A DNA stretch of 64,000 bases from an uncultured Chitinophaga sp. (lineage in GTDB: Bacteria; Bacteroidota; Bacteroidia; Cytophagales; Cyclobacteriaceae): NCBI GenBank assembly GCA_902168205.1, contig CABHOK010000003.1, positions 558,001 through 622,000 of the forward strand, in the 5' to 3' direction. The translations under genes and the position numbers were made by a program. The notes below the pieces were generated by a model. The model did not search any database. It saw only the letters and a list, made by a program, of their open reading frames with translations, and had not been told where the DNA came from. Positions 1 to 64,000 of the stretch are shown piece by piece (the first letter of the stretch is position 1; each line of letters starts with the position of its first letter).

Positions 1-40
1 TTTAAATTTTTTAAAAAAGGTGACGATAATTGAATAGAAT

Positions 41-75
41 GAAAAAGCGGGTCGCATCATCCGGTGCGACCCGCT
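41..75 (-). terminator. Intrinsic terminator of the T9SS protein gene
   Basis: A perfect 11-bp stem (AGCGGGTCGCA at 46-56, TGCGACCCGCT at 65-75) encloses an 8-base loop. Read on the minus strand it is followed by TTTTTC, so it ends transcription of the minus-strand gene about 80 bases upstream of it. Confidence 0.85.
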
Positions 76-152
76 CATTATTATTATCTATACTATATAG
101 TGTGTTGTACTGCTTGTGGATTAGACAGCAGTTGGTGATTGTCCCGAAAACG

Positions 153-2051
153 TTAGTGAATAACGAGTTTTCGGTTTGCTGACCAGGCTGCAGATGTAAT
201 TCTGACTATATATACTCCACTAAGCAATGCGCTTAGTCGGAGGGTTGCCGATCCGGATTGAGACACTTGCAACTTTGTTTGTGCTACCTGGATACCTTGC
301 GGATCGAGAATAGTGATGGTATATGCGCCATCCGGAACATCAATCAGGTCGACTGTAACATCATCGTCCTGGTTAACAGGATTCGGATATACAGATGCAA
401 ATGGTTCTGCCGGTCCATCGAATTCAATCCGTATAACTTTAAAGCGGACTGTGGTGCCATCCAGATCGGTCTGCGAGAGTCGATAGTAATATACTCCCGC
501 CTTTGCTCCGTCATCTGTAAATTGATATTTGTTTGTAAGTTGTGATGTTCCACTTCCTTTTACGGTGCCGATCGTTATAAATTCTTCACCATTGGCCGAG
601 CGCTCCAGGGTAAAATAATCGTTGTTGATCTCCGTAGCCGTTGCCCAATGCAATTCAATGGCATGTGTTTGCTCATTGTTCAATCCTTTAAAATATAGTA
701 ATGAAACAGGTAGTGGTGTATTGCCTGCACTGCCTATAATGCCGGAGTTTGCTGTACCGCTGGCTGTGCTTGCGCGTGTAGTACAAGTGTTTTCATTGCA
801 GCCACCTGTTCCACTGGCAGTGGTGGTCGTTATATTTGTTGTGGGCTGTGCTGACGAGTATATTACAACGCCCTGGCCACCACCACCGCCACCTCCGTGC
901 GATCGGGAGTCGTTTACAGTTCCTCCGCTTCCTCCGTTGGCGGCTACGGTTAATGTACAGCCTGATGCTATATTAAAAGTCTTAACGGCAAGCACTATAC
1001 TTCCTCCTGCACCTCCTCCTCCGGCTCCATCATTGCCAGAGGTATTTGCGGCTGTGCCACCACCACCGTTGGCGGATATTGTAACGGTTCCACACGCGCC
1101 AGTGGTAGTTATCTGTTTAGCGTTAATAAGAATAATGCCGCCTCCATCTGCACCGGCAGTTGCAGCACTGTTGTTTTGCTGGCCACCGCCACCGCCACCT
1201 CCCATAAAGACGCGACTGGCACTTATACTTGTGCTTAACGATATACCCCCCTGGCCTCCTACAGGAGTTGACTCACATAAATATCCAGGGCCACCGTCAC
1301 CTCCCGTAGTATAGTTTCCGCCACCGCCACCTCCGGCATTATGCAAATTACCTCCACCGCCACCGTTAAGATCTTTAGCACGACCATAAATATAGCCTGT
1401 CGATGTTATCTTATATATACTTTCTCCTTTTCTACCGGACGCCGCATTGTTGCTGGTAATCCATGTGGATGCATCACATATTACACTATTACCTATTCCC
1501 GAGCGTGTGCCGCCAATAAACCCGGCCTCATTGGCGGTGAGGTTATGCGCCAGGGTGAGTGTGCCTGATACTTCCATAGCAAGCACGCCACCAACATTTC
1601 CATTCCAATCCATGGCAGTCATGTTTGCAGTTGTAGTATAATCCGGATTACCATAGAGTCTGAACGATATAATCTGTACAGAGGAATTTGTGCCTATATT
1701 AAACGTATTACTGAGAGTTGCATTAAGTGTTATTGTGCTGGGAAGCCCGGAGCTTTCAGTGTGTGATGCGATTGTAGCTACTTCATATATACCGGCAGAT
1801 TTAATGGAGCCCAATGATCCGAAAGTAGATGCGTTGGTAACATCACCAATGACATCATCCTGCATTTGCATAATGATAATCCTGTTGCCATCTTCAAAAG
1901 TGTGAAAGGTTTCCGTTACATTCGATAAGGTTAGTACTTTGCCCGAGATAGCTGTGACTTTTGCATAGGCGTTTACTTGCGCTGATACTCTTGTGCCCGT
2001 AAAATATGCCAGGCAAAATATTAGCAGAAATATCCGGTACTCAATTCTCAT
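153..2051 (-). CDS. Secreted glycine-rich protein with type IX secretion C-terminal domain
   Basis: This predicted exported protein has 632 residues from the chosen start. The N-terminus (MRIEYRIFLL... to VSAQ) is a signal peptide; I chose the ATG at 2051 rather than the one 15 codons upstream because the signal begins there. The middle, about residues 225-400, is very rich in glycine with runs such as GGGGGG. A beta-sandwich-like segment follows (LHWATATEINNDYFTLERS, then YYYRLSQTDLDG), a pattern common just before sorting domains in this phylum. The last 80 residues (YPNP start, then GVYIVRI and a KLVIH end) form a typical type A T9SS domain, so the protein should cross the outer membrane by T9SS and be attached to the surface or released. 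No catalytic domain was recognised; an adhesin or surface-layer role is only a guess. Confidence 0.85.
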   Translation of the reverse strand: MRIEYRIFLLIFCLAYFTGTRVSAQVNAYAKVTAISGKVLTLSNVTETFHTFEDGNRIIIMQMQDDVIGDVTNASTFGSLGSIKSAGIYEVATIASHTESSGLPSTITLNATLSNTFNIGTNSSVQIISFRLYGNPDYTTTANMTAMDWNGNVGGVLAMEVSGTLTLAHNLTANEAGFIGGTRSGIGNSVICDASTWITSNNAASGRKGESIYKITSTGYIYGRAKDLNGGGGGNLHNAGGGGGGNYTTGGDGGPGYLCESTPVGGQGGISLSTSISASRVFMGGGGGGGQQNNSAATAGADGGGIILINAKQITTTGACGTVTISANGGGGTAANTSGNDGAGGGGAGGSIVLAVKTFNIASGCTLTVAANGGSGGTVNDSRSHGGGGGGGQGVVIYSSAQPTTNITTTTASGTGGCNENTCTTRASTASGTANSGIIGSAGNTPLPVSLLYFKGLNNEQTHAIELHWATATEINNDYFTLERSANGEEFITIGTVKGSGTSQLTNKYQFTDDGAKAGVYYYRLSQTDLDGTTVRFKVIRIEFDGPAEPFASVYPNPVNQDDDVTVDLIDVPDGAYTITILDPQGIQVAQTKLQVSQSGSATLRLSALLSGVYIVRITSAAWSANRKLVIH

Positions 2052-2588
2052 ACTTCTCAAACGATAGCGATTAATACTACTTATAGATATATACAATCGT
2101 CAAAATTATGTATTAATCGTTAGGGCAATTGTTAGATGTATGAATACAGTAAATTTTTATACAGTCTTGTGATGCGTAAATAATTAAGGATTAGTTATGA
2201 ATGTTTTTGTATACCTTTTAATTAGGTATTATAATTATTTGGAATACTTTTGATAAGACCAGTGAGAACGAAAGAGAGGATTTGCAATAGCCCGTTATTG
2301 GGTATGTATATTAGGCTGGATGTGTTTGTTTGATCAGTAAGCCCCCTGGTCTCTATACCCTAAAATCAGACGCCTTGAGTAATTTGATGCAAACTATAAA
2401 AAGAGCGATTCATTCCAAATTTGAATTCGTCAGTCTATTGTTATCTTCAAAAACGAAGATCTCCTCTCTGTTTCGAAAGCAGCTTCTTACTCCTTCCTCC
2501 TTACTTCTGGATTCTTAATTCGCCATAGCGCGATTTTCGAGTATTCTGTATATCTTGAAAGTAACAACCCATACTCATCTCCACCTCA
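2052..2588. other. Intergenic region between divergent genes
   Basis: About 540 AT-rich bases separate the T9SS gene (minus) from the Lgt-like gene (plus). It must hold both promoters, but no clear TAnnTTTG box stands at a convincing distance from either start. The only open frame (2330-2518, plus) has no credible protein features. Confidence 0.5.
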
Positions 2589-3356
2589 ATGAAGTACCCT
2601 GTAGAAATCGGATTGGGCAATGTTCGTGTCAGTGCTCATTTTATATTAGAGACGCTGGCCTTTATTATCGGCTTCCGGTACTTCCTATACCTCAAGCGTA
2701 AACAGTCAGACCCGATTCCTGAATCGAATCGTATCTGGATCATTATCGGTGCTGCTTTCGGTGCCTTTCTTTTTTCGCGCCTCCTCGGTTCGCTCGAAGA
2801 TCCGCAGGCATGGGCACGGGCCGACAACCCGTGGCTATATTTCTATGCGAACAAGACTATTGTGGGGGGCTTGCTGGGAGGTTTGCTGTTTGTGGAGATT
2901 ACTAAAATGTTTTTAAAAGAAAAGTCATCATCGGGCGATATGTTTACATACCCGCTTATACTGGCGATGATTATAGGTCGTTTAGGATGCTTCTCGGCCG
3001 GTATATATGAACCAACATTTGGTATAGCATCATCACTTCCCTGGGCGATGGATCTGGGCGATGGTATATTGAGACACCCGGTGGCGCTGTATGAAATCTT
3101 ATTTTTGATGTTGCTCTGGTTCTCCCTCTATAGCCTTGAGAAATATACCCTGCTGGCCATGGGTGTGCGATTTAAACTATTTATGATTGCGTACCTCATG
3201 TTTCGTTTCATACTTGAATTTATAAAGCCTGTCCACCCCCTGGTGTGGTCGCTGACAACGATACAACTGGCGTGCCTCGGTGGACTAGTGTATTACTATC
3301 GCACCCTTGCACTTTTGTTTTATAATCCCGGTAAACTTGCCATGCATGAACAATAA
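2589..3356 (+). CDS. Lgt-like (prolipoprotein diacylglyceryl transferase family) membrane protein
   Basis: An integral membrane protein of 255 residues with about seven hydrophobic segments and the Lgt fold signature. True Lgt moves diacylglyceryl from phosphatidylglycerol to the lipobox cysteine of preprolipoproteins. Visible here are GRLGCF (130-135, counterpart of the GRLGNF arginine motif), HPVALYE (163-169, as HPxxLYE) and R206 with E210 in the last part, matching the second essential arginine region. The HGGLIG motif reads VGGLLG at 92-97, so the usual His (E. coli His103) is a valine, and the usual Asn after GRLG is Cys. It overlaps the radical SAM gene by 11 bases, implying a coupled operon. 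It may be a paralogue acting on a lipid other than the standard Lgt reaction; a housekeeping lgt would be expected elsewhere. Confidence 0.8.
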   Translation: MKYPVEIGLGNVRVSAHFILETLAFIIGFRYFLYLKRKQSDPIPESNRIWIIIGAAFGAFLFSRLLGSLEDPQAWARADNPWLYFYANKTIVGGLLGGLLFVEITKMFLKEKSSSGDMFTYPLILAMIIGRLGCFSAGIYEPTFGIASSLPWAMDLGDGILRHPVALYEILFLMLLWFSLYSLEKYTLLAMGVRFKLFMIAYLMFRFILEFIKPVHPLVWSLTTIQLACLGGLVYYYRTLALLFYNPGKLAMHEQ

Positions 3357-4743
3357 ACGAAACTATATTTACTACGACTATACCGTTAGCCTTTGTACGG
3401 TGTGCCATCGGCAGATTGATGCCAAAATTATTTTCGAAGACGAAAAAGTATTCCTTACCAAGCGATGCCGTGAACATGGTTCGCAGAAAGTATTGATCGC
3501 AGATGATATTCAATACTATAAGCAGATTCGAAATTATAACAAGGCATCCGAATATCCGCTGCGTCCGCATACGGCAACACATTATGGATGTCCGTACGAC
3601 TGTGGTATTTGTCCGGATCACGAGCAGCATTCCTGTCTCACACTAATTGAAATTACAGACCGGTGCAATCTTACCTGCCCTACATGCTATGCAAGTTCGT
3701 CACCTACACATGGAAGACACCGCACGCTGGAAGAAATTGAGTTTATGCTCGATGCTATTGTGAGGAGTGAAGGTGAGCCGGATGTTGTACAGATAAGCGG
3801 AGGTGAACCGACTATACATCCCGACTTCTTTACCATACTGGATATGGCCAAGGCACGCCCCATCAAACACCTGATGGTAAATACCAATGGAATTCGTATA
3901 GCATCCGATCCTGCCTTTGCAGCACGGCTTGCATCGTACATGCCCGACTTCGAAATATACCTGCAATTTGATTCTTTCGAAGAGCATGCCTTGCAGCAGC
4001 TGCGTGGTAAGGATATGCGTGCAGTTCGCGAGAAAGCTATAGCAACATTAAACGCACTGAACTTGTCAACCACGCTGGTGGTAACATTGCAGAAAGGGTT
4101 GAACGACCATGAGATTGGTAAGACAATCGACTATGCTTTGCAGCAACGTTGTGTAAGGGGTGTTACGTTTCAGCCTACGCAAGTGAGCGGAAGATTGGAA
4201 CATTTCGATCCTGCAGTAAACCGTTTAACCAATACAGAGATCAGACGAAAGATACTGGAGCAGACTGCGGTGTTTCAACCCAATGATCTTATACCGGTGC
4301 CGTGCAATCCGGATGCGCTGGTAATGGGCTATGCACTGAAGACGGATGCAGGTGTACACGGACTTACCCGACTTATTGATCCGGAATTCTTGTTGAATAA
4401 TTCGCGCAACACCATCGTATATGAACAGGATGAGAAGTTGCATGGTCATGTGACGAAAATGTTCAGCACCGCTAATTCCATTGATTCACTTGAAAATGAT
4501 TTTCATCATTTACTATGTTGCCTGCCTGACATTATAGCACCGGAGTTCTCCTATAATAATTTGTTCAGAGTTATTATCATGAACTTTATGGATGCGTATG
4601 ATTTTGATGTGAGGGCAATCAAGAAATCATGTGTTCATATTGTTGATACATCGGGTAAAATAATACCATTCGAAACCATGAATTTGTTTTACCGCCCCGA
4701 GTTTAATGAGAAACTGAAACTGCTTCGCGAAGAAATACTATAG
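3346..4743 (+). CDS. Radical SAM protein resembling tetraether lipid synthase (Tes/MJ0619 family)
   Basis: A 465-residue radical SAM enzyme. I start at the ATG at 3346, which overlaps the Lgt-like gene by 11 bases; an ATG at 3307 lies deeper inside that gene. Cysteine motifs in order: an N-terminal CxxC (17, 20) with C41, suggesting a rubredoxin-like metal site; CPYDCGICPDH with C82, C86, C89; and the SAM-cluster motif CNLTCPTC with C107, C111, C114. GGEP follows at about 152-155. The arrangement GCPxDCGxCPxH directly before the CxxxCxxC motif is characteristic of archaeal Tes, which joins two lipid alkyl chains through an sp3-sp3 C-C bond. Pairing with an Lgt-like lipid enzyme and a small membrane protein suggests work on membrane lipids. 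The substrate is unknown; MoaA-like labels are less apt. Confidence 0.8.
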   Translation: MNNKRNYIYYDYTVSLCTVCHRQIDAKIIFEDEKVFLTKRCREHGSQKVLIADDIQYYKQIRNYNKASEYPLRPHTATHYGCPYDCGICPDHEQHSCLTLIEITDRCNLTCPTCYASSSPTHGRHRTLEEIEFMLDAIVRSEGEPDVVQISGGEPTIHPDFFTILDMAKARPIKHLMVNTNGIRIASDPAFAARLASYMPDFEIYLQFDSFEEHALQQLRGKDMRAVREKAIATLNALNLSTTLVVTLQKGLNDHEIGKTIDYALQQRCVRGVTFQPTQVSGRLEHFDPAVNRLTNTEIRRKILEQTAVFQPNDLIPVPCNPDALVMGYALKTDAGVHGLTRLIDPEFLLNNSRNTIVYEQDEKLHGHVTKMFSTANSIDSLENDFHHLLCCLPDIIAPEFSYNNLFRVIIMNFMDAYDFDVRAIKKSCVHIVDTSGKIIPFETMNLFYRPEFNEKLKLLREEIL

Positions 4744-4745
4744 CT

Positions 4746-5015
4746 ATGAGCAATATTAAGAAAATTGTAGGCATTAACTTATGTATTATGTTGGCGTACA
4801 TGGTATTAATCAATATTACGTCAGTAGGTCAGGAACGTCAACTTGCCGTGTTGGTGTTTTCGGCTTTTGCTGTAGGTGTTCATGTAGCGATCAGCGTATT
4901 GGTAGCTATTATCTTTTTCATTCAGAAAAATCCACAGGCACAAGCATTTCTGTTGAGCGCAGGTCTTGTTTTATTAATTGGCTTTTCAGCGTGCCTGGGT
5001 AGTACAGCGCTATAA
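4746..5015 (+). CDS. Small membrane protein in the Lgt-like/radical SAM operon
   Basis: An 89-residue hydrophobic protein with three likely membrane helices (about 7-27, 34-59 and 66-86) and a short QKNPQAQ loop between the second and third. It begins two bases after the stop codon of the radical SAM gene, so it is almost certainly co-transcribed and probably works with it. I recognise no family. It might anchor or assist the lipid-active partners. Confidence 0.7.
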   Translation: MSNIKKIVGINLCIMLAYMVLINITSVGQERQLAVLVFSAFAVGVHVAISVLVAIIFFIQKNPQAQAFLLSAGLVLLIGFSACLGSTAL

Positions 5016-5047
5016 TACACAGTGGCATTTGTTTTCATAGCCGGCAT

Positions 5048-5071
5048 GTATACCCGAAATATAGGGTATAC
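5048..5071. repeat. Perfect inverted repeat after the radical SAM operon
   Basis: GTATACCC (5048-5055) and GGGTATAC (5064-5071) are perfect 8-bp arms around an 8-base loop, followed by CTTTA. It could be a weak terminator of the operon ending at 5015 or an operator of the next gene. The T-run is too short to decide. Confidence 0.45.
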
Positions 5072-5174
5072 TTTAGTGGTTGTATGAAGTATGATGACTA
5101 TGAATGTTTAATCATTAGTAGACGTTTATCAGATATACTGTTACCTTAGCATAAGCTAAACCAAACAAGTGATC

Positions 5175-5606
5175 ATGATAGAAGGAATATGGCAGGGCGA
5201 ATACGTTTATGATGAATACTGTAAAGTTCCGTTCCAGCAAGTTACTATACCTTTTACCTTGAGTATCAGACAGTCGGGAGTGATGGGAATGAGCGGTGGG
5301 CTTGAGGGGGTGTGGCAAGACGATTCTGCTATCAGCAATATTACCATGCCAGCCAATGTGTACGGCCTTGCCAAAGACAACTCGTTATTCTTTGTAAAAC
5401 TGTATCCGAAAACATTCGGCTATGATGAAAGCGGCAATCTCTTTGTTGGTGATGAAGCGCATCCGGAAATTTTCTATACCGGTATGTTATGGAAGGATGA
5501 TATCTTTCACGGCACCTGGCGTATCGAACGAACCTTTAGAAAAGTAAACGGAAGGTTATATCAGATACTGGCAGGGTCAGGGATGTGGTGGATTAAAAAG
5601 GTATAG
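5175..5606 (+). CDS. Hypothetical soluble protein
   Basis: A 143-residue protein of unknown function. An in-frame GTG at 5169 lies two codons upstream, but the ATG at 5175 (MIEGIWQGEY) is the better start. It has no signal peptide or membrane segment. It is rich in aromatic residues and alternates short beta-like stretches, starting with GIWQGEY and closing with GTWRIERTF and MWWIKKV. This hints at a small beta-barrel of lipocalin type, but no family motif is firm. It is a single-gene unit with its own terminator. Confidence 0.65.
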   Translation: MIEGIWQGEYVYDEYCKVPFQQVTIPFTLSIRQSGVMGMSGGLEGVWQDDSAISNITMPANVYGLAKDNSLFFVKLYPKTFGYDESGNLFVGDEAHPEIFYTGMLWKDDIFHGTWRIERTFRKVNGRLYQILAGSGMWWIKKV

Positions 5607-5673
5607 CGACTATTATATTATTGATTAAGTATAGGATTTAACCTCCTTACAGACATTGGTCATCATTACAGGA

Positions 5674-5704
5674 AATCCTTCGGTGAATAGCCGGAGGATT
5701 TTTT
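5674..5704 (+). terminator. Intrinsic terminator
   Basis: AATCCTTCGG (5674-5683) pairs with CCGGAGGATT (5691-5700) with one T-G wobble across a 7-base loop, followed by TTTTATTT. It closes the gene ending at 5606. Confidence 0.85.
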
Positions 5705-5798
5705 ATTTGAAAGATGAGTGATCACCCTCTATCTCTCCGGTATTTTCCTGCCAGGTTAAATCAATGATTTTTTACAATTCTGCGTTTTCACTGCCGGC

Positions 5799-5806
5799 TA
5801 ATTTTG
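5799..5806 (+). promoter_or_regulatory. Bacteroidota -7 box TAATTTTG
   Basis: TAATTTTG matches the TAnnTTTG consensus of the primary sigma factor of Bacteroidota and ends 19 bases before the start codon at 5826. No clear -33 TTG is seen. Confidence 0.5.
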
Positions 5807-5825
5807 ATAAAAAATAACAGGAACG

Positions 5826-6704
5826 ATGAACGCAAATAACAATCCGAAAGCGGGGCTATGCCTGATGGCGGCTTTACTGCTAACCACCGTGCTGAGTGTA
5901 GCACAGGGAAAAATAAATCATAATCCGAAAACTAAAACAAACAATACCATGTCTTCCATTCAGCATAACAAGGAGGTAGTTCGTAAAATTTATGAAGAGT
6001 CGTTGAACAAACGAAATATAGCATTGCTGCACGAGTTTATTGCCGATACATATACCGGCATTGATGGCGCCAAAGGTGCAGATAGTTTTAACGGCCCGGT
6101 AACAGCCGTGATCAAAGCATTTCCGGATGCACAATGGCATATTGAAGAACTTATTGGTGAAGGCGATCGTGTGGTTGTCCGGTGGAGAATAGAAGGTACG
6201 CACAAGGGACCGTTTCAAAATATACCGCCTACCGGTAATAAAGTGTCAGTTAAGGGAATGGGTATTTATGAACTGGAAGATGGTAAAGTAACGGCAACGC
6301 AAATACAAACCGATCGCTTTACGTTTCTGCAACAGCTTGATGTATTACCGGCAGATATAGCGGTGCTCCAACGCAGACAATCAAAAGACCGCGTCAGCTT
6401 TATTGACAAGTTTCTGATACCTGCCCCTGCCCGGCAGGAATTCTATGAGCGAATGAATATAAACCGAAGCTTCATTAAAACGCTTCCAGGCTTTATTGAA
6501 GATGCAGCTTACGAGTATACAGATGATCAGGGGAATTTAATTTGTGTAACGGTAGCCCTATGGGAAAATCGTGAAGCCCTTGCCAAGGCAAAAGATGCCG
6601 TGCAGGCAGAATACAGAAAGCAGGGCTTTGATGCTGCAGAAATGTTAAGGCGATTAAATATTACTGCAGATCGTGGCATCTATACTCCGGTTGCAAATCC
6701 ATGA
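5826..6704 (+). CDS. Exported fusion of a SnoaL-like ester cyclase domain and an ABM-like monooxygenase domain
   Basis: A 292-residue protein. Residues 1-27 form a signal peptide ending in SVAQ. Residues about 45-170 are a SnoaL-like polyketide/ester cyclase domain, seen in VVRKIYEESLNKRN, the central DAQWHIEELIGEGDRVVVRW and the GTHKGPFQNIPPTG loop. Residues about 190-285 resemble an antibiotic-biosynthesis-monooxygenase (ABM, ferredoxin-like) domain, with PGFIEDAAYEYTDDQGN and VALWENREALAKAKDAV. Both folds bind small hydrophobic molecules. Joining them in one exported protein suggests handling or detoxifying a small organic compound in the periplasm. An internal ATG at codon 42 would give a cytoplasmic form. 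Confidence 0.75.
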   Translation: MNANNNPKAGLCLMAALLLTTVLSVAQGKINHNPKTKTNNTMSSIQHNKEVVRKIYEESLNKRNIALLHEFIADTYTGIDGAKGADSFNGPVTAVIKAFPDAQWHIEELIGEGDRVVVRWRIEGTHKGPFQNIPPTGNKVSVKGMGIYELEDGKVTATQIQTDRFTFLQQLDVLPADIAVLQRRQSKDRVSFIDKFLIPAPARQEFYERMNINRSFIKTLPGFIEDAAYEYTDDQGNLICVTVALWENREALAKAKDAVQAEYRKQGFDAAEMLRRLNITADRGIYTPVANP

Positions 6705-6802
6705 GGGGGGTATCCGTTGATAGTTATCCGTTAATCTTTAATTGCCGACACAAAAACGATGATGGCGAAAAGGACTATACATGGATATACAAAAACAAAA
6801 AA

Positions 6803-6830
6803 ACTCAGGCTATTCTGTCTGAGTTTTTTT
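6803..6830. terminator. Bidirectional terminator between convergent genes
   Basis: ACTCAG (6803-6808) pairs with CTGAGT (6819-6824) across a 10-base loop. A-runs precede and T-runs follow, so it can end transcription of both the plus gene ending at 6704 and the minus gene whose stop is at 6863. Confidence 0.8.
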
Positions 6831-6862
6831 GTACTTACTAATTTATAGCGTGCAACAGTTCT

Positions 6863-7957
6863 TTATACTCTTACTTTTGCACGCGTAAGACTTTCCTGGA
6901 AAGCTCCTACCTTTTCGTTCTGAAGTTTCAGAATGTGCTGCAGTATATTAGTGGAATACCCTCCGCTGCCTTTGCTGCGGTTGTGTTCTTCACCATGCGC
7001 ATAAGCTTCTTCCGCCAGTTTCTTATGTGGCATGCGGAAGCTTTTTAATATCGTACACAGCTCGAGTACAGCCTGTGCAGCTCTGTAATTTTCAGAAGAA
7101 GGCCGTTCCTGTATATTTTGTTCAATTACTGAAAGGAGCGAAGGTTTACCTTTAAAGCGATTATATATATCGCGGATGAAGTGCAGGTTGTACGGTAAAT
7201 ACCCTTCCTTGAAAGAAGTATATTCAGCATCCGTTGAGTCGCTGCTCCAGAGTAAATGATCGAATACAAACATAGGCATCTCCACGGCACCAGGGCCGAT
7301 GTAGTCTTTGTTGTAATCAACTTTTATCGGATCGTAATAAAAGCGCAGTTCATTGGCAAATATAGCAGGCGATACATTACGCTTGGCGTGAACGATTCCT
7401 TTCACCATGGCCTCCATCTTTTCGCGCACTTCGCTGCAAATACGTACAAACGATGCTATGTCTAGTTCACGGTTGTGGAGTATTTCCATTTGTGTAATGG
7501 CCTCCATCAACTGCGGCATGGCAATCTTTACACTTTCAATGAGACATCTTTCATCGCGCAGACCGGTATAGGTTCGCATGCGATCACCATCCGGGTTCCA
7601 CACGGTATAATGAAGCAAAGTATCGCGTGGTGGTAAATCAGTTTTTACCATTAGCACCAACAATACATATTCCAGTTCAGGAATAACCGCTACCGGTTCT
7701 ATACCATGTTTCTTCAGTATACCGATAAATATACCCAGATCGCGCATAGCTGCTATAGATTCATCGTACGAATAACGATCCAGCGTATCCGGTATAGGAA
7801 GCGACCGGTATAGCAACTGAATGATCTCGTTCGTGTCAGCTGCGCGGTTAAGTTCGTGTAACACGGGAAGCTTCTCGTCAAAATTCAACGGATCGAGTGC
7901 GAGAATGCTTTCGCTGTTTCTAAGCCATTGTTGTACTATAAGACTGGTGTGGTGCAT
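6863..7957 (-). CDS. PrnB-like haem protein (monodechloroaminopyrrolnitrin synthase family)
   Basis: A 364-residue protein matching PrnB of Pseudomonas (361 residues) along its whole length. PrnB is a haem enzyme of the indoleamine/tryptophan dioxygenase superfamily that rearranges 7-chlorotryptophan in pyrrolnitrin synthesis. From memory of the PrnB sequence, shared blocks include the AAMRD-G-F-G-LK-HG-EP stretch (about 69-88), LPPR-TLLH-TVWNP (about 108-122), YIGPGAVEMP (about 218-227), FKEGYLPY, RMPHKKLAEEAY (His311 lines up with the haem ligand His313 of PrnB) and GSGGY (about 330). There is no signal peptide. It follows the STAS-like gene by 7 bases, so the two form an operon. No halogenase or other prn gene is near, so the pathway is not pyrrolnitrin as known, and the substrate is unknown. 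Confidence 0.85.
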   Translation of the reverse strand: MHHTSLIVQQWLRNSESILALDPLNFDEKLPVLHELNRAADTNEIIQLLYRSLPIPDTLDRYSYDESIAAMRDLGIFIGILKKHGIEPVAVIPELEYVLLVLMVKTDLPPRDTLLHYTVWNPDGDRMRTYTGLRDERCLIESVKIAMPQLMEAITQMEILHNRELDIASFVRICSEVREKMEAMVKGIVHAKRNVSPAIFANELRFYYDPIKVDYNKDYIGPGAVEMPMFVFDHLLWSSDSTDAEYTSFKEGYLPYNLHFIRDIYNRFKGKPSLLSVIEQNIQERPSSENYRAAQAVLELCTILKSFRMPHKKLAEEAYAHGEEHNRSKGSGGYSTNILQHILKLQNEKVGAFQESLTRAKVRV

Positions 7958-7964
7958 GGGGCTC

Positions 7965-8363
7965 TCAGCTAAGAATCCATTTCACACAATCTGTTTCGGA
8001 GTTGAACATGTTAATGCTCAGGTTTCCTACTTGTCCTTCCTTGTTTACTTTGTTTACCGTGGCAGCAGCAAAAACATCTTCGGCAACCACGGCACCTACT
8101 TTGCGCAATCCGACTTTCTCTACTTCCGGAAACCACTCGCGGGTGAGATAATCCTGAACTTCTTTTGAAAGCACTTTCAACTGGCGGTGGTCGCTGAGGT
8201 GACCGGTAATATCATTTTCTTTGATATACTTGGTCATGTAAGAACAACCCGTGCGAACATCTTCCGGCTTCAGAAAACCGATCCACTTTGCTACGAGAAT
8301 ATTATTCGATTTATTCAAATAAATTTCTGCGTACGGCTGTTTAAATAAACTTATGTTGCTCAT
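7965..8363 (-). CDS. STAS/SpoIIAA-like domain protein
   Basis: A 132-residue cytoplasmic protein. I take the ATG at 8363 (MSNISLFKQ); the open frame extends 63 codons further upstream, but that part is basic and unlike protein. The pattern of an N-terminal strand (AEIYLNKSNNILVAKWIGF), a helix (DVRTGCSYMTKYIKEN), HLSDHRQL and a final KWILS is typical of small STAS-like proteins frequent in Cytophagales. Its role is unknown. It is the first gene of a two-gene operon with the PrnB homologue, suggesting regulation of or partnership with it. Confidence 0.7.
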   Translation of the reverse strand: MSNISLFKQPYAEIYLNKSNNILVAKWIGFLKPEDVRTGCSYMTKYIKENDITGHLSDHRQLKVLSKEVQDYLTREWFPEVEKVGLRKVGAVVAEDVFAAATVNKVNKEGQVGNLSINMFNSETDCVKWILS

Positions 8364-8851
8364 AATGATTAAAAGGGTTTGAGTGCAGCAAATGTGCATT
8401 TCTATCCTAAAAAATAAAAGTGCACGTAGTAAATGTTGTAACGTTATCGAAGAATGATCTCTATACAATATGCACAACAACCTATGATAATAAATCAATG
8501 AAAGATTCCGCTGAGAAACAGCATATGTGAATATGCTGCATGCGGACTTCAATTTCGTGTAGCCATAACGTTGTATCAGCTTGCAAAACAGCTAGTTGTA
8601 AAGTAGATGTTTAATCATGTATTATTTAGCATGATGAAAAATGTGTGAAGCTTACATTTGTATTGATTTCAACAGATTAACAACCGGCTTATTAAATGTA
8701 AAATGTACAATCATGAATTGCCGGTAACGGAGAATTAATAAAAAATTAAACGGCTCTGCGTTCCTTGTTCCGGCCAGTAGGTACTCCGTTGTAAAAGGAT
8801 GCGGCCGTCTGGCTGCGTGTGAGGCGCAGCTTTTTCGATAAAGCACGCGCT
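8364..8851. other. Intergenic region with a candidate RNA
   Basis: This stretch of 488 bases has no convincing protein frame. The right half holds the structured candidate RNA described separately. The left half should hold the promoter of the minus-strand STAS/PrnB operon, but I see no clear consensus box. Confidence 0.5.
8653..8838 (+). ncRNA. Candidate structured small RNA
   Basis: A -7-like box TACATTTG lies at 8653-8660. Downstream are ACCGGC/GCCGGT (8683-8688 with 8720-8725), AACGGAG/CTCCGTT (8726-8732 with 8784-8790) and a terminator-like GCTGCG/CGCAGC hairpin (8812-8817 with 8825-8830) followed by TTTTT. No plus-strand gene exists that would need this terminator. Together these suggest a transcript of about 170 bases. 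I see no match to tmRNA, RNase P or SRP RNA signatures. Confidence 0.35.
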
Positions 8852-9529
8852 TTACAAATTGTCCAGCATTTTTTTATCCAGTGATGAAACGTAGAGCGCA
8901 ATGGTGAAGATAACATTCTTCAAGGCGTTGGACCCATTATGCAACCCCCACGATAGCAGGAACTGATTGTCGGCTTTCAGAATAAGCCGGTCTACCGTAA
9001 CAAAGAGGAACAGATTCAGACCAAAGTATATAAACACAGCAGTGTTGATCCAGAACATATACATGCGCTCGATGAAGGGCTCAGGCAGTTCGCGAATGAG
9101 CCTGTAGAAATAGAATATCGAATAAAGTACAAACACAATGCTTGAAATCGTAAACAGGTTTGTGTTGAACCCTGTAACGCCTTGAATAAAAAACAGGTTG
9201 ATCACCGCAAAGATTGCAAACAGCACACCTGTTACGGAGATGATCTTTTTATAGGACGGTACACTAAAGGCTGTACGATAAATACTGCTTAATAAAATGA
9301 ATTGTACACACAGGTATATACTAACGATAGTATTGGGATTTATACCGAAGTACTTATAAAGCAACAGGCATAGCATGTCAGACAATCCGGATGCGAGCAG
9401 GAGTGCACCGAGCAGCCATATACCTGTTGGTAATTTTTTTCTGTTTCGCGCGAAGATAAATACAGCTAACGGTATCAGGATTGAGTATACCGATATATCG
9501 CGCAAAATTCGAAATGTTTCTAAGTCCAT
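8852..9529 (-). CDS. Hypothetical multi-pass membrane protein
   Basis: A 225-residue integral membrane protein with about seven hydrophobic helices separated by short loops (RNRKKL, RTAFSVPSYKK, RLIRELPEPFIER). It ends in a charged tail, SSLDKKMLDNL. Proteins of this build, often near sensor genes, are common in Cytophagales, but I cannot name a family. It begins 26 bases after the stop of the gene at 9556-9900 and may share its transcript. Confidence 0.7.
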   Translation of the reverse strand: MDLETFRILRDISVYSILIPLAVFIFARNRKKLPTGIWLLGALLLASGLSDMLCLLLYKYFGINPNTIVSIYLCVQFILLSSIYRTAFSVPSYKKIISVTGVLFAIFAVINLFFIQGVTGFNTNLFTISSIVFVLYSIFYFYRLIRELPEPFIERMYMFWINTAVFIYFGLNLFLFVTVDRLILKADNQFLLSWGLHNGSNALKNVIFTIALYVSSLDKKMLDNL

Positions 9530-9555
9530 TTACAGAGGATCTTTTTTTGGTGTTA

Positions 9556-9900
9556 TCAGTTTGTAGGACAGTACGGAGGGCACGGACTCGATGCATCAGC
9601 GATCAACCCCTGTGCAGAAAGCAGCGTTGCTCCTTCGGCATCATCCGGCCAGATGTTACTTCCATCTTCACGTGCTCCAACCAGCAGCAATTGTTTTTCG
9701 CCTTCATCATTACTTGCATAGTAAATGCGAATGCCAACGCACTCGTGCTGTGACAGGATCTCATCTATTATATTTAAGCCAAAGAAGCGCGCGCGTATAC
9801 CTCCGTGCTGCGGATGTTTTTCATGGTAATTTTTAATCCAGCGCATCGCGGTTTCTTTTGAAATTGCTTTTCCTACTGTCGGACTAAGTCTGTAACTCAT
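9556..9900 (-). CDS. Hypothetical small soluble protein with Cys-rich tail
   Basis: A 114-residue protein of unknown function, with no signal peptide or membrane segment. A helical N-terminal part (SKETAMRWIKNYHEKHP) precedes a beta-rich centre (ECVGIRIYYASNDEGEKQLLLVGARE), ending in PCPPYCP, whose two cysteines may bind metal. It is probably the first gene of a unit with the membrane protein downstream. Upstream lies a 414-base gene-free region. Confidence 0.65.
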   Translation of the reverse strand: MSYRLSPTVGKAISKETAMRWIKNYHEKHPQHGGIRARFFGLNIIDEILSQHECVGIRIYYASNDEGEKQLLLVGAREDGSNIWPDDAEGATLLSAQGLIADASSPCPPYCPTN

Positions 9901-10314
9901 AGTATGTAAAATTTAGGTTTAAGTGTCAGGTTGCTATTGTTTATCATTAATTCGTGATGCTCCATTTCAGGGTTCAAGTATATAGCAGCCCAGGAATAAA
10001 AAATCAAAAAGTTTAAGGAATACACTACAGCGCGCGGTATAGTAAAAAAGTACTATGACAACTAGTATGATTGTACTATGACAGATGAATATTGCGGGCT
10101 CTTTCAGCGTTTTGCCAATCGGTATGCGCGAATAAAACGACTGTATGCAAGTTGTACCTTACATGCGCGCAGGGGGAGAGAGCTATATATTTCAAGATGA
10201 AACTACGTATTTATACGGACTTTGTCACCAGTAGTTTTAAATATAGCACAAGGTTGCTCGTAAAAAAGCCTCCGGTCGGGAGGCTCTTTGAGATTCAGGC
10301 GTATTGCTTTTGCC
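9901..10314. other. Intergenic region
   Basis: About 410 bases without a credible gene. It holds the promoter area of the minus gene ending at 9900 and, at 10262-10285, the terminator of the ndh gene. A plus-strand frame at 10092-10397 runs into the ndh coding region and looks like a shadow. Confidence 0.5.
10262..10285 (-). terminator. Intrinsic terminator of ndh
   Basis: AGCCTCC (10267-10273) pairs with GGAGGCT (10279-10285) around a 5-base loop. On the minus strand the stem runs into TTTTTT, the expected end of the ndh transcript. Confidence 0.85.
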
Positions 10315-11640
10315 TTATCGCTCGACCAGACTTTCCTGGTATATATTCTTTGGTTTGTGATCAGTTTGCGCGAACTCTTCCGGTTTGGGTCTTATGATCA
10401 GGCGCAGCGTTGGGTCATCGGTGAGGAACGACCAGGTCCAGTTAAACGTGAGCTTCAGTTTATTCCGGAATCCGGCAATCGGTATCAGGTGTATAAATAA
10501 CCAGATGATCCAAGCTATAAATCCTTTTACAAATGCTTTTGGTAAATCTACCACAGCTTTATACTTCGCGATAATAGCCATGCTGCCTTTGTCGTTATAC
10601 CGGAAAGATTTCATCGCACGATTTTCATGAAGTCGTTTAAAATTATCTGCTAGTAATTTTCCCTGCTGTATAGCTACCTGCGCTAACTGCGGGTGGCCGG
10701 ATGGAAATTTAGCTTCGTGCAGGGCCAGGCTTATATCACCAAGTGCATATACACCTTCTATATCTTTTACCTTACAATATTCATCGACAAGAATTCTGCG
10801 GCCGCGTCCTAATTTTTCCGGAGGCAGTCCACGTACTTCACGACCAATTACACCGGAGGTCCAGATCAACGCATTCGTCTGAATCACTTCACCATTACTC
10901 AAAATTACTTTACCATCTACATAATCTTTAACGGCTGTATTGAGTTTAATCGTGATGCCCAGTTTTTCTAAAACCGTGTGAGCTTCCTGTTGTGCTTTAG
11001 TACTCATCGGGCCCAGCAGTACTTTGCCGGCTTCAATTAAATATATAGGTAAATTTCCGCCCGGCATCTCCGGATATTCTACCGGGCCAATCTTGTGCGC
11101 CATTTCAGCCAGCATACCGGCAACTTCTACTCCCGTAGGCCCACCACCCGCGATCACTATATTTAGCAGGCGTTTACGTTCAGCGAGGTCCAAAGTCTTT
11201 ACCGCCTTCTCCATGTTCAGCAGTAAATGGTTGCGCAGGTTGGTGGCATCATTTATACTCTTCAATGCCCACGAATTCTTCTTCACGTTTTCCATTCCGA
11301 AGTAATTCGTTTCAGTACCCAGCGCCAGCACTAGGTAATCGTAAGCGAGTATATCAGTTTCTGTCTCGATGGTTTTATCTTCCCAGTTAACACGAATGAG
11401 ACAGCCCAGATGAAAGCGCAGGTTCTTTTTCATCTGGAACATCTTCCGGAAAGGATAGCTGATGTTAGAAGGTTCGATGAATGCCATGCCTACCTGGTAA
11501 AGCAGAGGCGGAAAGAAATGATAATTATTGTTATCAACTAATGTGATCTGAAAGCGCATGTCGTTGGCCATGCGTTTGATAAAGTTAAGACCGGCAAATC
11601 CCCCGCCTACAACTATAATTTTTTTTGGTGCAGTGTTCAT
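10315..11640 (-). CDS. ndh: Type II NADH:quinone oxidoreductase (NDH-2)
   Basis: A 441-residue FAD enzyme that passes electrons from NADH to menaquinone at the inner face of the membrane without pumping protons. The FAD-binding VVGGGFAGLNF motif is at about 9-19, and the NADH-binding IAGGGPTGVEVAG motif at about 163-175. ALGTETNYFGM and YALGDIS are the conserved ATG/GD flavoprotein motifs. A hydrophobic C-terminal segment (AFVKGFIAWIIWLFIHLIPI) fits membrane attachment. Length and motifs match the family. It is a single-gene unit with its own terminator and fits with the menA and mqo genes in the window. Confidence 0.93.
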   Translation of the reverse strand: MNTAPKKIIVVGGGFAGLNFIKRMANDMRFQITLVDNNNYHFFPPLLYQVGMAFIEPSNISYPFRKMFQMKKNLRFHLGCLIRVNWEDKTIETETDILAYDYLVLALGTETNYFGMENVKKNSWALKSINDATNLRNHLLLNMEKAVKTLDLAERKRLLNIVIAGGGPTGVEVAGMLAEMAHKIGPVEYPEMPGGNLPIYLIEAGKVLLGPMSTKAQQEAHTVLEKLGITIKLNTAVKDYVDGKVILSNGEVIQTNALIWTSGVIGREVRGLPPEKLGRGRRILVDEYCKVKDIEGVYALGDISLALHEAKFPSGHPQLAQVAIQQGKLLADNFKRLHENRAMKSFRYNDKGSMAIIAKYKAVVDLPKAFVKGFIAWIIWLFIHLIPIAGFRNKLKLTFNWTWSFLTDDPTLRLIIRPKPEEFAQTDHKPKNIYQESLVER

Positions 11641-12680
11641 ACGTAAAAACCGTTAGACTATGTATTCATTACCCGCGCGAACGCTTGCAGAGACTGTAGT
11701 GCTTTAATTAAAGATATAGTAAACTATTATGCCGTAATGGGGTTTGTACGGTATACACGCCTCTGTATGTGTTGTTGCGTGACTCGTGAATATATACGTA
11801 TCGTAAAGCCATAACGATGTTAAAATCGTAGAAAAGAATTTACAAATTATACCCGGCAGGCAATCCTTTTACCATGCTATAATACAAGCAACACCGAACA
11901 CGATTGCCCTGCATGTTACGATATAGAGATACTGGCTGCCCCTCTATTCTGGGATTGCGGCCAACCGGTGTTTAAAAATTGGCAGCAACACTTTTTGTCT
12001 TGTGGACTTGCTGAAGCCTTGCAGGTATATCGTCCGGTAAAGACTATTCCAACGCTCAATAATCTGTATAGTACAAAGCGTGATGCTGTAACACAGTGTC
12101 TCAATAGTGATGCGCCCCGGCAATTTTCGGTTGCGTTGGGGGGTGAGGTGAAACAAACGATCCGACAAAAAAACGGGTATAATTCTAAATCGCCTCATAG
12201 CCACCGGTAAAATAGACGGCACGACTGTGACTATCTTTAACCCGACATTGGACACCAGCGACAAGATGCGGATAACATCGTGAGAACGTTATCACAAGCT
12301 TTCCGGTAATCTCATCCTATGTTTATAGAGTGTCCGCTTTCGGAAAAAGGTTCCGGTTAGTTTGATAAAAAGCACGGTAGGGGTACCGTTGTATGGTATG
12401 CGTTGATAAAGCTACACCTGCTGAGTTATTCGTTTGTGAGTAATGATTTGATAACCAATGCTGTAAATCAGTAGGCTGTCCGTTGTGTTTTGTTGGCTGT
12501 CTCAAATCGGTCATTTTAGTCATGTATGTTCCGTGTCAAATTATTCATCAACTGCTAACCCGTTGTTCATTATCATCGAATACCCCATGCGTTGTATAGT
12601 ATATACGCACATCACTGTTCCAAGTGCTCACACCGTTTTTGGGTATACTTACACTCCCAAAAAAATTAACACTATCGAAA
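11641..12680. other. Long gene-free region
   Basis: About 1.04 kb between ndh (minus) and the Ig-domain lipoprotein (plus). Several short open frames on both strands (for example 11944-12264 minus and 11968-12210 plus) lack recognisable motifs and overlap each other. It may hold promoters, decayed sequence or an RNA gene; I see nothing definite. Confidence 0.5.
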
Positions 12681-14258
12681 ATGCAATTACCCTTTAAAAA
12701 AGTGCTCAGCACCAGCGTTGTGTTTGCACTATTTGCTTCGCTTGTTTTATTCAGTTCCTGCGGTGGTGATGACGATGCCACCCCGGATACCACTGCTCCT
12801 GAGGTTACGATCGAGGGACTTACCAATGATGCCGCTGTAAATGGTACAGTAGTCGTATCGTTGGATGCAGATCAGAATGATCTCGATAAAGTAGAGATAT
12901 ACGTTGATGGTACATTGGTTACTACGTTAACAGGAAGTCCTTTTCAATATACCTGGGACTCTAACACGGTACAGGACGGTACGCATACGATAAAAGTGGT
13001 TTCTTACGACAAATCAGGAAATAAAACTGAACAACAGGTTTCCGTTGCTGTCACTAATACCCTGGTGAGCTTTAGCATCGCAGCCAACCAGCTCGAAACA
13101 GAAGAAGGCTATGCTGAGCGTGGCTTTGTATTTATCTCGGATGAAAACGGAAAAGTAATTGCTTCTACCGAATATGAGAATGGCAAGAGCTATACATTGA
13201 AGAATGCTGAATTTAAAGGTGAGAAATTCTATCTGTCTGAAGTGCTAGTACGAACAGGTACAGAGTCAAGCCGCAGTCGCGTTTTTACTTTCGCGCAAAT
13301 TGAGCGTGGTAAAAGCTGGAAGCTGATGTACGAACATGACAGCGATGAGACTTTTGTTGGTGAGGCTACTCTGAACTTTACAAATTTCGCGAACGGATAT
13401 GCCTACTATGTTGAATCAAATGGAGACCAGGCATTCCCGGATACATATCATCCGAGCCAGGTTGTAGGTTTGCGTAAAAATCCCAGCAGCCTGTACGTTG
13501 AACGCCAGGATGAGTGGGCTACCGAAACTCCTACCTATCGGTTATTCACGAATATTACTACTGGCGCTAGTCATACAATCAACCTGACTAATGTAAATAT
13601 ACCGGTAACGAAGACTACCGTTGATTTGCCTCATGACGCGTATTATGCGGAAGTCGAGGTCAGAGCTTTTGCTGAGTCAGGTGTTTACGAAAATGCTTTT
13701 AAACTGGGTGCATTCAGCTCTTCAGGATCAAAACTTACGTATCACTATCCCGGAACAGCCTTCCCATCTTACTATACACAAATAGAGCTCGAGGCAGATC
13801 AGTTTTACTATAGCCGCGGAAGCAGCGAAAAAATGTTCGACGTTAAATACCTTGAAAATGAAGTTTCGTTTGATTACAGCAGTAATAAATTGAACTATAG
13901 CGCTGTTGGTGATTTTGATTTGATTGCCGTTATTCTGGGATATGAGGAGAATACGTGGACTCTCGTTCTGCCAGAAGGTACTAACCAGGCTGTTCCTGTT
14001 TTAGAGTTGCCGGCATCATTGAGCGGATTTCAATTTCCGGAGTTGGGCCTTCCTGCAGAATATTCCCTTGTTGATTTTGGTGAAATCAATAGCTACGATG
14101 ATCTGAAGAATTTCATTCGCAACTCGGAATATAGTGTTGATGATTTATTCGAAGATGGCAAGAATTATATAGAGATGAATTATGAAGGCCCTTCTTCCGG
14201 TGGAAGAAAGGCTAAAAAAGAAGACCATTTCAGCGCATTAAACTTGCGTAGTGAATAA
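12681..14258 (+). CDS. Surface lipoprotein with bacterial Ig-like domain
   Basis: A 525-residue lipoprotein. The ATG at 12681 (MQLPFKKVL) gives a clean lipoprotein signal with lipobox LFSSC; an upstream ATG at 12624 would add 19 unlikely residues. Cys is followed by GGDDDA, an acidic stretch like the surface-export signals of Bacteroidota lipoproteins. Residues about 35-125 are a Big_9-type Ig domain, seen in VEIYVDGTLVTTL, YTWDSNTV and DGTHTIKVVSYDKSGN. The rest is beta-rich without a recognised domain. The C-terminus is basic (SGGRKAKKEDHF). It may be an adhesin or binding protein. The gene has its own strong terminator. Confidence 0.8.
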   Translation: MQLPFKKVLSTSVVFALFASLVLFSSCGGDDDATPDTTAPEVTIEGLTNDAAVNGTVVVSLDADQNDLDKVEIYVDGTLVTTLTGSPFQYTWDSNTVQDGTHTIKVVSYDKSGNKTEQQVSVAVTNTLVSFSIAANQLETEEGYAERGFVFISDENGKVIASTEYENGKSYTLKNAEFKGEKFYLSEVLVRTGTESSRSRVFTFAQIERGKSWKLMYEHDSDETFVGEATLNFTNFANGYAYYVESNGDQAFPDTYHPSQVVGLRKNPSSLYVERQDEWATETPTYRLFTNITTGASHTINLTNVNIPVTKTTVDLPHDAYYAEVEVRAFAESGVYENAFKLGAFSSSGSKLTYHYPGTAFPSYYTQIELEADQFYYSRGSSEKMFDVKYLENEVSFDYSSNKLNYSAVGDFDLIAVILGYEENTWTLVLPEGTNQAVPVLELPASLSGFQFPELGLPAEYSLVDFGEINSYDDLKNFIRNSEYSVDDLFEDGKNYIEMNYEGPSSGGRKAKKEDHFSALNLRSE

Positions 14259-14281
14259 TGAAGAGGTATAGCTATGTTGAT

Positions 14282-14309
14282 AAAAGGAGATCGAAAGATC
14301 TCCTTTTTT
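14282..14309 (+). terminator. Intrinsic terminator with GAAA tetraloop
   Basis: AAAAGGAGATC (14282-14292) pairs perfectly with GATCTCCTTTT (14297-14307) around a GAAA loop, running into T's. It ends the lipoprotein transcript. Confidence 0.9.
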
Positions 14310-14360
14310 ATTTATAAGAAGTAGCAAAGTATATATTGCCGGAGTGCTAACCAGGTATAT

Positions 14361-14726
14361 CTATTTATACAATGCCTGATCCTTGAGATAATCAATATCA
14401 TGTTTCTTCAGGTAATCGATTCCCCATGTGCTGAGAAAATCAAACAACGGTGCGAGTGTTTTACCTTGTTCTGTTAAAAAATATTCTACGCGATAGGGCT
14501 TTTGAGACAATACATCTTTATCGATAAGGTTATCGCGTTGCAGTTCTTTGAGTTGCTGCATCAGCATTTTCTCGGATACTCCGGGTAAGTTATTCCGGAT
14601 CTCGCTAAAGCCTTTGCGATTGAATTGATGCAGGTGCGACAGGATGAGTATCTTCCACTTGCCGCCTACCAGTCCGAGCGTTACATCTACGGGGCACGTA
14701 TAGGTCTTGTCGTGTAGTTGAATCAT
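14361..14726 (-). CDS. HxlR-family transcriptional regulator
   Basis: A 121-residue winged-helix regulator of the HxlR/MarR-like type. The hallmark CPVDVTLGLVGGKWKILIL is at about 11-29, followed by the recognition-helix region (GVSEKMLMQQLKELQRDNLI) and the wing (YRVEYFLTEQGKTL). Cys11 is the only cysteine and sits where YodB, HypR and QorR carry their redox/quinone-sensing cysteine. It is divergent from the ABM/truncated haemoglobin pair, with a palindrome just before its start codon, so it probably represses that pair and itself until thiol-reactive stress. Confidence 0.88.
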   Translation of the reverse strand: MIQLHDKTYTCPVDVTLGLVGGKWKILILSHLHQFNRKGFSEIRNNLPGVSEKMLMQQLKELQRDNLIDKDVLSQKPYRVEYFLTEQGKTLAPLFDFLSTWGIDYLKKHDIDYLKDQALYK

Positions 14727-14731
14727 AAGGG

Positions 14732-14748
14732 CTTACTTATTGGTAAGT
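14732..14748. promoter_or_regulatory. Palindromic operator, likely HxlR site
   Basis: CTTAC-N6-GTAAG (14732-14747), which also reads as ACTTA-N4-TAAGT (14735-14748), lies 5 bases upstream of the HxlR start codon, between the divergent genes. Position and symmetry suit binding by the dimeric regulator. Confidence 0.6.
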
Positions 14749-14797
14749 TATTGACTTCTGTATACGAATGCTTCACTTTTACCAAAAAAACAAAACT

Positions 14798-15193
14798 ATG
14801 AAAATATTATATGCACTCGTATGGAGTATAGTAAGTTGCACCGTCTTCGCGCAAACACAAACCACCATGAATAAAGATCAATCCTATTCCACTGAAATTA
14901 TACGCTATAAAATCAGTGCAGAACAGCAAGCAGACTTTGAGGCAGCGTATACCAAAGCTGGCGAATTTCTAAAAGCTTCTCCCTACTGTCTCAGTTATGA
15001 AATATTGCACGGAGTGGAAGAACCCCAGCACTATATTATCCGTATTCACTGGACATCGGTTGACGACCATTTGCAAAAGTTCAGAAGCAGTGCCGAGTTC
15101 AAATCATTCTTTGCATTGGTGCGACCGTTCTATACAAATATTGAGGAAATGAAACATTATACAAACACTGGTATAGTATGGACGAAAAACTAA
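14798..15193 (+). CDS. Exported ABM-family (antibiotic biosynthesis monooxygenase-like) protein
   Basis: A 131-residue protein. I chose the ATG at 14798 because it starts a normal signal peptide (MKILYALVWSIVSCTVFAQ). The mature part is one ABM domain (ferredoxin-like dimer), seen in EIIRYKISAEQQADFEAAYTKAG, SYEILHGVEEPQHYIIRIHW and FRSSAEFKSFFALVRPFY. Members act as cofactor-free oxygenases on quinones or polyketides. It overlaps the truncated haemoglobin gene by 16 bases and faces HxlR, so the three form a stress module. An internal ATG at codon 23 would yield a cytoplasmic form, more natural beside a haemoglobin. Confidence 0.82.
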   Translation: MKILYALVWSIVSCTVFAQTQTTMNKDQSYSTEIIRYKISAEQQADFEAAYTKAGEFLKASPYCLSYEILHGVEEPQHYIIRIHWTSVDDHLQKFRSSAEFKSFFALVRPFYTNIEEMKHYTNTGIVWTKN

Positions 15194-15660
15194 GTAAATC
15201 TGTTCCTACTCTTTTTGAATGGGCGGGTGGACAACCTGCCTTTGAAAAACTATTTGCCACATTCTATCAACGTGTAGCAGATGATGCTATACTGTCGCCT
15301 GTGTTTCGCAACATGTCGGCAGCGCATGCGGATCATGTTGCAAAATTTGTAGCCGAAGTCTTTGGTGGTCCGAAACTATATACCGGTACCAGCGGAAGCC
15401 ATGCTACTATGGTAGCACATCATATAGGCAAGCATCTTACTGACACACAACGGAAGCGCTGGATAACATTGTTACTGGAAACTGCCGATGAAATTGGACT
15501 GCCTGATGATCCGGAATTTCGCTCGGCACTCGTTGGCTATCTCGAGTGGGGAAGTCGCATAGCCGTTATTAACTCCAGTGCTGCTGAAAACCCGATTCAA
15601 CCCGATGCACCCATGCCAGTGTGGGGCTGGGGCGAAGTAAAGGGGCCATACCAGCCGTAA
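15178..15660 (+). CDS. Group II truncated haemoglobin
   Basis: A 160-residue GlbO-like truncated haemoglobin. Motifs are TLFEWAGGQPAFEKLFATFYQRV (helices A/B with the B10 Tyr), SPVFRNMSAAHADHVAKF, the E-F region GGPKLYT, and His82 in AHHIGKH, which aligns with the proximal F8 histidine of GlbO. RKRWITLLLETADEIGLPD is helix G. The C-terminal extension (about 135-160) is proline-rich (PIQPDAPMPVWGWGE). Such proteins bind O2 or NO and can act in oxidative or nitrosative detoxification. The start lies inside the ABM gene by 16 bases, indicating coupled translation. Confidence 0.88.
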   Translation: MDEKLSKSVPTLFEWAGGQPAFEKLFATFYQRVADDAILSPVFRNMSAAHADHVAKFVAEVFGGPKLYTGTSGSHATMVAHHIGKHLTDTQRKRWITLLLETADEIGLPDDPEFRSALVGYLEWGSRIAVINSSAAENPIQPDAPMPVWGWGEVKGPYQP

Positions 15661-15681
15661 GTACCGATATATACTTCTCTA

Positions 15682-16422
15682 TTATATTTTGGATTTTTGC
15701 AGCGTACCGAAGAGGTGATCCCACAGCGTGGTATAAAATCCAAAATTGAACTGCACATCCTGGTGATGTTGGTGATGAAATGTAGAAGTGCCGAAGTATT
15801 TTAGAAAGGCATTGGCGCGTATCTTTTCCGGTAGCGGTTCAATACCTAAATGTCCCAACATGCCGAAGATTACATTCACCGTAAGGTAAAGTATAATGGC
15901 ATATATATTGAACGAATATAGCTGTAGCAGTAGAAGCCAGAGGCCACCAAAGCAGAGTGTTTCTATCGGGTGCAGTACAAAGAGATCGATCGGTTTCGGA
16001 TCAACCGCCTCGTGATGCAGGCCGTGCATGGCCTTGTATAAAAATGTTTTGTGAATGATGTAATGAAACATATACATCAGCAGGTCCATCGCCAGGAAGA
16101 GAATCAAAAAGTCCACTATAATAAAGAAGGAGACAGACATGTCCATTACCACGTAGCCGCTCTTCCACAACCAGAAGCCCGCATACGTAACAAGTGTATT
16201 GAGTATGTTGGTAACGGCACAGATAATCCACTCACGCGAAGTATAGCGGTATACTTTAACCGGTAACGATGAAAATCGTTGCTGCAGCAAGTTCCCGATC
16301 ACCAAGACGGATATTGTGATGATTATATTTTCTGCCAGGAAGAGTATTGCTATAGCATACTCCGGCAGTTGTAGCAACTGATTGAGTAAAGCCTGTATAG
16401 CAGATGTTTCCATACGTGACAT
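15682..16422 (-). CDS. Sterol desaturase / fatty acid hydroxylase family membrane protein
   Basis: A 246-residue di-iron membrane enzyme, using the ATG at 16422, four bases past the stop of the upstream gene. Another ATG lies at 16413. Histidine boxes are visible in order: HYIIH, HGLHHE and HHQHH, the ligands for two iron atoms. At least four hydrophobic helices surround them. Family members hydroxylate or desaturate lipids. It lies directly downstream of the adenosine deaminase-like lipoprotein on the same strand, although a functional link is not obvious. Confidence 0.85.
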   Translation of the reverse strand: MSRMETSAIQALLNQLLQLPEYAIAILFLAENIIITISVLVIGNLLQQRFSSLPVKVYRYTSREWIICAVTNILNTLVTYAGFWLWKSGYVVMDMSVSFFIIVDFLILFLAMDLLMYMFHYIIHKTFLYKAMHGLHHEAVDPKPIDLFVLHPIETLCFGGLWLLLLQLYSFNIYAIILYLTVNVIFGMLGHLGIEPLPEKIRANAFLKYFGTSTFHHQHHQDVQFNFGFYTTLWDHLFGTLQKSKI

Positions 16423-16426
16423 TAAA

Positions 16427-17938
16427 TTATTTTGTGAATTCACGAGCCAGTAAATCCTGCTCCTGCAAAATTTTCTTTTCAAACAGTTCAGTTTTCCTAG
16501 CTAAGGAATCCTGCAGCGATTGCTTCAGTTCGGCTTCTTTGATAAAGCTATAGGTAATGCTGTTTCGTATATATTCTTTTATTTCTGCGTACGACACCTG
16601 CGGATAGCGCTTGGCTAGTAAAACGTATTGATGTACGAGATTGCTTCGCAGTATACCGGCATCGTCTGTCGAGATTACAATCGGCACATGATACTTACGG
16701 TACAACGAAATGGGATGGCTGTCTTCTTTTACCTGTAGTATAAATTCGTTGCTATACAGGTTAATTTCGATCGCGATCTTCTTTTCTTCCATGTGTCTCA
16801 ACAGGGTGGCGTTGTCGCTTTCGTAAGCCATGTCCACACCGTGCCCGATGCGATTCGCCCCGGCTATATATACAGCATCCTGGATGTGAAAGGTGAGGTC
16901 TTCGGGCTTAACAAGTCCGAGCGTAAGTTCACCGGCATGCATCGAGTATTTTACTGTATTGTATAATTGACTGCAGTAGCGAAACATATACATGTGCAGT
17001 TTGTAATCGCGCATTGATACATCGCCATGCTCGGGCGAGAGAATGTTCACACCTGTTACAAGCGTATTGGTTTGAGCCGCTTCAAAGGCTGCGAGTAAGT
17101 CACGGAAAAATTTAACCGGCTCGTTCCTGCGGTTTACATACGTCTGGTAGCGTATAGTCACCGCGTTGTTATCGGGTACATACTGGTTGTGAATAGCCTG
17201 AAGCTTTTCATTAAATGCCTTCACATCAGCCGAAAGATCAATGCTTCGGAATGCGGCCACAAGTGAATCCAGCACGGCATGCAGGCGCACGGTGTCGGAG
17301 TAGTCTACAAGTTTTAGTGATGACGTATAGTGGGCTTCATCTGTTACCATCTTGTCAGATGGAACGCTTCGTAACATCAACTCCAGGTACTGTACATTTT
17401 CGCGTGCTGCGCGGTACTGTAGTTCTTGCAGTCCAACGCCTGTCTCTTTCCATCCACCTGAAGGTAATTTTCCAAACGTATCAAAGAAGTGCTTATGTGA
17501 TGGTATGCCCAGGTCAACATAATCTTTTACAGACCATGCCTGCAGTATACGTTGTTTGATATCGGCCAGCTTTTTTGCAGCGATCAGCTGTGTTGCTGAT
17601 TTATACCTTCGGTAATCTCCTTTTTTGTTAACCAGTTTAATGCTGTCGTATTCAAAAGCCAGTGTTACCGTATCGAACCATGGTCGCAGGCGCAGCAGAT
17701 AGTTCCAGTATGTTTCGGCATATACCGAACCGGAAAAATGATTATGCAGATCACCGCCCTTGGGCATCTCGGAAAAGAAGGCGGTAAGCAATGCTTCGTT
17801 GTTCCGGATGGATTCAAAATAAGTATGAAGCCGTTGAGAGGACTTTTCGTTTTCGGATATGCAACCTTGTATAACGAGGGTTGATGAAACGATCAGCACG
17901 GTAACGATCTTTCGGACAGGCAATGCAAACGGGATCAA
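16427..17938 (-). CDS. Adenosine deaminase-like lipoprotein (ADGF/ADA2 type)
   Basis: A 503-residue metal-dependent deaminase-like protein. The lipobox (LVIQGC, Cys26) anchors it to a membrane on the outside of the cytoplasm. Metal and catalytic motifs of the amidohydrolase/ADA superfamily are all present: DLHNH (His65, His67), SMHAGE (about 325), RIGHG (about 366) and STDDAG (about 421). The family converts (deoxy)adenosine to inosine, here likely for nucleoside salvage in the periplasm or at the surface. No ATG precedes the signal peptide; TTG at 17938 is the best start. It heads a two-gene unit with the hydroxylase, four bases apart. Confidence 0.87.
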   Translation of the reverse strand: MIPFALPVRKIVTVLIVSSTLVIQGCISENEKSSQRLHTYFESIRNNEALLTAFFSEMPKGGDLHNHFSGSVYAETYWNYLLRLRPWFDTVTLAFEYDSIKLVNKKGDYRRYKSATQLIAAKKLADIKQRILQAWSVKDYVDLGIPSHKHFFDTFGKLPSGGWKETGVGLQELQYRAARENVQYLELMLRSVPSDKMVTDEAHYTSSLKLVDYSDTVRLHAVLDSLVAAFRSIDLSADVKAFNEKLQAIHNQYVPDNNAVTIRYQTYVNRRNEPVKFFRDLLAAFEAAQTNTLVTGVNILSPEHGDVSMRDYKLHMYMFRYCSQLYNTVKYSMHAGELTLGLVKPEDLTFHIQDAVYIAGANRIGHGVDMAYESDNATLLRHMEEKKIAIEINLYSNEFILQVKEDSHPISLYRKYHVPIVISTDDAGILRSNLVHQYVLLAKRYPQVSYAEIKEYIRNSITYSFIKEAELKQSLQDSLARKTELFEKKILQEQDLLAREFTK

Positions 17939-18275
17939 AGCAGTTAAGGTTAATGTAGAATGAGTTGCTCAAAGGTACAATTTTCTTTTCAACGTGTATT
18001 GTCCAATTCCGGAATCAGGCGGTCAAAGTATTTCATCAAGTGCGCTGCGCCCATAGTCCAAACGTTGCAATTAAACCACACAAGTGTGGAAGAATACCTC
18101 ACTGTATATTTTCGAATGCTGTTATGCATCTGATTGCTATAACATTCAAAAAACAGTTCGTAATAATTGTTTTAAAGCTTTTTGGGATGTATAGCACAGA
18201 ATATATGCCGTGAAATTTGGTACATGGTACTATGCTTTATAGCTGCACCGGTGAAAAAGTAAAGCTAGAAGGCGT
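17939..18275. other. Intergenic region upstream of susC
   Basis: About 340 bases between the divergent ADA-like gene and susC. No sigma/anti-sigma gene or clear TAnnTTTG box was seen, and I see no other signal in it. Confidence 0.45.
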
Positions 18276-21200
18276 ATGAATAAAATTTTTTACTGTGTTG
18301 TGCTATGTCTCATATTGATAGCGCAAGGAAAAGCCCAGACTATATCCCCGGATAGTAGTCAACAGGTGAAGGGGCTTGTTGCTTCTGCAAACGATACACT
18401 TCCACTACCGGGAGTAAAGGTACTGATTCAGAATACAGACAGAAGTACGGTTACTGATTCAACCGGGCGTTATCAACTGGCACTGGCATCTTCCAGTGAT
18501 ACACTGGTTTTCTCTAAAGATGGTTTTGTTGGTGTTATTGCTTCTGTAAACGGACGCGAGTCTGTTAATATATTGTTACGGCCCGACACTGCATCATCCA
18601 GGCCTGCTGTCACACCAACGGATAGCACTGCCGTTGCAACGGATAGTACTACTGTAGCGACCGACAGCACGGTAGTAGCAACGGATACCACCGCTGGTCA
18701 ATTCAAAGTGAGTGGTGTAGTAACCGGGGAGGACAGCACGGCCTTACCCGGTGTAAGTGTCCTGGTAAAGAATACGAGTATAGGTACGGTTACAGATACA
18801 CAAGGTAAATATACCATTGGTGTAAGTTCCCCCGGCGATGTGCTGGTGTTCTCATTCGTGGGGCTTAAAACGCAGGAGGTGCCGGTAAATAATCAACAGG
18901 CTATAGATGTAACGTTGCGTGAAGAAGGTGGGCAGGTGTTGAAGGAAGTGGTGGTGATTGGCTACGGTACGATTGATCGTGCAACATTAACAAGTTCAGT
19001 CTCAACGATAGGTTCCGAGATGCTGGATAAAGATCCGCTCCCCAGTGTAACACAAGCTATACAAGGAAAGGCCGGTGGTGTGCAGGTAACACAAAAATCA
19101 GGGAGCCCGGGTGGAGGTGTGAACATTCGCGTTCGCGGTACAACCTCCATCAATGCAAGCTCTGATCCGCTCTATGTGGTTGATGGTATACCGGTAAACA
19201 GCAATACCAACTTTGTGGGAGGTAGTGATTTTAACTTCGGTGGTGGTACACAAGGTATAAATATACTTTCGTCTATCAACCCAAGTGATATTGAGTCTGT
19301 GGAGATTCTGAAAGACGCAGCATCGTCTGCTATTTATGGTGCGCGTGCTGCCAATGGTGTAGTACTGATCACAACCAAACGCGGAAGACCGAATGAGACC
19401 AACATCAGCCTGAATGCTTATGCCGGTGTTTCTGAAATGCCGCGCGAGCGTAAGTATGATATGATGAATACGGATGAGTATATAGCATACATGCAGGACT
19501 TCTATAAGTATAAAGGAACCGCTGTGCCGGAAAGTATATTACGCACCGATGTAAATACAGACTGGCAGGATGAGATCTTCCGCACGGCACCTATGCAGAA
19601 CTATGAGCTCGCTGCATCCGGAGGATCTGATAAAACTCAATATTATACTTCCATCGGATACTATAACCAGGATGGTATCATTCTGAATTCAGATTTCAGT
19701 CGTCTTAGTGGTCGCGTAAACCTGGACTATAAACAAAGCGAGCGTCTTAAACTTTCTACGAATATAAACCTGACGCGTGCAATCAATCATCGCATACAGG
19801 AAGAAAACTCAAAAGAAGGCTCTACCAAAAATGGTATAGTAACACCGCCCAACGTGCCGGTATATAATCCTGACGGAACGTTTGCCTACGACCCGGTAAA
19901 CAGTGCGCGCGAAAACCCGGTAGCCATGTTAACACTGCCGGTGAATGAAGCTGAGACATTCCGTATACTCGGTAACATCTCTGCCGATTACCAGATTACG
20001 AAGGGATTGATCTTTAAAACTACCTGGGGCATTGACATGAGCTATATAGATGAAAATTTCTTTATGCCGCCAAAAGGAATAAAATCTTTTGTGAGTCAGG
20101 GTGGTATAGGAGCAACCCGCAGTACCAAAGATCAACTCTGGATCAATGAGAACACGCTTACGTACGATAAAACGTTTGGCGATCACTCGCTCAATTTACT
20201 CGGTGGTATATCTTTTCAGGAGTCGAAGTATTCATTTGTAGAAGCACGCAGAAGTAATTTTGCCAGCAATGATATATCGCTGATCTCCGCTGGTGGAACT
20301 CTGTCTGGTGCCAATGCAACGGTGCAGGAGTGGGCTATCGCTTCGTACTTTGCACGCGTAAATTATGGTTATAAGAATCGTTACCTGCTTACAGCCAATA
20401 TGCGGGTCGATGGTTCGTCACGTTTTGGTGCCGATAACCGGTATGGTACATTTCCTTCGGTGGCCGCTGCATGGCGTATCTCGGAAGAATCATTCCTGAA
20501 AGGTTCCAAACAAGTGAGCAACCTGAAGTTGCGTGCCAGCTGGGGTATTACCGGTAATCAGAATATTCCGAATTATGCCAGCTATACTTTATACTCAGCC
20601 GGAAGTAACTATCTGAATACTCCCGGTTTCTATCCAACATCGTTAGGAGATCCGAATCTCGGCTGGGAAACTACGGAACAAATTGATATCGGTGCAGATA
20701 TAGGATTGTTTGACGATCGTATTACCGTACTCGCAGATTACTACGTAAAAAATACGAGCGACCTGCTCATCAGTGTACAAGTGCCGCGCTCATCCGGTTT
20801 CCAGAGTGCTTTTAGAAATGTAGGGGAGATACAGAATAAAGGATTCGAGTTTGAGCTGATCACACGTAATATAGTGGGCGATGATTTCCGCTGGACAACT
20901 TCACTGAACATGACGTTTAACCGGAACAAGGTTGTGTCGTTGCCGGAAGGTGATATATATGGCGGACTCGGTAACCTGAATATAGCACGCGAAGGTTTGC
21001 CTCTCGGTACATTTTACGGATGGGAGATGGTGGGCGTAAATCCGGAGACAGGTATGATCGACTTTACCCGCGCAGATGGTACAGTTGGTCCTCCCGATTT
21101 TGCTTCCGATAAAAAAATCATCGGTGATCCGAATCCTGATTTCTTCGGGGGTATCACCAATACATTTTCATACAAAGGTTTTGATCTCAGCATTATGGGA

Positions 21201-21644
21201 CAATACTCGTATGGTAATGATATATTCAACTATAATCTCTTTACGATCTTATCCGGAAGCGGTGACAGTAACAACGGTTCGGCTGACTGGAACAGACGCT
21301 GGAGAAATCCGGGTGATATAACCGATGTACCACGTCCAACCCCAGCTGACCTGGACAACGGTACAGTGTCCGATCGATTTGTTGAAGATGGATCTTTCTT
21401 TCGCATCCGGAATATTACACTAGGCTATACCTTGCCAACCACCGTGCTTGAGAAGTTGAAGCTGAAGAGCCTGCGTATATATGCTACGGTACAGAATGCG
21501 TATGTGTTTACCAACTACCGTGGATACGATCCGGAAGTAAGTTCTTCTCCGGGCGGTGCCAACCAGGGACTGGTATATGGATTTGACTACGGAAGCTATC
21601 CGCAGCCGCGCATCTTTACCGGTGGTGTTAACCTTACTTTTTAA
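18276..21644 (+). CDS. susC: SusC-like TonB-dependent outer-membrane transporter
   Basis: A 1122-residue nutrient transporter. A signal peptide (to GKAQ, residue 21) is followed by a carboxypeptidase-D-like regulatory domain (about 31-105), a TDSTxVA repeat linker (about 114-140), a second carboxypeptidase-D-like domain (about 145-220), EVVVIGYGT, the plug with the NIRVRGTTS motif (about 286) and VLITTKRG, then the 22-strand barrel ending in VNLTF. SusC takes up oligosaccharides or peptides captured by SusD. Two regulatory domains in tandem are unusual, since one is normal. It precedes susD by 21 bases. No glycosidase, peptidase or regulator is adjacent, so the substrate cannot be inferred. 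Confidence 0.93.
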   Translation: MNKIFYCVVLCLILIAQGKAQTISPDSSQQVKGLVASANDTLPLPGVKVLIQNTDRSTVTDSTGRYQLALASSSDTLVFSKDGFVGVIASVNGRESVNILLRPDTASSRPAVTPTDSTAVATDSTTVATDSTVVATDTTAGQFKVSGVVTGEDSTALPGVSVLVKNTSIGTVTDTQGKYTIGVSSPGDVLVFSFVGLKTQEVPVNNQQAIDVTLREEGGQVLKEVVVIGYGTIDRATLTSSVSTIGSEMLDKDPLPSVTQAIQGKAGGVQVTQKSGSPGGGVNIRVRGTTSINASSDPLYVVDGIPVNSNTNFVGGSDFNFGGGTQGINILSSINPSDIESVEILKDAASSAIYGARAANGVVLITTKRGRPNETNISLNAYAGVSEMPRERKYDMMNTDEYIAYMQDFYKYKGTAVPESILRTDVNTDWQDEIFRTAPMQNYELAASGGSDKTQYYTSIGYYNQDGIILNSDFSRLSGRVNLDYKQSERLKLSTNINLTRAINHRIQEENSKEGSTKNGIVTPPNVPVYNPDGTFAYDPVNSARENPVAMLTLPVNEAETFRILGNISADYQITKGLIFKTTWGIDMSYIDENFFMPPKGIKSFVSQGGIGATRSTKDQLWINENTLTYDKTFGDHSLNLLGGISFQESKYSFVEARRSNFASNDISLISAGGTLSGANATVQEWAIASYFARVNYGYKNRYLLTANMRVDGSSRFGADNRYGTFPSVAAAWRISEESFLKGSKQVSNLKLRASWGITGNQNIPNYASYTLYSAGSNYLNTPGFYPTSLGDPNLGWETTEQIDIGADIGLFDDRITVLADYYVKNTSDLLISVQVPRSSGFQSAFRNVGEIQNKGFEFELITRNIVGDDFRWTTSLNMTFNRNKVVSLPEGDIYGGLGNLNIAREGLPLGTFYGWEMVGVNPETGMIDFTRADGTVGPPDFASDKKIIGDPNPDFFGGITNTFSYKGFDLSIMGQYSYGNDIFNYNLFTILSGSGDSNNGSADWNRRWRNPGDITDVPRPTPADLDNGTVSDRFVEDGSFFRIRNITLGYTLPTTVLEKLKLKSLRIYATVQNAYVFTNYRGYDPEVSSSPGGANQGLVYGFDYGSYPQPRIFTGGVNLTF
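18618..18692 (+). repeat. 21-bp in-frame tandem repeat in susC
   Basis: Units at 18618, 18639 and 18660 plus a partial at 18681 each begin ACGGATA or ACCGACA and encode TDSTxVA. They form the linker between the duplicated N-terminal domains of SusC and could vary in number among strains. Confidence 0.7.
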
Positions 21645-21665
21645 GAATCATTCAGAGTATATTTT

Positions 21666-23015
21666 ATGAAAACGATCATATATTATATAGTAATTATAGT
21701 GGTTGCGGCATCGGTGTTCTCGTGCAGCGACTTTCTTGATAAAACGCCAATCGACCAGATTGCCGCTGACGAATATTTTACCGATGAAGCCAGTGCTGAG
21801 TCTGCCGTGCGTGCGATATACCGTTCACTGGAGTCTTCAACCTATTATGGTCAGTCAATGATCCTGATACCGGAGTTTGCTGCCGGCCATGTGCAGAACG
21901 TATATAATTACCCGGAGTTCGTAAACTTTGAGCAAAACGATATTCGTATCGATAACCCATGGGTGCTTAACATCTGGACGGCTTCATACTCCAGCATCAA
22001 TGCTGCCAACAATGTAATTGCACGTGTGCCTGATATGACAGGTCAGATAAGCGATGAAAAGAAACAGCAGTTTGTGAATGAAGCAAAATTTATTCGTGCC
22101 CTGGTATATTTCAACCTGGTGCGAAGCTGGGGAGATGTACCATTGATTACAAGTCCTACCGATGCTTCTACTTCATTGGGTGAGCTTCAGGTGTCGCGCA
22201 TACCGGAAGCACAGATATATACCCAGATTATAGCCGACTTAACGGATGCTGCTAATTTACCGATGACCTATACATCGCTCGATCAAACCAAAGGAAGAGC
22301 CACACAGAATGCTGCGAAAGCTTTACTCTCAAAAGTATATCTATACCAGGGTGATTACGAACAATCAGCTTCCTTTGCAAAAGAGGTGATTGATAGCGGT
22401 GATACGCTTACGGCAGATTATCCATCCATCTGGCTGACGGAGAACAGTGGTGAATCTATCTTTGAATTGCAGTTCGATGCGCAGGCAACCAATCCATTTG
22501 CAACGGTAAGTAATCCTACCAGTTCAGCTTTGTTCTTTGCCAAGGACACCGTATATAAATTCTATGAAGAAGGCGACAAGCGTAGAGACTTTACATTGAA
22601 TTTCCAGAACAACCGGTATTATATAGGTAAGTATCGTAATTATAACCCGGCAACTCAAAATGTACCGGTGATTCGGATGTCGGAGATATACCTGATCTAT
22701 GCGGAGGCGCAGGCGCGGGTGAGTAACTCGCCAGCTGGTGAGCCCTATCAATACTATAAAGCCGTTCGCGATCGAGCTGCTATAGAAACACCTGCGGGAG
22801 ATACATTTGATCTGAACAGTTTTATAACCGCAGTGCAACGTGAGAAGCGACTGGAACTTATGTTTGAAGGAGAAGCTTGGTATGACTACGCGCGCACCGA
22901 TTTAGCATTAACCGAGATGATGACGGTGCCGGATGAGAAACGTTACCTGTTCCCGATTCCGCAAACCGAGCGCGAAATAAATCAGAACCTCGGGCAGAAC
23001 GATGCCTACCAGTAA
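21666..23015 (+). CDS. susD: SusD-like substrate-binding lipoprotein
   Basis: A 449-residue RagB/SusD-family lipoprotein that captures substrate at the surface as a lid over SusC. The lipobox is VFSC (Cys20), followed by SDFLDKTPIDQI, the typical SusD start. TPR-like helices are seen in VNEAKFIRALVYFNLVRSWGDVPL (about 139-162) and AKALLSKVYLYQGDY. The end has REKRLELMFEGEAWYDYARTD and YLFPIPQTEINQN-like sequence, as is usual. It is slightly shorter than many members. It is the second gene of the susCD operon. Confidence 0.93.
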   Translation: MKTIIYYIVIIVVAASVFSCSDFLDKTPIDQIAADEYFTDEASAESAVRAIYRSLESSTYYGQSMILIPEFAAGHVQNVYNYPEFVNFEQNDIRIDNPWVLNIWTASYSSINAANNVIARVPDMTGQISDEKKQQFVNEAKFIRALVYFNLVRSWGDVPLITSPTDASTSLGELQVSRIPEAQIYTQIIADLTDAANLPMTYTSLDQTKGRATQNAAKALLSKVYLYQGDYEQSASFAKEVIDSGDTLTADYPSIWLTENSGESIFELQFDAQATNPFATVSNPTSSALFFAKDTVYKFYEEGDKRRDFTLNFQNNRYYIGKYRNYNPATQNVPVIRMSEIYLIYAEAQARVSNSPAGEPYQYYKAVRDRAAIETPAGDTFDLNSFITAVQREKRLELMFEGEAWYDYARTDLALTEMMTVPDEKRYLFPIPQTEREINQNLGQNDAYQ

Positions 23016-23286
23016 CAAGCATACCTGGATTTACTATATACGAGCCGGAGTAGCGATGATACACGAACGGAGTATGCCGGGTATAACTGGCAGAAAAGAT
23101 ATACGTGGTGCGGCCTGCTCCGGCTTCATTTTTTTAGAGAGGCTAAAATTAATCCTATGCCGTAAGAATGACTGTCCGAACACTTGTGCGTACAAAAAAG
23201 ACCGGAGTATATATATTGACTTTCTGTAACCGTTTTGAACAAAAAAGCTATAAGTTTGTTCTTCCAATTATAATGATGAATTACGT

Positions 23287-23784
23287 ATGAAAACACTTTC
23301 ACTGGTATTGCTTATGGTTCTTTCATCGGCTGCTTCTATTTATGACTTTAAGTTGAACTCAATCGATGGCGAGTTGATTGACTTTTCAAAGTATAAAGGT
23401 AAAACACTCCTGATTGTAAACGTGGCATCGCAATGCGGCTATACGCCACAGTATGCTGATCTGGAGAAATTGCACGAGCAGTTTGGCGATAAGGTAACTA
23501 TACTGGGTTTCCCGGCCAACAACTTTGGTGCGCAGGAGCCCGGCTCTAATAAAGATATTGCATCGTTCTGTCAGAAGAACTACGGTGTTAAATTTCAGAT
23601 GTTCGAGAAGATTTCCGTAAAGGGCGAAGATCAACATGCACTTTACAAATGGCTGAAGGAGAAAACCGGCAGCGAACCTTCCTGGAATTTCTGTAAATAC
23701 CTGGTGAAGCCTGATGGTACCGTTAAGTTTTATGCATCGAAGGTAAATCCGCTGGACAAGGAAATTATAAATGAGATTAATTAA
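23287..23784 (+). CDS. Glutathione peroxidase-like thiol peroxidase (first copy)
   Basis: A 165-residue GPx-family peroxidase that reduces hydroperoxides, in bacteria usually with thioredoxin. It starts with a signal-like hydrophobic stretch (1-16). The catalytic Cys50 is in NVASQCGYT, with Gln83 in GFPANNFGAQEPG and Trp in PSWNF (about 136) completing the triad. A second Cys in FCQKNYGV may be the resolving one. It overlaps a second, very similar gene by 14 bases, a tandem duplication in a translationally coupled pair. Confidence 0.9.
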   Translation: MKTLSLVLLMVLSSAASIYDFKLNSIDGELIDFSKYKGKTLLIVNVASQCGYTPQYADLEKLHEQFGDKVTILGFPANNFGAQEPGSNKDIASFCQKNYGVKFQMFEKISVKGEDQHALYKWLKEKTGSEPSWNFCKYLVKPDGTVKFYASKVNPLDKEIINEIN

Positions 23785-24331
23785 GGTAACGATTGTAATT
23801 GCGGGCACGATGGGACTAGTTGCTTTTCTTTCTTCGAAACTTATATCGGGTGGCCGGCCCAGGCAGGTAAGTGGTTCGATCTATGATTTCAAGATGAAAG
23901 CACTCGATGGGCAGGATATAGATTTCAATCAATACAGAGGTAAAAATCTGCTGATCGTAAACACAGCTTCCAAGTGCGGATATACACCACAGTATGCCGA
24001 TCTTGAAAAACTGCACGAGCAGTACGGAGACAAAGTTGTTGTGCTGGGTTTTCCGGCTAACAATTTTTTGTGGCAGGAGCCAGGCTCGAATGAAGACATT
24101 GCATCATTTTGCGAAAGAAACTACGGAGTAAAGTTCCAGATGTTTGAAAAGATATCGGTGAAGGGCCGCGATCAGCATCCGCTATACCAATGGCTGGAAG
24201 CGAAAACGGGTAAGGCACCTTCATGGAACTTCTGCAAATATGTGGTTGACAAGAATGGTGAAGTAAAGGGATTTTACGGATCGAAAGTAAATCCGCTGGA
24301 TGATCAGATCGTCAGCAAGATCATTCAATAA
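23771..24331 (+). CDS. Glutathione peroxidase-like thiol peroxidase (second copy)
   Basis: A 186-residue paralogue of the preceding gene. An N-terminal hydrophobic helix (about 4-24), longer than in the first copy, suggests membrane anchoring or export. Catalytic Cys69 (NTASKCGYT), Gln in NNFLWQEPG and Trp in PSWNF are kept. Most blocks are identical to copy one (YADLEKLHEQ, FQMFEKISVKG). Its start codon lies within the end of copy one (ATGAGATTAATTAA holds both the start and the stop). A good terminator follows. Confidence 0.9.
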   Translation: MRLIKVTIVIAGTMGLVAFLSSKLISGGRPRQVSGSIYDFKMKALDGQDIDFNQYRGKNLLIVNTASKCGYTPQYADLEKLHEQYGDKVVVLGFPANNFLWQEPGSNEDIASFCERNYGVKFQMFEKISVKGRDQHPLYQWLEAKTGKAPSWNFCKYVVDKNGEVKGFYGSKVNPLDDQIVSKIIQ

Positions 24332-24355
24332 TATATAACGGATACGAAAAAAGAG

Positions 24356-24390
24356 TCGTCTTTCTTCCGGCAGGAGGGAAGACGATTTTC
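24356..24390 (+). terminator. Intrinsic terminator of the peroxidase pair
   Basis: TCGTCTT (24356-24362) pairs with AAGACGA (24379-24385), extended inward by about six pairs including G-T wobbles, and is followed by TTTTCTTTT. Confidence 0.8.
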
Positions 24391-24453
24391 TTTTACCGGT
24401 GAGCAGCTGATAAAAAAAATGCACGGATGCATGCCTTAGAAAAACTGAAAGTA

Positions 24454-24461
24454 TACTTTTG
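24454..24461 (+). promoter_or_regulatory. Bacteroidota -7 box TACTTTTG of menA
   Basis: TACTTTTG matches TAnnTTTG and ends 6 bases before the ATG at 24468, so the transcript would be almost leaderless. The -33 element is unclear. Confidence 0.55.
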
Positions 24462-24467
24462 CAGAGC

Positions 24468-25364
24468 ATGAACACAAAAGTCTGGCTTCAGGCCTTCCGG
24501 TTACGTACACTGCCGCTGGCACTGTCATGTATAGCGATGGGTGGTTTTCTGGCATCGGCCGCAGGTGCATTTCAATGGAATATCTTTCTGTTGTGTGTAT
24601 CCACCACCATCTTTTTGCAAATACTTTCCAACCTGGCAAACGACTATGGCGATTCGGTAAACGGTGCAGATCATGCGGGGCGTAAAGGTCCTTCGCGCGC
24701 TGTGCAGAGTGGAGCCATTACGGCACAACAGATGCGCGCTGCTGTGATTATCTTTGTTATACTCTGCCTCATCAGCGGTATATCATTGCTGCTGGTTTCA
24801 TTTGGTGTAAACTGGAATGCTATTCTTTTCTTCTTTGGACTTGGTGTGTTGAGTATAGTAGCAGCCATTGCCTATACCGTAGGTCGCAAGCCGTATGGCT
24901 ATATGGGCCTCGGTGACATTTCCGTGCTCATCTTTTTCGGACTGGTGGGTGTGATGGGGTCATACTATCTTTTTACAAAACAGGTTACAGCTTACCAGGT
25001 ATTGCCTGCATTGAGCTGTGGTTTGTTTTCGATCGCAGTACTCAATGTTAATAACATTCGCGATATAGAATCCGACCGCATGGCCGGTAAGTTTTCTATA
25101 CCCGTTCGTATTGGCAAAGACAAAGCAGTAACATATCACTGGTTTTTGCTGATCGGAGGTTTGTTAAGTGCCGTGCTATATTGTGTGTTAACGTATAATG
25201 CTCCCTGGCAATTTCTTTTTCTGCTAAGTGCCCCGCTCTTTATTAAAAACGGTTTGGCGGTTAGTCGCAAGCCTTCGCACGAACTTGATCCGTACCTCAA
25301 ACAAATGGCGCTTTCCACGCTTGTTTTTGTTTTATTGTTTGGTATAGGACAATTATTAAGCTGA
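24468..25364 (+). CDS. menA: 1,4-dihydroxy-2-naphthoate polyprenyltransferase
   Basis: A 298-residue UbiA-family membrane enzyme that attaches the polyprenyl tail to DHNA in menaquinone synthesis. I start at ATG 24468; a TTG three codons upstream is unlikely. About eight or nine membrane helices. The first prenyl-diphosphate/Mg2+ motif is NLANDYGDSVNGAD (about 58-71), followed by GPSRAVQSG, and the second is NNIRDIESDRMAGK (about 194-207). Motifs and length fit MenA. It appears monocistronic, and fits the menaquinone-dependent NDH-2 and Mqo in the window. Confidence 0.92.
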   Translation: MNTKVWLQAFRLRTLPLALSCIAMGGFLASAAGAFQWNIFLLCVSTTIFLQILSNLANDYGDSVNGADHAGRKGPSRAVQSGAITAQQMRAAVIIFVILCLISGISLLLVSFGVNWNAILFFFGLGVLSIVAAIAYTVGRKPYGYMGLGDISVLIFFGLVGVMGSYYLFTKQVTAYQVLPALSCGLFSIAVLNVNNIRDIESDRMAGKFSIPVRIGKDKAVTYHWFLLIGGLLSAVLYCVLTYNAPWQFLFLLSAPLFIKNGLAVSRKPSHELDPYLKQMALSTLVFVLLFGIGQLLS

Positions 25365-25465
25365 TAACACGCTTTAAACCTATTGCCTCCTTTCAGTGTC
25401 TAAGCATTACGGAATGATAATTTATCATGTTCCGCTATCGTTTAGAATAAAAACAACCGACACTC

Positions 25466-26101
25466 ATGAGACAATTACTGGTATGCGCAACGGTACTGGT
25501 GGCATTATGGTCGTGCCACCCGGAGCCGGATGATTATGATCTTCTTGACCAAATGGTGGTTTCCACCAACTACGACACAACGGTATATATAGGGGGCAAC
25601 AGTATAGGTACGTATAAAACATACGCGCTTCCAACCGATACCATCGGCTATGTTTCCAATACCGATCGTAACGATACCATTCGTACTTCACCGCAATATG
25701 ATCTGCCCCGCAAGGTGTTGCAGACTGTTGAAGCAAATATGAATAAGCTGGGATATACTCGTGTAGGCTTTCATGAAAGCCCGGATATAGGTGTAAATGT
25801 ATATGCTGTAAAGGACCTGAATCTTTTTCAGCAGGTGGTATATCCAAACTATTATTACTCGGGCTACTATGGATACGGTGGCTATTATTACTATCCGTAT
25901 GTGCAGACGTATGCCTATAACACCGGCTCGCTGGTGGTGGAGTTTGTTGATTTGAAAAATGCGGCTGCCAACCAGAAATACGAAGTGATCTGGAATGCCT
26001 ATATGGGCGATCTGTTCAACGCAGTAAATCAACTCGATCAATCTATAGAGGCGGTTAACCAGGCTTTTGTTCAATCACCTTACTTAAAAGTACAAGAATA
26101 G
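25466..26101 (+). CDS. DUF4136 lipoprotein
   Basis: A 211-residue lipoprotein (lipobox ALWSC, Cys17). The pattern TYKTYALPTDT near residue 50, then RKVLQTVEANMNKLGYTRV, VNVYAVKDLN and the closing VIWNAYMGDLFN fits DUF4136, a family of outer-membrane lipoproteins of unknown role. A striking tyrosine run (about 127-142) includes YYYSGYYGYGGYYYYPY. It lies four bases upstream of an outer-membrane barrel gene, so the two probably act together in the envelope. Confidence 0.85.
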   Translation: MRQLLVCATVLVALWSCHPEPDDYDLLDQMVVSTNYDTTVYIGGNSIGTYKTYALPTDTIGYVSNTDRNDTIRTSPQYDLPRKVLQTVEANMNKLGYTRVGFHESPDIGVNVYAVKDLNLFQQVVYPNYYYSGYYGYGGYYYYPYVQTYAYNTGSLVVEFVDLKNAAANQKYEVIWNAYMGDLFNAVNQLDQSIEAVNQAFVQSPYLKVQE

Positions 26102-26104
26102 GCT

Positions 26105-26719
26105 ATGAGATACCTGATATTCACAATAGCATTGTTCGGTGCACAGGTTCTATATGCACAGAACAATTACTTCTATATAGCGCTGGACGTTAACACGCCT
26201 TTGGGCAACAAAGATTTTGTAGACGAAACCAGTGCCAGGGGCGGTCGCATGGGCTATCGCGCTTTTGTTACGGAAGACAGTCGGGTTTCGCTGGGCATTG
26301 ATGCAAGTTGGACAACCTTTGATAAGTATAAACCAACAGAGACCTTTGAAAGTCATGGAGGTGCTATCACCACCGATTACTTCAACTATGTTTATCAATA
26401 TGGTTTGGCCGTGAGCGGCCTGTACCATTTCAAGGTTGGCGAAAGCGAACGTTTCTTTCCGTATGCCGGCATTGGTATTGGTGCAAACTATAATGAGTAC
26501 GCGCAATACTATAATATTTATTCAAGCGTGGAGAAGAAGTGGGGTTTTCTGGCGCGACCTGAAGCCGGTGTGCTGTTCCGTTTTACCCGAAACCGCGGGC
26601 TGGGAGCGATGGCTGCCGTGCACTACGACTACTCTACTAACAAAAGTGAAACCTTCAATGTAGACAAGTTTTCGTCAGTGGGCTTTCAGATTGGCCTGAT
26701 TATCATGAATCGATATTAG
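26105..26719 (+). CDS. Outer-membrane beta-barrel protein
   Basis: A 204-residue protein with a signal peptide (to VLYAQ, residue 18) and alternating amphipathic strands with glycine-aromatic turns, e.g. GLAVSGLYHF, PYAGIGIGANYNEY and a final strand VGFQIGLIIMNRY ending near aromatic residues. This is a small eight-strand barrel of the OMP_b-brl type, resembling porin-like or structural proteins. It is co-transcribed with the DUF4136 lipoprotein. Confidence 0.82.
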   Translation: MRYLIFTIALFGAQVLYAQNNYFYIALDVNTPLGNKDFVDETSARGGRMGYRAFVTEDSRVSLGIDASWTTFDKYKPTETFESHGGAITTDYFNYVYQYGLAVSGLYHFKVGESERFFPYAGIGIGANYNEYAQYYNIYSSVEKKWGFLARPEAGVLFRFTRNRGLGAMAAVHYDYSTNKSETFNVDKFSSVGFQIGLIIMNRY

Positions 26720-26731
26720 AAAATAGAAACC

Positions 26732-26776
26732 GACTTCAGCCCGGACGTTGTAAACATCCTCGTTCAGGCTGAGGTC
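26732..26776 (+). repeat. Long-loop hairpin between the barrel gene and guaA
   Basis: GACTTCAGCC (26732-26741) can pair with GGCTGAGGTC (26767-26776) with one T-G wobble across a 25-base loop. No T-run follows directly, so it may be a processing or attenuating structure rather than a terminator. Confidence 0.4.
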
Positions 26777-26864
26777 TGGTTCATTTGACCGGCTCTTTAC
26801 TTTAAAGTAGAGAGCTTTTCGCGGTTTATTCTATTTCCTTACTTCCACCAAAAAAATCTCGGGT

Positions 26865-26872
26865 TATCTTTG
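26865..26872 (+). promoter_or_regulatory. Bacteroidota -7 box TATCTTTG of guaA
   Basis: TATCTTTG matches TAnnTTTG exactly and ends five bases before the guaA ATG, implying a very short or absent leader. Confidence 0.65.
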
Positions 26873-26877
26873 CACCC

Positions 26878-28404
26878 ATGCCGCAACAGATACTCATTTT
26901 AGATTTCGGTTCTCAGTACACACAGCTTATTGCCCGCCGGGTACGCGAACTCAATGTTTACTGCGAAATCCACCCTTTTAACAAGATTCCAACCATAACA
27001 CCTGATACAAAAGGCGTTATACTCTCCGGAAGTCCGTGCTCCGTACGTGACGAAGGTTCTCCTGATGTTGATCTTCAGCAATTCGGAAACCTGCCCGTGC
27101 TCGGAGTTTGCTACGGTGCCCAGCTCATCGCCCACAAAAGCGGTGGCCAGGTACTGCCGTCACACGCCCGCGAATACGGACGTGCCAAACTCACTACAGT
27201 AGATCATCACAACACTTTGTTGAAAGAGATAGCACTCGATGGCCAGGTGTGGATGTCGCATGCCGACACCATTGCTTCGGTGCCTGATTCTTTTGAAGTG
27301 ATTGCTGCCACGCCTTCCGTAAAGGTGGCGGCCTATAAAGTAAAGGACAAAGAGGTATATGGTATACAGTTTCACCCGGAAGTAACGCATACGCTGCAAG
27401 GCAAAGAGCTGCTCCGGAATTTTGTAGTACATATCTGTAACTGCAAGCAGGATTGGACTCCCGATCAGTTTGTAGAAACATCGGTAGCGGATCTTAAGAA
27501 AAAGCTTGGCGATGATAAAGTAGTTATGGCGCTCTCCGGAGGAGTTGACTCTACCGTGGCGGCTATACTCATTCATAAAGCGATTGGCAAGAACCTGCAT
27601 TGCATTTTTGTAGATAACGGTTTGTTACGCAAGAATGAATTTGAGCAGGTACTGGATTCATACAAACACATGGGGCTCAACATTAAAGGTGTTGATGCAA
27701 AAGATAAATTCTATACGGCATTAGCGGGGCTTACCGATCCGGAAGCAAAACGCAAGGCAATTGGTAAGACATTTATAGATGTATTTGACGAAGAGTCGCA
27801 CCAGCTCAGCGATGTGAAGTGGTTGGGACAAGGCACTATATATCCGGATATCATTGAATCTGTTTCTGTAAAAGGTCCTTCCGTAACCATCAAGTCGCAC
27901 CACAACGTAGGTGGTTTGCCTGCGAAAATGAAACTGAAAGTAGTGGAACCGCTCAATACGCTCTTTAAAGATGAAGTGCGCGTGGTAGGTAAAACACTCG
28001 GTATAGATCCTGCTATACTCGGTCGTCATCCGTTCCCGGGCCCTGGTCTTGGTATACGTATATTGGGCGATATCACAGCCGATAAGGTAAAAATCCTGCA
28101 GGAAGTAGACAGTATATTTATAGGAGGATTACGCGAGCATGGTCTCTATGATAAAGTATGGCAGGCAGGTGCTATGTTGCTGCCGGTACAATCCGTAGGG
28201 GTCATGGGCGATGAGCGTACCTACGAACGTGTAGTGAGTCTTCGTGCCGTAACCAGTACCGATGGTATGACAGCCGACTGGGCACACTTGCCGTACGAAT
28301 TCCTGGCGAACGTCTCCAGCGATATTATTAATAAAGTGAAAGGTGTTAACCGCGTGGTATACGACATCAGCTCGAAACCTCCGGCTACCATCGAGTGGGA
28401 ATAA
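26878..28404 (+). CDS. guaA: GMP synthase (glutamine-hydrolysing)
   Basis: A 508-residue enzyme that converts XMP to GMP using ATP and glutamine. The N-terminal class I amidotransferase has the nucleophile Cys78 (LGVCYGAQL) and the His/Glu pair in QFHPEVTH (about 163-170). The ATP-pyrophosphatase domain starts at the P-loop SGGVDST (about 221-227). The dimerisation domain holds [16 protein letters not shown] (about 381-396). It ends in PPATIEWE, as is usual. Length is as expected. Confidence 0.97.
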
Positions 28405-28414
28405 AATTATATAC

Positions 28415-28451
28415 TTCAGCAACAGTGCCTGCTATAGCGGGCACTGCTGAA
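28415..28451 (+). terminator. Hairpin after guaA
   Basis: TTCAG and CAGTGCC (28415-28429, with a CAA bulge) pair with GGCACTG and CTGAA (28440-28451). It is strong but lacks a good T-run, so it may be a weak terminator or 3'-end stabiliser. Confidence 0.5.
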
Positions 28452-28470
28452 ATATACTCCCGGCCCCCAG

Positions 28471-28478
28471 TAACTTTA
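28471..28478 (+). promoter_or_regulatory. Near-consensus -7 box TAACTTTA
   Basis: TAACTTTA differs from TAnnTTTG at the last base and lies five bases before the ATG at 28484, similar to the close spacing seen at guaA and menA. Confidence 0.4.
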
Positions 28479-28483
28479 GAATT

Positions 28484-30220
28484 ATGAAGCACACGAGCAT
28501 GATCAATAAGAAGCTTATACTTTGTCTGTTATTCTTTATCCCCGCCCTGGCATTTGCCCAGGTAACTGATTATAACCGACAATACTTCAATGCCAAGCAA
28601 CTTTTCAGAGAAGGAAAGTATAACCTGGCAATGGAGGCTTTCAAACCTTTAATACCCTACGCATCCAACAACCAGTTTTCAGAATACGCTGCGTTTTACT
28701 ATGCACTGGCTGCGCACAATCAAGGGTATAATGCGGTTGCAAAAGATATGTTCAACCAGTTGAAAACGCTTCATCCGGATTGGGACAAGATGGATGAGGT
28801 AAATTTCTGGTTAGGCAAAGTATACCTGGACAATAAAGATTACTTCCAGGGAATCAAGATACTCGCTTCCATTAAAGACAAGAAGATGGAGAAGGAGATC
28901 GAGGCGCTGAAAACAAAAGCACTCGCCCCGGTAACAGATGTAGAAACGCTCAAAATGATGCGCGAAGAATATCCAAAAGATGAAGTGGTGGGTAAAGCAC
29001 TGGTAAATGCACTTGCTAAAGATATGGCTGATAAAGACAGTCGTGCTTTACTGGAAACACTCATCAGCCAGTATAATTTAAAGCGCTCGGATTATTTCCC
29101 GGAAACTCCCAAGACTATACATAAAGATACCTATACCGTTTCGGTGTTGCTGCCTTTTATGGTAAGTACACTCGAACCAACTCCGGGCCGTAAACGCAAC
29201 CAGATCGTACTTGATTTTTATGAAGGTATGAAACTGGCAGCAGATACATTGGCAAAACAAAATGTAAAGATCAGTCTGCGTGCCTATGATACGGATCGTA
29301 ATACCGAAAAGATCAAAACGCTTTTAAAGACGGATGAACTGAAGAGTTCTGACTTGCTGGTAGGTCCGTTCTTCCCGGAAGAGAATAAAGCGATACAGGA
29401 TTTCTCATTGGAGAATAAAATAAATGTGTTCAACCCATTCTCGAACAACAGCGATGTTATTGGCACAAACCCGTATGCATTTTTATACCAGCCGTCTGTA
29501 GAAACCATGGGGCGGAAGTCGGGCGAGTTTATGGCGGCAAGTGTGCGCAAGAAAAATTGTATCGTGTTCTATGGTACATCGCGCAGAGATTCGTTGCTGG
29601 CGGCTACGTTCGTAGATAAAGCACGCGAAAGAGGTTTGAAGGTTCTCGGTTCGCATCGTATTACAAAAGATAATTTGGGCAAAGTTGTAGGTACACTGGC
29701 AACGGCTACAGAATACGATGAGTATAAGTACGCGAAACAATTTACTCTGCGTAAAGATAGTCTAGGAGGTATATTTGTAGCATCAGATGATGCGTTGATC
29801 TATACCAAAGTACTCGGTGCCGTAGATACCCGTGGTGACTCGGCTCTGGTGCTGGGCTCGGAAGACTGGCTCGAACAAACGGCTCTTGAATTGGACAAGT
29901 ATAGTTCATTGCCGGTTGCATTTATAGCGCCCAACGTTTCATTAACCAATAATCCTTACCTTATCGCTTTCAACCGGAAATTTATCAGAACGCACGGACG
30001 TACTCCTTCACTATATGCGCGCATGGGATATGAGTTTATGCTCTTTGCCGGAAATCAACTGCACAAGAACGGAGCATACTTCCAGGAGAGCATGAACAAA
30101 GAGAAATATATACCGGGCTACCTCACGCAAGGTTTTAGCTACGAGTTCAGTCGCGATAACCAGTTGATACCCTTCATTCGCTTCCGCCACGGCAAAGCAG
30201 TTCTCTTGGATAAACGATAA
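28484..30220 (+). CDS. LpoA-like TPR plus periplasmic-binding-protein lipid-free exported protein
   Basis: A 578-residue exported protein (signal peptide to ALAFA, about residue 25; no lipobox). Residues about 30-205 are TPR-like helices (YFNAKQLFREGKYNLAMEAF). Residues about 215-560 form a type I periplasmic-binding domain (VSVLLPFMVSTLEP, LVGPFFPEENKAIQ, NVFNPFSNNSD, GGIFVASDD). The order TPR then PBP is that of LpoA, the outer-membrane activator of PBP1A, but the lipoprotein cysteine is missing. It may instead be a sensor or amino-acid-binding protein. A second ATG lies at 28499. It sits between guaA and hemL. Confidence 0.75.
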   Translation: MKHTSMINKKLILCLLFFIPALAFAQVTDYNRQYFNAKQLFREGKYNLAMEAFKPLIPYASNNQFSEYAAFYYALAAHNQGYNAVAKDMFNQLKTLHPDWDKMDEVNFWLGKVYLDNKDYFQGIKILASIKDKKMEKEIEALKTKALAPVTDVETLKMMREEYPKDEVVGKALVNALAKDMADKDSRALLETLISQYNLKRSDYFPETPKTIHKDTYTVSVLLPFMVSTLEPTPGRKRNQIVLDFYEGMKLAADTLAKQNVKISLRAYDTDRNTEKIKTLLKTDELKSSDLLVGPFFPEENKAIQDFSLENKINVFNPFSNNSDVIGTNPYAFLYQPSVETMGRKSGEFMAASVRKKNCIVFYGTSRRDSLLAATFVDKARERGLKVLGSHRITKDNLGKVVGTLATATEYDEYKYAKQFTLRKDSLGGIFVASDDALIYTKVLGAVDTRGDSALVLGSEDWLEQTALELDKYSSLPVAFIAPNVSLTNNPYLIAFNRKFIRTHGRTPSLYARMGYEFMLFAGNQLHKNGAYFQESMNKEKYIPGYLTQGFSYEFSRDNQLIPFIRFRHGKAVLLDKR

Positions 30221-30273
30221 TAAACTCAAAGCTCGCAGCTCACAAGTTGCAGCTTTTATATAAACGAAGTTCT

Positions 30274-31566
30274 ATGGCTAACGATAGAAGCAAATCACTT
30301 TTTGAAAAAGCGAAACAATTTATACCCGGTGGTGTAAATTCTCCGGTGCGTGCATTTCGTGCCGTAGGTGGTAATCCGCTGTTTATGAAGAGCGCGAAAG
30401 GTGCCTACCTGTATGATGAAGACGGTAATACATATATAGACCTGATCAACTCGTGGGGTCCTATGATTTTAGGACACGCGCATCCTTCCGTAGAAGAAGC
30501 CGTAAAGGCTGCGTTGGTGGGGTCGCCATCATTCGGTGCGCCAACTGCGCGTGAAGTTGAAATGGCCGAGCTCATCTGCTCGATTATGCCTTCCGTTGAA
30601 AAAGTGCGCATGGTAAATTCAGGCACTGAAGCAACGATGTCGGCTATACGTGTAGCACGCGGATATACCGGTCGAGACAAGATTATTAAGATGGAAGGTT
30701 GCTATCACGGCCACGGTGATTCATTTCTGATCGCAGCCGGAAGTGGTGCCCTTACATTCGGAACACCGGATAGCCCGGGCGTTACCAAAGGCACTGCGAA
30801 AGATACCCTCATAGCACCCTTCAATAGTCTCGATGCTGTTGATAAGCTCATCACTGAAAATAAAAATGAAATAGCGGCTATCATTCTTGAACCTGTTGTC
30901 GGTAACATGGGCTGTGTGCCGCCTCAACCCGGCTATCTGCAAGGGCTTCGTTCGCTTTGCGATAAGCACAGTATTGTGTTGATATTCGATGAAGTAATGA
31001 CAGGTTTCCGCCTCGCACCCGGTGGCGCGCAGGAACTATATGGCGTGAAACCGGATCTTTCTACCATGGGTAAAATTATAGGAGGAGGACTCCCGGTAGG
31101 TGCCTATGGCGGAAGAAAAGAAATCATGGACTATATATCTCCGGCAGGTCCTATATACCAGGCTGGTACACTTTCCGGCAACCCGCTCGCCATGGCGGCT
31201 GGTATGGCAATGCTGAAGCATCTGCAGGCAAACCCGGGTATATATCAACATATAAACCAGATCACCACCAAGCTGGTAGACGGCTTGCGTAGACAAATTG
31301 CCGCGGTAGGTTTGAAATATACCATCAACCAGGTTGGCTCAATGTTCACGCTGTTCTTCACCGAAACTGTTGTAACAGATTTTGACACCGCCAAAACATC
31401 CGATACGCAGAAGTTTGCAGCGTATTTCCAATCCATGCTGGCGCAAGGTATATATATGGCACCATCGCAATATGAGGCGATGTTTATATCCAACGCGATC
31501 AGCAATGACGAGGTAAATGCAATTTTAAAGGCCAGTGAGGAGGCGTTGAGACACACCCGGAACTGA
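30274..31566 (+). CDS. hemL: Glutamate-1-semialdehyde 2,1-aminomutase
   Basis: A 430-residue PLP enzyme that makes 5-aminolevulinate in the C5 pathway of haem synthesis. I chose the ATG at 30274 (MANDRSKSLFEKAKQ) over a TTG nine codons upstream. IPGGVNSPVRAF is the standard N-terminus. MVNSGTEATMSAIRVARG binds the PLP phosphate, GCYHGHGDS and DEVMTGFR follow, and the PLP lysine is in STMGKIIGGGLPVGAYGG. Length is normal. A strong terminator follows. Confidence 0.96.
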   Translation: MANDRSKSLFEKAKQFIPGGVNSPVRAFRAVGGNPLFMKSAKGAYLYDEDGNTYIDLINSWGPMILGHAHPSVEEAVKAALVGSPSFGAPTAREVEMAELICSIMPSVEKVRMVNSGTEATMSAIRVARGYTGRDKIIKMEGCYHGHGDSFLIAAGSGALTFGTPDSPGVTKGTAKDTLIAPFNSLDAVDKLITENKNEIAAIILEPVVGNMGCVPPQPGYLQGLRSLCDKHSIVLIFDEVMTGFRLAPGGAQELYGVKPDLSTMGKIIGGGLPVGAYGGRKEIMDYISPAGPIYQAGTLSGNPLAMAAGMAMLKHLQANPGIYQHINQITTKLVDGLRRQIAAVGLKYTINQVGSMFTLFFTETVVTDFDTAKTSDTQKFAAYFQSMLAQGIYMAPSQYEAMFISNAISNDEVNAILKASEEALRHTRN

Positions 31567-31606
31567 TTTTTCGGTAAACTGTCCATTTAACTCTACAAAC
31601 ACCAGG

Positions 31607-31637
31607 AAGCAGGCTTTTAATAAGCCTGCTTTTTTTG
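31607..31637 (+). terminator. Intrinsic terminator of hemL
   Basis: AAGCAGGCTT (31607-31616) pairs perfectly with AAGCCTGCTT (31622-31631) around a 5-base loop and continues into a T-run. Confidence 0.92.
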
Positions 31638-31666
31638 CTTCTTAAAGCAGGCATAAGAATGCATAT

Positions 31667-31786
31667 ATGATAAGCATAACCAAAACTGGAGATCAAATGG
31701 AAACGAGTAAGAAAATGAGTAAGACCGAGTGGTTGATCGAAATGATCACCTGGGTCTCGCTGGGTTTGATTATAGTATATGCTTAG
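31667..31786 (+). CDS. Possible 39-residue single-pass membrane peptide
   Basis: A short frame starting MISITKTGDQ and ending in the hydrophobic helix WVSLGLIIVYA, preceded by KMSKTEWLIEMI. An alternative ATG is at 31697 (29 residues). A polar, lysine-rich start followed by a single helix is typical of small membrane proteins. It lies just after the hemL terminator and is convergent with the next gene. No ribosome-binding site or promoter is clear, so this is tentative. Confidence 0.4.
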   Translation: MISITKTGDQMETSKKMSKTEWLIEMITWVSLGLIIVYA

Positions 31787-31793
31787 AAAATGA

Positions 31794-32132
31794 CTACTGG
31801 TAAATATACTTCTTGAGGATTTGATCGACCTCGCTATAGAACAGTTCATCATTACCTTCTGATAGCGAGGCTGAATTGGTCTCACGTATCAGGTCAACAA
31901 TGGTCTTGTAGTGGTCGGTATTTACCGGGGCAATCAGAAATTCCTTCAGATCACGTTTAATGAATTCTATTTTTACAGCCGTCAGTTCTTTCATGCCATA
32001 CTTGTTGGCGATATAGTCTTTCAGAAAGCGCTCATCCAGAAAATCCTTGATCAGGTCATTCCGGACTTTACGTACCAGGTCAATAATATTTTCGTCCGTC
32101 CACGGGGAGGTAATATTGGCGATGTTTTGCAT
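31794..32132 (-). CDS. Hypothetical helical protein
   Basis: A 112-residue mostly helical, charged protein with no signal peptide, cysteine or membrane segment (DLVRKVRNDLIKDFLDERFLKDYIANKYG, then VKIEFIKRDLKEFLIAP). The C-terminal part (LFYSEVDQILKKYIYQ) may be amphipathic. I recognise no family. It is a single gene, with 224 bases between it and the LytTR regulator gene on the same strand. Confidence 0.6.
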   Translation of the reverse strand: MQNIANITSPWTDENIIDLVRKVRNDLIKDFLDERFLKDYIANKYGMKELTAVKIEFIKRDLKEFLIAPVNTDHYKTIVDLIRETNSASLSEGNDELFYSEVDQILKKYIYQ

Positions 32133-32356
32133 AGTTAAAAAAGTAAGGTTGAGGGGTTTTGTTTCCTAACTAGATTAGCGATACAATTTTATCGAAACTA
32201 ATATGATTAGTAAAGATAAAACCGTTAAATATTTTACTCCATGCGTCTGTTCCTATAAGATACGATCTAATCGGTCACGATAAAAGCAATAGCATGCTGA
32301 TTTTCAGTGATTAACATCTGCAATCGTAATAACAACGATTTTATGGCGTGAGAATT

Positions 32357-33088
32357 TCAGAGGAGCACGTTGTTTTTATTGAGAATTTTTAGTGCTTCGT
32401 TTTTAAAGTTCCTCCCGATCGGTATGTCCATTGTTCCAACACGCGCTGTAGTGGCAGTAAAGGAAGTTACTTTGTCCACGGGTATAATGAAGGAGCGGTG
32501 TATGCGCACAAATTTACCCTCCGGTAATTTTTGCTCCAGGTAACTGATCTTCTGGTAAGTAACAACCTGCCGCTGTGTTGTCTTGACACGTACATAGTCG
32601 CGAAGACTTTCAATGTACAGGATGTCGTTCAAATATACCTTTACCATCTCGCGATCTTCCCGGAAGTATATATAGGCCTCTTCGAATGATTTTACGGGGG
32701 CAGTCTGATCGTTGTCGGTATACGATTCCACCGGATGCTTCAACTGGTATACTTTGCTGATGCCGCGCAGGAAACGCTCGAATGATATAGGCTTCAGCAG
32801 GTAATCGATCACATCCAGATCGTACGCGTCAAAGGCATAACCACGATATGCTGTTGTAAGCACAACCCGCGGCCGGTCTTTCAGCGAACGCAGCAGATCG
32901 ATACCGGTAATCTGCGGCATTTGTATATCCAGAAACATCAGGTCTATATGTTTCTGTTGCAGCGTGGTAAATGCTTCGATGGCATTCTCACAACTTTTTA
33001 CGAGGTGCAAACCGTTTACACGCTGCACGTGCGATTCAAGCAATTGCCGCGCAAGCGGTTCATCATCAACGATCATGCATTTGATCAT
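32357..33088 (-). CDS. LytTR-family response regulator
   Basis: A 243-residue response regulator. The receiver domain (1-120) has acidic residues D8-D9, phospho-acceptor Asp54 (LMFLDIQMP), Thr in VVLTTAYRGY and the Lys of YLLKP. The LytTR DNA-binding domain (about 137-240) shows ILYIESLRDYVRV, FVRIHRSFIIPVDKV and the closing PIGRNFKNEAL. It overlaps the kinase gene upstream by 4 bases (ATGA), so the two are coupled. The target genes are not evident; candidates are adjacent. Confidence 0.92.
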   Translation of the reverse strand: MIKCMIVDDEPLARQLLESHVQRVNGLHLVKSCENAIEAFTTLQQKHIDLMFLDIQMPQITGIDLLRSLKDRPRVVLTTAYRGYAFDAYDLDVIDYLLKPISFERFLRGISKVYQLKHPVESYTDNDQTAPVKSFEEAYIYFREDREMVKVYLNDILYIESLRDYVRVKTTQRQVVTYQKISYLEQKLPEGKFVRIHRSFIIPVDKVTSFTATTARVGTMDIPIGRNFKNEALKILNKNNVLL

Positions 33089-34245
33089 ACAGTAACAAGT
33101 TGATCCGGTATAGTTATCTTTTCCTGTAGTTCACTTTCGGTAAGCGTGATCTTGAGGATCGACAGATACGTTTCGTCTTCATCCATGGATTGCAGTGAAT
33201 AACGGTTCGGGTATATAAGATCAAGTCGCTTTCGTACATTCTGCAGCCCGATGCCTGATACAGATTTCTGCTCCGGTATAAGGGCTATATTTTTACTGTT
33301 CTCTACTTTCAGCACGAGTATATCCTCCTGCAGAAGTATATCCACCCGTACCCAGCCACCCGAAAGTTGATTGCTCACACCATGTTTGAAAGCATTTTCT
33401 ACAAAGGGTAATATTAATAAGGGCGCTATGCGAATAGAGTCCAGTACATCGTACACATTCAGCGACACATCGAGGCTATCGTATCGTACCTTCTCCAAAG
33501 CGATATAGTTCTGTATATATTGTATCTCCTTTTGCAACGGTACATCGGGCTGATTGCTGTCGTATAACATATAGTTCATCAGCTGCGAAAGTTTATATAC
33601 CATCTCCGGAGCTTTGTGCGAGTTTTGCAGGGTTAGTGCATACAGGTTGTTAAGCGTATTGAAGAGGAAGTGCGGGTTGATCTGCGACTTGAGTAATTTC
33701 AGTTCGGCTTCGAGTTTTTCTTTTTCCAGTTGCTGTGCCGTGCGTTGTAAATACTGCGAAGCCTGCTGGTGCCGGTACCAATGCTTCATAAGGTGAAACG
33801 AAGCTACAATAGCCACGACAGAATATATACTGAAAATGCCGATCAGTATTTTAGGGAAGAACAACAGCGGTACCATCGTTGCTTGCGGCCAGTATAGCGG
33901 GTAAATGGTATGATAAGCCATGGTGCGTGCCAGTATGCCGAACACGGCCATCGACAACAAAAACGACATCACGAACATACTATACTTTTTCCGGATCAGC
34001 AGTTTATCAATCAATACATAGAGCGTAAAGTAAGTCGCCATGATTTTCATCGGCAGCTCTATAAACGATATAGTGATGCGCTGCAGGTATTGATCATCTA
34101 CCATGCCGGAGATGAGACCTTCATACGCAATGAGACATAACCAGAAGATTGCGTGAAAGGTAATGCGACTTTGCAACAACAGTGAAGGGCTGATGGCCGC
34201 TTCAAACGGATTTCGTTTTTGTCTGGTTGCTTCACCGGTGTACAT
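33085..34245 (-). CDS. LytS/YehU-type sensor histidine kinase
   Basis: A 386-residue membrane kinase of the His_kinase (PF06580) type. Four likely membrane helices lie between about 30 and 150, with short loops and no large periplasmic sensor, so it may sense the membrane itself. A coiled coil (about 160-185) leads to LKSQINPHFLFNTLNNL with phospho-His192, then the ATPase domain with PFVENAFKHGV and SGIGLQNVRKRL. It forms a pair with the LytTR regulator. Confidence 0.93.
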   Translation of the reverse strand: MYTGEATRQKRNPFEAAISPSLLLQSRITFHAIFWLCLIAYEGLISGMVDDQYLQRITISFIELPMKIMATYFTLYVLIDKLLIRKKYSMFVMSFLLSMAVFGILARTMAYHTIYPLYWPQATMVPLLFFPKILIGIFSIYSVVAIVASFHLMKHWYRHQQASQYLQRTAQQLEKEKLEAELKLLKSQINPHFLFNTLNNLYALTLQNSHKAPEMVYKLSQLMNYMLYDSNQPDVPLQKEIQYIQNYIALEKVRYDSLDVSLNVYDVLDSIRIAPLLILPFVENAFKHGVSNQLSGGWVRVDILLQEDILVLKVENSKNIALIPEQKSVSGIGLQNVRKRLDLIYPNRYSLQSMDEDETYLSILKITLTESELQEKITIPDQLVTV

Positions 34246-34432
34246 ATAGTCTGAAGTACGTTAATTTTTTGTTAAATACGTTTCTTTTTAGACAAACAAC
34301 GCATGTACCTCACTAACAACCAATACCGACTGACAAAAACGTCTGATACGATTACAAAGACAAGTAGCTGCTGTTGGAGAGCAGTGATCTAATAAACCGG
34401 CACCGTATTAAAAAAGTAATCATGTTTGATAC

Positions 34433-34954
34433 ATGATTAACAAATTTACCATCCCCCGAAATATATACCGTGGTGTTTTGCAGGTCGTGCTGCTGCTATC
34501 GGTATTGTGGTCATGCGCCCCGGTGCGAACTGTACAGCTTGAATCGTATGTGCGGTCTGTTAACTTTTATACCGTAGGCAAGATACCGGTGATCAGGACA
34601 CGGCTCAACGGAAAGCTGGCGCATTTCATTGTTGATACAGGCGCATCGGTATCCATACTCAACGAAGCCGAAGCTTCTCATTATGGATTTACCGTGATGA
34701 ATGCCGATGTATATGCCACAACAGAAGTGTTGGGCTTTAACGGAAGCGCACCTACCGGAAGAGTAAATACATGCACCATCGAGATTGGTGACATGGCCAT
34801 CAAGTACGGCAATTTCAGAAGCAAGAACATGCAGGACTTCGCCTATATCTTACAAAAGAATGAAAATATAAGACTGGCCGGTATACTCGGTGCCGACCTG
34901 ATGAACCGCTATAGTATGCGGATAAATTTTATGGATAAAACAATTTCCTTTTAA
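34433..34954 (+). CDS. Retropepsin-like aspartic protease lipoprotein
   Basis: A 173-residue lipoprotein (lipobox VLWSC, Cys28). The mature part is one retropepsin-like domain: FIVDTGASVSIL (about 66-77) holds the catalytic DTG, and ILGADLMNRYSMRINF is the conserved ILG loop. Such single-domain enzymes must dimerise for activity. It is probably outer- or inner-membrane anchored on the periplasmic side; its substrate is unknown. The divergent LytTR kinase is 187 bases away. Confidence 0.85.
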   Translation: MINKFTIPRNIYRGVLQVVLLLSVLWSCAPVRTVQLESYVRSVNFYTVGKIPVIRTRLNGKLAHFIVDTGASVSILNEAEASHYGFTVMNADVYATTEVLGFNGSAPTGRVNTCTIEIGDMAIKYGNFRSKNMQDFAYILQKNENIRLAGILGADLMNRYSMRINFMDKTISF

Positions 34955-34963
34955 CGCTGCAAA

Positions 34964-35167
34964 ATGCCTATGAAGATTGATAATCTGTCAGACCTCGATC
35001 GAGAAAATTTACTACTTATGATTGCTGTGTTGCAGGAGAAGCTGAAACGTAAGAACGATCAGCTTCACCGCACACAGATAAAACTTAATACTGCGAAGGG
35101 TAAACTTACCCGTATGAAAGATACTGTAGCCTATCAGCGAAAGCGCCTCCTGGAATTATACCAGTGA
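34964..35167 (+). CDS. Small coiled-coil protein
   Basis: A 67-residue, highly charged, wholly helical protein (DLDRENLLLMIAVLQEKLK then QLHRTQIKLNTAKGKLTRMK) with heptad-like leucine spacing and no signal. A second ATG is two codons downstream. It follows the retropepsin gene by 9 bases and is convergent with the bestrophin-like gene. No family was recognised; it may be a scaffold or regulator. Confidence 0.6.
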   Translation: MPMKIDNLSDLDRENLLLMIAVLQEKLKRKNDQLHRTQIKLNTAKGKLTRMKDTVAYQRKRLLELYQ

Positions 35168-35174
35168 AGCAACT

Positions 35175-36101
35175 TTACAACATATAAAAATTATCCTTCA
35201 CAACTTTCGTCTGGTTAGCATTGGCTTTTACATACTCATAGTCGCGTATCATTTCACGGAGATCCTTTTCAATGTTACGGGCCAACGTTGTCATCGGTGT
35301 ATCCGTAGCTTTGTTCTCGAACGGATCCTGTAAATGAATGGCCATTTTTTCGACCAGCAGGAACGAAGCCGAGATGAGTATAACCAGCAGCACCAGTATA
35401 CTGCCCAGGTGTTCCGTAAGACCAAATGGCAACAGCACAATAAACAGGTATAGTGCAAAATTTATATACAGGCTATAGGTAGTGGGGAACACTGTATTCT
35501 TGATACGTTCACATTTACCCATGGCATCGCACAAACGTGTTATAGTTCTGTCAATCTCCACCTGTTGAAAAGGATTGAGCAGACCTTCTTCCAGCATATA
35601 CTTCAGGTCGCGGTTGTGCAGCATCAGCAACGCATTGGGCACATGCATGTGGTTGCGTACAAACTTCAGGTCTTCGCGCGAAAGATACTGATCTGCATTC
35701 TTCAGTGGATCTTGTCCGCGCAACATCTGTCCTAAACTATAATTCCAGAACATCTGCCGTTTGGTGAAGTTTTCGGTAATTCGGCTTACGTCCACCGAAA
35801 ACTCCGGATCGTTAATAAACGCTTGCAACTGGCGGATCAGTGTTCGCGAGTCGTTCACAATAGCACCCCATATAATGCGCGCCTCCCACCAGCGATCGTA
35901 TGCCTGATTCGAACGGAACGCGAGCAGTAATGAAATGATGGTACCGATAATAGCCGGTATACTGAGCGGAATGGTTATGTGATGCAGGTTCAGATCTTCA
36001 TGCCACAACCCGAACGCTATAGCATATAGCGCTACAGCCGTAATTTCCCACTTGATCTTTCCCAATATATACGTCCAGGGTATATTCTTCTTCAATAACA
36101 T
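35175..36101 (-). CDS. Bestrophin-like channel protein
   Basis: A 308-residue membrane protein of the bestrophin/UPF0187 family, pentameric anion (or in bacteria cation) channels. The signature block IPLSIPAIIGTIISLLLAFRSNQAYDRWWEARIIWG (about 43-79) is intact. Later helices span about 205-250, with a charged C-terminal tail. Two genes of the same strand precede it; it lies 40 bases downstream of the universal stress protein gene, perhaps in one operon tied to ion or stress balance. Confidence 0.9.
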   Translation of the reverse strand: MLLKKNIPWTYILGKIKWEITAVALYAIAFGLWHEDLNLHHITIPLSIPAIIGTIISLLLAFRSNQAYDRWWEARIIWGAIVNDSRTLIRQLQAFINDPEFSVDVSRITENFTKRQMFWNYSLGQMLRGQDPLKNADQYLSREDLKFVRNHMHVPNALLMLHNRDLKYMLEEGLLNPFQQVEIDRTITRLCDAMGKCERIKNTVFPTTYSLYINFALYLFIVLLPFGLTEHLGSILVLLVILISASFLLVEKMAIHLQDPFENKATDTPMTTLARNIEKDLREMIRDYEYVKANANQTKVVKDNFYML

Positions 36102-36141
36102 AATCGTTCCTTTCGTTTAGCTATACTATATATTCAATTTC

Positions 36142-36810
36142 TTACACCGTTAGCACCGGCAACCCGAGGTGACTGACATCCACGTATTCACCCGCAGTCT
36201 CATCGTTTCGCTTGGCTTGTACAATAAGATCCACGTTCAGCTGATCAACCAGCGTGTTCAGCGGTTGATGTTTGTGTTCCTGTATCATAGACTGGTGGAT
36301 AACATGAAACGGAAGTTGCTGGAGCGAAGCCGACAGTGGCTGCGTGCGTTCGTCCAGGAAAAGCGCACGCTGTATTGTTTCACTGGGCTGTTGTTTTTTA
36401 GGTAATAACAGGAGCGGACAATCACTTTTATGCAACAGTTTCAACAACAGTTTATGTATATACTGTTTGCTTTGTTGAATAGAAGGCGGAGCGATAATGA
36501 TATCCGCTTCAAATCCTTCCAATAATTTTTGCATTACCGGGCGCGACATACCAAACTGGTGATGTTCTTCTGCTGCCATGGAAATGTTATTCTCAATTTT
36601 ATATTCTTTCCACGCGGCACGTAATGCATCGCGTTTGGTGGTGTTGATATGATCTTTCGCGGAAAGAAACAGGAGCTCCGTAATGGAATCAGAAATTTCA
36701 GAACTGCTGATCAGTACAATGCGGCCTTTGTTCTCCGTCATGTACGCAGCCATCTTCATAGCCTGCAGCGTGTCGGCTTCGAAAGTTGTTGGAATCAGTA
36801 TGTTTTTCAT
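36142..36810 (-). CDS. Universal stress protein (UspA) family
   Basis: A 222-residue cytoplasmic protein. The first half is a UspA-like Rossmann domain (MKNILIPTTFEADTLQAMKMAAYM, then ADIIIAPPSIQQSKQYIHKLLLKLLHKSDCPLLLLPKK), but the usual GxxGxxxGS nucleotide motif is degenerate. The second half (about 145-222) looks like a half-domain lacking the start. It is probably a stress-response or regulatory partner of the neighbouring channel. Confidence 0.78.
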   Translation of the reverse strand: MKNILIPTTFEADTLQAMKMAAYMTENKGRIVLISSSEISDSITELLFLSAKDHINTTKRDALRAAWKEYKIENNISMAAEEHHQFGMSRPVMQKLLEGFEADIIIAPPSIQQSKQYIHKLLLKLLHKSDCPLLLLPKKQQPSETIQRALFLDERTQPLSASLQQLPFHVIHQSMIQEHKHQPLNTLVDQLNVDLIVQAKRNDETAGEYVDVSHLGLPVLTV

Positions 36811-36897
36811 AACCGTGTTCTTTTAGGTACAATACAAAAGAACGGAGCGGTTATTAGGGGGCTTTTAAGGTGAGATTAAAATGTGATAAGAATTATT

Positions 36898-38280
36898 TTA
36901 ATCCGTTCTTAATCTCATGTTCTGTGGAAATTGGACAAAGACTTTCGTTCCTTCGTTCGGGCGTGAGTGTACTTTCATTTTCCCACCATGCAAACGGATG
37001 ATGCGTGAAGCCAACGGGAGGCCTATACCATACCCGGTATACTTGGAAGTATTACTCGCACGGAAGAACGGTTCGTAAATATGCTCCAGGTCTTTTTCCG
37101 GAATACCAATGCCGTAATCGGAAATGTTGATAAAGAAGTCGCTCTTGTTGAACGACAGCGTAACCAGCACCTCTTTATTGTCCGAATACTTGATGCTGTT
37201 CTGAATGATATTGGTGAATGCCAGTTCCATCCATATATCCGAGCACATAAAAGTATATATATACGGATTGTCTTCGGAGGGCTGCACCATGACCTTTACC
37301 TGGTTGCCCGGCATACGTTTATCCAAATTTATCTTGATGCTCATCAGCAGCTCATCCAGTTGCAGCGGCTCTATCTTCTGCTTTTTACCTTCGTAACTGA
37401 TCTGCGAAAGCCGTAACAGACTTGAGGTAACTTCTTCCAGTTTCAACGCTTCGTGGTGCATGGTGCCGATCGACTTTAAGTAGTCTTCGTTTGAGCGTGG
37501 CGCCTGCTGTATCACTTCGGCTTCACCCAGAATAGAAGTAAGTGGTGTGCGAAGTTCATGCGAGGCATTGCTGATAAAATTACGCTGCAACTCAAATGTA
37601 GTTTCGAGCCGGTCGAGCATGGAGTTGAAAGTGTTGGCGATTTCGGAAAGTTCATCTTTGCCATTACCACCGGGCACACGTTCGCTGAGGTTGGATGTAG
37701 TTATATCGTGCACCTTGGAGACAATGGCAGATATAGGTAGCATAATGCGCGTAGCAAATATACGTCCGAGTGCAAAGACGATGATACAGCTGAATAAAAA
37801 GCCGCCCAGTAAAACATTACGCAAAAAGGTGATGTGATTTTCAAAAGTCTCATCGTAGGCGGAAGCAATTACGAAGTTGCGTCCGTTGGCCGATGTATAG
37901 GTGCTGCCGGAGAAGTGCAGGAAGCCGTGATTATATTCTGCGAAGCCGGTTTGCTTTAAGGTTTTTATAAACGACTCGGGTATATGAGGCACTTGCTGCT
38001 GGACGTGTTCGAGGTAAAGCGAGTCATCGTAAATGAAATATTCTCGCTCGCGCGGTAGTCGTTGTAAGTGTCGCTCGCGGATTTCCTTTACTACGCTGCT
38101 GTTGATTTCCGTTACACCAAAATGACTTTCAGCCGCTAGCGATGCCCGTACTTTCAGGCGTGTAAAAAAAATAGTATGGGCATGTTGTATGGAAAGTATA
38201 TATACGCAGGCGATGAACAGCAGCAGGATGGTACCTGTCATCAAGGTAAAGACGAGGGATATTTTGGTGCGGATTGTCAT
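36898..38280 (-). CDS. Sensor histidine kinase (HAMP/HisKA)
   Basis: A 460-residue kinase. Two membrane helices (about 7-30 and 156-180) enclose a periplasmic sensor (about 31-155). A HAMP linker (about 176-230), HisKA with FISNASHELRTPLTS (phospho-His241) and HATPase_c with FTNIIQNSIKYSD, DYGIGIPEKD and TGYGIGLPLA complete the usual architecture. Paired with the OmpR-type regulator upstream (45 bases apart). The signal is not known. Confidence 0.93.
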   Translation of the reverse strand: MTIRTKISLVFTLMTGTILLLFIACVYILSIQHAHTIFFTRLKVRASLAAESHFGVTEINSSVVKEIRERHLQRLPREREYFIYDDSLYLEHVQQQVPHIPESFIKTLKQTGFAEYNHGFLHFSGSTYTSANGRNFVIASAYDETFENHITFLRNVLLGGFLFSCIIVFALGRIFATRIMLPISAIVSKVHDITTSNLSERVPGGNGKDELSEIANTFNSMLDRLETTFELQRNFISNASHELRTPLTSILGEAEVIQQAPRSNEDYLKSIGTMHHEALKLEEVTSSLLRLSQISYEGKKQKIEPLQLDELLMSIKINLDKRMPGNQVKVMVQPSEDNPYIYTFMCSDIWMELAFTNIIQNSIKYSDNKEVLVTLSFNKSDFFINISDYGIGIPEKDLEHIYEPFFRASNTSKYTGYGIGLPLASRIIRLHGGKMKVHSRPNEGTKVFVQFPQNMRLRTD

Positions 38281-38325
38281 GTGCCGGTGCTGGGTCGGAA
38301 AATATACAGGTATAAATATATAACG

Positions 38326-39006
38326 CTATGCCTGTTCCTCGCGTAGCACGTAGCCCATTCCAACCACCGTTTGAATAAGTTTTCTGTCACGTTGCTTGTC
38401 TACTTTTCTGCGCAGGTAATTAATATATACATCGACCACGTTGGTATTCATGTCAAAGTTAATATCCCACACGCGTTCCAGTATTTCCACACGTGTAAAA
38501 ACACGGCCTTTGTTGCGCGCCAGAAATTCCAGGAGATTATATTCTTTAGCCGTAAGCGTAATGCGATCATCGCCACGCTTCACGGTTTTTCCGCGGGTGT
38601 CAATAACGAGGTCGTCAATGGTAATAACATCGGGTGTAGTCTGGCCTGCAGCTCTTCGGGTTACAGCAGTCATGCGCGCCAGCAGTTCAGAAAATTTGAA
38701 CGGCTTGATCATATAGTCATCGGCACCAGATTCCAAACCGGTCACTACATTTTCAGAAGTTCCCAGGGCCGTTAACATAATGATAGACGTTGGTATCTGC
38801 TGGCTGCGGATCTTCCGGCACAACTCAATTCCGTTCATGGAAGGCAGCATGATGTCGAGTATGATCAGATCCGGAGTGTTAGCCTGAATCATCTGCCAGG
38901 CTGTAACGCCATCCATCGCTACGGAAACTTCATGATTGGCTTCAATCAATCCTCTGCGAATGAATGATACTACATTCGGCTCATCTTCTACCAAAAGAAC
39001 TTTCAT
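38326..39006 (-). CDS. OmpR-family response regulator
   Basis: A 226-residue regulator with receiver (Asp51 in LIILDIMLP, MLTALG, YMIKPF) and winged-helix DNA-binding domain (about 128-222: LTAKEYNLLEFLARNKGRVFTR, NVVDVYINYLRRKVD, VVGMGYVL). It precedes its kinase in the operon. The close similarity to the pair at 52277-54315 suggests an older duplication. Confidence 0.94.
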   Translation of the reverse strand: MKVLLVEDEPNVVSFIRRGLIEANHEVSVAMDGVTAWQMIQANTPDLIILDIMLPSMNGIELCRKIRSQQIPTSIIMLTALGTSENVVTGLESGADDYMIKPFKFSELLARMTAVTRRAAGQTTPDVITIDDLVIDTRGKTVKRGDDRITLTAKEYNLLEFLARNKGRVFTRVEILERVWDINFDMNTNVVDVYINYLRRKVDKQRDRKLIQTVVGMGYVLREEQA

Positions 39007-39154
39007 AGGAAAATCGTAACGTCAAACATACGTCATAAAACGCAAACAATTAAATCACCGGAATGTTTGAAAGCATACCGTGATTAACTGCATAGCATTC
39101 TAATGTATATTTAATGTATACTATAGGAGATAAAAAATGGATGTAGCTAGTAGC

Positions 39155-39964
39155 TTAACGCACCAGGATCAGCTCTTCATTGATCTTGTCGATTACCTTT
39201 TCAAGTGCTTCGTTTAATACCTGTGGTTCTTCCAGCATGGGGAAATGGCTGGTGCCGTGAATGATGTGTAACTCGTATCCGGCAGTGGCATATTTACGCA
39301 GCAACTCTTCATTGGTGGGTATATAATCAACGTTGATCAGGTATATCTTGAAAGGTAATGATTGCAACAATTCGCGTTCGCGTGTCGGGAAGCTGAATAC
39401 ATCTTGCACCGAACGTATACCCATGGGTTGATACGCGTTTCGATAATCATTTATGATCGTGTGTGTAATTTTAGGATCTGTATCTGGCGACAGTAAACCT
39501 TGTTGTGCATACGTCTCTACAGTATCAGCAAAATTTGTGTTGAGTTGTTCGAGAATGGAGTCTACCTGCTGTTGTACTTCTTCATTCAGTTCTTCACCGG
39601 CATTCTTTAATGCATCGATCACAACAACACCAATGATAGAATCTTTTCGCATGGAAGCAGCCTCCAGAATAATATCAGCACCCATTGAGTGTCCAATCAA
39701 AACTACATTTGATAATTTCAGTGAGTCGATAATGCTCACGATATCCTTACCAAACTCATGTATAGTCCAGTTAACGCGGTCTCTTCCGGACTGACCGTGG
39801 CCGGGTAAATCGACAGCCACTACGGAATAATTCGTTTTGAAATATTCGATCTGTTCACGCCAATACTCTTTGTTGATAAAAGCGCCATGAACAAAAAGAA
39901 GGGTGATTTCACCATCACCAGCTTGCACGTAATCAATTACGGTCTCATTCGCGAGGATTGTCAT
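39155..39964 (-). CDS. Alpha/beta hydrolase
   Basis: A 269-residue cytoplasmic alpha/beta hydrolase. The oxyanion HG is at FVHGAF (about 24-29), the nucleophile elbow is GHSMG (Ser93), and the catalytic His lies in HGTSHFPMLEEP near 245. VDLPGHGQSGRD is typical of the fold. The substrate is unknown (esterase or lipase-like). It is a single gene; 235 bases separate it from mqo on the same strand. Confidence 0.85.
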   Translation of the reverse strand: MTILANETVIDYVQAGDGEITLLFVHGAFINKEYWREQIEYFKTNYSVVAVDLPGHGQSGRDRVNWTIHEFGKDIVSIIDSLKLSNVVLIGHSMGADIILEAASMRKDSIIGVVVIDALKNAGEELNEEVQQQVDSILEQLNTNFADTVETYAQQGLLSPDTDPKITHTIINDYRNAYQPMGIRSVQDVFSFPTRERELLQSLPFKIYLINVDYIPTNEELLRKYATAGYELHIIHGTSHFPMLEEPQVLNEALEKVIDKINEELILVR

Positions 39965-40133
39965 AGGTTATGGGGATTGGAGGGACCTAAATAATTTTGG
40001 TAATTGTCAAAAAATCGTGCCCACTGTGCCCGATAGCTATGAGTTTAGCGCGAGGTAATTCTGCAAGTCAGGGTACTGTTGAATGAAGCAACATTGTGCG
40101 GAAGTATATATACTTTGTGTGTTACACCTTTTG

Positions 40134-40171
40134 GTAAAAAAAGAATGCACCCGCAGAGCAAGTGCATTCTT
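40134..40171 (-). terminator. Intrinsic terminator of mqo
   Basis: AAGAATGCAC (40141-40150) pairs perfectly with GTGCATTCTT (40162-40171) around an 11-base loop. On the minus strand it runs into TTTTTTT. Confidence 0.88.
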
Positions 40172-40200
40172 TATATGTATATAGTGTGATGCTGTATAGA

Positions 40201-41712
40201 TCAGGCAGGTACCGTGTTGAGTCCCAACACTTCGTTGGTTATAGACCGTGCTTCCTGCAGCAATGCAGGGTTATCTGCCAAAGTCTGCCCGTATGATGGA
40301 ATCATTTGTTTGAGCTTGGATTGCCATGCCTGTGATTTAAGTTTATCACCATAGCAACGCTGCAACAACGTAAGCATAATCGATACAGCGGTAGATGCTC
40401 CGGGAGATGCGCCCAGCAAGGCAGCTATACTTCCATCGGAAGCGCTTACTACTTCTGTTCCGAACTCAAGAACACCCACATGTTCTTTATCTTTTTTAAT
40501 TACCTGCACGCGCTGTCCGGCAACTTCCAGTTCCCAGTCTTCCATTTTGGCTTCCGGGTAAAATTCCTTCAGCGCTTCAAGGCGATCTTCCGGAGACTGA
40601 CGTACCTGGTTGATGAGATACTTGGTGAGCGGTATATTGTCTATACCCGCAGCCAGCATCGGTATAATGTTATCGTGTTGTATGGATTTGATCAGATCGA
40701 AGTACGATCCTTCTTTCAAAAACTTGGTAGAGAAACCTGCGTAGGGTCCGAAGAGCAATGCGCGCTCACCATTGATAATGCGTGTATCCAGGTGAGGCAC
40801 AGACATAGGAGGGGAGCCCACGGCAGCTTTACCATATACTTTTGCCTGGTGTTGTTCAATCACGGCAGGGTTTGTACACTTCAGCCATTGCCCGCTTACC
40901 GGGAAACCACCGAAGCCGCGCCCTTCCGGTATATCTGATTTTTCGAGCAGGCGAAGTGAACCACCACCGGCACCGATAAATATAAACTTCGAACGTATTT
41001 TTCTCTTCTCGCCTGTGGCGCGGTTCTTTACTTTGATCTTCCAGTTACCATTGTCTTCTTTTTTCAGATCGCGCACTTCATGGTTAAAGTGCATGGTAAC
41101 GCCTGGCATTTCCTGTAGCATGCTGAACATGCTGCGGGTAAGCGCGCCAAAGTTTACGTCTGTTCCCTGGTCCATGCGCGTAGCCGCGATTTTCTCCTGG
41201 CGATCGCGTCCTTTCATGATCAACGGTATCCATTGATCCAGTAGATTGGGATCTTCCGAGTAAACCATGCCCTTGAATAAAGGATTCGTCTGCAGGGCAT
41301 CATAACGCTTACGCAGATAGTTTACATTCTCCTCTCCCCACACAAAGCTCATGTGCGGAATTGGTGTTATAAAACTTTCGGGTAATTGTATATGATTCTT
41401 CTGGATCAGGTATGCCCAGAATTGTTTAGAGATCTCAAACGACTCGGCAATTTTTATAGCCTTCGAAATGTCGATTGAGCCATCGGCCTTTTCCGGTGTG
41501 TAATTTAATTCACAAAACGCGGAGTGCCCTGTACCGGCATTGTTCCAGGCATCAGAGCTTTCGGCAGCCGCTACATCCAATCGTTCGTAAATTTCAATGG
41601 TGAGTTCAGGTTCGAGTTCCTTCAATAAAACGCCAAGTGTGGCGCTCATAATTCCGGCACCGATCAACACTACATCACAATCTTTATTCTGGGAATTACT
41701 CTTCGTAGACAT
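40201..41712 (-). CDS. mqo: Malate:quinone oxidoreductase
   Basis: A 503-residue FAD-dependent peripheral membrane enzyme that oxidises malate to oxaloacetate and passes electrons to menaquinone, bypassing NAD malate dehydrogenase. [18 protein letters not shown] (about 14-31) binds [64 protein letters not shown] and [16 protein letters not shown] are blocks I know from Mqo. Length is normal. Confidence 0.95.
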
Positions 41713-41876
41713 GGTATAAAAAGACGTTGCGTAAACTTATGAAAGTATTAACTAAAAATATAGAGGAAAAGTTGTCTCAAAAATTCTGTCAACGTTTTCG
41801 GAACGCACAAAAATGAAAAAAAAGTACAGGCATTGTTTTTTCCTTTTTGATGATAGCAAAATAATGTCTATGAGTT

Positions 41877-43022
41877 ATGAATACCGATCGATGGTTAGGA
41901 AGTATAATATTCTGTACAATAGTTGCGTTATCCGCAGCCTGCAGCGATATAGGGATAACGGGCACTGCTAAAGGCGGTGAAGATATACCTACCATTGGCG
42001 AATCGCAGGTTACTGTTGTTGCTACCTCTACCAAGCAATGGACGGGCGTGGCCGTTTCGCAGCAATTCAGATTACCACAATTGAAAGTGTTTGCCAATTA
42101 CCCGAACTGGTCTGCCGATCATTCTGTATCGGTAGTAAATATGACAAATCCCACAACGGCCATACCGTATCCGGATGTAAACTGGAATACATGGGCTCCC
42201 GGCTTAAAACCCGAAGAACATTTTATTTGTGTACAATCAGTATACGTAGATCGTAATGATTACCTGTGGGTACTCGATGCTGCGAATCCAAAACGCGAAG
42301 ACCGCTATACCGGAGTTGTGGATGGTGGGGCTAAACTGGTACAGATCGATCTGGAGACCGATCGTATCGTAAATGTTATCGTATTTAAAGATCCGGTTAT
42401 CAAACCCAATAGTTACCTGAATGATATACGCATTGATGAACAACGTGAAATAGGGTATATAACTGATTCTAATGAAGGCGCTATTATAGTGGTTGATCTT
42501 GATTCCGGTAAATCCTGGCGATTGCTGGATGCCAGCAGTTCAACCAAGTCGGAAAACCTGGTGCTGACCATAGATGGTGAACAGTATACAGATGCAGAAG
42601 GTGGCTACCCGGTAGTTCACGCAGATGGTATAGCGCTGAGTCCGGATGGACTATATTTATACTGGCGACCGCTTACCGGTAAAAGCCTTTACCGTGTAGA
42701 GACATCGTTGCTGATATATCCAGAGTTTTATGCAGGCAAGCTGGAGGTGGAAGTCGAGAACATAGGCAATTTCCCTCCGTCTGACGGAATGATATTCGAT
42801 AAGGAAGGAAATCTATATATGGCCTCCATCGAGGAAAATGCCATTCGGGTATTCGATGGTAAATCCAGTCGCATTGTAGCGCGGAGCAAAGATTTAAAAT
42901 GGCCGGATTCTTTTTCAGTGGGAGCAGACGGTGCTGTATATGTTAGTACATCGCAGCAGAACATCAGCAATCCTGTTGAACCATACCGGATTTTGAAATT
43001 TCAACCGGAGTCATCAGACTAG
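41877..43022 (+). CDS. Yellow/major royal jelly protein-like lipoprotein
   Basis: A 381-residue exported lipoprotein (lipobox LSAAC, Cys22). The mature chain is a six-bladed propeller of the MRJP/yellow family: CVQSVYVDRNDYLWVLDAANP (about 118-138), KLVQIDLETDRIV, SYLNDIRIDEQREIGYITDS (about 178-197), VHADGIALSPDGLYLYWRPLTGKSLYRV and the closing DGAVYVSTSQ. Bacterial members have been linked to ligand binding or dopachrome-like conversions; the substrate here is unknown. It is followed by the DUF72 gene. Confidence 0.85.
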   Translation: MNTDRWLGSIIFCTIVALSAACSDIGITGTAKGGEDIPTIGESQVTVVATSTKQWTGVAVSQQFRLPQLKVFANYPNWSADHSVSVVNMTNPTTAIPYPDVNWNTWAPGLKPEEHFICVQSVYVDRNDYLWVLDAANPKREDRYTGVVDGGAKLVQIDLETDRIVNVIVFKDPVIKPNSYLNDIRIDEQREIGYITDSNEGAIIVVDLDSGKSWRLLDASSSTKSENLVLTIDGEQYTDAEGGYPVVHADGIALSPDGLYLYWRPLTGKSLYRVETSLLIYPEFYAGKLEVEVENIGNFPPSDGMIFDKEGNLYMASIEENAIRVFDGKSSRIVARSKDLKWPDSFSVGADGAVYVSTSQQNISNPVEPYRILKFQPESSD

Positions 43023-43047
43023 GTTGCTTTTTTAATTCAGGTGATTC

Positions 43048-43761
43048 ATGAAATGCTGGACAGGCTGCTCGGGTTTTTCATATCCCGAGTGGAAGGGGTT
43101 ATTTTATCCTGAGAAATTATCATCACGAAAATGGTTTGAGTATTACTGCGAGAAGTTTAATACGGTAGAATTGAATAATACATTCTATCGCTTTCCACAG
43201 ATTGAACATTTAAAAGGATGGTATGAGCGCAGTCCTGCGCAATTCAGGTTTGCCATAAAGGCTCCCCGCATCATTACGCACTATAAACGATTTAAAAACG
43301 CAGATGACGAACTGCAGCGTTTTTACGACACCGTATACTCAGGCCTGTCTGAAAAACTGGGAAGTATATTATTTCAGCTTCACCCGGCAATGCAATACAA
43401 CGAAGAGAACCTGGAGCGCATACTCAGTACGTTGCAAAGTAATTTTACCAATGTTGTGGAGTTCAGGCATGTGAGCTGGTGGAATAATGATGTGTTGAAA
43501 CAACTGAAACATCATCGCGTTACATTCTGCAGCATCAGTTATCCTGGTCTGCCGGAAGATATATATCAAACGGCACCCGTGGTGTATTACCGTTTTCATG
43601 GTATACCGAAGCTATATTACTCCGATTATGATGCCGATACATTGAAAGAAGCTCATCACGCAATAGCAGTGCTAAAGCACGTGAAGGAAGCGTATGTATA
43701 TTTTAATAATACAGCGCACGGGCATGCTTTGAATAATGCGCTATACTTTAAATCTCTCTGA
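43048..43761 (+). CDS. DUF72 (YecE-like) TIM-barrel protein
   Basis: A 237-residue protein with the DUF72 start WTGCSGFSYPEWKG-FYP and conserved EYY-KFNTVELNNTFYRFP. FAIKAPRIITHYKRF, ILFQLHPAMQYNE, VVEFRHVSWW and YYRFHGIPKLY mark the remaining barrel blocks. No catalytic function is established for the family. It lies 25 bases after the MRJP-like gene, probably in the same operon. Confidence 0.9.
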   Translation: MKCWTGCSGFSYPEWKGLFYPEKLSSRKWFEYYCEKFNTVELNNTFYRFPQIEHLKGWYERSPAQFRFAIKAPRIITHYKRFKNADDELQRFYDTVYSGLSEKLGSILFQLHPAMQYNEENLERILSTLQSNFTNVVEFRHVSWWNNDVLKQLKHHRVTFCSISYPGLPEDIYQTAPVVYYRFHGIPKLYYSDYDADTLKEAHHAIAVLKHVKEAYVYFNNTAHGHALNNALYFKSL

Positions 43762-44104
43762 GTTATTTTATTACATCTTGTCGTATTTCCCTTGAGCTAT
43801 AGTTTGCGAAGGAGAGGAGGTCGGTTAATCGCGCAAGCTTGTATTAAAATATATTCTGCGTAAATCTGCCCGATAGTCATCGGGGGAAAGGGTATAAAAT
43901 AAAAACAGGCCCGGTATGACTAGCATCATCCGGGCCTGTAAACCTAACCTACTCTACCCTTGCCAACTATATATAAATTGCCGTGCCATCGGTTTTTAGG
44001 CTGTATACCGGCTTTTTCAGCGAAAATTGTGGAGCGTATGCCTCAATTCTGTTTATTAATATCAGCAATACAATGTTTATATTGCCTGTGCATAATTTTT
44101 AAAT
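43762..44104. other. Gene-free region with a minus-strand terminator
   Basis: No credible protein frame on either strand. A small hairpin CCCGAT/ATCGGG (43869-43884) and a strong minus-strand terminator (described separately) are present, suggesting that a small RNA may be made here. Confidence 0.5.
43896..43963 (-). terminator. Orphan minus-strand terminator with TAGGTTAGGT motif
   Basis: ACAGGCCCGG (43905-43914) pairs perfectly with CCGGGCCTGT (43930-43939). On the minus strand it runs into TTTTTATTTT. It is preceded by AGTAGGTTAGGTTT on that strand. No minus-strand gene lies upstream within 1.1 kb, so it may end a small RNA. Confidence 0.6.
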
Positions 44105-44974
44105 ATGACCCGATTCCTTCATACTCTTTTTCTCATTTTGCTGGTATCTATAGCTGCCAGCGCACAAAAACAGGCTTCCAAAAAAGAATGGATTAAACTT
44201 TTCAACGGTAGGGATATACGCGACTGGATGGTAAAGATCCACCATCACGATGAAGGTGTAAACTTCGGAAATACCTTTCGTGTAAAAGATGGCGCTATAC
44301 AAGTTCGCTACGATCAGTATGGCGATTTCAATGATCAGTTCGGACATCTATATTACAAGCAGCCGTTCTCGTATTATCACCTGGTAATTGAATATCGTTT
44401 TGTTGGCGACCTGCAAAAAGGAGCTCCTGATTATACATTGCGTAACAGCGGTGTAATGTTTCATTCACAGGATCCGCGTACCATGCCGAAAGAGCAGGAT
44501 TGGCCTATATCTATCGAGATGCAATTTCTCGGTGGTCTGAGCGATGGCAAATCGCGAACCACCGGTAACATGTGTTCTCCAGGAACAATAATTACCTACA
44601 ATGGTAAGGTTGATGATCGGCACTGCATCAACTCTTCTTCAAAAACATACGATGGCGATCAATGGGTACGTGCTGAATTGATTGTACTGGGCGATTCGCT
44701 GATCAAACACGTAATCAATGGTGAACTGGTAATGCAATATAGCGAGCCGCGCATCGCTGGAGGTGTTGTACATAACTACGATCCGACTGTATGGCAGGAA
44801 GGAAAATTACTGAGTGAAGGATATATAGCATTGCAAAGTGAAGGTCAGCCGATCGATTTCAGAAAAGTAGAATTACTACCACTGAAAGGATGCATGGACC
44901 CGAAGGCACTGAACTATAAAGATTACTATCTTAAATCCGATCCGTCTGCATGCCGGTATAAAAGTGCAAAGTGA
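44105..44974 (+). CDS. Secreted DUF1080 (3-keto-disaccharide hydrolase-like) protein
   Basis: A 289-residue exported protein (signal peptide to ASAQ). The DUF1080 domain is shown by WIKLFNGRDIRDWMVKI, YYHLVIEYRFVGD, RNSGVMFHSQDPRTM, DWPISIEMQFLGG and EGYIALQSEGQPIDFRKVELLPL, a lectin-like sandwich known from glycoside-hydrolysing proteins. The end GCMDPKALNYKDYY...SACRY is a short cysteine-bearing motif found at the ends of secreted proteins in this phylum. It is a single gene. Confidence 0.88.
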   Translation: MTRFLHTLFLILLVSIAASAQKQASKKEWIKLFNGRDIRDWMVKIHHHDEGVNFGNTFRVKDGAIQVRYDQYGDFNDQFGHLYYKQPFSYYHLVIEYRFVGDLQKGAPDYTLRNSGVMFHSQDPRTMPKEQDWPISIEMQFLGGLSDGKSRTTGNMCSPGTIITYNGKVDDRHCINSSSKTYDGDQWVRAELIVLGDSLIKHVINGELVMQYSEPRIAGGVVHNYDPTVWQEGKLLSEGYIALQSEGQPIDFRKVELLPLKGCMDPKALNYKDYYLKSDPSACRYKSAK

Positions 44975-45012
44975 GTTGAATGTTATAGCTGGAACAACAA
45001 AACTGTAGTTAT

Positions 45013-45045
45013 AAAAAATGCTCCCGGTTGGGAGCATTTTTATTT
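45013..45045. terminator. Bidirectional terminator
   Basis: AAAATGCTCCC (45015-45025) pairs with GGGAGCATTTT (45030-45040) around GGTT. A-runs and T-runs flank it, serving the convergent genes ending at 44974 and 45076. Confidence 0.9.
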
Positions 45046-45075
45046 CAGCCATCTTCTGCTCAATCTCACTATAGA

Positions 45076-45693
45076 TCAGAAAGTATATTCCTTACCGTTA
45101 ATGGAAGCCTTTACCAATTCCGAACTTATACCCCAGCCGGAAATTCTTTTCACGAAGCCTATTCCCGGGGCGAGCACCGTACTATATTCTTCATCTGCCC
45201 ATTGCTCAATGTCATAGCTGAAACTCTTGCAATCGTCCAGCTCGGTTTGCCTTACTTCCAGATCATCAATTTCATCAACCGTAATCGTAGCTTCTGTATC
45301 GTAGCCGGTCTCATATTTCCATGAATCACCGTCATCCGCGTAAAGTCTCATTGGATTTTCTTCCACGGTCGAGCTTTTTCTCCAGGTATATACATACCCT
45401 TGACTCGTAATGCGATAGTACGTAGTGTCGCGTGAAGTATTGTCACCGGCCTTGTAGATGTTCACGAGCTCGAAATACTCATTATTATTGAACGATACTA
45501 CCCGGGTTACTTCGGTTCGCTGTGTATACGTTGCGGGTGGATACTCGGGTATATTAACAAACTCCCAATAGTTCCCGATCTTAAGAGGCAGATACGAGTT
45601 GGTAATACCTCCGTTGGAATCATCATCATCGCAAGCGCTAAAGGCAAATGCCAGTAACGCTATACATGCTATAGCAGTATGTTTAAATTTCAT
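45076..45693 (-). CDS. Hypothetical lipoprotein
   Basis: A 205-residue lipoprotein. The ATG at 45693 (MKFKHTAIACIALLAFAFSAC) gives a textbook lipoprotein signal; the upstream 13 codons are not needed. The Cys is followed by DDDDSNGG, an acidic tether like known surface-export signals. The mature domain is beta-rich (YLPLKIGNYWEFVN, TTYYRITSQGYVYTW, SWKYETGYD, GFVKRISGWG) with the feel of common outer-membrane lipoproteins of this phylum, but no family was assigned. Confidence 0.75.
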   Translation of the reverse strand: MKFKHTAIACIALLAFAFSACDDDDSNGGITNSYLPLKIGNYWEFVNIPEYPPATYTQRTEVTRVVSFNNNEYFELVNIYKAGDNTSRDTTYYRITSQGYVYTWRKSSTVEENPMRLYADDGDSWKYETGYDTEATITVDEIDDLEVRQTELDDCKSFSYDIEQWADEEYSTVLAPGIGFVKRISGWGISSELVKASINGKEYTF

Positions 45694-45774
45694 ACAAAGT
45701 TTAACATTAAGTGTTACAGCTGTTAGACCCACAACGCAACAGAAAGGTTGGGAGCGATTCGATTTTTCTGGGAG

Positions 45775-47130
45775 CTATGCCTTAAACGTCAGATAAAATG
45801 TTGTTTTCTCGTGCGGCACAGAAGTTACTTTTATACTGCCTCCGTGCAAATTCATGATTTGTTTCGACAGACTCAGCCCAATGCCGGTGCCCTCTTTTTT
45901 AGTGGAAAAGAAAGGTATAAATATATCCTGCATTTCCTTCTCGCGTATACCCGACCCATTGTCCGTTATTTCAATAATAACGCGGTTCTCGTGTAGATAG
46001 GCCCGCAGGTATATATGTTTATCAGAAACCTGCTGTAACGCATATATACTGTTCGTGATTAGATTAATGATAACCTGCTCGATTAAATTACTGTCCAATG
46101 ACGCCTGCAGGTTTTCATCAGTCACGTGCCATTGCAGTGCGATGTTGTGTCGCTGCATTTCGGGTTCCATCAGGTTGGCCATGGTCTTCAGGAAAGAATG
46201 TAGCCTCACAGGTTGTATGGCCGGTTTGGGGACGCGCGTAAGTGCGCGGTATTTCTCTACAAAGTCAAGCAGGCCCTCGCTTCGTTTATGAATGGTGTTT
46301 AGCGAGAAGCGAATGTCGCCTAACGTGTCCGTTGTAAGCGCTTCAATGCTTTTTAACTGGCCGCTTTTATCCGTAAGCATACCTTGAATTGTTTCGGTGA
46401 GCGATGCTACAGGCGTTACCGAGTTCATGATCTCATGCGTAAGAATGCGGATCAGTTTATGCCAGGCTTCAATTTCCTTTTGCTCAAGTTCGGTGTGAAT
46501 GTCTTGTATGGTGATGAGGCGATACGATTTGTCGAGTATAAATGTAGTGCTCACTTCAATGGTGAGGTGTGCAGTATTTTCACTTGTCTTGAACTCGATT
46601 AGTTTTCTGCCATGATCACCAACCGAATCTAACGCCTGGGCTACAGTCGGGTGTCTCAATTTAAGCAAGCTCCAGTTGCGATAACCTTCTATGTTAAGGA
46701 GCTTCTCCGCCGTAGCATTTATAACCACGATATCTTCCTCTGCAATGGAAATGATACCGATGGGTAGTCTTGTTACGAGTGCCTGCAGAAACTGGTACTG
46801 CGCTTCCTTTTCAATCTTTACCTGTTTATACGCCTGCAATATAGCATGCATGCTGTCTTCCAGTTCGCGGAACGATTTTCCGAGATGTGCCTGGTGAAAG
46901 GTAATTGTAAAGTCTGCATGTTTGATGCCGAGTAGGAATCGTGATAACTCGCGGTTGGTCTGGTTAACAAAACGGATCAGCTCTATCACCTGGAGTATAA
47001 ATATAGCCGCGAGCGTTAGTTGGTTAAAGAACATCTCCGGTCGTTGTATAACCCAGGCAAAAGCCAGTATAGTACCACACAGGAGCATGATGCGCAGAAT
47101 AACCAATATGCTGAACCGCTTCAGAACCAT
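45775..47130 (-). CDS. NtrY-like sensor histidine kinase
   Basis: A 451-residue kinase starting at ATG 47130 (a TTG two codons upstream is in frame). Two membrane helices (about 5-28 and 37-54) lead to a coiled coil and a PAS-like domain (about 110-210; TRLPIGIISIAEEDIVVINATAEKLL). The HisKA site is ILTHEIMNSVTPVASL (His232), followed by HATPase motifs NLITNSIYAL, ITDNGSGIREKE and GTGIGLSLSKQI. It follows its NtrC-type partner by 21 bases. Confidence 0.93.
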   Translation of the reverse strand: MVLKRFSILVILRIMLLCGTILAFAWVIQRPEMFFNQLTLAAIFILQVIELIRFVNQTNRELSRFLLGIKHADFTITFHQAHLGKSFRELEDSMHAILQAYKQVKIEKEAQYQFLQALVTRLPIGIISIAEEDIVVINATAEKLLNIEGYRNWSLLKLRHPTVAQALDSVGDHGRKLIEFKTSENTAHLTIEVSTTFILDKSYRLITIQDIHTELEQKEIEAWHKLIRILTHEIMNSVTPVASLTETIQGMLTDKSGQLKSIEALTTDTLGDIRFSLNTIHKRSEGLLDFVEKYRALTRVPKPAIQPVRLHSFLKTMANLMEPEMQRHNIALQWHVTDENLQASLDSNLIEQVIINLITNSIYALQQVSDKHIYLRAYLHENRVIIEITDNGSGIREKEMQDIFIPFFSTKKEGTGIGLSLSKQIMNLHGGSIKVTSVPHEKTTFYLTFKA

Positions 47131-47151
47131 AAGCAATCGGTAAGATATATA

Positions 47152-48519
47152 CTATAAACCATGACGTTTCATTCTTCGGTAGAGTGCTGTGCGGGTTAAC
47201 CCGAGCGCGCGGGCCGTGTTGCTTACGTTGCCCTGGTTTTGTTGTAGCGATTGCTGGATAAATACTTTCTCCATTTCATCCAGTGTCTGCGGCAGCATTT
47301 CTTTTTTTACAACATGCTGTATGCCGCTGATGAACAGTTCAGGAGATTCAATCACTTTGCCTTCATTCAGAATTACGGCACGTTCAATGGCATGTTGCAG
47401 CTCGCGTATATTACCCGGCCAGTGATACTTCTTCAGTTTATTCATAACGGCTTTATCGATCTTCATACCCACGCGTTTATACTTTTGTGCATAGCGTGTC
47501 AGAAAATGCTCGGCCAGTAAAGGTATATCATCCACGCGCTCGCGCAGAGAAGGAACGCGAATCTCCACGGTGTTGATGCGGTAAAGAAGATCCTGCCGGA
47601 ATGTTTTCTCAAATACCATTTCATGCAGAGGCATGTTGGTAGCACAAATCAAACGGAAGTCTACCGGTATAGCTTTCGCGGAGCCTACACGTTGTACACT
47701 GCGGTGTTGTAATACCGTCAATAATTTTGCCTGCAGCGCCAGTGAGAGATTGCCGATCTCATCGAGAAACAATGTACCACCGGAAGCAAGTTCAAAGCGC
47801 CCGGCTTTATCCTGGCGCGCATCCGTAAAAGCACCTTTCACGTGGCCGAAGAGTTCACTCTCAAACAACGTCTCACTGATCGCACCGAGGTCAACATTAA
47901 TAAATACATTATTTCTTCGCGATGAACGCTGATGTATAGCCCGTGCTACCAGTTCTTTACCTGTACCATTCTCTCCGAGTATAAGTACATCGGCATCCGC
48001 ATCTGCCACGCGGTTTATGAGTTCGTGTACACGCTGTATGGCAGGTGATTCACCAATGAAATCCGCGTACGCATGGTTGATATCATCGCTTAATTTCTCC
48101 TGCGTCTCTTTCAGTTTTTCAACTTCCTTCTTCGACTTGCGTAACTGCAGCGCAGCAAGAATAGTGGCCATCAGTTTTTGATTCTTCCACGGCTTCAATA
48201 CAAAATCCGTAGCTCCTTTCTTGATCGCCTTTACAGCAAGGTCTATTTCACCATACGCAGTTATCAGGATTACAACGGCCTGGGTATCCGCTTTCAGAAT
48301 TTGATCGAGCCAGTAAAAACCTTCTTCACCATCGTTAACTCCTCGCTTGAAATTCATGTCGAGCAGAATAACATCATACTCGGTAGTCTTTAGCACTGCC
48401 GGTATTTTTTCAGGAGACTCTTCAATGTGTACAAGCGAGAACTCCTGCTTTAAAAACATGCGGGCTGTTTCGAGTACATCGCGGTCGTCATCAATTATCA
48501 ATACCTTCGCGGGAATCAT
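47152..48519 (-). CDS. NtrC-family sigma-54-dependent response regulator
   Basis: A 455-residue regulator: receiver (Asp54 in VILLDMNF), AAA+ activator domain with Walker A GENGTGKE (182-189), GAFTDA (229-234, sigma-54 contact loop, normally GAFTGA), GGTLFLDEIGNL (Walker B) and RLICATNM, and a Fis-type HTH at the C-terminus (NTARALGLTRTALYRRMKRHG). It should activate RNA polymerase with sigma-54 upon phosphorylation. The divergent FtsX permease, with its dyads and -24/-12 promoter, is the likely target. Confidence 0.94.
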   Translation of the reverse strand: MIPAKVLIIDDDRDVLETARMFLKQEFSLVHIEESPEKIPAVLKTTEYDVILLDMNFKRGVNDGEEGFYWLDQILKADTQAVVILITAYGEIDLAVKAIKKGATDFVLKPWKNQKLMATILAALQLRKSKKEVEKLKETQEKLSDDINHAYADFIGESPAIQRVHELINRVADADADVLILGENGTGKELVARAIHQRSSRRNNVFINVDLGAISETLFESELFGHVKGAFTDARQDKAGRFELASGGTLFLDEIGNLSLALQAKLLTVLQHRSVQRVGSAKAIPVDFRLICATNMPLHEMVFEKTFRQDLLYRINTVEIRVPSLRERVDDIPLLAEHFLTRYAQKYKRVGMKIDKAVMNKLKKYHWPGNIRELQHAIERAVILNEGKVIESPELFISGIQHVVKKEMLPQTLDEMEKVFIQQSLQQNQGNVSNTARALGLTRTALYRRMKRHGL

Positions 48520-48559
48520 GTCTGGGTGTACAGATTGGTATGCCGGTAAAAGTATGGAA

Positions 48560-48574
48560 TTGTATCGGATACAA
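48560..48574. promoter_or_regulatory. Upstream dyad 1 (TTGTATC-G-GATACAA)
   Basis: A perfect 7-1-7 palindrome lies about 90 bases upstream of the -24 element of the permease promoter, a typical distance for an enhancer site of an NtrC-type activator. Confidence 0.6.
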
Positions 48575-48582
48575 ACAGCATA

Positions 48583-48602
48583 GTGTATCGAAAACGATAC
48601 AC
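48583..48602. promoter_or_regulatory. Upstream dyad 2 (GTGTATCG-N4-CGATACAC)
   Basis: A perfect 8-4-8 palindrome shares the TGTATC/GATACA half-sites with dyad 1. A lone half-site GATACAC follows at 48655-48661, next to the promoter. Confidence 0.6.
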
Positions 48603-48663
48603 ATTATCGGATCAATTTTTTATAATGAGTGTCTTAATATTTGAAAATCAATATGATACACGT

Positions 48664-48680
48664 CTGGCACCGTCTTTGGA
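48664..48680 (+). promoter_or_regulatory. Sigma-54-type promoter (-24/-12)
   Basis: CTGGCACC-N4-TTTGGA fits the TGGCAC-N5-TTGC consensus, except that the -12 GC reads GG. The GG-to-GG spacing is ten bases, as required. It lies 32 bases upstream of the permease ATG. Confidence 0.6.
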
Positions 48681-48712
48681 TAACGGATGATGAAAAATAA
48701 TGCGGTTAACAC

Positions 48713-51139
48713 ATGATCAGAAACTATCTCATCCTTACGTTCCGGAATTTTCTACGTAACAAGAATTACACGCTCATCAACATTCTGGGCCTTACCATTG
48801 GTATCACGGCTTGCATTATCATCTTCCTGCTCGTTACGTACGACCTGGGCTTTGATAAATTTCATACGCGATACGACCAGATATACCGGGTCGTAATGGA
48901 AAGCAGAACTGCCTCCGGTGAGAGCAATGGTTCCACTACACCATACCCGTTTGTAAAAGCTTTTCGAAATGATTTTGCAGATATACCCCTCGTAACACAA
49001 CTGCATTACCAGGATGAAGTCATGCTGAAAATAGGGGACGAAAAGGTGAAAACGGAAAATATAGTCTTTGCTGATTCACTGTTCTTTGATGTATTTGATT
49101 TTAAAGTTCTCTCCGGAAATCCGCGCGAAGAATTGGGACAGCCCGGTAAGGTATTTCTGACGAAGTCTCTGGCGGATAAAATCATGAAAGGCCGCGACCA
49201 CCTTACAATCAAAATTGATAACCGCGTGGAAGTTGAAGTGGCTGGTATTGTTCAAGACCCTCCGGCAACTTCGCATATAACTTTTTCGATGATCGTATCG
49301 ATGCCTTCCTTTACCGGAGATTTTCTGGGCGGCATGCCGATTGATCAATGGGGATTGACGGCTTCCGGTTATGCTTATTTTTCACTACCTGAAAATATAG
49401 CAGCTACAGATGTCGAGAAACGTCTCGGTCCGTTTGTAGCGAAGTATCATTCGAATGAAGATGCCCAGCGTAAAATGTATAAGCTGCAACCCTTGAAAGC
49501 TATACATTTCGATCAGGCCTATACCGAGAATCCGGGGCCAGCCTTTAATGCATCGTATACCGATCTGCTGGTAATGGGAATACTCGGTGCATTTATACTG
49601 TTCATTGCCTGTATAAATTTTGTAAACCTTGCTACCGCACTGGCTATACGCAAGTCTAAAGAAATTGGTATCCGCAAAACACTCGGAGCAAAACGCGGTC
49701 AGCTTACGGTGTATTTTTTGGGAGAGACACTTTTGTTAACGAGTGTGGCAATTCTGATTTCACTCTGTATTACCGAATGGATTTTACCATGGCTGAACAG
49801 TTTCCTGGAACGCAAGCTGGATCTGAACCTGTTAGCCAATCCGTTGCTACTCATTTTTTTGCTGGTACTCCTTATACTGGTAACGTTCCTTTCCGGGTTT
49901 TATCCTGCTATGATCTTGTCGGGCTATAATCCTGCCATTGTACTGAAGAATAAAATTACAACGCAGGGAAGCTCCGGTGCCGTGGTGCGCAAGACACTGG
50001 TTGTATTTCAGTTTATGATCGCGCAAGTGCTGATCATTGGTACACTCATTATTGCCGAACAAATGCAATATTTCCGAAATAAACCACTGGGGTTTGATAA
50101 GAACGCAGTGATAAATATACCGGTGCCTGATATAAAGGCAGAGCTGATGGAATCGCTTCGTAACCGCCTGGAGCGGAACCCTGCCATACAAAGCCTTTCG
50201 TTCTCGCTGGGTGCTCCTACATCAGACAATAACTTTGGGACAAATTATTTTCTGTCAGAACGAGGCCCTTCTGAATTATATAGTATTGGAGTAAAGCCGG
50301 TTGATAGCCATTACCTCGATACGTATGGCGTAAAACTGAAAGCCGGTCGCTGGTTTACCGAGACCGATGAAAAACTCGCTGACATGAATCTGAAAGATGA
50401 AGAGCAACACCATGTATATATAGTGAATGAATCGGCAGTTAAACGACTGGGTTTTAGCAACCCGGAAGATATACTGGGAAAAAATATAACCACCGGTGTA
50501 TCTAAAATTAATGCGGAGGTTGTAGGTGTGGTGGAGGACTTCCATTCGTCTTCGCTTCATAATTCGATCGAACCGGTGGTGCTGGTCAACTTTCCATATT
50601 TCTATTACGACCTCGGGGTAAAAGTAAATGCGGTCAACTTCAGCGAAACGATAGCGTTCATTGAAAAAGAATGGAGTGCTGTATTTCCGGATTATTATTT
50701 CGAATATGAGTTCCTCGATGAGAAACTTGCCGATCTGTACCGTCAGGATGAGCGCACGTTTACGCTGTTTAAGATCTTTGCCGGTATATCCATCTTTATC
50801 GGGTGTCTGGGACTATATGGATTGATCTCCTTTATGGCGAATCAAAAACTGAAGGAAGTAGGTATACGCAAAGTGCTGGGCGCATCGGTGGGCAGTATCG
50901 TAATGTTATTTTCGAAAGAGTTTATAAAGCTTATCGTGATGGCGTTTATTATAGCTGCGCCACTGGCATGGTATTTCATGAACGAATGGCTTTCCGGTTT
51001 TGCATATCGTACAGGGATACATTGGTGGATATTTTTACTGGGCCTGGTAGCAACACTTGTTATTTCATTGCTTACGGTGAGTTACCGGTCTATACGTTCG
51101 GCTGTGTCCAATCCGGCGGATACGTTGCGAACCGAGTAA
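48713..51139 (+). CDS. FtsX/MacB-type ABC transporter permease
   Basis: An 808-residue permease of the large FtsX-like type found in many Bacteroidota. It has an N-terminal helix after MIRNYLILTFRNFLRNKNYT, a MacB-like periplasmic domain (about 45-275), three helices with the FtsX block (FVNLATALAIRKSKEIGIRKTLGAKRGQL, about 304-332), a second periplasmic domain (about 450-680) and a closing FtsX block (MANQKLKEVGIRKVLGASVGSIV). No ATPase gene is next to it, so it must pair with a distant one. Its promoter is sigma-54 type, presumably driven by the divergent two-component system; likely an envelope-stress export function. Confidence 0.9.
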   Translation: MIRNYLILTFRNFLRNKNYTLINILGLTIGITACIIIFLLVTYDLGFDKFHTRYDQIYRVVMESRTASGESNGSTTPYPFVKAFRNDFADIPLVTQLHYQDEVMLKIGDEKVKTENIVFADSLFFDVFDFKVLSGNPREELGQPGKVFLTKSLADKIMKGRDHLTIKIDNRVEVEVAGIVQDPPATSHITFSMIVSMPSFTGDFLGGMPIDQWGLTASGYAYFSLPENIAATDVEKRLGPFVAKYHSNEDAQRKMYKLQPLKAIHFDQAYTENPGPAFNASYTDLLVMGILGAFILFIACINFVNLATALAIRKSKEIGIRKTLGAKRGQLTVYFLGETLLLTSVAILISLCITEWILPWLNSFLERKLDLNLLANPLLLIFLLVLLILVTFLSGFYPAMILSGYNPAIVLKNKITTQGSSGAVVRKTLVVFQFMIAQVLIIGTLIIAEQMQYFRNKPLGFDKNAVINIPVPDIKAELMESLRNRLERNPAIQSLSFSLGAPTSDNNFGTNYFLSERGPSELYSIGVKPVDSHYLDTYGVKLKAGRWFTETDEKLADMNLKDEEQHHVYIVNESAVKRLGFSNPEDILGKNITTGVSKINAEVVGVVEDFHSSSLHNSIEPVVLVNFPYFYYDLGVKVNAVNFSETIAFIEKEWSAVFPDYYFEYEFLDEKLADLYRQDERTFTLFKIFAGISIFIGCLGLYGLISFMANQKLKEVGIRKVLGASVGSIVMLFSKEFIKLIVMAFIIAAPLAWYFMNEWLSGFAYRTGIHWWIFLLGLVATLVISLLTVSYRSIRSAVSNPADTLRTE

Positions 51140-51279
51140 AACATATAGTATAATTTATTGGTAAGGCCAGTGCGGGGTGACGTGCTGGCTTTACCTGTTT
51201 ATACAGGTATATATAATTGGAGTAACGATAGCTAATCCCGATAATAATTGTCATATTAGGTGACCCTTAATGTTTAGCA

Positions 51280-52191
51280 GTGAACCCTAACCAGTCACCC
51301 CCTCTGCAATATGCTTTGCTTTTGCTCATCCTGATGTTGTCGGGGTGTTCTGAGAAGAAAGCTGATCCGCGAACAAAAGATTTTGCGCTGATAAAAAAAC
51401 TCGTGCCGTATGATGTAACGATGGATGCGCCCATGCAGGGCGACTGGCTTTTTGAACATGAAGAGCATGGACAGAATTTTGAACAGTACCGAAAGTCTGC
51501 ACCGGTGTCGCCCAGTGCTATGCAAAAATATATATACCTTCAGCCCATTGGCACCTTTGCTGCTGACGAGGATAATTTAATACGGTATACAGCAGAATAC
51601 CTGGAAATATTCTTTCATTTGAAAACGATCGTGTTGCCAACCATCCGTGACAGTACTATACCAGCCACGGCACGAAGAACGCGTGAGGAGGGATATGAAC
51701 AATTATTGACGGGCTATATACTGGATCACATGCTGGCAAAAGCTATTCCGGAAGATGCTATTGTGATTATGGGCATTACACAGAAAGATTTATACCCTGC
51801 TGAAGCATGGAATTTTGTTTTCGGGCAAGCCCGTTTAAAAAAGCGTGTAGGTGTATCATCTTTCATTCGCTTTCATGAAGGCGCCCTGAATGATTCTAAT
51901 TTTGGTCTGTGCCTCGAGCGATTCATCAAAACATCCTCTCACGAAATAGGACATATGTTCTCATGCCAGCATTGTACGCATGCCGTATGTGTAATGAATG
52001 GTAGCAATAGTCTATATGAAACAGACGAGCGTCCTAACCGACTATGCTCAGAATGTCTGAAAAAATTATACTGGAACCTGGGCTTCGATGTAAAGAACAG
52101 ATCATTGGCCCTGCAAACCTATTTCAAGAATCACAATCTTACCGAAGACTATCATCTAATAACCCGTGACGTGGGGGAATTGGAGGATTAG
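51280..52191 (+). CDS. Archaemetzincin-like zinc metalloprotease lipoprotein
   Basis: A 303-residue lipoprotein (lipobox MLSGC, Cys23). It starts at GTG; a stop codon lies four codons upstream and the GTG keeps the signal peptide whole. The archaemetzincin motif is visible: HEIGH (221-225), then SCQHC with His231 and Cys232, Cys237 with Met in CVMNGSN, and CSEC (256, 259) holding a second zinc. The Gly that normally follows HExxH at +3 is Ser228. The sequence resembles animal AMZ1/AMZ2 around the motif. A membrane-anchored form is not the usual arrangement, since known archaemetzincins are cytosolic. Confidence 0.87.
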   Translation: MNPNQSPPLQYALLLLILMLSGCSEKKADPRTKDFALIKKLVPYDVTMDAPMQGDWLFEHEEHGQNFEQYRKSAPVSPSAMQKYIYLQPIGTFAADEDNLIRYTAEYLEIFFHLKTIVLPTIRDSTIPATARRTREEGYEQLLTGYILDHMLAKAIPEDAIVIMGITQKDLYPAEAWNFVFGQARLKKRVGVSSFIRFHEGALNDSNFGLCLERFIKTSSHEIGHMFSCQHCTHAVCVMNGSNSLYETDERPNRLCSECLKKLYWNLGFDVKNRSLALQTYFKNHNLTEDYHLITRDVGELED

Positions 52192-52210
52192 CGTGATTGG
52201 AAAATTGTAA

Positions 52211-52276
52211 AATTGAAAATTACAAGATTGCCTGCCTTCAATTTTCGAATTTTGCAATCTTCCAATTTTTCAATTT
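52211..52276. repeat. AT-rich inverted repeat between convergent genes
   Basis: An imperfect inverted repeat: AATTGAAAATTACAAGATTG (52211-52230) against CAATCTTCCAATTTTTCAATT (52255-52275). The middle also contains AATTTTCGAATTTT. It lies at the ends of two convergent genes and may stop transcription or be a dispersed intergenic palindrome. Confidence 0.55.
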
Positions 52277-53611
52277 CTAAAGCAACAACGGCAATCGGAT
52301 GACGCACTTGGTGCCTTTCCCTTCCTCACTCGTGATTTCGAAGCGGCCGTGGTTTACAAGTATGATGCGATCTACAAGCGAGAGACCAAGACCTGCTCCG
52401 GGTATACTGCTGACATTCGAGGCACGAAAGAGTGGTGAACGAATTCTGTTCAGTTCGCTGGCCGGTATACCGATGCCATAATCCTGAACGGCTATAATTA
52501 CTTCTTTTTCGTTGGTGGCCAGTGAAACATTAATCTTGTCCGAAGAGTATTTATAGGCATTGTCCAGAATATTTAACAATGCTGTTTGTAACAACTGTGC
52601 ATTGCCCTGTATATATAGTGATGATGTTTTTCCTTCCTTGATTACCGGGCGCTCGGGGTGATGCATACTGAAGGCTGCGAGTGTTCTGTCTAACAGTTCG
52701 GCTACATCCAGGGAATCAAGTTCGGCTTTGCTGGCACTTTCTTCGAGACGCGCCAGAAGCAGTAGCCCTTGCGTTGTACTGGCCAGTCGTTCGGTTTCCT
52801 GTAGCACTACCTGAAGTGTACGTTGGTATTCTTCAGAAGGACGTTCGCGTGTAAGCGCCAGCTCTACTTCTGCCATGATCGCGGTGAGTGGTGTTTTCAA
52901 TTCGTGCGAAGCATTCTGCACAAAACGTCTTTGCGTAATGAATGCGCGCTCGATGCGGGTAAGCAGTGCGTTGAACGTAAGTATCAGTTCATCGATCTCG
53001 TCAATCGCGCTTTCTTCTTTGTCGATCTTGAGACGGTAACTCAGATTATCATGTGTGATGTGATTTACCTCCTGCACTACACGCTTCACCGGTTGCAAGG
53101 CATTGCCGGAGAAATATAGTCCGGTGAGATAGGAGAGCACAAGACTGATCGCCCAACCCACTACAGTTGCTTTCAGTAGGAAAATTAATTCGCGCTCACC
53201 GGGCAGATCTTTGTCCGAAACAAAAACAAGGTATAAATGTCCGTTTACAACATGCTTGCGTCCTACAGTAGTATATACACCGCGCTCGGCATTGAAAAGA
53301 TCGTTGTCTCGTAAAAATGTTATCCATGTTTTCGGTACAATAAAATCTCCCTGGCGGTGCAGTAATTCTCCTGTCTCAGAAAATATAGAGGTAGAAGGAT
53401 TCACCAGGTTGAATGTACCCGAAGGCATAATGTCTTTTACCTGCGGTGTAGCATAGTGCAATACTTCAAGACTCGACTGTTGTGTTAAGCGATCAACAAA
53501 ATCAGAGTGAACAAAACCTCTTGTAAAAAAATAGATAATGATAAGAATGGCACCGGTAACCAGTGCACTTACAATTGTAAACCGCAGGGCGAGTCGCTGT
53601 CGTATTTTCAC
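52277..53611 (-). CDS. Sensor histidine kinase (HAMP/HisKA)
   Basis: A 444-residue kinase with two membrane helices (about 10-30 and 142-168) around a periplasmic sensor. HAMP (about 172-228), HisKA with FVQNASHELKTPLTA (His236) and HATPase motifs (NILDNAYKYSS, DYGIGIPASE, GAGLGLSLV) follow. The start is GTG, overlapping the regulator's stop as GTGA, so translation is coupled. It pairs with the OmpR-type regulator upstream. Confidence 0.93.
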   Translation of the reverse strand: MKIRQRLALRFTIVSALVTGAILIIIYFFTRGFVHSDFVDRLTQQSSLEVLHYATPQVKDIMPSGTFNLVNPSTSIFSETGELLHRQGDFIVPKTWITFLRDNDLFNAERGVYTTVGRKHVVNGHLYLVFVSDKDLPGERELIFLLKATVVGWAISLVLSYLTGLYFSGNALQPVKRVVQEVNHITHDNLSYRLKIDKEESAIDEIDELILTFNALLTRIERAFITQRRFVQNASHELKTPLTAIMAEVELALTRERPSEEYQRTLQVVLQETERLASTTQGLLLLARLEESASKAELDSLDVAELLDRTLAAFSMHHPERPVIKEGKTSSLYIQGNAQLLQTALLNILDNAYKYSSDKINVSLATNEKEVIIAVQDYGIGIPASELNRIRSPLFRASNVSSIPGAGLGLSLVDRIILVNHGRFEITSEEGKGTKCVIRLPLLL

Positions 53612-54315
53612 GCCTCCGGAAGTTTTAATATATACCCGAAGCCGGTCACCGTGTGAATCAGTTTCGGACGAAACGGTTTATCTACTTTGTTGCGTACATA
53701 GTTAATATATACATCGATAAAGTTTGTGCCGGTCTCAAAATTCAATCCCCATACCGATTCTGCAATTTCCAGTCGTGAGCGAACCTTGCCGGCATTCTTG
53801 GCGAGATACTCGAGCAGGGCATATTCTTTAGCGGTAAGTTGAATTGCCTTACCGGATCGTTTTACTTCACGCGCATCGAAATCAATCTCCAGGTCAGCCA
53901 GTACAAATTTATCCTGCTCACCGGATTCCGGCTGTGTAAAATGATCGGCATATATTTTCTTTCTCCTCGTAAGCGCTTTGATGCGTGCATATAGCTCGTT
54001 GAAGCGAAACGGTTTGGGAAGATAATCATCCGCTCCGGCTTCCAGTCCGGCAACGATATCATCGCTCATGCCGAGTGCCGTCAGCATCAGTACCGGGGTA
54101 ACTTCATCTGTTTCGCGAAGTTGCTTGCACAGCTCCAGTCCGTTCAGCAACGGCAGGTTAATATCGAGGAGCACAAGATCGTAGCTTCCGCTTTTTGCCA
54201 GACGCAATCCGATCTGTCCATCGTATGCAACATCGGTTTCATAACCTGCTTCTGTCAGGCCGCGCTTTAATACTTCCGCGACTTTTGTTTCATCTTCAAC
54301 TACCAGTAGTTTCAT
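53608..54315 (-). CDS. OmpR-family response regulator
   Basis: A 235-residue regulator: receiver with Asp51 (LVLLDINLP), MLTALGMSDD and YLPKPF, and an OmpR winged helix (about 138-230; LTAKEYALLEYLAKNAGKVRSR, FIDVYINYVRNKVD, VTGFGYIL). It overlaps the kinase by four bases and is divergent from the small exported protein at 54494, a plausible target. Confidence 0.94.
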   Translation of the reverse strand: MKLLVVEDETKVAEVLKRGLTEAGYETDVAYDGQIGLRLAKSGSYDLVLLDINLPLLNGLELCKQLRETDEVTPVLMLTALGMSDDIVAGLEAGADDYLPKPFRFNELYARIKALTRRKKIYADHFTQPESGEQDKFVLADLEIDFDAREVKRSGKAIQLTAKEYALLEYLAKNAGKVRSRLEIAESVWGLNFETGTNFIDVYINYVRNKVDKPFRPKLIHTVTGFGYILKLPEA

Positions 54316-54493
54316 AGCAAAGCATTATAAACGCATTTTGTCTATGAATGCAAGCACATGCTGTACATTCTATAGGTATTCTAATTTCTTTCTAATGTCC
54401 TAATTAAATTCTAATTCCACTGTAAGTGTTTCCTAATATCATAAGGCGTGACCTGTACGTAAAATTGTATCAGAAACAAATTACAAAAACGCT

Positions 54494-54808
54494 ATGAAAA
54501 AGTTAGGCTTAGTCGTCATCCTGATAACCGGTGTAGCGCTTGCAGCGCAGGCTCAGGACACAGGTAAGACCGATAACTATCCTTACTGGACAGTATCTAA
54601 AGAAGTACAACGTATCCAGTTCAGGGATATTCGTTTTGTACCTGCAAAAATTACAACCGGTGATGTTGCCTGGAATGTATCCAAGGGCGTACAACAGATG
54701 AACGCAAGACGTTCAGCAAGACAGACCGGTGTTGTAGCCATGACTGGTTATCCTTCATGGACTATTTCAAAAGGTGTTGCCCGCATGCAATACGAAAAGA
54801 ACAATTAA
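54494..54808 (+). CDS. Small exported protein with three W-SK repeats
   Basis: A 104-residue exported protein (signal peptide to LAAQAQ, about 21). The mature part is three related units: YPYWTVSKEVQRIQ (about 29-42), GDVAWNVSKGVQQMN (about 56-70) and GYPSWTISKGVARMQ (about 85-99), sharing W-[TN]-[VI]-SK-x-V-x-x-[MI]. Between them lie basic linkers. No family was recognised. It is divergent from a two-component system and has its own strong terminator, suggesting high, regulated expression. Confidence 0.75.
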   Translation: MKKLGLVVILITGVALAAQAQDTGKTDNYPYWTVSKEVQRIQFRDIRFVPAKITTGDVAWNVSKGVQQMNARRSARQTGVVAMTGYPSWTISKGVARMQYEKNN

Positions 54809-54908
54809 TAAAGTTGACTATATATAGCAACAAAACGATACTGGTCGATGTTTAGGTAAAGGTAAGTCGATTAAGTAAAGAAAGATAGAGGGGTAGGTTA
54901 GGTTAAAA

Positions 54909-54938
54909 AGCCGCGTGAAGTCTTCACGTGGCTTTTTT
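54909..54938 (+). terminator. Intrinsic terminator of the W-SK repeat gene
   Basis: AGCCGCGTGAA (54909-54919) pairs with TTCACGTGGCT (54923-54933), one G-T wobble, and continues into TTTTT. GGGTAGGTTAGGTT precedes the stem, as at the 43.9 kb terminator. Confidence 0.9.
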
Positions 54939-55157
54939 CATTTCTGGCGTTCCGTGAAGCCCGGTCGGGGTTGACGAGTCAAGATACTCCATAATCATCC
55001 CTAAACCTCCCTAAACCTCCCACTTTATACCACCGGTAATTTAAAACCCTCAAAACAAAGCAGAAATCCATTATTTCGTCCGCTTAAAAAATTTCCTCAA
55101 CAGCTAAAAACAGCTTTTGAGAGGCCAGAAATGTGCTTTTTTCGAAGAAAATGGAAA

Positions 55158-55184
55158 AAAGTGGTTGAAAGTGGTTGAAAGTGG
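55158..55184 (+). promoter_or_regulatory. MraZ operator: three AAAGTGG boxes
   Basis: AAAGTGG occurs at 55158, 55168 and 55178, each separated by three bases (10-base period). This matches the MraZ box array described for Mollicutes and lies across the -33 region of the cluster promoter, predicting autorepression by MraZ. Confidence 0.8.
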
Positions 55185-55204
55185 TTTAAAATTACCTATG
55201 TTTG
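55175..55204 (+). promoter_or_regulatory. Promoter of the mraZ/dcw cluster
   Basis: -33 TTG (55175-55177) and -7 TATGTTTG (55197-55204, exact TAnnTTTG) are 19 bases apart. The MraZ boxes overlap the -33 element. The mraZ ATG follows 31 bases downstream. Confidence 0.7.
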
Positions 55205-55235
55205 CTTAGGAGAAAAAGACAACCACTACACGTCT

Positions 55236-55682
55236 ATGACTTTCTTCACCAGTGAATATGAGAGCAAACTTGATGCGAAGGGCCGCCTGGTGCTGCCTGC
55301 GCGGATCAAGGCACAATTGCCTGAGAACGAAGGCAATGTGCTCATGATCCGTAAGTCGCTCGATCCATGCCTCATAATCTACCCGATGGTGGAGTTCAAC
55401 AAGGTCTTCTCGAAGATTTCGGGATTGAATGAGTTTAATAAAGAAGCTGTACCGCTGCAGCGCAGTTTTTTCGCAGGAACCACGGAGGTCGAAATGGATA
55501 ACAACGGCCGCATCCTGATTCCGAAGAAGTACTTAGCGCATGCCCAGATCGACAAGGACGTAATCCTGGTCGGCATGGGAAACAAAGTAGAAGTATGGAA
55601 TCCAACTCTGTACGAGAAGCACCTGATTCAAGATCCAAGTGAATTGTCTGAGTTGGCGCAGAAATACCTGGGAGAGCAATAG
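55236..55682 (+). CDS. mraZ: Transcriptional regulator MraZ
   Basis: A 148-residue DNA-binding regulator with two SpoVT/AbrB-like halves: EYESKLDAKGRLVLPARIKAQL (about 6-27) and VEMDNNGRILIPKKYLA (about 85-101). MraZ octamers bind repeated boxes at their own promoter and repress the dcw cluster. Length is as expected. It stands first in the cluster, but is separated from rsmH by an inserted gene. Confidence 0.95.
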   Translation: MTFFTSEYESKLDAKGRLVLPARIKAQLPENEGNVLMIRKSLDPCLIIYPMVEFNKVFSKISGLNEFNKEAVPLQRSFFAGTTEVEMDNNGRILIPKKYLAHAQIDKDVILVGMGNKVEVWNPTLYEKHLIQDPSELSELAQKYLGEQ

Positions 55683-55742
55683 CGCTTGTTGCACGTTGCA
55701 AACAAGTATATATACTCCTGAAGTTGTGCTATTTGAAGTTCG

Positions 55743-55771
55743 TTGCTGGCTGCTGGTTTCTGGCCGCTGGC
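55743..55771 (+). repeat. Left 7-bp repeat array flanking the S23 element
   Basis: Four 7-bp units TTGCTGG, CTGCTGG, TTTCTGG, CCGCTGG. The reverse complement of the same unit forms the array at 56152-56179, so the intervening gene is bounded by inverted repeats. Confidence 0.75.
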
Positions 55772-55789
55772 AAAAAGTGTTAGGTATAT

Positions 55790-56149
55790 ATGAAGGATTT
55801 TAAGAAGTTATTGATCTGGCAGAAGGGAATAGAGTTGATGGAAGAGACTTACCGGCTTGCTACGCTACTCCCTCATGAAGAGAAGTATGGACTAAGAAGC
55901 CAGCTTACACGTGCAGCAGTATCAATAGTTCTAAACATTGCAGAAGGCAGTGCAAAGGCAAGTAAGAAAGAGTATAAATATTACCTGGAGACTTCTCTTG
56001 GTTCTGCTTTTGAGCCTGAAACAGTTTTACTGGTAACAGAAAGATTAGACTTAATGGAAGATAAAGTCATATCAAGAGTAATGTCGGAAGTATTGCGTGA
56101 GCAACGGAAGATCAATGGCTTTATTAATAAAATAAATTCAGATGTCTGA
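55790..56149 (+). CDS. Four-helix-bundle protein (23S rRNA intervening-sequence protein family)
   Basis: A 119-residue protein with the S23/IVP signature: FKKLLIWQKGIELMEETYRLA, LPHEEKYGLRSQLTRAAVSIVLNIAEGSAKAS and EYKYYLETSLGSAFEPETVLLV. Relatives occur inside 23S rRNA intervening sequences, and Avd of diversity-generating retroelements has a similar fold; stand-alone copies have no settled role. It is out of place here, lying between mraZ and rsmH and flanked by inverted 7-bp repeats, as though inserted as a small element. Its stop overlaps the rsmH start by 8 bases. Confidence 0.9.
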   Translation: MKDFKKLLIWQKGIELMEETYRLATLLPHEEKYGLRSQLTRAAVSIVLNIAEGSAKASKKEYKYYLETSLGSAFEPETVLLVTERLDLMEDKVISRVMSEVLREQRKINGFINKINSDV

Positions 56150-57092
56150 GTCCAGCAGCCAGCAGCCAGCAGCCAGCGGCTATCACAAACCTGTGATGCT
56201 ACAGGAATGCATAGACGCACTGCAGATTCAGGCAGATGGTATATATGTAGATGTAACCTTCGGTGGAGGTGGGCATAGTGCGGAGATTCTTCGGTATATC
56301 AAGGGTGGTCGGTTGATTGCTTTTGATCAGGACGAAGATGCGAAGCGCGAAGCCGAAAAAATAAACAGTAGTTCTTTTACATTTTGTCAGGCCAACTTCA
56401 TGTACATGAAAAAGTATCTGAAGTTGAATGGAGTAACAAAGGTCAACGGTATACTGGCTGATCTTGGAATTTCTTCACACCAGATTGATTCACCCGAACG
56501 TGGTTTCTCAACTCGCTTTGATGGACCTCTCGATATGCGGATGGATCAGACTATATCGCTCACAGCAGCAAAGGTGTTGAATGAATATAGCGAAGATCAG
56601 CTGCATAAACTCTTTGGTATGTACGGAGAGTTGAAGAATGCAAAGACCGTTGCCCGACTCATTACCCAACAGCGCGTTAACCATCCCTTTGATCGTACGG
56701 AAGATTTAAAAGCAGCTTTAAGAACAGTTGCTCCGCGCGGTAAAGAGAATAAATATTTCGCCCAGGTGTTTCAGGCGTTACGCATCGAAGTGAATGCTGA
56801 GATGAAAGCACTCGAAAATTTTTTGCACCAGTGTGGCGAAGTGATGGAAACCGGTGGACGCCTGGTAGTGATGTCGTATCACTCGCTCGAGGACAGAATG
56901 GTAAAGAACTACATCAACAAAGGGAAAGTCTTTGGGGAAGTAGACAAAGACTTTTTTGGTAACGAGCTCAAACCTTTCGAAGCCGTATATCGCAAACCGA
57001 TAGAAGCAACGGAGGAGGAGATCAGCGGTAACAGCCGCGCACGCAGTGCGAAACTTCGTGTAGCAGCGAAACTGGCAGAAATTAACCGTTAA
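56142..57092 (+). CDS. rsmH: 16S rRNA (cytosine-1402-N4)-methyltransferase
   Basis: A 316-residue SAM-dependent enzyme (MraW) that methylates C1402 of 16S rRNA. The conserved part begins at YHKPVMLQECIDAL (residue 14 on), then VDVTFGGGGHSAEIL (SAM motif, about 37-51), AFDQDEDA, ADLGISSHQID and GGRLVVMSYHSLEDRMVK. The first 13 residues (MSESSSQQPAASG) come from the 7-bp repeat array of the inserted element. No other start precedes the conserved YHKPV block, so the element appears to supply the start codon. Confidence 0.95.
   Translation: MSESSSQQPAASGYHKPVMLQECIDALQIQADGIYVDVTFGGGGHSAEILRYIKGGRLIAFDQDEDAKREAEKINSSSFTFCQANFMYMKKYLKLNGVTKVNGILADLGISSHQIDSPERGFSTRFDGPLDMRMDQTISLTAAKVLNEYSEDQLHKLFGMYGELKNAKTVARLITQQRVNHPFDRTEDLKAALRTVAPRGKENKYFAQVFQALRIEVNAEMKALENFLHQCGEVMETGGRLVVMSYHSLEDRMVKNYINKGKVFGEVDKDFFGNELKPFEAVYRKPIEATEEEISGNSRARSAKLRVAAKLAEINR
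56152..56179 (+). repeat. Right 7-bp repeat array, within rsmH start
   Basis: Three CCAGCAG units and one CCAGCGG, inverted relative to the left array. In frame it encodes SSQQPAAS near the start of RsmH. Confidence 0.75.
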
Positions 57093-57141
57093 TCGTTAAC
57101 CGTAACTATGTATAGCGATTAGGAAACCATTAACGATTAAC
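57088..57141. repeat. Inverted repeat spanning the rsmH stop codon
   Basis: GTTAATCGTTAA (57088-57099) and TTAACGATTAAC (57130-57141) are perfect 12-bp arms with 30 bases between. GAATAACGAGTAACGA follows, a related motif. It may be a structure in the operon mRNA or a dispersed repeat. Confidence 0.6.
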
Positions 57142-57166
57142 TGACAACGAATAACGAGTAACGAAG

Positions 57167-57571
57167 ATGGAGAACAAATTCAAAATCAAACCCGGCAAAC
57201 CTGAGGCTTCTTCCACAAGGGCAAGCACAGGCAGTACGGGTAGTGGTATGTTCTCAGCTATCGAAAAGCGTTTGAAGCTTGAAAGTTATTTTGAAGAAGG
57301 TTTCCCGGTGCAGTACCTGCCCAAGATACTCTTCGTGTTATTGTTAGGTATACTATATATCAGCAACACGCACTACGCAGAAAAGACGGTACGCGACATT
57401 AACGCGATACAGGCTGAAGTGGAAGACCTGCGCGCTGATTATACTACTTTGAAAGCAGACCTGATGTTTGCCAGCAAGCAATCGGAAGTTGCTAGAAAAG
57501 TAAATGGTTACGGATTAAAAGAAAGCTTTACACCACCTTATAAAATTGTTGTAGAGAAAGGTGAATATTAA
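57167..57571 (+). CDS. ftsL: FtsL-like cell division protein
   Basis: A 134-residue bitopic protein. A low-complexity cytoplasmic part (to about 45, with STRASTGSTGSG) precedes a single membrane helix (LPKILFVLLLGILYISN, about 51-67) and a periplasmic coiled coil (VRDINAIQAEVEDLRADYTTLKADL). This is the FtsL/DivIC-type partner of the FtsW-FtsI septal synthase. The family is poorly conserved in sequence; position before ftsI and topology decide the call. Confidence 0.87.
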   Translation: MENKFKIKPGKPEASSTRASTGSTGSGMFSAIEKRLKLESYFEEGFPVQYLPKILFVLLLGILYISNTHYAEKTVRDINAIQAEVEDLRADYTTLKADLMFASKQSEVARKVNGYGLKESFTPPYKIVVEKGEY

Positions 57572-59651
57572 GAAGTCCATATTATTAAGAGCAAGGATTG
57601 CATTTCTGTTTGTTGTTCTGTTTGCTGTCGCGGTAGTGATAAAAACAGGACATATTCAGTTTGTAGAAGGGGAGAAGTGGGCCAAGATGGGCGAACGTAT
57701 TTCATTTGACTATAAACGTGTAAAAGCAACCCGCGGAAATATATACTCCGACAACGGAAGCCTGCTGGCTACATCGCTGCCATTCTACAAGATCGCTTTC
57801 GATGCTTCGCTTCCGAAAGAAGAAGTGTTCAATAAAGGTGTGGATTCTCTCGCATACCACTTGTCACGATTTTTTAAGGACAAGTCGAGAGAGGATTACA
57901 GACGCATGTTGATCGATGCTCGCAGATCACACAAACAGTATATTATACTCAACCGCAAGCGCATCGATTATCAGGACAAGAAGATGATGATGGACTGGCC
58001 TATATTTCGTGAAGGCCGGCTTCGGGGCGGTGCTATATTTGAAAAGGTGGATGTGCGATATCATCCCTTCTCAAACCTGAGCAGCAGAACGATCGGATTC
58101 ATCAATGAAAATGACAAAGGTGCCGGACTTGAATTCTCGTTCGATAAGCAGCTTGGCGGTCAGGACGGTTATGCGTACTATCAGAAAATATCAGGTGGTA
58201 TATGGAAGCCGGTATACGATGCCAACAACGTAAAAGCGGTAGATGGTCTTGATCTGCAAACTACATTGGACATTAACCTGCAGGATGTAGCGGAGACAGC
58301 TCTACACAAAGCCATGGTACAGCACGATGCAGACGATGGACTGGTAGCCGTAATGGAAGTTGCCACCGGTGAGATCAAAGCTATATCAAACCTGAGCAGC
58401 GATGGTCACGGTGGGTTCTATGAGAAATTCAACTTTGCTGCGGCAGGATTGTTCGAGCCAGGTTCAACATTCAAGCTGGTTACCATGATTGCATTGTTGG
58501 AAGACACCAACATGGAATTAAGTGACAGTATTGATGTAGGTGACGGAGAATTTACGTTCTACAATAAAACGGTACGCGATCATGAAGACCATGGTCTTGG
58601 TACTGTAACCATTAAAGAAGCCTTCGAGCATTCGTCAAACGTAGCGATGGCTAAACTGGTTGATAAACATTTCGGTTTGCATCCGCAAAAGTTTGTAGAC
58701 TATATCGATCAGCTTAAACTGTCTCAACCGCTGGGTATTCAGATTGTTGGTGAACCAACTCCTAAGATCAAGCGCCCTGGACAGAAAGGCTGGAGCGGTA
58801 TAAGTTTACCCTGGATGGCCTACGGGTATGGTTTTGAAATCACACCACTGCATACACTAGCACTGTATAACGCAGTAGCGAACAATGGTAAAATGATCAA
58901 GCCGGTGTTTGTAAGAGCAATCAAGCATGCTGATGAAGACGAAACGAAGTTTGAGACAGAGGTAATCAACAACAGTATATGTTCTGATAAGACATTGGAT
59001 CAATTGAGACTTCTATTGGAGGGTGTAGTAGAGAATGGAACGGCTAAGAATATAAAAGGAACACATTACCGTATAGCTGGTAAAACGGGTACAGCCCAGA
59101 TATTGGACAAAGGTCGCTATACGAAAAAATATGTTACCTCATTTGTTGGATACTTTCCGGCACACGAACCTAAATATAGCGCGATGGTAATGATCAAGAA
59201 TCCGAGAGGCTGGTATCAGTACGGAAGCAGTGTGGCAGCACCGGTGTTTAAAGAGATCGCCGATAATATATACGCGCGTGATATAAACCTGCATCAGCCG
59301 ATGGACATCAAGAAGTTTACGAAGACTGATGTACTGCCGGTGATACGTGCGGGGAACCAGCAGGAGTTAACGATGTTGTGTAATGAGTTGGGAGTGTCCA
59401 ATCATTCACTTACTGAAAATGAATGGGTACGTTCATCACGTTCAGGCAATGGTGTTAACTGGAAAAAAGCAATTGAAGGAAAAGGCGTAGTGCCTGATGT
59501 AAAGGGAATGACTTTCCGCGATGCGATATACTTATTGGAGAAATCCGGCCTCAATGTTTTCTACGAAGGAAAAGGACGCGTGCAGGATCAATCTATAGCA
59601 GCGGGTGCGCGTGTCTCAAAAGGCGATCGCATCTATATACGGTTGAATTAG
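57561..59651 (+). CDS. ftsI: Septal transpeptidase FtsI (PBP3-like) with PASTA domain
   Basis: A 696-residue class B penicillin-binding protein starting with GTG, overlapping ftsL by 11 bases. The N-terminal helix (about 8-29) anchors it. The pedestal domain starts near TRGNIYSDNGSLLATSL. Transpeptidase motifs are STFK (Ser302, Lys305), SSN (358-360) and KTG (508-510). A C-terminal PASTA domain (about 638-696; VPDVKGMTFRDAIYLLEKSGLNV) is present, as in SpoVD-type proteins. It cross-links septal peptidoglycan. Confidence 0.94.
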   Translation: MNIKKSILLRARIAFLFVVLFAVAVVIKTGHIQFVEGEKWAKMGERISFDYKRVKATRGNIYSDNGSLLATSLPFYKIAFDASLPKEEVFNKGVDSLAYHLSRFFKDKSREDYRRMLIDARRSHKQYIILNRKRIDYQDKKMMMDWPIFREGRLRGGAIFEKVDVRYHPFSNLSSRTIGFINENDKGAGLEFSFDKQLGGQDGYAYYQKISGGIWKPVYDANNVKAVDGLDLQTTLDINLQDVAETALHKAMVQHDADDGLVAVMEVATGEIKAISNLSSDGHGGFYEKFNFAAAGLFEPGSTFKLVTMIALLEDTNMELSDSIDVGDGEFTFYNKTVRDHEDHGLGTVTIKEAFEHSSNVAMAKLVDKHFGLHPQKFVDYIDQLKLSQPLGIQIVGEPTPKIKRPGQKGWSGISLPWMAYGYGFEITPLHTLALYNAVANNGKMIKPVFVRAIKHADEDETKFETEVINNSICSDKTLDQLRLLLEGVVENGTAKNIKGTHYRIAGKTGTAQILDKGRYTKKYVTSFVGYFPAHEPKYSAMVMIKNPRGWYQYGSSVAAPVFKEIADNIYARDINLHQPMDIKKFTKTDVLPVIRAGNQQELTMLCNELGVSNHSLTENEWVRSSRSGNGVNWKKAIEGKGVVPDVKGMTFRDAIYLLEKSGLNVFYEGKGRVQDQSIAAGARVSKGDRIYIRLN

Positions 59652-59706
59652 TATAAATGTGGAATTGTGAATAAAAATTGTGGATAACTCTGAAGCGTAA
59701 AAGGAC

Positions 59707-61170
59707 GTGGCTGAATTAAAAGATATACTATATAAAGTTTCTCTCACTTCGAGCTACGGTAACATGAGCGTTGCCGTAAACGGAGTGTGCTTTGATTCGC
59801 GCAAAGCAAAGCCAGGCTTTTTATTTGTTGCTGTAAAAGGTACACTTTCAGACGGGCATGATTATATAACAACAGCCATCAATGCGGGTGCCGCCTCCGT
59901 TGTGTGTGAAAAATTACCCGGAGTGATCAATGAGTCTGTCACCTATGTTACTGTAAAAGACAGTGCGCAGGCACTCGGTATAATTGCTTCGAACTTCTAT
60001 GGCAATCCATCCGAGAAAGTAAAACTCACAGGTGTTACCGGTACCAATGGCAAGACCACAACGGCTACCCTACTGTACCAATTGTTTACCAAGCTTGGCT
60101 ATACGGTCGGACTGATCTCTACCGTTGAAAACAGAATAGCAGAAAAAATAATTCCAGCTACGCATACAACACCCGATCCGATACAGCTGAATGACCTTCT
60201 TAAAAAAATGGTTGAACACGGATGTTCGCACGTTTTTATGGAAGTGAGCTCACATGCCGTAGACCAAGAGCGTATAGCCGGGATAAAATTCGTGGGTGCT
60301 ATATTCACAAACATCACGCACGATCACCTCGATTATCACAAGACATTCGAGAACTATATAAAAGCAAAGAAAAAGTTCTTTGACGATCTGCCGACCGATG
60401 CATTTGCCGTGGTAAATGCCGATGACAAGCGCGGCATGGTGATGCTGCAGAATACAAAAGCTACTAAATATAGCTTTGGCCTTAAGAAGATGGTTGACTT
60501 CAAAGGAAAGATCATCACCAATTCGATCGAAGGTCTCGAAATTGAGATCGGAGGTAAAAATGTATGGTTTCAGATGATCGGTGACTTCAACGCCTATAAT
60601 TTACTCGGAGTATACGGTGCCGCTGTATTACTCGGAGAAGATGCCGATGAAGTGCTCACACAGCTTTCATCGTTACGCGGTGCACCCGGAAGATTTGAAC
60701 TGGTAATGCCTGGTTCGAAGATCATTGCTATAGTGGACTACGCACATACTCCGGATGCATTGAAAAATGTATTGGAGACTATAGCACAGTTCCGCACCGG
60801 CAATGAACAGGTAATTACGGTGGTTGGCTGTGGTGGAAACAGAGACAAGACCAAGCGGCCGCTGATGGCATCCATCGCCTGTCGCTTAAGTGATAAAGTG
60901 GTACTCACGTCTGACAATCCGCGTGATGAAGATCCGATGGAGATCATCCGCGAGATGCAGACTGGTGTAACCCCTTCTGAAACGCGCAAGACACTGGTAA
61001 TGGCAGACCGTGAAGAAGCAATCAAGACTGCCTGCATGATGGCGAAAGAAAATGACATCATTCTGGTGGCCGGCAAAGGCCATGAAGATTACCAGGAGAT
61101 AAAAGGAGTAAAGTATCCTTTTGATGATCGCAAGGTAGTGGAGCGGATGTTGAAAATGTTTAATAACTAG
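59707..61170 (+). CDS. murE: UDP-MurNAc-L-Ala-D-Glu:meso-DAP ligase
   Basis: A 487-residue Mur ligase starting at GTG, 55 bases after ftsI. GVTGTNGKTTTATLL (about 109-123) is the ATP site, MEVSSHAVDQERIAG and NITHDHLDYH follow. DNPRDEDP (about 406-413) is the meso-diaminopimelate specificity motif, so the cell wall is of the meso-DAP type. GKGHEDYQEI closes the protein. Length is standard. Confidence 0.96.
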   Translation: MAELKDILYKVSLTSSYGNMSVAVNGVCFDSRKAKPGFLFVAVKGTLSDGHDYITTAINAGAASVVCEKLPGVINESVTYVTVKDSAQALGIIASNFYGNPSEKVKLTGVTGTNGKTTTATLLYQLFTKLGYTVGLISTVENRIAEKIIPATHTTPDPIQLNDLLKKMVEHGCSHVFMEVSSHAVDQERIAGIKFVGAIFTNITHDHLDYHKTFENYIKAKKKFFDDLPTDAFAVVNADDKRGMVMLQNTKATKYSFGLKKMVDFKGKIITNSIEGLEIEIGGKNVWFQMIGDFNAYNLLGVYGAAVLLGEDADEVLTQLSSLRGAPGRFELVMPGSKIIAIVDYAHTPDALKNVLETIAQFRTGNEQVITVVGCGGNRDKTKRPLMASIACRLSDKVVLTSDNPRDEDPMEIIREMQTGVTPSETRKTLVMADREEAIKTACMMAKENDIILVAGKGHEDYQEIKGVKYPFDDRKVVERMLKMFNN

Positions 61171-61233
61171 CCGCGCTGCAAAAAAGATTGAAACTAAAAG
61201 ATATATAGTATACGAAAAATTTAGACGACCGAG

Positions 61234-62463
61234 ATGCTGTATTATTTGTTTGATTATTTGAATTCACTGGATATACCCGGAGCCGGGGTGTTTCAGTATA
61301 TATCATTCCGCGCAGGAATGGCAGCATTCCTTTCGCTTTTGATAACGATAACGTTTGGTAAGAACCTGATCAATTTCCTGCGTAAAAAGCAGGTGGGTGA
61401 AGATATACGTGATCTCGGTCTGGAAGGACAGATCCAGAAAAAAGGAACGCCTACTATGGGCGGTCTTATCATCATTGCTGCGATACTTATACCAACGTTG
61501 CTGTTCGCCAAACTGGACAATGTATATGTAGTACTGCTTATCGTTGCAACATGCTGGCTGGGTATTATCGGTTTCCTCGATGACTATATCAAAGTATTCC
61601 GCAAGAATAAAGAAGGTCTTGCAGGCCGCTTTAAAATTGTAGGACAGGTAGGTCTCGGGGTGATTGTGGGACTCGTGCTATATTTCAATGAGTTTGTAGT
61701 AGTGCGCGAAGTAAGTCCGGCATCGCTGGCAAGCATTGAGACAGTTGCATTTCAGCAAGATCCTGATTCACAGATTGAGTATAAAGATTTGAAGTCCACC
61801 AAGACAACCGTTCCTTTCGCAAAGAACAATGAATTGGACTACGGCAAAATATTTCCGTTCATTCCTGCAGAATATACCTGGGTAATCTATGTACTGGTAG
61901 TGATCGTGATCATCACAGCCGTGTCCAATGGCGCAAACATAACGGATGGTATCGATGGACTTGCTGCAGGTACTTCGGGAATCATAGGATTGACACTGGC
62001 TATACTGGCGTACCTCTCTGGTCGTATTGACTTCAGTAGTTACCTCAACATCATGTATATACCAAACCTGGCAGAGCTGGTAATTTTCTGTACAGCGTTT
62101 GTAGGAGCGTGCCTTGGTTTCCTCTGGTACAATGCATACCCGGCACAGGTGTTCATGGGGGACACCGGAAGTTTGACTCTCGGTGGTGTAATTGCTGTGC
62201 TGGCGCTCGCGGTGCGTAAAGAATTGCTGATCCCTGCGCTCTGCGGAATTTTCCTCATCGAAAATCTCTCGGTAATTATACAGGTATCATACTTCAAATA
62301 TACCAAGAAGAAATACGGTGAAGGCAGACGAATCTTTTTGATGTCGCCCCTGCACCACCACTATCAAAAGAAAAATATACATGAAGCGAAAATTGTAACA
62401 CGCTTCTGGATTGTAGGGATACTGCTGGCGATTATAACGCTGGCAACATTGAAATTGAGATAA
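61234..62463 (+). CDS. mraY: Phospho-MurNAc-pentapeptide translocase
   Basis: A 409-residue polytopic enzyme that makes lipid [14 protein letters not shown] (about 69-81), the DD pair in [44 protein letters not shown] and [10 protein letters not shown] are the family signatures. It is longer than the roughly 360 residues of E. coli, with an extra periplasmic loop (about 168-215; [14 protein letters not shown] and [11 protein letters not shown]) typical of Bacteroidota. Its stop overlaps murD by one base (TAATG). Confidence 0.96.
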
Positions 62464-63815
62464 TGAGCGAACGCATCGTCATATTGGGAGCAGGAGAGAG
62501 CGGAACGGGAGCAGCATTGCTCGCGAAGCAGAAGGGCTTTGATGTTTTTGTATCAGACCAGGGTCAGATCAAAGACAAGTATAAAGCCGAACTGCAGCAG
62601 CATGCTATTGCTTTTGAAGACGGCACGCACACGGAAGCATCTATACTCAATGCGCAGCTGGTGATTAAAAGTCCGGGTATACCGGATAAAGCGGAGATCG
62701 TTAAAAAGATCAAAGCTGCCAATATACCGGTGATCGATGAGATTGAATTTGCGTCACGCTATATCAACGGGAAGATCATTGCTATAACCGGAACCAACGG
62801 CAAGACTACCACTACACTGCTCACCTATCATTTACTGAAGAGTGCAGGGTATAATGTAGCACTGGCCGGCAATGTTGGTTTCAGTATGGCACGTCAGATC
62901 ACCGAAAGAAGTTTTGACTGGTATGTGCTTGAAATGAGCAGCTTCCAGTTAGATGGTACCAAGAAGTTTAAGCCGGAGATCGGTATACTCTTGAATATTA
63001 CGCCTGATCACCTTGATCGGTACGAGTATACCATGCAGAAGTATATCGACTCCAAGTTCAGGCTCATTCAGCAGATGGATGCGAGCCAGCACTTTATATA
63101 CTATACCGATGACGCTGTGATAGCAACAGAGGTAGCCAGGAAAAATATACTTCCCAATCAGGTGAAAGTATCGCTGAAGAGCGATGCCAACACCAGGGCA
63201 TACTTCGATGGCGAGAAGATGCGTTTTAATCTGAAAGACAGCTTTGCCATAGCGCAATCAGAAACAACGCTGAAGGGGCCGCACAACCTGATCAATACCA
63301 TGGCGGCTGTTTCGGCTGCGTACCTCGCAGGCGTAAAACTCGAAGCCATTCGCGAGGGACTGAAGACCTTTATAAATGCACCACACCGACTTGAGTCTGT
63401 GGCGGTGATTAAAGGGGTTGAGTTTGTAAATGACTCAAAAGCAACCAATGTAGACTCGGTGGTATATGCACTGGGCAGCTATGAAAAACCGTTGATATGG
63501 ATTGCCGGTGGTGTAGATAAGGGTAACGACTATAACATTATAAAAGAAGACGTACGCAAGAAGGCACGCGCACTGATCTGTCTCGGTAAAGAGAATGACA
63601 AGCTGAAGAAAGCATTTGGCGATGTGGTTCCAGTGATACAGGAAACTCAAAGCGTGCAGGAGCTTGTGCGTATGGCCCTGGCGTTGGCAAAGGCTGGTGA
63701 TGTGGTGTTGCTCTCTCCGGCATGTGCAAGTTTTGATCTCTTTAAGAATTATGAAGATCGCGGAGATCAGTTTAGAAAAGCAGTACTGGACTTAAAGAAA
63801 GAAGCGGAGGCATAG
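62463..63815 (+). CDS. murD: UDP-MurNAc-L-alanine:D-glutamate ligase
   Basis: A 450-residue Mur ligase. An N-terminal Rossmann-type UDP site (IVILGAGESGTGAALLA), ATP site AITGTNGKTTTTLLTYH (about 108-124), NITPDHLDRY and SVVYAL/WIAGGVDKGNDY mark the family. It ends near LLSPACASFDLFKNYEDRGDQF, the usual C-terminus. It overlaps mraY by one base and precedes ftsW by one base, so the cluster is tightly coupled. Confidence 0.96.
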   Translation: MSERIVILGAGESGTGAALLAKQKGFDVFVSDQGQIKDKYKAELQQHAIAFEDGTHTEASILNAQLVIKSPGIPDKAEIVKKIKAANIPVIDEIEFASRYINGKIIAITGTNGKTTTTLLTYHLLKSAGYNVALAGNVGFSMARQITERSFDWYVLEMSSFQLDGTKKFKPEIGILLNITPDHLDRYEYTMQKYIDSKFRLIQQMDASQHFIYYTDDAVIATEVARKNILPNQVKVSLKSDANTRAYFDGEKMRFNLKDSFAIAQSETTLKGPHNLINTMAAVSAAYLAGVKLEAIREGLKTFINAPHRLESVAVIKGVEFVNDSKATNVDSVVYALGSYEKPLIWIAGGVDKGNDYNIIKEDVRKKARALICLGKENDKLKKAFGDVVPVIQETQSVQELVRMALALAKAGDVVLLSPACASFDLFKNYEDRGDQFRKAVLDLKKEAEA

Positions 63816-63816
63816 T

Positions 63817-64000
63817 ATGGTTAAATTCAAAGAATGGGCTGACAAGAATCTGCAGGGTGACAAAGTTATCTGGGCAGTGGTGTTTGCATTGTCGATGATC
63901 AGTGTGCTTGTGGTATATAGTTCCATTGGTACGCTCGCCTATAAACATGCCAAGAGTCCGGAGTATCTGTTGATCAAACATACCATGACGGTGCTGGCTG
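63817..64000 (+). CDS. ftsW: Lipid-II polymerase FtsW (5' part only)
   Basis: The first 61 codons of a gene running past the window end. It starts ATG at 63817, one base after the murD stop. MVKFKEWADKNLQGDKVIWAVVFALSMISVLVVYSSIGTLAYKH shows a cytoplasmic start, the first membrane helix and the conserved VYSS motif of SEDS proteins. Position after murD supports FtsW, the septal glycosyltransferase working with FtsI. Confidence 0.88.
   Translation, partial: MVKFKEWADKNLQGDKVIWAVVFALSMISVLVVYSSIGTLAYKHAKSPEYLLIKHTMTVLA

Follow-up and report, generated by a model that had tools for sequence, protein, structure and literature searches.

Three adjoining genes in the analysed stretch of 64,000 nucleotides (the window) form a real and conserved unit, and this is well supported; the pattern of the trio suggests an undescribed route for attaching and altering the lipid anchor of a protein. 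All three genes lie on the forward strand. They encode an Lgt-like integral membrane protein of 255 amino acids (positions 2589 to 3356), a radical SAM protein of the Tes/TrsS type with 465 amino acids from the ATG at 3346 (positions 3346 to 4743) and a small hydrophobic membrane protein of 89 amino acids (positions 4746 to 5015), which is the proposed substrate. The three ORFs of the first-pass annotation were confirmed, as was their spacing, with an overlap of 11 bases (3346-3356) between the first two genes and a gap of 2 bases (4744-4745) before the third. The Lgt-like protein was assigned by ORF listing, the PF01790 profile, residue alignment, an AlphaFold2 model and a fold match, the radical SAM protein by profiles, alignments and a fold match, and the small protein by ORF listing, family alignment and motif statistics. 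Our preferred reading, which we hold tentatively and give somewhat less than an even chance, is that the trio is a dedicated modification system in which the Lgt-like protein would lipidate a cysteine of the small protein and the radical SAM protein would carry out a further step.

The gene arrangement is not random: in 74 of 80 loci (flanks of up to 5 kb fetched) an Lgt-like gene preceded the radical SAM gene and had the same orientation, and in 67 of these 74 the two were no more than 150 bases apart. Conservation of the pair, which the first-pass annotation had suggested as a check, was borne out in 395 Bacteroidota genomes. The radical SAM gene was present in 34 and the Lgt-like gene in 32 of them; 31 had both, 3 the radical SAM gene alone and 1 the Lgt-like gene alone (hypergeometric 1.7e-41, ignoring kinship). 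The genes also occurred together without being linked. In genome G092 the three genes were each on a separate contig, in genome G327 the Lgt-like gene was on a different contig from the radical SAM gene, and of the 6 loci that had no Lgt-like gene next to them, 4 had one elsewhere in the genome. At five loci that lack a neighbouring Lgt-like gene (L031, L034, L035, L043 and L060) the radical SAM and small protein genes were still together. The genomes that hold L031 and L068, which are of uncertain completeness, have the radical SAM and small protein genes but gave no Lgt-like match at E values up to 1e-20, and genome G075 kept the Lgt-like gene with the other two genes absent.

The small protein was present in 30 of the 31 pair-bearing genomes (18 recognised by a motif filter and 12 by eye), adjoining an enzyme gene in 29 and elsewhere in 1; in the remaining genome the locus runs into the contig edge. 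The same three kinds of gene were found on a plasmid of Mycobacterium branderi, where the small protein is present twice, with the endings SGGLCTGLNPADYAG and TVGVCTGLNPAMYTGA; seven of ten plasmid records with radical SAM relatives were examined (H1-H4, H6, H7 and H9). In the window, the neighbours of the radical SAM gene were the Lgt-like gene, the small protein gene and an ORF without a Pfam match. Neighbours past the trio, in up to 35 of 84 loci, resembled flavobacterial synteny and were given no weight. No account of the Lgt-like/radical SAM pair or of an inverted lipobox was found in searches of open-access papers in PMC.

The first-pass annotation had done no more than list the small protein, which is a real gene and proved to be the most informative part of the unit. 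The window protein ends KNPQAQAFLLSAGLVLLIGFSACLGSTAL, and its C83 falls in the alignment column of the cysteine that is fixed across the family. Codons 75-84 (VLLIGFSACL; positions 4968 to 4997, forward strand), delimited by motif statistics and alignment, give C83 a lipobox-like setting at the end of the last hydrophobic segment. From 85 sequences 78 were tested, while 2 had less than 300 bases downstream and 5 had no ORF passing the mechanical filter. A cysteine was present within the last 23 residues in 77 of the 78, compared with 36.7% of shuffles, and the setting of small residues before it in 74, compared with 4.5% of shuffles. In a looser background the motif occurred in 9 of 327 other hydrophobic ORFs. 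C83 was the sole invariant column among 38 aligned members, with the remaining sequence varying freely; this alignment excludes the first small ORF of locus L027, which is without a cysteine and had been set aside beforehand. Glycine or serine was found at position -4 in 76 of 77 proteins and at position -2 in 73 of 77, and valine or isoleucine at position -1 in 50 of 77, where the window protein has alanine. The cysteine is followed by a tail of 2-13 residues.

The net charge summed over the 77 proteins was +251 before the last helix and -1 after the cysteine, and by the positive-inside rule the cysteine is therefore predicted to lie outside. Lgt works at the outer face of the membrane, as stated in PMC4728403. 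The small protein genes occurred in 1 to 4 tandem copies and thus fit the expectation for substrates, and this third gene argues for a protein, not a free lipid alone, as the substrate. No convincing further copies were found in the source genome. Scans of the small proteins with Pfam and NCBIfam gave no consistent family, only weak scattered matches. The putative C-terminal anchoring domain NF058595 (lipo-invert), of which the name alone suggests a lipoprotein-like C-terminal signal, was rejected as a family assignment for the small proteins, and homology to it is unsupported. The matches were all below the cut-off of 37 bits (7 of 38, best E value 0.0058), the small protein P0003 gave none, and at E values up to 10 equally weak matches were found in 14 of 14 control genomes. 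None of the 395 genomes passed the cut-off, and the 11 with E values up to 1e-4 do not carry the trio.

The Lgt-like protein scored 61.6 bits with PF01790 (LGT), against a gathering score of 24.9, and 37.1 bits with the equivalog TIGR00544, below its cut-off of 118.9. The AlphaFold2 model had a mean pLDDT of 92.8, and E. coli Lgt (5azb) was its sole fold match in the PDB at E values up to 0.001, with an E value of 2.4e-8. As judged from the alignment, the protein retains the binding residues for the diacylglyceryl moiety of phosphatidylglycerol. R143, E202, Y235 and R239 of the E. coli enzyme correspond to R131, E169, Y202 and R206 in 77 of 77 rows, and the equivalent of E243 is mostly retained across the family. 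Tyr26, His103 (of HGGL) and Asn146 are replaced by H17, V92 and C134 in the window protein. E. coli Lgt mutants of these three residues are described as inactive, and catalytic activity of the Lgt-like protein would be a guess. The replacements of Tyr26 and Asn146 are family-wide, with H17 in 75 of 77 rows and C134 in 77 of 77; the protein of genome G075, which has neither of the other two parts, has glutamine at the position of H17. A dead Lgt paralogue was considered and rejected; decay is unlikely because the pocket residues do not vary and the substituted positions show conservation in their turn. The source genome has two further Lgt genes with the canonical histidine and asparagine.

The radical SAM protein matched PF04055 and the zinc ribbon PF23545 in the Pfam profile search. 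A rubredoxin-like CX2CX20CX2H site (C17, C20, C41 and H44), the N-terminal cluster residues C82, C86, C89 and H92 and the SAM cluster residues C107, C111 and C114 were the same in all 83 aligned rows, and C97, C320, C391, C392 and C429 were further family-invariant cysteines. The block GCPYDCGICPDH (residues 81-92), ahead of CNLTCPTC (residues 107-114), had been taken as characteristic of Tes. It is present but not specific to Tes, as the TrsS-type row L134 has it too, and the GCPxDCGxCPxH block is missing in the Lgt-linked relatives L129 and L135 and in row L130. The best sequence match by far was the Tes structure 7tol (E value 2.7e-64), and the best fold match by far was Tes 7tom (Foldseek E value 1.3e-32, TM 0.79). 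Comparison with the Tes structure, as proposed in the first-pass annotation, thus identified the protein as a true homologue of Tes. The AlphaFold model was weak at residues 352-399, the region that holds C391 and C392.

Among 54 NCBIfam families the top score was that with TrsS (NF045646), 319.9 bits against a cut-off of 490, while Tes (NF045702) gave 278.5 bits against a cut-off of 450, so that the protein passed neither. True membership of Tes is ruled out by this score and by the residues at the C-terminal cluster. The same Tes profile was passed by the bacterial relative L128 (493.8 bits) and narrowly missed by L130 (441.9 bits). Grouping with a known non-lipid family, which would have spoken against lipid chemistry, was not seen; the nearest named family is TrsS, the substrate of which is not known. 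In a 21-row tree the core family formed one clade (100/100); the tree has long branches and unstarred deep forks (82/80 and 83/81), and a single origin of the Lgt-linked genes is not decidable from it. A selenocysteine in the radical SAM gene of genome G212 was considered and rejected, since the TGA fits a terminal stop and the ORF is otherwise open.

Under the preferred reading the small protein would be the substrate and would bear a lipoprotein-like signal at its C-terminus, consisting of a positive loop, one hydrophobic helix and the sequence [GS]-[LF]-[GS]-x-Cys near the outer membrane face. The Lgt-like enzyme would most likely move diacylglyceryl from a phospholipid onto the fixed cysteine. 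The Tes/TrsS-like enzyme would act on that substrate too, either afterwards or beforehand, by a radical C-H step on lipid or peptide, most likely at an acyl chain by analogy with Tes. We infer the lipidation, the order of the steps, the radical site and any use in the cell. Several points speak against this reading. Judged by its residues, the Lgt-like protein would have to work without His103, Tyr26 and Asn146, and the motif departs from a standard lipobox in its residue at -1 and in its C-terminal place. With the cysteine predicted to be external and the radical SAM protein presumed to be cytoplasmic, access of both enzymes to one substrate would need explaining. The small protein could instead be a membrane anchor or a lipid-presenting partner. 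The genomes of G075, L031 and L068 and the first L027 ORF are exceptions, and the motif also turned up in the looser background. A more specific form, which we consider very improbable, is an inverted lipoprotein system in which a rebuilt Lgt would add diacylglyceryl at the C-terminal signal and the Tes-like enzyme would link an attached acyl chain to another through a C-C or C-S bond. Lipidation would then occur without cleavage, or before cleavage where the residue at -1 is small. If true, the product would be a protein anchored by a lipid that is cross-linked and may span the membrane, or else a very short lipopeptide.

The first-pass annotation had assigned radical chemistry on a membrane lipid or a lipidated product to the enzyme pair. 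The homology to Tes and the kept lipid pocket of the Lgt-like protein agree with this, but the profile scores place the radical SAM protein closer to TrsS than to Tes, and most cysteines at the site of the Tes C-terminal cluster have been lost. Taken as a bacterial route to chain-joined lipids, the first-pass interpretation makes free membrane lipids the substrate. The radical SAM protein would join or alter their acyl chains, the Lgt-like protein would present or transfer the lipid, and the small protein would be an accessory anchor or a lipid-binding subunit. We regard this as unlikely. Tes is the nearest solved relative, the ligands of the rubredoxin site and of the N-terminal and SAM clusters are retained, the Tes tunnel holds bound bacterial phospholipids (PMC9433317, section 5), and the authors of the Tes work propose in PMC8941075 that bacterial homologues make membrane-spanning lipids. 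However, the score is under the Tes cut-off and nearer to TrsS, most cysteines at the C-terminal cluster site are replaced, and the Tes-scoring relatives L128 and L130 have neither an Lgt gene nor such a small protein gene in the 14 kb examined. A fixed cysteine in freely varying sequence and tandem copies would also be left unexplained. In another reading the radical SAM protein would modify the small protein in the manner of a RiPP maturase before its membrane insertion, for example at the cysteine or adjoining small residues, and the Lgt-like protein would handle, export or cap the product. Tandem, fast-evolving small genes with one fixed site beside a maturase-like enzyme fit this, as do the five loci that keep the radical SAM and small protein genes without an adjacent Lgt-like gene, and the peptide maturases SkfB and SuiB were among the fold relatives after Tes, with far lower scores. 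Nevertheless, we think it improbable, since the top 25 of the 54 NCBIfam matches include no peptide maturase family near its own cut-off, Tes is the top solved relative by a wide margin, and the presence of an Lgt relative in the unit is given no reason.

It is very unlikely, in our estimate, that the radical SAM protein acts on the substrate of TrsS, with the Lgt-like and small proteins forming a membrane-bound variant of its pathway and the substrate held by a lipid or cysteine carrier. The best NCBIfam score points to TrsS, C97 and C320 are found in the TrsS rows L134, L137, L139 and L140 and are absent from L128 and L130, and the L125-L127 type, which has Lgt and the small protein, also scores best with TrsS. 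An adjoining methyltransferase gene is a trait of the TrsS family, however, and was found next to all four TrsS loci examined (L134, L137, L139 and L140), with no Lgt in their flanks of 4-5 kb. The score of the window protein is also under the TrsS cut-off, and this explanation predicts little.

N-terminal signals are regarded as the targets of Lgt, and free membrane lipids as the products of Tes-type radical enzymes. The trio would tie protein lipidation to radical C-H chemistry. Counting such genes as evidence of bacterial membrane-spanning lipids may mislead the search for the sources of branched tetraethers. The trio would also offer a concrete candidate substrate for the bacterial relatives of Tes, whose role PMC9433317 raises as an open question.

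With Tes (GDGT-MAS, MJ0619) the window protein has domain order and fold in common. The rubredoxin-like site, given as CX2CX20CX2H in section 5 of PMC9433317, the N-terminal CX3CX2C with its histidine and the SAM cluster are all retained, and Met412 aligns with the labile Met439 of Tes. In contrast, I432 stands at Tyr459, and from the cysteines of ISCM, RCCIH and PFCTYN, which we take as ligands of the C-terminal cluster (the source text names Met439 alone), the window protein retains only the second of RCCIH, as C429, with I, S and E at the remaining positions. The Tes variants Y459F, Y459L and M439A are described as still active. The invariant C97, C320, C391 and C392 and the linkage to the Lgt-like and small protein genes also set the window family apart from Tes. 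The bacterial membrane-spanning lipid synthase Mss, likened here by description only, is described as having the catalytic architecture of Tes, and the passages on it in PMC13274423 mention neither an Lgt nor a small-protein partner. TrsS, a family of radical SAM (seleno)proteins, aligns over the full length and shares C97 and C320, but the window operon is without a methyltransferase partner. The Lgt-like protein resembles Lgt in fold and lipid-pocket residues and differs in its score under the equivalog cut-off and in the three replaced residues. Like the lipobox lipoproteins that are substrates of Lgt and LspA, the small protein has a positive stretch, a hydrophobic helix and small residues followed by a cysteine at the predicted outer face; unlike them, it has this motif at the C-terminus instead of the N-terminus, often with valine or isoleucine at -1, and with more helices ahead.

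The trio was recovered as the first-pass annotation had described it, as three open reading frames in one operon on the forward strand, with an overlap of 11 bases between genes 1 and 2 and a gap of 2 bases between genes 2 and 3. The product of gene 1 (2589-3356) is a membrane protein of the LGT family (61.6 bits for PF01790, against a cut-off of 24.9). Gene 2 (3346-4743) codes for a radical SAM protein whose N-terminus bears the zinc ribbon PF23545, as in the Tes (archaeal tetraether lipid synthase) group, and gene 3 (4746-5015) for a hydrophobic protein of 89 residues without a family. On the reverse strand, positions 153-2096 encode a 647-residue glycine-rich protein whose end was judged by eye to be similar to a type IX secretion tail. 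The 7.3-Mb genome of the organism contained no second close relative of gene 2, with one weak match (E 1.6e-4), and three LGT-family genes besides gene 1. Two of these have the canonical His and Asn, and one has Cys at the Asn position; the gene of this third kind (L005, G000:C3:1854361-1855089) has RLGCFLAGCCYG, a Tyr at the position of Tyr26 and no His103. Gene 2 was present in four of seven genomes of the genus, which implies frequent gain or loss.

The co-occurrence of both enzyme genes across genomes, for which a search had been proposed, was examined, and the pair is conserved. Among the best 80 of 413 relatives of gene 2, by title Bacteroidetes with one titled just as a bacterium, 74 loci had an Lgt-like gene upstream on the same strand, at a distance of at most 150 bases in 67 of the 74 and of more than 900 in three. 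Six loci had no upstream Lgt-like gene (L031, L034, L035, L043, L060 and L068, the last with just 315 bases upstream); a whole-genome search located one elsewhere in four of the six genomes and found none in those of L031 and L068. Out of 395 Bacteroidota genomes, 34 contained gene 2 (28 close, 3 TrsS-like and 3 distant relatives; TrsS is a radical SAM (seleno)protein family), 32 contained gene 1 and 31 both. The genomes with gene 2 and without gene 1 were the three distant ones (G124, G153 and G357), and in G153 a more distant Lgt of its own adjoins gene 2. Gene 1 without gene 2 occurred in G075 alone; this lone Lgt-like gene (L143, 5153-5998), found without a radical SAM gene or a convincing small protein, encodes Q at the position of His17. 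The chance probability of the co-occurrence was 1.7e-41, a value that ignores kinship, and the retention of the parts where they lie apart (G092, G327 and G451-G454) is the stronger argument. In flavobacterial loci such as L033, L037 and L044, the genes near the trio, labelled by eye, include one similar to dihydrouridine synthase genes (in 35 of 84 loci) and one for a permease resembling lipoprotein-release permeases (in 31 of 84), which is probably general synteny.

The region downstream of gene 2 was surveyed for small proteins in the window and 84 loci, 85 sequences in all, with relatives not thinned. L014 and L022, with fewer than 300 bases remaining, and L025, L034, L038, L075 and L076, in which no open reading frame passed the filter, were left out of the motif test. 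In L034 and L038 the mechanically chosen reading frame begins within gene 2, and a nearer start gives the motif in both; a motif-bearing frame lies 160-161 bases further on in L075 and L076 and upstream of gene 1 in L022 and L025. A cysteine was present within the last 23 residues of 77 of the 78 small proteins tested, compared to 36.7% of shuffles, and small residues at -2 plus -3 or -4 before it in 74, compared to 4.5%. Exactly one cysteine was contained in 52 of the 78. The exception to the cysteine rule was L027, whose second copy has the motif. With a first, stricter filter the motif was detected in 73 of 85 sequences versus 9 of 327 other hydrophobic reading frames. When 77 small proteins were aligned on the cysteine, G or S occupied -4 in 76 and -2 in 73, and mean identity was 41% near the cysteine versus 16-29% in the preceding stretches. 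The cysteine (C83) was the sole invariant column in an alignment of 38 of the tested proteins, L027 and L009 being excluded. Copies number 1 to 4, in tandem, and from the charges the cysteine is predicted to lie on the outer side of the membrane.

The small protein was found in 30 of the 31 both-enzyme genomes of the phylum sample; the filter identified it in 18 and inspection by eye, with no chance control, in the other 12. In the remaining genome the locus (L119) reaches the contig end, where the match to gene 2 breaks off 123 bases short of the edge and still lacks 35 positions of the profile. The arrangement extends past the core family, the close relatives of gene 2. The TrsS-like loci L125, L126 and L127 have the radical SAM gene, the Lgt gene and then a small protein ending in ...LLFGACIIGLGGYSLFH, ...LLFGACMVGIGGASLFNLFK or ...IFGSCLSILFNPK; in L129 a small protein ending in ...LLSGGMCIFLPQPL is located next to the Lgt. 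In family f24 (L114-L118) the small gene, with a Cys near the end, lies between the two enzyme genes; it is present too in L120, L121 and L131, and on a third contig in G092. All three genes stand in a row on a Persicobacter plasmid (L138). In a different phylum, Actinomycetota, the Mycobacterium branderi plasmid NZ_AP022607.1 (L135, 3328-6521) carries in a row an Lgt-like gene, two genes in tandem for small membrane proteins that have the cysteine motif, and a radical SAM gene; their annotations go no further than family protein, hypothetical protein and radical SAM protein, respectively. We regard it as almost certain that the three genes work together as a single unit.

No nearby Lgt was found for the Tes-scoring genes L128 and L130 or for the TrsS genes L134, L137, L139 and L140, and no clear trio was seen among the hydrophobic forward-strand reading frames of Nonomuraea L136. 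In L134, L137, L139 and L140, from a Mycolicibacterium vanbaalenii plasmid and haloarchaeal plasmids, the TrsS-like gene is followed by a methyltransferase gene; CcdA and a disulfide oxidoreductase are encoded nearby in L134, and redoxin-type genes in L137 and L139. A DUF4395 protein is encoded in L125, L126 and L127, in L127 (4784-5855) with an ICMT-family methyltransferase (PF04140, E 4.3e-13) beside the TrsS-like gene. ICMT is a carboxyl methyltransferase type familiar from C-terminal lipidated cysteines, and its closeness to the L127 small protein is suggestive.

By sequence, gene 2 had a single strong match in the PDB, the Tes structure 7tol (phmmer E 2.7e-64, second best 2.6e-5; by profile E 1.9e-81). 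The proposed comparison of a model with Tes was run; for the AlphaFold2 model, which has a mean pLDDT of 76.4 and is weak at 352-399, 7tom/7tol again came first (E 1.3e-32, TM 0.79). The SAM cluster motif of Tes and its ligands for the rubredoxin site and the N-terminal cluster, as listed in PMC9433317, were invariant in all 83 aligned rows. The C-terminal region departs from that of Tes. Met439 corresponds to Met412 and one Tes cysteine is retained as C429, whereas Tyr459 and the remaining Tes cysteines are replaced; C97, C320, C391 and C392 are invariant in the family. In NCBIfam the protein scored higher for TrsS (319.9 bits, cut-off 490) than for Tes (278.5, cut-off 450), below the cut-off in each case, and was filed under neither. 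The Tes likeness claimed in the first-pass annotation stood for the best PDB match and the cluster ligands, but not for identity with Tes. In a tree of 21 rows the core family formed a single clade (100/100); the Lgt-linked rows grouped together and split from Tes and TrsS at a modest 83/81, to which a long-branch warning applies. The gene 2 product has the Tes/TrsS fold and probably uses the same kind of hydrogen abstraction. In L129 and L135 the GCPxDCGxC block of the N-terminal cluster is wholly absent, and the QHTC and zinc-ribbon cysteines are kept.

The gene 1 product was modelled confidently (pLDDT 92.8), and its sole PDB match at E up to 0.001 was E. coli Lgt (5azb, E 2.4e-8, TM 0.55). 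According to PMC4728403 and PMC8689077, the residues with which E. coli Lgt holds the lipid head include Arg143, Asn146, Glu202, Tyr235 and Arg239; mutation of His103, Tyr26, Asn146 or Arg143 abolishes or strongly lowers its activity. R131, E169, Y202 and R206, the equivalents of Arg143, Glu202, Tyr235 and Arg239, were found in all 77 Lgt-like rows. Asn146 is replaced by Cys134 in all 77 of these rows, Tyr26 gives way to His17 in 75 of them, and the family has lost His103. H17 and C134 recur in L135 and L129, and L125-L127 have C134 with the Tyr retained at 17. The pocket is kept and the catalytic set is rebuilt alike across the family, which speaks for an active enzyme with altered chemistry or substrate and against a dead copy.

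The end of the small protein resembles a lipoprotein signal, with a charged loop, a helix and [GS]-[LF]-[GS]-x-Cys, but is located at the C-terminus. Lgt works on just this sort of segment from the outer face of the membrane. In the simplest account, the Lgt-like enzyme would put a lipid on the cysteine, a step we consider quite possible if just short of probable, and the radical SAM enzyme would change the lipid or the segment. LspA should not cut where -1 is V or I, so such small proteins would remain whole with the lipid near the end; with A, S or T at -1 (A in the window), a short lipopeptide could conceivably be released. The suggested radical chemistry on a membrane lipid or lipidated product holds to the extent that lipid chemistry is likely for the trio; the Tes identity was not upheld, and the small protein is probably the substrate.

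Among known systems, the authors of the Tes work mention bacterial homologues for which no synthesis of biphytanyl chains is known (PMC9433317); PMC8941075 counts 456 bacterial Tes homologues and suggests a role in branched tetraethers. TrsS appears in PMC13188914 as one entry of a selenoprotein list, Mss, the bacterial membrane-spanning lipid synthase, is described in PMC13274423 as Tes-like, and Gms, according to PMC11186832, is a different enzyme with a SPASM domain. Among the open-access papers listed for the Lgt-like/radical SAM pair or for an inverted lipobox, none seemed to concern this system. One NCBIfam model, NF058595, is named lipo-invert putative C-terminal anchoring domain; it had no match above cut-off among the small proteins of the trio and no member above cut-off in the 395 Bacteroidota genomes; because this model exists, others may be thinking of similar C-terminal tails.
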